From an uncultured Treponema sp. (GTDB lineage: Bacteria > Spirochaetota > Spirochaetia > Treponematales > Treponemataceae), in contig CAKULY010000033.1 in NCBI GenBank assembly GCA_934667505.1, forward strand, positions 1-17,156: 17,156 bases of DNA. Direction: 5' to 3'. Below, piece by piece: positions 1-17,156 of this stretch (the first letter of the stretch is position 1; every line of letters starts with the position of its first letter). The notes below the pieces were generated by a model. It made no database searches, had not been told where the DNA came from, and saw only the letters and a list, made by a program, of their open reading frames with translations. The position numbers and the translations under genes were made by a program.

Positions 1-1506
1 CCTCTAAATGGTTTTGACCGGCCTATAGATATAATCAGGTTGAGCGATGGAAGATTGCTCGTTAGCGAAAGCGCAGGAGACAGGCTTTCTGTTTTTTCGG
101 AAAAAGGAAAGTTCTTAAAGTATTTTGGCTCAAAAGGCCGCAACGTAGGTCAGTTAGTTGGACCCCAATATGCAGCGCAAGATTCCAGAGGAAATATTTA
201 TGTAAGCGACTATGGAAATAGCCGAATTTCTGTTTTTGACAATGAAGGAAATGGTCTTTTTGTTTTTGGAAATAGAAAAGAATCAAATTTTGAAGGATTA
301 AAAGGTCCTACTGGAATAGCTGTTGTAAATGATTATGTTTTTGTTGCAGATGAAATATTGGGATGCATATATCAGTTTGATCAGGCAGGCAATTTTGTAA
401 AAATTTTGTGCGAAAACAAGACTTTTAATCACCCTGAATCTTTAAAGGTTTGGGGAAAATATCTTATTGTATGCGATTCAAACAAGGTTGTTACCGTAGA
501 TACGGATTCTGGCAGCACTTATACAAATATTACAACTGGCAATGCTCCCGACCGGCTTACAAGTGCTGTTCCTGATGTAAATGGAAATATTCTGGTAACA
601 GATGTAAAATCAAATGAAGTTTATGTTATGACTAAGGTTTCTGAGCTTGTAGGCGGACTTTTTGTTCAGGTGGATAGGCTTGATGCTAGCAGGTTTCCAG
701 AAGTAAGATTGGATGTAAAGGTTGAAAATAGATATAGAAATCCAATAGTAGGGCTAAAAGAAAATAATTTTTATATTACGGAGGACAAACGTCCTGTTTC
801 TAAGCTAAAATTTTTAGGAGCTTCTTATAACAGTGATTATGCTGATATAACTATCATAATTGATAGAAGCAAAGAGACTTATGAAAATTCTGAGCAAGTA
901 GATATTGCTGTTCAAGAAATTGCCCAGTCAATGAGCGGTTTCTTTGGCGGAAAAGGCACATTAAGAATCGTTACTGCTGGAAGACTTCCAGTTCTTGAAT
1001 ATAAAGGAAAGGCCGATGGAGCCAAAAAGTTTAGCAGTGAAGGTCTTAAAAATCCTGTTTCAGATTCTGTTTCTTTAGATTTGGCATTTAGACTTGCGGC
1101 AAATGATTTGGTTTCTTCTGGATTAAGAAAGTCGATTATAATAATTTCTGCTGGAAAAATTGGACTTTCTGCATTTGATAAATATAGTCTTACAGATACG
1201 GTTTCCTATTTGAATAACAATGATATAAATTGTTCCTCTGTTATTGTTACGCAGAAAGCTAGCGATGAAGAATTGAGCTTTATACTTCAACGGACGTCTG
1301 GAAAAGAATACTATGTATTTAGACCTGAAGGACTTTCTTTGGTTGTAAAGGAGCTTTTAAATATTCCTACAGGAATCTATTCTTTTAGTTTTGTTTCGGC
1401 AATGAACACTAATTTTGGTGAAGCTTTTCTTCCTATAGAAGTGGAGTCCTATCTTATGAATAGAAGCGGCCGTGATGAAACAGGCTATTTTGCCCCTCTT
1501 GAATAG
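1..1506 (+). CDS. NHL-repeat beta-propeller protein with C-terminal VWA-related domain (5' end outside window)
   Basis: The frame is open from the first base, so the gene begins upstream; the TTG at position 40 is only an internal codon. 501 codons are visible. Codons 1 to about 225 hold about five NHL-type blades, each with a pattern like 'DGRLLVSESAGDRLSVF' or 'GNIYVSDYGNSRISVF', as in six-bladed propellers that bind proteins or ligands. After them comes a stretch of the type 'NPIVGLKENNFYITEDKRPV', which in VWFA-related proteins precedes the VWA fold, and then a VWA-like segment. The MIDAS motif is degenerate: the first strand ends D288-R-S290-K-E instead of DxSxS, and the later strand reads 'IIIISAGK' (codon 383 on), where an Asp-Gly is usual. 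Metal binding is therefore doubtful. The protein is probably exported or periplasmic, but its N-terminus is not visible. Family assignment is good; the function is unknown. Confidence 0.8.
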   Translation, partial: PLNGFDRPIDIIRLSDGRLLVSESAGDRLSVFSEKGKFLKYFGSKGRNVGQLVGPQYAAQDSRGNIYVSDYGNSRISVFDNEGNGLFVFGNRKESNFEGLKGPTGIAVVNDYVFVADEILGCIYQFDQAGNFVKILCENKTFNHPESLKVWGKYLIVCDSNKVVTVDTDSGSTYTNITTGNAPDRLTSAVPDVNGNILVTDVKSNEVYVMTKVSELVGGLFVQVDRLDASRFPEVRLDVKVENRYRNPIVGLKENNFYITEDKRPVSKLKFLGASYNSDYADITIIIDRSKETYENSEQVDIAVQEIAQSMSGFFGGKGTLRIVTAGRLPVLEYKGKADGAKKFSSEGLKNPVSDSVSLDLAFRLAANDLVSSGLRKSIIIISAGKIGLSAFDKYSLTDTVSYLNNNDINCSSVIVTQKASDEELSFILQRTSGKEYYVFRPEGLSLVVKELLNIPTGIYSFSFVSAMNTNFGEAFLPIEVESYLMNRSGRDETGYFAPLE

Positions 1507-1513
1507 AATTAAA

Positions 1514-1726
1514 TATTTAGCCCGAACTTCGAGTTTTTAGGAAAATGAACAAAAGCGTAAGCGAAGTTGCAATTTGTGAAGATTTTGTGCGATAAGAACG
1601 ATTAAGGTTGCACAGCAACCCAAACCAATTCAAACGAAGTGTGAGCACAATCATCTGCAGCAAATTGGAAAGTCGCTGAAAGCATTTTTTTACAATTTAC
1701 AAAAAACTCGACATTCGGGCTATTTA
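1514..1726. mobile_element. MITE-like foldback element with terminal inverted repeats and putative 6-bp target duplication
   Basis: The body is 1520-1720. Its ends are inverted repeats: 1520-1538 begins GCCCGAACTTCGAGTTTTT, and the reverse complement of 1702-1720 differs from it at 2 of 19 positions. The direct repeat TATTTA lies immediately outside both ends (1514-1519 and 1721-1726), as expected of a target-site duplication. The interior is itself an imperfect palindrome: AGCGA 1560-1564 pairs with 1673-1677, CAATTTG 1570-1576 with 1661-1667, and TTGTGC 1585-1590 with 1645-1650. The centre is a perfect hairpin, GGTTGC-ACA-GCAACC, at 1606-1620. There is no ORF. The right-hand direct repeat includes the dinB stop codon. 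It fills the whole gap between two convergent genes, so it could also act as a bidirectional terminator or a structured RNA. Copy number elsewhere in the genome is unknown. Confidence 0.6.
1606..1620. repeat. Apical perfect hairpin of the foldback element
   Basis: GGTTGC (1606-1611), loop ACA, GCAACC (1615-1620): a 6-bp perfect stem at the symmetry centre of the long imperfect palindrome at 1520-1720. No T-run follows, so on its own it is not an intrinsic terminator. Confidence 0.7.
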
Positions 1727-2899
1727 GTCTTTTTCAGTAGAAATAAGCCTTGCTTTTTTTATTTTTATTTCTGGATGTTTGCTTGTTAGATTAAAGATTG
1801 CGTTTTCTACCGCTTGTCGTTTTTTTTCGCCAAAATCAAATAGAACTTCTTGTTTGGCAGACATTTCTTTTTCTACATTTTCAACGCCCACGCCAAGAAG
1901 CCTTATTCCTCTGCCGTTTTCATATTTTTTTTCAAAAAGCGAACAAGTCCTGCGATATAAATCGTCTACACTTGTAATATACTCTTGCTCTGTGCTTTGT
2001 ACAGTAAAAGTTGTAAAATCGTCGTATCGTAATTTTAGCATGACAGTTTTGCTGTAAGATTTTTCTTTTAAAAGGCGAAACATTATCGTGTGGCAAAGTT
2101 CTAAAATCGCTGTTTCTCCGCTATAAATGTCGCACAAGTCGTATTCAAATGTTGTTTCTGCGCTTATGGAATGGCTGCTTTGTTTTGGACTTTCCAAAGG
2201 AATCCCTCGAAGCGTGTTGTACAAAAATGTTCCAGTTCCATCTCCGAAAATAGTTTTTAGATAGTTTAGAGGTTTGTCGTGAAGTTCTTTAGAAGAGCGA
2301 AATCCTGCTTTTTTGATTTTTTCGAGAGTTTTTTTTCCTATCCCCCAAATCTTTGAAAGCGGCAGATTTAGCATAAAATTCTCTTCTTCACCTGGTTCTA
2401 TCCAGAAAAAACCATTCGGTTTGTTTACTTCTGAGCAAAGTTTTGCAAGATATGCGCTTGAAGCAAGTCCCACAGAAACGGTTAGTCCAGTTTTTTCAAA
2501 AATTTCAGCTTTTATTTTAAGTGCAAGATTTTGAGGTTCCCCAAATAGCATTTGGGTTCCTGTAATATCCATGCTAGCTTCGTCAATTGAAAGCTGCGTA
2601 ACGTCTGGAGTGTATTGCTTTAAAATTTCCATTACGAAAGATGATATTTGTGAATATCTATGGTAGTTGCCATGCGTAAATATTCCTTGCGGACATAGCT
2701 TATACGCTTGGAATGTTGGCATGGCAGAATGGACTCCAAATTTTCTTGCTTCATAAGATGCCGTGGAAACAACGCTTCTTCGCTCGCCTGGCAAACCTCC
2801 GACTATTACAGGTTTCCCTTTCCATTCGGGGTGGTCTAACTGTTCTACAGAGGCAAAGAAAGCGTCCATATCTACATGAATAAAATACTTTTCTTTCAT
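1724..2899 (-). CDS. dinB: DNA polymerase IV (Y-family translesion polymerase)
   Basis: 391 aa, normal family length. It is a low-fidelity polymerase that copies past DNA lesions. The N-terminus 'HVDMDAFFASVEQ' carries the first metal ligand D10 and the steric-gate region F14-F15. 'SIDEASMD' gives the catalytic D106 and E107; the residue after EA is Ser where Tyr or Phe is usual. 'VSVGLASSAYLAKLCSEVNKP' is a typical palm/fingers block, followed by a helix-hairpin-helix around 'IWGIGKKTLEKIKKAG' and a little-finger domain. Near the C-terminus, QEVLF (about residues 350-354) matches the sliding-clamp binding pattern QxxLF. The ATG overlaps the stop of the upstream membrane-protein gene (ATGA, 2896-2899), which implies co-transcription and translational coupling. 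No LexA-type operator was recognised nearby. The stop codon lies in the right flank repeat of the foldback element. Confidence 0.95.
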   Translation of the reverse strand: MKEKYFIHVDMDAFFASVEQLDHPEWKGKPVIVGGLPGERRSVVSTASYEARKFGVHSAMPTFQAYKLCPQGIFTHGNYHRYSQISSFVMEILKQYTPDVTQLSIDEASMDITGTQMLFGEPQNLALKIKAEIFEKTGLTVSVGLASSAYLAKLCSEVNKPNGFFWIEPGEEENFMLNLPLSKIWGIGKKTLEKIKKAGFRSSKELHDKPLNYLKTIFGDGTGTFLYNTLRGIPLESPKQSSHSISAETTFEYDLCDIYSGETAILELCHTIMFRLLKEKSYSKTVMLKLRYDDFTTFTVQSTEQEYITSVDDLYRRTCSLFEKKYENGRGIRLLGVGVENVEKEMSAKQEVLFDFGEKKRQAVENAIFNLTSKHPEIKIKKARLISTEKD

Positions 2900-4935
2900 T
2901 CTTGTCCCGCCTTTTTTTTGATAGAAAGCTCTTGTGTCTTGTATAATATTTTTTCAGGCTCATTAGCAGCTTTTTTAATGTAGTAGGCAGTTGCTAAAAT
3001 CGTTGAATCGTCAGAAGGCTCACAAATGTAATTAAAATGCATGCTTTTTGGAGGTCTTTGCGGAATTATAAAAGTGTCGCTGAAGCTGTTTTTGTTGCTT
3101 GCAAATGGACTGTCAGAGTATATAATTGAATTTTGGCTGCTGCCTTTTACAGTTACGACAATTGCCTGAACGTTTCCTGTAAGATTTATTTTTAAAGTTC
3201 TCTCCGTTTCGCTAAAGTATTCTTTGTCAGAATAAGTTAGCGAAATTGTTTCTGAATAGTTTTCTTCTAAAGGCACTTGTTCTTCTGTTCTTTTATTCTT
3301 ATACTTTTGGGGAATTGAATTTGTTACAGTAATCATGATTGCTAAAAAGATTAATATAGCAGATGCTACGGCGATTACATTTTGAATTAAGAATTTTCTT
3401 GCAGAAATAGAAGTTTTTTTCCAAAAATCATTTAAGCCTGAAAGAATTCTAAACCATTGTATTTCAAACGGCACAAAAACTGCTGCAGTAAAAATATTTA
3501 TTGCAAATGAACTGTAGGCTATTTGTTCAATAACTTGCAAGTTGCCATACTTTATTATTTCGTAGATATAAGGAGCAAATGGAATTCCCATAATAATAAA
3601 CTCAAGCGATAAAAGCCAAGTCTTTTTAAACGGTCTAAAAATGTAAACTATTAAATATTCAATTGTAAAAAGGTAAAATAAAGAAATATCCACACAGGTG
3701 AATAAAAATATATTTATAACAGTGCTAAGCGTCGTTATATAGGAGTAAGAATTCTGATAGTGCGATGTTTTTTGCTTAAAAAATGGAAGATAGGCAAACG
3801 ACGTTATTGCAAAACCAATTACAAGTTTTATTGCAATTTTTGTGTAAATGTCAAAACTTATGAATTTTGACAAGCCCCAAACAATTCCTTGTCCTAAAAA
3901 CAAGGAAAAAACTGTAATCAAAATTGCTAACGGAATTATATACCAAATTTTTTGAATGTCTTTGACAATTTCTTGTTTTATAGGGTTTTTGGTTATAAAA
4001 GAGAATTCGCAAAGTATAAATAAGCTTATAAAAGCAACAAAAATAAGAAGGACTACAGAAAGCTTTTCGCTTAAAATATATGTAAAATTTCCAATTTTTA
4101 TAGGATTGCAATGCTGGTCCCATTGTTCGCTGGCAAAGCTGTTGAAATTTTTTACGATATATGCAAAAAAATCTAGTTCATTTAGAAAATTTTCGTTTTG
4201 GGAAGGTAAGAATAACTCTATTCCTGCTGCTGGAATTCCTTGTCTTAAAAAGTCTGCTGTCCTTATATCGCTTTTTAGAATATTTATTCTGTATAAAGAA
4301 CTAGAAACCGTGCCTTTGATATTGTATGGAATGTTGTTTTTAAAAAAGGATAAGGAAATGAGTTTTACAAGCCATGACGGCGAACAGTTCTTTCCACTTC
4401 CAGGAATCAAACTTGTTTTATTATTTGAAAACTGCACGCAGATTGCGCAAATAGAATCTTCTTCAAAAATTGACTGTGCAAAACTTTGACTTCCTCTTGC
4501 AAAAATTGGAAGTTCTTTATACGGCTCATCTCCGTAAGTAAAAACAAGCTTAACATTTTCATTGTCAGTTTCTTTTTCTAAATGCTCTATCAGCTGCTCT
4601 ACAAAGTTTAGATTAATCAATGCGTCTTCTGTTTTTATTATAAACGCTATAGTTTTTGGCATGGAAGAGTATTGTTTTTTTGAAAATGATTTTTGATTTT
4701 TATCTTCTTTATTAAAATTGATTTCTATATTATATGGAAAAGTTTCTTCTTCGTTGTAAATTAAATTTTGTCGTTTATATGTATAGCCTGATTTTTCTAT
4801 GAAGCTTGCTAAAAATTCGCACTGTTCAAATCCAGTTTTAAAACTATCTGTATTAATGTTGTTTTGCGAAGAAATCCTATTGCAGAAAAAGAGAAAAATA
4901 ATTAAAAACATGAAAAAAAAACTGTTTTTCTTCAT
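2896..4935 (-). CDS. Multi-pass membrane protein with degenerate M28-peptidase-like ectodomain
   Basis: 679 aa. An N-terminal signal sequence (MKKN, then a run of Phe/Leu/Ile to about residue 22) leads into an exported domain of about 265 residues. This has the flow of an M28 aminopeptidase fold: a strand 'KTIAFIIKTEDA' where active enzymes have an HxD metal site, 'FTYGDEP' (G135-P138) where they have a Glu-Glu pair, 'RGSQSFA' (G148) in the usual GSxxF position, and 'QGIPAAGIEL'. The metal ligands are largely absent, so it is probably not an active peptidase. From about residue 292 there are some seven hydrophobic segments to about 555, then a beta-rich tail of about 120 residues. The layout recalls the M28/GPAA1-like membrane proteins, but that is inference; a treponemal orphan is the alternative. 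It is the first gene of the unit with dinB. No Shine-Dalgarno precedes the ATG; Met9 (4911) is a second possible start, but Met1 gives the better signal peptide. Confidence 0.6.
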   Translation of the reverse strand: MKKNSFFFMFLIIFLFFCNRISSQNNINTDSFKTGFEQCEFLASFIEKSGYTYKRQNLIYNEEETFPYNIEINFNKEDKNQKSFSKKQYSSMPKTIAFIIKTEDALINLNFVEQLIEHLEKETDNENVKLVFTYGDEPYKELPIFARGSQSFAQSIFEEDSICAICVQFSNNKTSLIPGSGKNCSPSWLVKLISLSFFKNNIPYNIKGTVSSSLYRINILKSDIRTADFLRQGIPAAGIELFLPSQNENFLNELDFFAYIVKNFNSFASEQWDQHCNPIKIGNFTYILSEKLSVVLLIFVAFISLFILCEFSFITKNPIKQEIVKDIQKIWYIIPLAILITVFSLFLGQGIVWGLSKFISFDIYTKIAIKLVIGFAITSFAYLPFFKQKTSHYQNSYSYITTLSTVINIFLFTCVDISLFYLFTIEYLIVYIFRPFKKTWLLSLEFIIMGIPFAPYIYEIIKYGNLQVIEQIAYSSFAINIFTAAVFVPFEIQWFRILSGLNDFWKKTSISARKFLIQNVIAVASAILIFLAIMITVTNSIPQKYKNKRTEEQVPLEENYSETISLTYSDKEYFSETERTLKINLTGNVQAIVVTVKGSSQNSIIYSDSPFASNKNSFSDTFIIPQRPPKSMHFNYICEPSDDSTILATAYYIKKAANEPEKILYKTQELSIKKKAGQE

Positions 4936-4943
4936 GTTTTTAG

Positions 4944-4971
4944 TTTATAATATTAATAGTTTACATTGCAA
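4944..4971 (-). promoter_or_regulatory. Putative promoter for the membrane protein-dinB unit
   Basis: Reading the minus strand: TTGCAA (4971-4966), a 16-base spacer, TATAAA (4949-4944). Transcription would start near 4937, almost at the ATG (4935), so the mRNA would be close to leaderless. The -35 box abuts that of the divergent plus-strand promoter. Confidence 0.4.
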
Positions 4972-4988
4972 GTGCCATTGATTATAAT
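4960..4988 (+). promoter_or_regulatory. Putative sigma70-type promoter for the 5046-10258 gene run
   Basis: TTTACA (4960-4965), 17-base spacer, perfect TATAAT (4983-4988). Expected start near 4995, giving a leader of about 50 bases before the ATG at 5046. The -10 lies inside the palindrome ATTATAAT (4981-4988). Confidence 0.6.
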
Positions 4989-5045
4989 AGAATCCACTTT
5001 GCTAGAAAAAAAGTCTATTAAGAAATATGGGAGATCGAATATAGC

Positions 5046-6212
5046 ATGTGCGCATCTGGTAAGAAATTAATGCTTGAACTTCCTCTAAAAGTTATTTTAA
5101 CTGAGAATGGAGCATCAAACTTTATAAGCCATAACAAACGTTTGCTAAGGATTCGTCTTGCAGACAATATTGATGAATATGGAATTTCCCTGAATAAATT
5201 TTCTCCGCAGTCTATTCAAAATATGTTGCTTCTTGACTATATTTCTAAGATTGAAATGTCGATGCCTGAGTTTGTTTCGAGCAGGCAAGAAGTAATGGAC
5301 CTTTCAAAGATTATTGTATATTCGCTCTTGTACAAGCAGTTTGATAGAGAGATTTATGCATCTATAATCCAGTGCGAATGTGTTCGTAAGCATAACCGTG
5401 CAAATCCTGCTCATTTAATTGACGAAAAAACAAAAATGAGTGAAAAACAGCTTCGTCTTGTTCTTTCTAACAAAGATGAAGTAATTTGCAATATTCGTAA
5501 TGAAATTCTTGAACCTGTATGGTCTGCCATTCGAGATAACAAAGATTATTCCATCGAAGAAAAAAATATTTATATGCTCATGACTGAAAAATTTATGAAT
5601 CGCATGAGTCTTATGAATTGGTACGTCCTTACGCTTTTTAAAAGTGTAAACGGTTTTGATGAAATGATAATGAAAGTTCGGAATCTGCTTTCAGAGTATA
5701 TGGAAAAGTCCCGTGTTGCAGAATATATTTCGGTTATGGTTATGGAGCTTGCCTTAAACAGCGAAAATGCCAATATTCGTAAAGAAGCAAAGCATATGTA
5801 TCCTAATGTTGACGACATAAACTCTCTTGTGGTGGATCCTGAAGTGAGGCAGAAAATTGTAAGGGAATTGCAAAAAAATCACGTTTTGGTTTCTGTTTCT
5901 TGGAAACTTGGCGGAGGTTCTACTTCTATAGGAAAGCAGGGACGCTTGCAAATTACTCTTTACAACAAAGATGACGAATTTCAAGAAGTAAAAGAAAGCA
6001 TAGAAACAAAGGCAACTGCTGATACAAACAAAAAGACTTTAATTGATTTTTATAGGGAAATTCCTGACGGTCAGGAAGGTACTGATCTTGGTTTGTACTA
6101 TCTTTCTTACCTTGATGAAGCTTGCAAAAAGGTTGATGTAAAGTTTGAATCTTTAGTAAATCAATTTACCTCTAGTGACCTTACAGTCATAAATCTGATT
6201 TTTAACTTTTGA
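5046..6212 (+). CDS. Conserved-type protein with possible degenerate GHKL (HATPase-like) C-terminal domain
   Basis: 388 aa, soluble, no signal peptide or membrane segment. I do not recognise the family by name. The C-terminal ~165 residues follow the order of a GHKL ATP-binding domain: an N-box-like helix 'VMVMELALNSENA' (E234, N238), a Gly-rich strand region 'WKLGGGSTSIGKQG' followed by 'RLQITLYNKDDEF', and a G2-like motif GTDLGLYYL (G345-L353) leading into a final strand 'LTVINLIFNF'. The central DxGxG motif is not clearly present, so ATP binding is uncertain. The N-terminal ~220 residues are mostly helical with no motif I can place. A Shine-Dalgarno-like GGGAG (5029-5033) lies 12 bases before the ATG; Met9 at 5070 is an alternative start. 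The stop is one base before the ATG of the lipoprotein gene, so the two are probably translationally coupled. The link could suggest a signalling or regulatory role, but this is inference. Confidence 0.6.
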   Translation: MCASGKKLMLELPLKVILTENGASNFISHNKRLLRIRLADNIDEYGISLNKFSPQSIQNMLLLDYISKIEMSMPEFVSSRQEVMDLSKIIVYSLLYKQFDREIYASIIQCECVRKHNRANPAHLIDEKTKMSEKQLRLVLSNKDEVICNIRNEILEPVWSAIRDNKDYSIEEKNIYMLMTEKFMNRMSLMNWYVLTLFKSVNGFDEMIMKVRNLLSEYMEKSRVAEYISVMVMELALNSENANIRKEAKHMYPNVDDINSLVVDPEVRQKIVRELQKNHVLVSVSWKLGGGSTSIGKQGRLQITLYNKDDEFQEVKESIETKATADTNKKTLIDFYREIPDGQEGTDLGLYYLSYLDEACKKVDVKFESLVNQFTSSDLTVINLIFNF

Positions 6213-6213
6213 T

Positions 6214-6876
6214 ATGCCTAATAGTTTTTTTACAAGCAAAATAAGTATTTTTCGATTTTTATTGCTTCTTTTTGTTTCTTTTTTTCTGATTTCTTGCGAA
6301 AATTCTGAACCGGAAATTATTTCGGTAACTTCATCTGTCGTGTTTGATTTTAAAGACGACTCATCTTTTGCAGTTCCAAGACTTTCTGTTTTTGTGGAAA
6401 CTGGCTCTGATGCTCGCAGAGTTGAATTTATTTCTGTTACTTGTAAAAAAAATAATTATACATGGATTGACACATCGCCAGAACTTATTTCTTCTAGTTC
6501 TAGTCAATGGGCGGGGAGTTCTAATCTTGCTTTGGCAAATAATGATACAATCCCTTTTGGACTTTACGATTTAAAATATTCAGATGCGGAAGGCAGGGAA
6601 GTTCAAACTGTTTTTTCCGTTTTCGATACAGAGATGTACAAAAATGTTCTTTCTACGAAAATAAAAGCTTTGCTAACAGAAGATTATAAGGAAAAAATCG
6701 CTATTTATGATTCTTCAGATATTTTGTTATACTATGGTGAAAAAAATAGTTCGTGGAAAACTGACGAAGATGTGTTTTCTTTGAATTCTAAATCAGCGTA
6801 TTATCGAATGTGCTATGAGATTTTTTCTGGAGGGGTAATTTTTCTGCTTCCTCCCATTAATAAAAAAAATATCTAA
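6214..6876 (+). CDS. Putative lipoprotein of unknown function
   Basis: 220 aa. The N-terminus has a basic residue pair (K9, R14), a hydrophobic run of Leu/Phe (15-26) and the loose spirochete-type lipobox L25-I26-S27-C28, followed by acidic 'ENSEPE'. It should be lipidated at C28. The mature part is beta-rich, with strands such as 'PRLSVFVETGSDARRVEF', then a helical stretch 'YKNVLSTKIKALLTEDYKEKI', and no recognisable domain. The ATG follows the previous stop by one base and lacks its own Shine-Dalgarno, so translation probably relies on the upstream gene. Lipid anchoring is well supported by sequence; the role is unknown, probably envelope-related. Confidence 0.75.
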   Translation: MPNSFFTSKISIFRFLLLLFVSFFLISCENSEPEIISVTSSVVFDFKDDSSFAVPRLSVFVETGSDARRVEFISVTCKKNNYTWIDTSPELISSSSSQWAGSSNLALANNDTIPFGLYDLKYSDAEGREVQTVFSVFDTEMYKNVLSTKIKALLTEDYKEKIAIYDSSDILLYYGEKNSSWKTDEDVFSLNSKSAYYRMCYEIFSGGVIFLLPPINKKNI

Positions 6877-6908
6877 ATCTAAAATAAATAATTTATTATA
6901 AGGAATAT

Positions 6909-7634
6909 ATGGAAAAATTAGAAAATCAACACAACGAAAACGACGGAGAAGCCGGGGGGAATAACCCTTTTTACAGAGTTGTAAAAACTTATGTTTTAAG
7001 AGCTGGAAGAATGACTGGAGCGCAGGAGCGAGACTACGAAGAGTTGTCTCCTGTCTGGTGCATACCTTTTGAAAATAAGAAGCTCAACTTTCTTGATATT
7101 TTTGGCAATACAAATCCAGTTATTGTAGAAATTGGTTTTGGAATGGGAGCTGCAACAGCGATTATTGCAGAAAAAAATCCTGACATAAATTATGTGGGGA
7201 TAGAAGTTCACCGGCCCGGCGTAGGACGGCTTTTAGGTGAAATAAAAAAACGAAATTTAAAAAATATTTATATAATTGAACACGATGCCATAGAAGTTTT
7301 GCATCAGATGGTTGTTGATGGTTCTGTTGATGGTTTGCATATTTTTTTCCCGGATCCGTGGCAAAAGAAAAAACATCACAAAAGGCGCTTGATTCAACGC
7401 CCTCGCACTGATTTGCTTGCTTCAAAATTGGCTCCAGGCGGTTATTTATATTTTGTAACAGATTGGCAAGAGTATGCAGAATCTGCGCTTGAAGAACTTT
7501 CTAAAACACCGGGACTAAAAAATAAGTATGAATCTTTCGCTCCTCATCAGAATTGGCGTCCAGAAACAAAATTTGAAAAAAAAGGACTTGAACAGGACAG
7601 AACCATAAGTGAGCTTTATTTTGAAAAAGAATAA
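6909..7634 (+). CDS. trmB: tRNA (guanine-N7-)-methyltransferase
   Basis: 241 aa, normal length. It uses S-adenosylmethionine to methylate N7 of G46 in the variable loop of tRNAs. The Rossmann-fold SAM site starts 'IVEIGFGMG' (E74), with the second acidic strand '[10 protein letters not shown]' (E99). The family signature '[17 protein letters not shown]' contains D149 and the basic patch that contacts tRNA. The N-terminal '[17 protein letters not shown]' is also typical. The Shine-Dalgarno AAGGA (6900-6904) is 4 bases before the ATG. It follows the lipoprotein gene by 32 bases and precedes ligA by 27, so it is most likely part of the same run. Confidence 0.96.
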
Positions 7635-7661
7635 CAGGCTGAAAATCTAGTTTTAGAGGAT

Positions 7662-9617
7662 ATGATGGACGATTTATTTGACGTGCAATCTGCAATTGAT
7701 GAAAATAAAAAGAAAATACGTATTTCAGAACTTGAAAAACTTATAAAGAAATATCAGGATTCTTATTATAATGGAGAAGCTCAAATAAGCGATCAGGAAT
7801 TCGATTCGCTTTGGGATGAGTTAAAAAATCTTAATCCTAATAATTTGCTGTTTCAAAAAATAGGAGCAGATTCTGGTAACTTTGCAAAAGTTCATCACGT
7901 AATGCCAATGGGAAGCCAAGAAAAAGCTGCAAATCCAGAGCAATTTTTATCTTGGGCGCAGAAGCATGTTTATTCAGAATATCTTGTGGAATACAAATTG
8001 GACGGAGCTTCTCTTGAGCTTCAGTATGTTCATGGAAAACTGCAAAAGGCTGTTACTCGTGGAGACGGTTCTGTAGGCGACGACGTAACTGCAAATGCTA
8101 TAAAAATGCAAGGCGTAATAAAAAATCTTTCTTATGAAAATTCCGTCTGCGATTTTACGGGTGGTATTCGTGGCGAAGTTATAATGAAAAGAAGTGTTCA
8201 TAAGCAAAAATATTCTGACAAAGCTAATTGCAGAAATGCGGCTAATGGCATAATGAAGCGAAAAGATGGCGAAGGAAGTGAAAATCTAACGCTCATAGCT
8301 TATGACGCTCTTTGCACAGAAGGAAAATCTCCATTTAATGATGAAGAGCAGAAAATAGAATGGCTAAAGGAACTTGGATTCAATACAGTAGTGCTAAATA
8401 TCTGCCGCTCTGCGCAAGATGTTATAGATTACCGTGCCCAAGTCATGGATTTAAGAAAAAATCTTGACTATGATATTGACGGTCTTGTTATAAAAGAAAG
8501 AACGATAAATCTTTCTGATGCTTCAAGAGCGAGACCCGACCATCAGATAGCTTTTAAGTTTAGCTTGGAAGAAGCTGTTTCTACTTTAAAGGGTGTTGAA
8601 TGGAGCATAAACGGAGGAACGTATACGCCTGTAGCTATTTTTGATGAAGTATCGCTAAATGGAACTACTGTACAGCGGGCTAGCCTTGCGAATCCTGACA
8701 CGATGCGAAATTTAGGCGTAAAAATCGGTTGCAAGGTTGTAGTAGTAAAACGTGGCGAAATAATTCCAAAAATAGAATCGGCAATCCACTTGAAGAATTC
8801 TGTTGAAACCGAAATTGAAATGCCTCATGTTTGCGAGACTTGCGGAACTGAGCTTATAGATGAAGGCTCAAGACTTTTTTGTCCAAATAAAAACTGTCCT
8901 AAAAGGGTAGTTCACCAAGTTATGAAATGGGTTCAAGTTGTAGATATTAGGGATTTAGGTTCTACGCTGATAATGAATCTTTGTTCAAATGGAAAAATTC
9001 GCAGCATATCCGATATTTATGCTCTTAGCCTTGAAGACTTAATACCATTTTTTTTAAACGAAGAAAGTGTTGCTAAAGAAAAAAAATCCTTAGGAGCGGA
9101 AAAAGTTTTAAAATCTATTCAAAATCATAAAAGAATGTCCCTTTCAACTTTTGTGGCTGGCTTTGATATTGAAGGCATTGGCGAAACAACAGTTGAAAAG
9201 CTGGTTGCGGCAGGCTATAACACTTTAGAAAAATTGCTTTCGCTTACAGAAGAACAAATTGCTAAAGTATATGGTTTTGCTCAAGTAATGGCAAAAATTG
9301 CTGTAGAAGGTTTTGCCGAAAACCGGGAAGAAATGGAAAAACTTGCGTTGAACACAATAACAATCGAAAAATCTGCAGAAGGCTTGCTAAATGGAAAATC
9401 TTTTTGCTTTACAGGTGAACTTGTAAAAATGAAGCGTTCTGAGGCGGAAAAGATTGTAAAATCCTTAGGAGGCACATGCAAGTCTTCTGTTACAAAAGAC
9501 CTTTCTTATCTTGTGACTAACAATCCCTCTTCTGGCTCTTCTAAAAATAAAAAAGCTGTAGAACTAGGAATTTCCGTAATCGATGAAGACTCTTTTTTCA
9601 AGTTAATAGGGCAGTAA
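7662..9617 (+). CDS. ligA: NAD-dependent DNA ligase
   Basis: 651 aa (family about 670). It seals nicks with NAD+ during replication and repair. The Ia domain 'YQDSYYNGEAQISDQEFDSL' binds NMN. The adenylation lysine is K112 in KLDGAS, where most LigA have KxDGxA, and 'MPMGSQEKA' (81-89) replaces the usual 'PMLSLxNAF'. Then come 'RGDGSVGDDVT', the 'DIDGLVIK' strand, 'AFKFS', an OB fold, a four-Cys zinc site (C391, C394, C407, C412; short C-x12-C spacing), helix-hairpin-helix repeats ('GFDIEGIGETTVEKL') and a C-terminal BRCT domain (about 575-651, 'FTGELVKMKRSEAEKIVKSLGG'). AGAGGA (7655-7660) is only one base from the first ATG (7662), so the second ATG at 7665 may be the true start. Five bases separate its stop from the next gene. 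Confidence 0.95.
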   Translation: MMDDLFDVQSAIDENKKKIRISELEKLIKKYQDSYYNGEAQISDQEFDSLWDELKNLNPNNLLFQKIGADSGNFAKVHHVMPMGSQEKAANPEQFLSWAQKHVYSEYLVEYKLDGASLELQYVHGKLQKAVTRGDGSVGDDVTANAIKMQGVIKNLSYENSVCDFTGGIRGEVIMKRSVHKQKYSDKANCRNAANGIMKRKDGEGSENLTLIAYDALCTEGKSPFNDEEQKIEWLKELGFNTVVLNICRSAQDVIDYRAQVMDLRKNLDYDIDGLVIKERTINLSDASRARPDHQIAFKFSLEEAVSTLKGVEWSINGGTYTPVAIFDEVSLNGTTVQRASLANPDTMRNLGVKIGCKVVVVKRGEIIPKIESAIHLKNSVETEIEMPHVCETCGTELIDEGSRLFCPNKNCPKRVVHQVMKWVQVVDIRDLGSTLIMNLCSNGKIRSISDIYALSLEDLIPFFLNEESVAKEKKSLGAEKVLKSIQNHKRMSLSTFVAGFDIEGIGETTVEKLVAAGYNTLEKLLSLTEEQIAKVYGFAQVMAKIAVEGFAENREEMEKLALNTITIEKSAEGLLNGKSFCFTGELVKMKRSEAEKIVKSLGGTCKSSVTKDLSYLVTNNPSSGSSKNKKAVELGISVIDEDSFFKLIGQ

Positions 9618-9622
9618 TTTTT

Positions 9623-10258
9623 ATGAATAAAAGCAAGTCAAAAGTCTTTTTTGTAAAAATCATTTTTTTTGCGGCTATAGCATTTCTTTTGTTTAATCTG
9701 CTATCTTTTTTGGATTGCATTTTTAGCTCAAAAAATATTTCAATGGAAGGAGAGGAAATCCTTAGAATTCGTTTTTTTGGAAATTCAGAGGAAGCTGGAA
9801 CTAATACTGTAAGCGCAAATATTGCTATGCTTGATAACGCCGGAACTGAAATAGCCGTAATTGAGCGTTCTTGGAACGGCAATTTTTTGGCAATAGATTT
9901 TATAAGAACAGAACTTTCCAATTCCGTATTTTATTTTCCGGTAGATGTTTACGGCGTTGCTTCAATTTCTAAGGATTATAAGAGTGATTTCAAGCTAAAG
10001 AAAATTGGTTCAAATTTAAGCAAATATTATATTGATTTTAATCGATGCTTGCTTGTTCAGCCCTTGCAGCTTCAGAAAAAACTTTTTAAAATAGCAGATT
10101 TTTCTTTGGATCCTTTTATTTTTGTTTCTTTGTTCTTTTCAAAAAAAGTAACATTGCGCCTTCATGAATGTGAAGGCGGTAAAACTTACGGAATTTATAT
10201 AAAAAATGGTTCTTTTTATTTGGAAGAAGAAAATTTTGCTAATCTTGAATTCCGTTAA
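9623..10258 (+). CDS. Membrane-anchored protein of unknown function
   Basis: 211 aa, not recognised. A basic N-terminus (KSKSK) and one hydrophobic segment (about 8-30) look like a signal anchor. The Cys at about 32 (SFLDC) is a poor lipobox because of Asp at -1. The remainder is a beta-rich extracytoplasmic-type domain ('EEILRIRFFG', 'NTVSANIAMLDNAGTEIAVIE') ending in 'GKTYGIYIKNGSFYLEEENF'. It starts 5 bases after ligA with no clear Shine-Dalgarno, so it is probably coupled to ligA. Its last 20 bases overlap the end of the convergent M23 peptidase gene. No function is inferred. Confidence 0.7.
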   Translation: MNKSKSKVFFVKIIFFAAIAFLLFNLLSFLDCIFSSKNISMEGEEILRIRFFGNSEEAGTNTVSANIAMLDNAGTEIAVIERSWNGNFLAIDFIRTELSNSVFYFPVDVYGVASISKDYKSDFKLKKIGSNLSKYYIDFNRCLLVQPLQLQKKLFKIADFSLDPFIFVSLFFSKKVTLRLHECEGGKTYGIYIKNGSFYLEEENFANLEFR

Positions 10259-11243
10259 AAGTAAAATCTTGCATAAAGAATTCTGGTTTTACAGCGGCTA
10301 AATTTAATCTGACTTCCCAATGAAGATGAGGACCTGTTGCAAGACCTGTTGAACCTGAAAGTCCGATTTTTTGTTCAGGCTTTACAAAGTCATTTTCATT
10401 TACATTTATTGAGCTCATGTGATAGTAAAGGCTGTAAAGACCTGGCAAGTGTTCTATGACAACGCTCCAGCCAGTTGAAATTCTAAACTCTGCCATAACG
10501 ACCCGGCCTTCTGCGCACGCAAGAACATCAGTTCCTTCGGGAACTCCGTAATCGTTTCCGTAGTGGAGATTTGTTGTGGATTTTCCATTTGTGAACGTGT
10601 ATACGCGCCTGTCTCCGAAATTAGCTGTTTTTCGTTCTGTATTTATTGGTTTTATAAATGGTTTTAGCGAATAAATATCTTGCGGCATTATTGTTTCAAG
10701 AATTGTGTTTAGTTTTTCAATTTGAGCAAGCCTTTCTGGACCTATATCTTGCTTTATCATGGAATTTTTTTCATCTAAATTTAATACTTCCTTTTCGAAA
10801 GTTACGTCTTCAAGTTGGAACGGCAACTGAATTTCATTCGGAACACCGGATCCTGCTTCAAAAATGATTTTCAAAAAGTAGCTGTCGTCTGCAGAAAGCC
10901 ATGTTGAAATCGGGATTCCTGTAAGAAGCTCAGGATTAAGTTGCTTTTTGTTTTTTACATTTAAAAAGTAAAACTGCGAGGAGTCAATTTTTTTATTGTT
11001 CTTATAAAGCTGCATGGTAGCTTGAACTTCTGGACCATTCTTTTTTTTATAGCTTCTTGCAATTTTCATTTTAATCCGTGCAAAAACTGCTTCTCCTGGT
11101 TTTGCTTTTTCATTGTAGAATACAGAACCGCTGAATCCTTCTGCCTGAAAATTTAAAGTTGCCGCATGTATGTTCATTGCGCTTATAAACACGAATATTG
11201 AAAGTATTGAAGAACTTTTTCTTAAAAAAAATTTATTTAGCAT
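10239..11243 (-). CDS. Exported M23 (LytM-type) metallopeptidase
   Basis: 334 aa. A signal peptide (about 1-27, cleavage after 'NIHA') exports it to the periplasm. Residues 28 to about 150 form a beta-rich domain, followed by a charged linker. The C-terminal M23 zinc peptidase domain (about 208-325) has all key motifs: H227 and D231 in 'HYGNDYG', 'YYHM', and H306/H308 in 'GPHLHWEV'. It should therefore be an active enzyme that cuts peptidoglycan cross-bridges, for example during growth, division or around the periplasmic flagella; the exact role is inferred. An AAGGA Shine-Dalgarno precedes the ATG. It lies 34 bases after recJ and is the last gene of the recO operon. Confidence 0.93.
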   Translation of the reverse strand: MLNKFFLRKSSSILSIFVFISAMNIHAATLNFQAEGFSGSVFYNEKAKPGEAVFARIKMKIARSYKKKNGPEVQATMQLYKNNKKIDSSQFYFLNVKNKKQLNPELLTGIPISTWLSADDSYFLKIIFEAGSGVPNEIQLPFQLEDVTFEKEVLNLDEKNSMIKQDIGPERLAQIEKLNTILETIMPQDIYSLKPFIKPINTERKTANFGDRRVYTFTNGKSTTNLHYGNDYGVPEGTDVLACAEGRVVMAEFRISTGWSVVIEHLPGLYSLYYHMSSINVNENDFVKPEQKIGLSGSTGLATGPHLHWEVRLNLAAVKPEFFMQDFTFNGIQD

Positions 11244-11277
11244 TTTTTCCTTCCATAATTAAAACTTAAGTTTGCAG

Positions 11278-13416
11278 TTAATTTTTTTCTGCGTCTATTA
11301 TTGTCATTTGTGGAGTTGTTATTCCATTAAATGAATTTTTGCCTATTGTGTAAATAACTGAAATGTTGTCTCCCTTTGAAAAATCTCTGTTTAATCGTTC
11401 TGATTCTCCCCAAAACATTGCAGGAAATTTATATTTTCCACAATCAAATGTAAGTTTTAAGTGCTGGCGTTCAGATTTTCCAACAATAACTGCATCTTGA
11501 ATCTTTAAGCTTTTGCTTATAAAAGTTAGTTCCGGGTTTTCTTCTCCGACTGGTTCAAATTTCGCCACGAGCTCAAGAATGTTTGGAGTTATGTGTTCTA
11601 CAGGAAGCTCCGCATCTATTTCAACACAATCATTTTCTTGCTCTAATTTTATGCTTCTGCTTATTTCTTCGGCTTTTTTTTCAAAAGTTTCTAAATCTTT
11701 TGAGTTAAAACTAAATCCTGCCGCGCAATTGTGTCCGCCGTGATTTATAAAAAAGTCCCCAAATGAATCTAGAAAATCAGTTGCAATCAAGCCTCTGCAG
11801 CTCCTCATGGAACCAACCGCAATGGTTTTATCCTCTGAAAATGTTATAACGATTGTAGGTACACTGTATTTTTGCATTATTCTTGCCGCTAAAATTCCAG
11901 TAACACCGCGATTAATTTTTTCATCGATTACAATGCACAGATTTTTATGAAACTTTTCAAGGTTTTCTTTTGCCTGGTTTGCTGTATAAAATTCCGCATC
12001 ACTTACAAACTGTTTGCGCTGGTTGTTTAATTCTGTTATATGTTGCGCAAGTTTATTTCTTTCGGATGCGTCTTCGTTTATAAGGAGCTCTAAGGAAAGG
12101 TTTGACTGACCCATTCTGCCGGATGCATTCAATAGCGGAATTAATTTCCAGGAAAGTTCTGTTGAAGAAATTGTTTTTCCAGAAAACTCCATTCTTGCAA
12201 TTAGTTCTGCAATTCCTTTTCTAGTTTTTTTCTGATTAATTTGTGAAAGACAAGTTTTTACAAATATCCTATTTTCGTCTTTCATAGGCATTATGTCTGC
12301 AAGGGCTGCAATTCCTACAAGCTGCAGGTCTTGCAAAGCGTTGCTTAAATGCTTTGGGAACATTTCTTCTTCTTTTTTGTGAATCCAAGTTACAAAAATA
12401 TTAAAAAATCCTTCGATTTCTGTGGTAGGCTCTGAAGAATACTTTGCAAGTTTTGAAAGACCTTTTACTTGCTTTAAAGATTTTCCCCTTACTTGTGGAA
12501 TGATTTTTTCAATTTCTTTTTGAATATCGAACATTTGAAAATCTACGCCAGTGCCAAAAAGTTCTTTTAGATTTTCTTTTACGGCATTTTCATTCCAAAC
12601 AAAAATTTGTTGATTTTTAAGAAAATCCGGCAGCTTTGTGTCGTACACGGAAAGAGGGTAGGTTGAAAAAGTTTTTACAAATGTCTGCCTTTTTACAAGG
12701 TTTCTAGTTTTTATGCAGCTTAGCTCGATAGAATTATCATCATTTTTTTGAGCATTAAGAAGGCAAATATCTTGCGCGTAAAAGTCGGTTTTTGAAAATC
12801 TAAGCGCGCTTACAAGTTTAAACGCTACCGCCGCTCCGGAAATATCTTTAAAAGGATAGCCAGAATCTTCTGTTTTCGGGTCAATAATAATTGAATTATT
12901 TATTAAATTTTCTGGAGGATTGTGGTGGTCTGTAACAATTACATCAATTCCAAGAGAATTTGCGTATTCTATTTCCTTGCTGTTAGAAATTCCGCAATCT
13001 ACAGTAATTATTAGAGAACCATAATCTTTTGCAAAATCGTTTATTGCGTTTTCAGAAAGTCCGTATGAATCCTCTCCAATAGGAAGCCGCCACTGGACAT
13101 CCATGCCTGCAGTTTTTAAGCAGTTGTAAAGAATTGCAGTGCTAGTAATTCCATCAACGTCTCTGTCTCCAAAAATTAGGACTTTTTCTTTTTCCTCAAG
13201 AGCTCCTGTAATTCTGTCTACAGCATCTTCCATATTTTTAAATAAAAATGGTTCATGCATAAACCTTAAATCATTTTCAAGGTAATACATTATGTCTGAA
13301 CCGCTTGTAATTCCTCTTCTAGTAAAAATTGAGGCTTCTAAGGGCGAAAGTCCATACTTTTCATGAAGAGCAATAATTTCTTGTCTAGAAATATTTTTTT
13401 TATTATATTTTTTCAC
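11278..13416 (-). CDS. recJ: Single-stranded-DNA-specific exonuclease RecJ with a large insertion
   Basis: 712 aa, against about 570 for common RecJ. It is a 5'-3' ssDNA exonuclease in recombinational and mismatch repair. The DHH phosphoesterase motifs are intact: 'FGDRDVDGITS' (D84, D86, D88), 'VDCGIS' and DHH at 163-165. The DHHA1 motif HGGHNCAAGF (H559-) and a C-terminal OB fold ('KLTFDCGKYKFPAMFW') follow. Between 'GAAVAFKLVSALRF' (ends 207) and 'LQLVGIAALADIMPM' (starts 364) lie about 155 residues where usual RecJ has a few tens, so about 120 residues are extra; that segment is Lys/Glu-rich and matches no domain I know. The start is a GTG (13416) with AGGA 7 bases upstream. It begins 14 bases after the deoA stop, in the same operon. 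Confidence 0.95.
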   Translation of the reverse strand: MKKYNKKNISRQEIIALHEKYGLSPLEASIFTRRGITSGSDIMYYLENDLRFMHEPFLFKNMEDAVDRITGALEEKEKVLIFGDRDVDGITSTAILYNCLKTAGMDVQWRLPIGEDSYGLSENAINDFAKDYGSLIITVDCGISNSKEIEYANSLGIDVIVTDHHNPPENLINNSIIIDPKTEDSGYPFKDISGAAVAFKLVSALRFSKTDFYAQDICLLNAQKNDDNSIELSCIKTRNLVKRQTFVKTFSTYPLSVYDTKLPDFLKNQQIFVWNENAVKENLKELFGTGVDFQMFDIQKEIEKIIPQVRGKSLKQVKGLSKLAKYSSEPTTEIEGFFNIFVTWIHKKEEEMFPKHLSNALQDLQLVGIAALADIMPMKDENRIFVKTCLSQINQKKTRKGIAELIARMEFSGKTISSTELSWKLIPLLNASGRMGQSNLSLELLINEDASERNKLAQHITELNNQRKQFVSDAEFYTANQAKENLEKFHKNLCIVIDEKINRGVTGILAARIMQKYSVPTIVITFSEDKTIAVGSMRSCRGLIATDFLDSFGDFFINHGGHNCAAGFSFNSKDLETFEKKAEEISRSIKLEQENDCVEIDAELPVEHITPNILELVAKFEPVGEENPELTFISKSLKIQDAVIVGKSERQHLKLTFDCGKYKFPAMFWGESERLNRDFSKGDNISVIYTIGKNSFNGITTPQMTIIDAEKN

Positions 13417-13430
13417 TTTATTTTCCTAAC

Positions 13431-14789
13431 TTATTCAATAGTTTTTAAAATTAACCTGCGTTTTTGACATTCATTTTCTGAATACGAAACTGCATTTTGA
13501 AGTTGAGCTTTTGCAGATTCCAAACATTCTTGATTTTTGCCATAGATTTCCATCAGGAGTTCACCTTTTTTAGTGTAATCTCCGGAAACTTTATTGAGGA
13601 TAATTCCCGCTTCGGCGCAAACTTTGTCTGTGGTCTTGTTTCGTCCCACTCCAAGAGTTACGCCTGCCATTCCGGTTTTGTATGCTTCTATAAAAATATA
13701 GCCGTCCTGCTGCGCATAAAGTTCTGTTTTGTATTTAGAACGCCTTTTTCCCAATTGGTTTTCAAGTTCTTCTGGATTTCCACCCTGATTTATAACGTTT
13801 TTCATAAAAAGTTCGTATGCTTTTCCTGAAGATACAGCTTGTTCCGCCATCTTTTTTGCATCTTCTTTTGACTGAGCCTTTCTTCCTAATAAAATCATCT
13901 GCGCGGCAAGCGCAAAGGTTTCTTCCATTACATCTTTAGGACCTTGTCCTTTTAGGCAGTCAACAGTTTCTTCAATTTCCAAGAAATTGCCTATTTTTCT
14001 GCCTAAAGGAGTGTTCATGTCTGTTATAAGGGCATGGGCGTTTTTATTCATTTGCTTTGCGGTTTTTACGAGCGAAGATGCCAGAAGTTCCGCATCCTTT
14101 AGATTTTTCATAAATGCTCCAGAACCGCATTTTACATCGAATACAAAAGAGTCTGCTCCTTCGGCAACTTTTTTGCTTAAAATGCTTGCTGTTATAAGCG
14201 GAATAGATTCAACTGTTCCAGTTACGTCCCTAAGAGAATAGAGAAGTCTGTCCGCAGGAACGATTTCTTTAGTCTGTCCAGTCATTGCAAAACCCGTGCT
14301 TGCAATTAACTTTCTAAAGTTTTCTACGCTCATATTCACATTGTAGCCGTTTATTGATTCAAGCTTGTCTAAAGTTCCGCCTGTGTGGCCAAGAGCTCTT
14401 CCGCTCATCATTGGGTCTTGAATACCGCATGCGGCAACTATAGGCGCAAGGGGCAGCGAAATTTTGTCTCCAACGCCGCCTGTAGAATGTTTGTCAACAA
14501 ATGGTCCTGTAAGTCCAATATCTTCGTAACCGTGAAGATTTATGGTTTGCCCCGAATGCAGCATGTTTTCCGTAAGCGCGCTGGTTTCTTCGAATGTCAT
14601 TCCATTAAAATAGACTGCCATAAGAAAGGCTGCAATCTGATAATCTGGAATAGTTCCGTCTACATAGCCATTAACTATAAATTTTATTTCTTCTGCGCTA
14701 AGAGTTGTGCTTTCTAAAAGCGCGCGGCTGCCATCTTCAGAGTATGTATATGTCCCTCTTTTTTTTGTGATTATGTCTGTTGCTCTCAT
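13431..14789 (-). CDS. deoA: Pyrimidine-nucleoside (thymidine) phosphorylase
   Basis: 452 aa from the ATG at 14789, against about 435-440 for DeoA/Pdp. It splits thymidine, deoxyuridine or uridine with phosphate to give base and (deoxy)ribose-1-phosphate, for salvage and carbon recovery. Key motifs: 'DKHSTGGVGDK' (phosphate loop, K100-H101-S102), the family signature SGRALGHTGGTLDKLES (129-145) and 'YSLRDVTGTVESIPLI'. The N-terminus has about a dozen extra residues ('TYTYSEDGSRAL') before the usual 'LSAEEIKFIVNGY'. The start is chosen because ATG overlaps the recO stop as ATGA (14786-14789) and GGGA lies just upstream; the longer frame to 14834 adds a Lys/Asn-rich stretch not typical of the family. 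Whether it is the DeoA or the broader Pdp type cannot be told from motifs. Confidence 0.93.
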   Translation of the reverse strand: MRATDIITKKRGTYTYSEDGSRALLESTTLSAEEIKFIVNGYVDGTIPDYQIAAFLMAVYFNGMTFEETSALTENMLHSGQTINLHGYEDIGLTGPFVDKHSTGGVGDKISLPLAPIVAACGIQDPMMSGRALGHTGGTLDKLESINGYNVNMSVENFRKLIASTGFAMTGQTKEIVPADRLLYSLRDVTGTVESIPLITASILSKKVAEGADSFVFDVKCGSGAFMKNLKDAELLASSLVKTAKQMNKNAHALITDMNTPLGRKIGNFLEIEETVDCLKGQGPKDVMEETFALAAQMILLGRKAQSKEDAKKMAEQAVSSGKAYELFMKNVINQGGNPEELENQLGKRRSKYKTELYAQQDGYIFIEAYKTGMAGVTLGVGRNKTTDKVCAEAGIILNKVSGDYTKKGELLMEIYGKNQECLESAKAQLQNAVSYSENECQKRRLILKTIE

Positions 14790-15571
14790 AAAATTCCCAT
14801 TCCTGTTTCGATTGATTTTAATTGTGTTCCGCAAGCAGATTCTATTAAATAGTATAGAAGCTCTTTTATTTGACCTGCGCTTTCTTTTGACAGGGGAAGC
14901 TCCCTCGCTTCTTTTGGATTAAGAACAGAAAGGTTTGCAAGGTACGTTATTGCTTGCGAATTCAGAAAAAAAGGCATTTTTTCTTTTGAACAATCTGAAC
15001 AGAAAAAGCAGTTTTCTATAGGATTGTAAAATGCGCCTTCTAAACTATATGATACCTTATGAATATCGTTTTTACTAGTTAAAAAACTTTGTTCGCAAGA
15101 TGCGCACTTTGTTGCGTCTGGTCTAATACCTGCAAGCTCAAGATAACGCCAAAAAAAACGCAAAAGGCCAGCAGAACATTGCTCTGCGGTATTGCAGTAT
15201 TCTAGACCATCTATAAAGCCGCTGAAAAGATTCCAAAAAATACTGCTGTTTCCTGCGCACTTTGTTTTTATGGCAATTTCAGCGGCAATGCAAGCGGCGC
15301 AGTTTTTTTCAATGCTTTCTCTAAACGAAAGGTGGTATCTTTTTACGTCAAAGTCTGAAATCTTAAAATTAGTGATATTTTTTGAATAAGAAAGGTAGGC
15401 TATTCCTGTGTTCCATGCAGAAACAAGCGACTTCAGTTTGCTTTTGGGACCTCCATACAGCGTTGCGTAAATAATTCCTTCAGTTTTGCTCAAAAGTGTT
15501 ACTGTTGAAAAGTTCTCTCCTGTTTGTTTTACAGAAATTATAGTTGCTTGCATAGTAAGGCTTTTTGACAT
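14786..15571 (-). CDS. recO: DNA repair protein RecO
   Basis: 261 aa. RecO works with RecR (and RecF) to load RecA on SSB-coated gaps. It has an N-terminal OB fold ('ATIISVKQTGENFSTVTLLSKTEG', then 'YGGPKSKL'), a helical middle ('LLRFFWRYLELAGIRPD') and a zinc-finger set of cysteines C156, C159, C188, C191 and C194 ('KCASC', 'CFFCSDC'). The first ATG (15571) is 6 bases from a TATAAT box; the second, Met7 at 15553, starts the protein where most RecO proteins start. Neither has a clear Shine-Dalgarno. It is the first gene of the operon recO-deoA-recJ-M23. Confidence 0.92.
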   Translation of the reverse strand: MSKSLTMQATIISVKQTGENFSTVTLLSKTEGIIYATLYGGPKSKLKSLVSAWNTGIAYLSYSKNITNFKISDFDVKRYHLSFRESIEKNCAACIAAEIAIKTKCAGNSSIFWNLFSGFIDGLEYCNTAEQCSAGLLRFFWRYLELAGIRPDATKCASCEQSFLTSKNDIHKVSYSLEGAFYNPIENCFFCSDCSKEKMPFFLNSQAITYLANLSVLNPKEARELPLSKESAGQIKELLYYLIESACGTQLKSIETGMGIL

Positions 15572-15577
15572 ACTTTG

Positions 15578-15586
15578 ATTATATCA
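15578..15586 (-). promoter_or_regulatory. Putative extended -10 promoter of the recO operon
   Basis: On the minus strand the sequence reads TGATATAAT (15586-15578), an extended -10 (TGnTATAAT) without a good -35. The expected start is around 15571, at the first recO ATG, so the message would be leaderless, or have an ~18-base leader if Met7 is the start. Confidence 0.55.
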
Positions 15587-15684
15587 CAAAAAGCATATAC
15601 ATTACAGTAGAAAATCGCAGAATTGTTGCTGTTAATAGCTTTTGAACACGAGCTTCTGGAGTTTTACAGAGTTATTCGAGCTAG

Positions 15685-15713
15685 TTGCAATTTTCTTTAA
15701 AAAGCAATATACT
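15685..15713 (+). promoter_or_regulatory. Putative sigma70-type promoter for rpoZ-miaA
   Basis: TTGCAA (15685-15690), 17-base spacer, TATACT (15708-15713). It lies 85 bases before the omega-like gene. The rest of the 15587-15798 gap holds no ORF or hairpin that I could support. Confidence 0.6.
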
Positions 15714-15798
15714 GTAAAGATAAATATAGGTATTCTGAATATTCGCCTTTGCGTTTTTTGAATTCCAATAAGCTTAAATTTTATGAGGTATTTTGAAT

Positions 15799-16005
15799 AT
15801 GGAAACAATTTTTCCTTTAAAAGAACTTGCAAGTTTTGAAGGTAATATTTATGAAATAACAGTCGCAGCAAGTCGCCGTGCTTATCAGTTGGCTAAAATA
15901 AAGGATTTTGAAGTTGAAAGAAATGCAGGAAAAGCTGTTTCTGTAGCTGCAAGGCAACTTTTCTGCAACAAAGTAACATATAGAATTGAAAATCAGAAAA
16001 ATTAA
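15799..16005 (+). CDS. rpoZ: DNA-directed RNA polymerase omega-like subunit
   Basis: 68 aa from the ATG at 15799. The omega subunit helps assemble the core by latching onto beta-prime. The sequence has the omega layout: 'YEITVAASRRAYQLAK' matches the conserved helix around the family's 'AARRARQL', followed by a loop and 'GKAVSVAARQLFCNKVTYRIE', like the family's 'KPVTIALREIAAGKI'. It is shorter than the enterobacterial protein (about 90 aa). GAGG (15784-15787) is 11 bases from the ATG but only 5 from an in-frame TTG at 15793, which would add two residues, so the start is uncertain. The stop codon directly abuts the miaA ATG (TAAATG), so the two are co-transcribed. The call rests on pattern likeness only. 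Confidence 0.72.
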   Translation: METIFPLKELASFEGNIYEITVAASRRAYQLAKIKDFEVERNAGKAVSVAARQLFCNKVTYRIENQKN

Positions 16006-16983
16006 ATGATAAACGCAGCTAATGCAAAGATTCCTGTAGTCGTTATCTTTGCACCTACTGCTACAGGAAAGACTGCTCTTGCCTTGAATCTTTTTGGTAA
16101 AAGCAGTCTTTCGTTTTTTAAAGGCAGAGGAGAACTTATAAGCGCAGACTCAATGCAAGTTTACAAAGGTCTTGATATAGGGACTGCAAAACCTTCGACA
16201 GAAGAAAAAAAGTTATTGAAACATCACCTTGTTGATATTTGCGATTGTAAGACTCAGTTCACAGTTGCGGATTTTATTTCATCTGCCGATGAGCTGTGCA
16301 AAAATATTTGGTCTAGAAAAAAAATTCCTATTGTGGCTGGCGGAACTGGTTTTTATATAAGAAGCTTTCTTTTAGGTTTGCCTAAAACTCCAGAATCAAA
16401 TGCAGCAATTCGCAATCAGTTAAAAAATGAATGCATAGAAAAAGGAATTGAATATATGTATTGCGAATTAAAAAAAGTTGATTCTGCAAGTGCTGATAAA
16501 ATTAATAAAAACGATGAGTATAGAATTTTGCGCGCTCTTGAAGTTTTTCGTCTTACGGGAAAGCCTAGAAGTTCATTTCCTTTAGAAAACAAGCTGAGAG
16601 ATTCTTTTGACTTTCTTACAATAATTTTAGAGCGAAATCGTGAAGAGCTTTTTAAGCGCATAAACGAGAGGGTAGACAAAATGTTTGAGATGGGCTTGCA
16701 GACAGAAGTTGAGCAGCTTATAAAAAACGGGGCGGCTTCAGATATGCCTGGAATGCAAGCGATTGGTTACAGGGAATGGTTTGAAAATGATTTTTCAACT
16801 TCAGAAAGCATTGAATTAGTAAAAAAACAGATTCAAAAAGACAGTAGAAAGTATGCTAAAAAGCAATGCACTTATATGAAAGACATTCCAAACGCTATAA
16901 GAATTCATATTGATTCAGAAAGCGAGGATGAAATTGCCTGCAAAGTTGAGCAGCTTTTGCTTAAAAAGTTTTCTGTGGAATAG
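16006..16983 (+). CDS. miaA: tRNA dimethylallyltransferase
   Basis: 325 aa, normal length. It transfers a dimethylallyl group to N6 of A37 in tRNAs reading UNN codons. Motifs are the P-loop APTATGKT (16-23), 'ISADSMQVYKGLDIGTAKP' (DSxQVY), 'HHLVDICD', 'PIVAGGTGFYIRSFLLGLP', 'DEYRILRALEVFRLTGKP' and near the C-terminus 'MPGMQAIGYREW'. The first residue of the P-loop is Ala16 instead of the usual Gly; the phosphate-binding G21-K22-T23 is intact. There is no Shine-Dalgarno of its own, as the ATG follows the rpoZ stop directly, so translation is probably coupled. Confidence 0.95.
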   Translation: MINAANAKIPVVVIFAPTATGKTALALNLFGKSSLSFFKGRGELISADSMQVYKGLDIGTAKPSTEEKKLLKHHLVDICDCKTQFTVADFISSADELCKNIWSRKKIPIVAGGTGFYIRSFLLGLPKTPESNAAIRNQLKNECIEKGIEYMYCELKKVDSASADKINKNDEYRILRALEVFRLTGKPRSSFPLENKLRDSFDFLTIILERNREELFKRINERVDKMFEMGLQTEVEQLIKNGAASDMPGMQAIGYREWFENDFSTSESIELVKKQIQKDSRKYAKKQCTYMKDIPNAIRIHIDSESEDEIACKVEQLLLKKFSVE

Positions 16984-17006
16984 TTCGTAAAATTATTTGA
17001 ATACTA

Positions 17007-17035
17007 TTGACTTCATTTTAATTTTAATAGATAAT
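17007..17035 (+). promoter_or_regulatory. Sigma70-type promoter for the small basic protein
   Basis: TTGACT (17007-17012), 17-base spacer, GATAAT (17030-17035): each box is one mismatch from consensus. The expected start near 17042 gives a leader of about 26 bases containing a strong Shine-Dalgarno, GAGGGG (17055-17060). It is the best-looking promoter in the window, which suits a highly expressed ribosome-type gene. Confidence 0.7.
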
Positions 17036-17067
17036 GAATATCACTTTACTAGTAGAGGGGTGCCATC

Positions 17068-17156
17068 GTGCCTTGTGGAAAGAAACGAAAACGCCAGAAG
17101 ATGGCGACACATAAGCGTAAGAAGATGCTTAGAAGAAATAGACATAAGGCAAAGTA
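17068..17156 (+). CDS. Small basic AURKAIP1/COX24-type protein (probable ribosome-associated peptide; stop codon cut by window end)
   Basis: GTG start, 7 bases after GAGGGG. 29 codons are visible, then 'TA' at the edge, so the protein is probably 29 aa if the next base is A or G. The sequence starts MPCGKKRKRQKMATHKRKK and ends in more Arg/Lys/His, i.e. extremely basic. The core 'KMATHKRKKMLRRNRHK' fits the AURKAIP1/COX24 domain, the family of mitochondrial ribosomal protein mS38. Short bacterial members of this type occur in spirochetes and Bacteroidetes, and are thought to be ribosomal. The family call is by recognition of the pattern; the ribosomal role is inferred. Confidence 0.8.
   Translation, partial: MPCGKKRKRQKMATHKRKKMLRRNRHKAK

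Follow-up and report, generated by a model that had tools for sequence, protein, structure and literature searches.

MITEs are commonly regarded as decaying junk in which the ends are conserved. RUP repeats are the same kind of intergenic foldback repeat as the NEMIS/Correia and ERIC families, and the extragenic palindromes of REP/BIME-RAYT systems are dispersed behind genes. NEMIS/Correia and ERIC-type repeats are described as short, intergenic sequences that are cotranscribed with their neighbours and fold as RNA hairpins (PMC1590033), and MITECca01 of Cardinium is described as an IS982-derived, high-copy-number element of ~240 bp that has no transposase (PMC9769881). Candidate RNAs of the human microbiome, defined by covariation, include candidates from Treponema (PMC8040213).

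The foldback element described here resembles MITECca01 in having no transposase and in sharing its ends with an IS982-family element; MITECca01 comes from another phylum, and the words 'hairpin' and 'secondary structure' are absent from the text of its report, so that no folded core is reported there in those words (PMC9769881). Unlike NEMIS/Correia, ERIC and RUP repeats, the Treponema core combines covarying stems with junction strands that are conserved, and the arms around it differ between occurrences. Many Treponema cores begin with GTAG or GGAG, as REP/BIME do; unlike REP/BIME-RAYT, the core has no association with Y1 transposases, and its fold is branched and far larger. Both Treponema candidates that the text of the microbiome study names precede ribosomal protein genes, unlike the core (PMC8040213). 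No description of the core family was found in the literature, searched among open-licence papers. As far as sequence comparison can tell, the core is no ordinary cargo: a covarying module dispersed genus-wide.

The foldback element and its IS982-type ends

The window, that is the whole 17,156-nt stretch of DNA analysed here, is called Treponema-like since the DinB that it encodes shares 66% identity with the DinB of Treponema sp. RUG314 (locus L001, genome G001). It holds one copy of the element, whose body the initial annotation had placed correctly at 1520–1720 (201 bp; Table 1). The terminal inverted repeats proposed there hold up: the left end GCCCGAACTTCGAGTTTTT and the reverse complement of the right end GCCCGAATGTCGAGTTTTT match at 17 of 19 positions, and the arms can be extended to 1518–1554 and 1686–1722 at 81% match. 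The direct repeat TATTTA is exact on both sides, and the central hairpin GGTTGCACAGCAACC lies where it had been predicted. The fold itself was borne out on both strands, with –68.6 kcal/mol (z –6.7) for the plus strand and –69.8 kcal/mol (z –8.1) for the minus strand, and none of 200 shuffled sequences folded as well as the element on either strand. The 201-bp element contains no ORF of at least 80 aa. Because the upstream gene with an NHL repeat ends at 1506 and dinB lies on the minus strand, the flanking genes are convergent. The right-hand duplication does contain the dinB stop, as had been claimed; since that TAA (1724–1726) sits inside the right TATTTA, one copy of TATTTA alone would retain the same stop.

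Table 1 Features of the element and its neighbours in the window
Feature	Position	Strand	Remarks
Left target-site duplication TATTTA	1514..1519		Exact repeat of 1721–1726
Left terminal inverted repeat, IS982-type MITE	1520..1538	+	Pattern TAGCCCGAANNTCGAGTTTT, at most one mismatch, in 52/196 genus genomes
5' linker, outer stem to core	1539..1550	+	
Conserved structured core, candidate RNA, plus-strand sense	1551..1691	+	R1/R2 matches, covariation
Basal GC clamp, 5' side, pairs with 1682–1683	1555..1556	+	Columns 5–6/133–134 invariant in 38/38 rows
Long helix, 5' side, pairs with 1660–1677	1560..1577	+	Two-sided changes in 10/16 pairs
Junction helix, 5' side, pairs with 1645–1656	1580..1590	+	Two-sided changes in 4/10 pairs
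Junction hairpin GGTTGCACAGCAACC	1606..1620	+	No two-sided changes within the hairpin in alignment A2
Second small junction hairpin	1634..1642	+	ACGAAGTGT in window copy; GCGNAGCGC in 32/38 rows
T-tract, 3' end of core	1685..1691	+	T-run of at least 5 in 68/91 copies
Right terminal inverted repeat	1702..1720	-	
Right target-site duplication TATTTA	1721..1726		dinB stop codon in its last three bases
dinB (DNA polymerase IV), convergent neighbour	1724..2899	-	PF00817
NHL-repeat gene, upstream neighbour of core	1..1506	+	Frame open at window start

When one mismatch is allowed, ends of the form GCCCGAAnnTCGAGTTTT preceded by TA are present in 52 of 196 Treponema genomes, compared with three for a reversed control pattern. 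Where both ends were readable (33 rows, four of them duplicates), exact 5–7-bp duplications were found to flank 20 of 29 end pairs, as against 8% of crossed pairs, and none of 20,000 permutations reached 20; all the duplications read TA-N(1-3)-TA, in several different sequences. L184/L185 and, separately, L203/L206/L217 each seem to represent one site met in several species, and merging such apparent orthologs reduces the 29 pairs to about 26 sites, 17 of them with a duplication. A transposase with matching ends is present in a relative: L214 (342–1305, 964 bp; unequal flanks TACTTA/TATTTA) holds an open 301-aa IS982-family frame, 289 aa of which score 161 bits against the NCBIfam IS982 model NF033520 (cut-off 130). 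An IS982-type relative at L188 (528–1518, 991 bp, TAAATA duplication) is split over two frames, and the larger piece of this broken frame scores 111 bits, below the NCBIfam cut-off. A search for IS982 transposases in four end-rich genomes (G052, G180, G161 and G045) found none, which is not decisive for G052 since its contigs often stop at ends.

The window element thus shares its ends with an IS982-family element, is shorter than ~300 bp, contains no transposase gene and is flanked by a target-site duplication, and relatives carry multiple copies per genome. The MITE reading of the initial annotation is supported by these relatives, in which copy search and alignment defined the same ends, with their own target duplications, at many dispersed sites; as judged from them, the element is not a single copy kept by vertical descent. 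Behind dinB, the sequence of the nearest relative in the scan (L001) differs, by eye, and no empty site was recognised. By its ends, duplication and relatives, the window feature is classed as a new non-autonomous MITE of the IS982 family, of an ordinary kind.

Several other interiors were seen within IS982-type ends. At one apparent orthologous MITE site (L203, L206 and L217 in G076, G079 and G161) the bodies measure 309, 66 and 262 bp, the interior being cut or exchanged while the ends and a TATTA/TAATA duplication are kept. At L114, L128, L130 and L227 (G180, G073) a different foldback interior with nested hairpins is enclosed; a GCTAGCTAGCG-like stretch recurs in several of these interiors, which may represent a second structured cargo. 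Hairpins between A- and T-tracts form a third type of interior, at L215, L216 and L221 (G052, G161); 63 IS982-type ends were counted in G052.

The structured core and its outer arms

With the window element as query, at least 41 matches were obtained in the RUG314 genome (G001), 40 of 85 candidate places having been scored. In 11 other Treponema genomes the same query gave short pieces only in six and nothing in five; one longer match each came from two further genomes, G155 and G201. Full cores are present in 37 G001 copies. Pairwise identity in G001 is 0.81 in the core and 0.57 in each arm, compared with 0.50 for shuffled arms, and the IS982-type end pattern occurs only three times in that genome. 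G001 therefore reverses the usual picture of a MITE: the inside is conserved, the ends decay, and the fold is kept copy by copy. The MITE label accounts well for the ends and duplications of the window element, but it omits the conserved structured core, which is dispersed elsewhere without these ends; the conservation of this interior, in both sequence and fold, across dozens of copies elsewhere is invisible from the window alone.

The 38 cores of alignment A2 are those of the window and of the 37 G001 copies; A2 omits L111 and L112, which belong to other genomes, as well as two fragments (L146 and L151), two small pieces and one further G001 copy. RNAalifold assigned 35 pairs to these cores, 15 with two-sided changes, and 98.0% of 1330 cells pair on that structure. 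Two-sided cells number 95, versus 26.6 in shuffles and 8–18 when partners are slid by 1–3 columns. Columns 39–98 of the junction helix, for instance, read UA in 20 cores, AU in 9 and GC in 9, and columns 10–128 read AU in 19, GC in 18 and GU in 1. The core is laid out as a GC clamp, an adjoining asymmetric internal loop (in many copies GUA opposite either GAAA or GAGA), a long helix and, beyond it, a three-way junction; the two small hairpins of this junction show little covariation themselves. The first junction hairpin has a GNA loop (C-GNA-G) in 26 of the 38 cores, a loop type that is very stable in DNA. The joining strands are partly invariant, and several unpaired junction residues are unchanged in 38 of 38 rows. 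The window core scores 135 bits with covariance model R1 and 124 bits with R2, the window being in the training set of both. At the gathering score, Rfam matched nothing at the element (the only gathering match was SRP RNA in L159), and among six sub-threshold matches at E up to 5 in the window and three G001 loci none corresponded to the core. On the evidence of these alignments, the core fold is held by compensatory change, in a covarying family without an Rfam match.

Pairing extends to the outer arms. Across the 38 copies, a left arm scores on average 16.8 against its own right arm and 11.0 against those of others (0 of 20,000 permutations), and the own partner ranks first in 17 copies. 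Own versus cross pairing is likewise 17.8 versus 8.2 in G104 (4 copies), 15.1 versus 10.3 in G188/G186 (9 copies) and 14.0 versus 8.3 in G069 (8 copies); the difference is weaker in G035 (10.3 versus 8.2, 10 copies) and G018 (16.7 versus 15.1, 10 copies), where arms are shared. Flanks beyond the arms score 7.5 in this comparison. The outer stem is maintained as well, with copy-specific arms that on average pair best within a copy. The notion, drawn from these copy-specific arms, that a pre-existing palindrome served as insertion target was rejected for the G188 copy at 7739–7822: at the empty site in G186 the arms are missing.

Long copy-specific inverted repeats also surround the cores at L296, L302 and L313 (for example ACAGACACAAAAAC..TGTGTCTGT) and resemble the ends of other MITEs.

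Dispersal, retention and orientation of the core

Model R1 matched 16 of 200 genus genomes, and R2, built from diverse R1 matches, matched 47 of 196 Treponema genomes at E 0.01; owing to that origin of R2, its short 85-nt matches (G186, G188, G098 and G107) have mainly the base motif in common and not the junction. At the order level 15 of 194 genomes matched at E 0.001, 14 of them already in the genus searches and one (G273) new. Core counts per genome are lower bounds, at most 16–17 candidates having been scored in each. IS982 is unlikely to move all cores: among ten core-rich genomes examined, G034, G035, G018, G069, G188, G186, G195, G136 and G104 yielded no IS982 transposase, and the tenth, G001, holds only an IS982 fragment with a stop. 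A RAYT/REP reading was rejected on the counts of Y1 transposases, which occur in 11 of 47 core-positive and 40 of 149 core-negative genomes and in one of the 11 genomes with at least eight core matches. Integron attC sites were also considered; dispersed single copies and the TA..TA duplication look unlike attC. Three patterns searched in viral contigs gave no exact matches. For two copies examined in G069 (L320), repeats elsewhere in the genome end approximately at the core and not at the arms. In genomes other than that of the window, the core appears to be dispersed separately from IS982 ends, and we infer that a mover acts there.

Comparison of related genomes points to both gain and retention of copies. 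The G188 copy at 7739–7822 is absent in G186, G098 and G103, and a 15-bp direct repeat flanks the insert; the G034 copy at 8053–8198, which by eye seems to lie at a stop codon like the window copy, is absent in G195 and G010 and present in G035. In three G034–G035 ortholog pairs the cores are 0.88, 0.84 and 0.88 identical, versus 0.68–0.78 for the adjoining 60-nt flanks, which speaks for selection after insertion, and in one pair the stem has changed on both sides; at a fourth site G035 has a different foldback element. Core identities of other orthologs are 0.88 (G034–G195), 0.92 (G035–G195), 0.89 (G188–G186) and 0.95 (G155–G201), and for G107–G098 the core (0.96) is less conserved than one flank (1.00). 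In these few ortholog sets copies, once present, seem to persist; the similarity among cores could also stem from gene conversion between copies.

The mispairs support a strand asymmetry: G-U outnumbers A-C by 92 to 15 cells and 17 to 2 pairs in 37 rows from other genomes, a count favoured by the fitting of this alignment (A5) to a model that favours G-U, and more weakly within A2 (61 versus 17 cells, 9 versus 5 pairs). In tandem gaps the core mostly runs with transcription, 42 copies being sense and 12 antisense of 54, with a p of 5e-5 that is optimistic because copies are related and ORF calls simple; the sense share is 15 of 22 in G001 (p 0.13) and 27 of 32 in other genomes. The 37 G001 copies divide into 15 tandem sense, 7 tandem antisense, 11 divergent and 4 convergent contexts (15, 6, 13 and 3 for tandem same, tandem opposite, divergent and convergent with another ORF cut-off), and 26 lie upstream of a gene start. 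The 67 copies from other genomes are a subset of the matches, 10 of them without a callable context; divergent contexts make up 28 of 104 overall.

Where the preceding gene has the same sense, its stop precedes the core by 25–49 nt in 16 of 19 G001 copies and, in other genomes, by 2–25 nt (15 of 36) or 32–55 nt (7 of 36). Runs of at least five T follow 25 of 36 G001 cores, and runs of at least five A precede one of 36; in other genomes T-runs (42 of 54) and A-runs (41 of 54) are equally common. The stop distances and sense T-runs fit an RNA that is cotranscribed with the upstream gene and forms its end. By terminator criteria the picture is mixed: a T-run of at least five accompanies 68 of 91 cores, yet the fold is branched and ~140 nt long and some sites are divergent, where a terminator makes little sense. 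A scan of the window for simple terminators returned a single weak site, which lies at the right end repeat, and none at the core. The divergent sites and the conserved junction are not explained by a gene-end RNA; a protein or ligand contact is conceivable for the junction.

A possible gene-end role and its alternatives

We favour, with moderate confidence, an IS982 MITE that carries a separately dispersed structured-RNA module acting as a gene 3'-end element. The frame would be an IS982-family MITE inserted at the dinB stop codon with the 6-bp TATTTA duplication, and the cargo a ~140-nt structured module of a Treponema-wide dispersed foldback family. RNA of the module would most likely be made from the strand reading the NHL gene, and the core beside the stop codon probably serves as the 3' end of that gene, whether by termination through hairpin and T-tract or by mRNA stabilisation or processing; such a role would account for the compensatory changes that preserve the structure. 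More tentatively, the family as a whole may be an undescribed, genus-wide dispersed structured RNA that settles behind stops in sense, can be moved by unrelated movers and has become a domesticated gene-end module. That module would comprise a three-way-junction core between A-/T-tracts, copy-specific outer helices and a fold kept by compensatory change, would reach tens of copies in the richest genomes, and would have the IS982 MITE as its carrier in the window.

The conservation of the core could instead reflect repeated spread, if the core were the mobility part of a second mobile element whose mover recognises the fold as ssDNA or RNA. The G069 repeats that end near the core, the lineage-specific gain in G188 with its direct repeat, and the C-GNA-G loop of one junction hairpin are in keeping with this, but orthologous copies remain in place and still pair, cores lie in sense in tandem gaps and Y1 transposases are not associated, and we consider such an element rather unlikely. 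We give still less weight to a sensor or trans-acting RNA whose junction binds a ligand or protein and whose many copies would resemble a large regulon: the invariant unpaired junction residues and the gene starts downstream of most G001 copies would suit it, but those copies share no single context and the window copy has a gene end on either side.

Template switching in quasi-palindromes, a form of concerted mutation, would keep arms and stems complementary without selection and would yield copy-specific arms that pair; it should also erase internal loops, but hardly any variation is seen in the asymmetric basal loop and in parts of the junction strands, which makes this explanation very improbable. 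A local, vertically inherited terminator or RNA that is not mobile, as the convergent genes and T-tract might suggest, is contradicted by the target duplication, the dispersed copies with the same ends and the matching IS in relatives, and we give it almost no credence. Under the favoured gene-end reading, should cores indeed work as gene ends, mobile DNA can rewrite bacterial transcript ends, and the dozens of natural copies in one genome are a testable set; at the least, the cores provide a covarying family without an Rfam match for annotation across Treponema.

Two further groups of loci concern the occupancy of single intergenic gaps. At L316 (6343–6486) and L317, two related species have unrelated foldback elements in the same gap, as if gene-end hairpins replaced each other. 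The stretch at L318 (6372–6455) and the matching gaps in L341, L346, L347 and L348 mark an insertion hotspot, the relatives having other palindromic repeats there or none.
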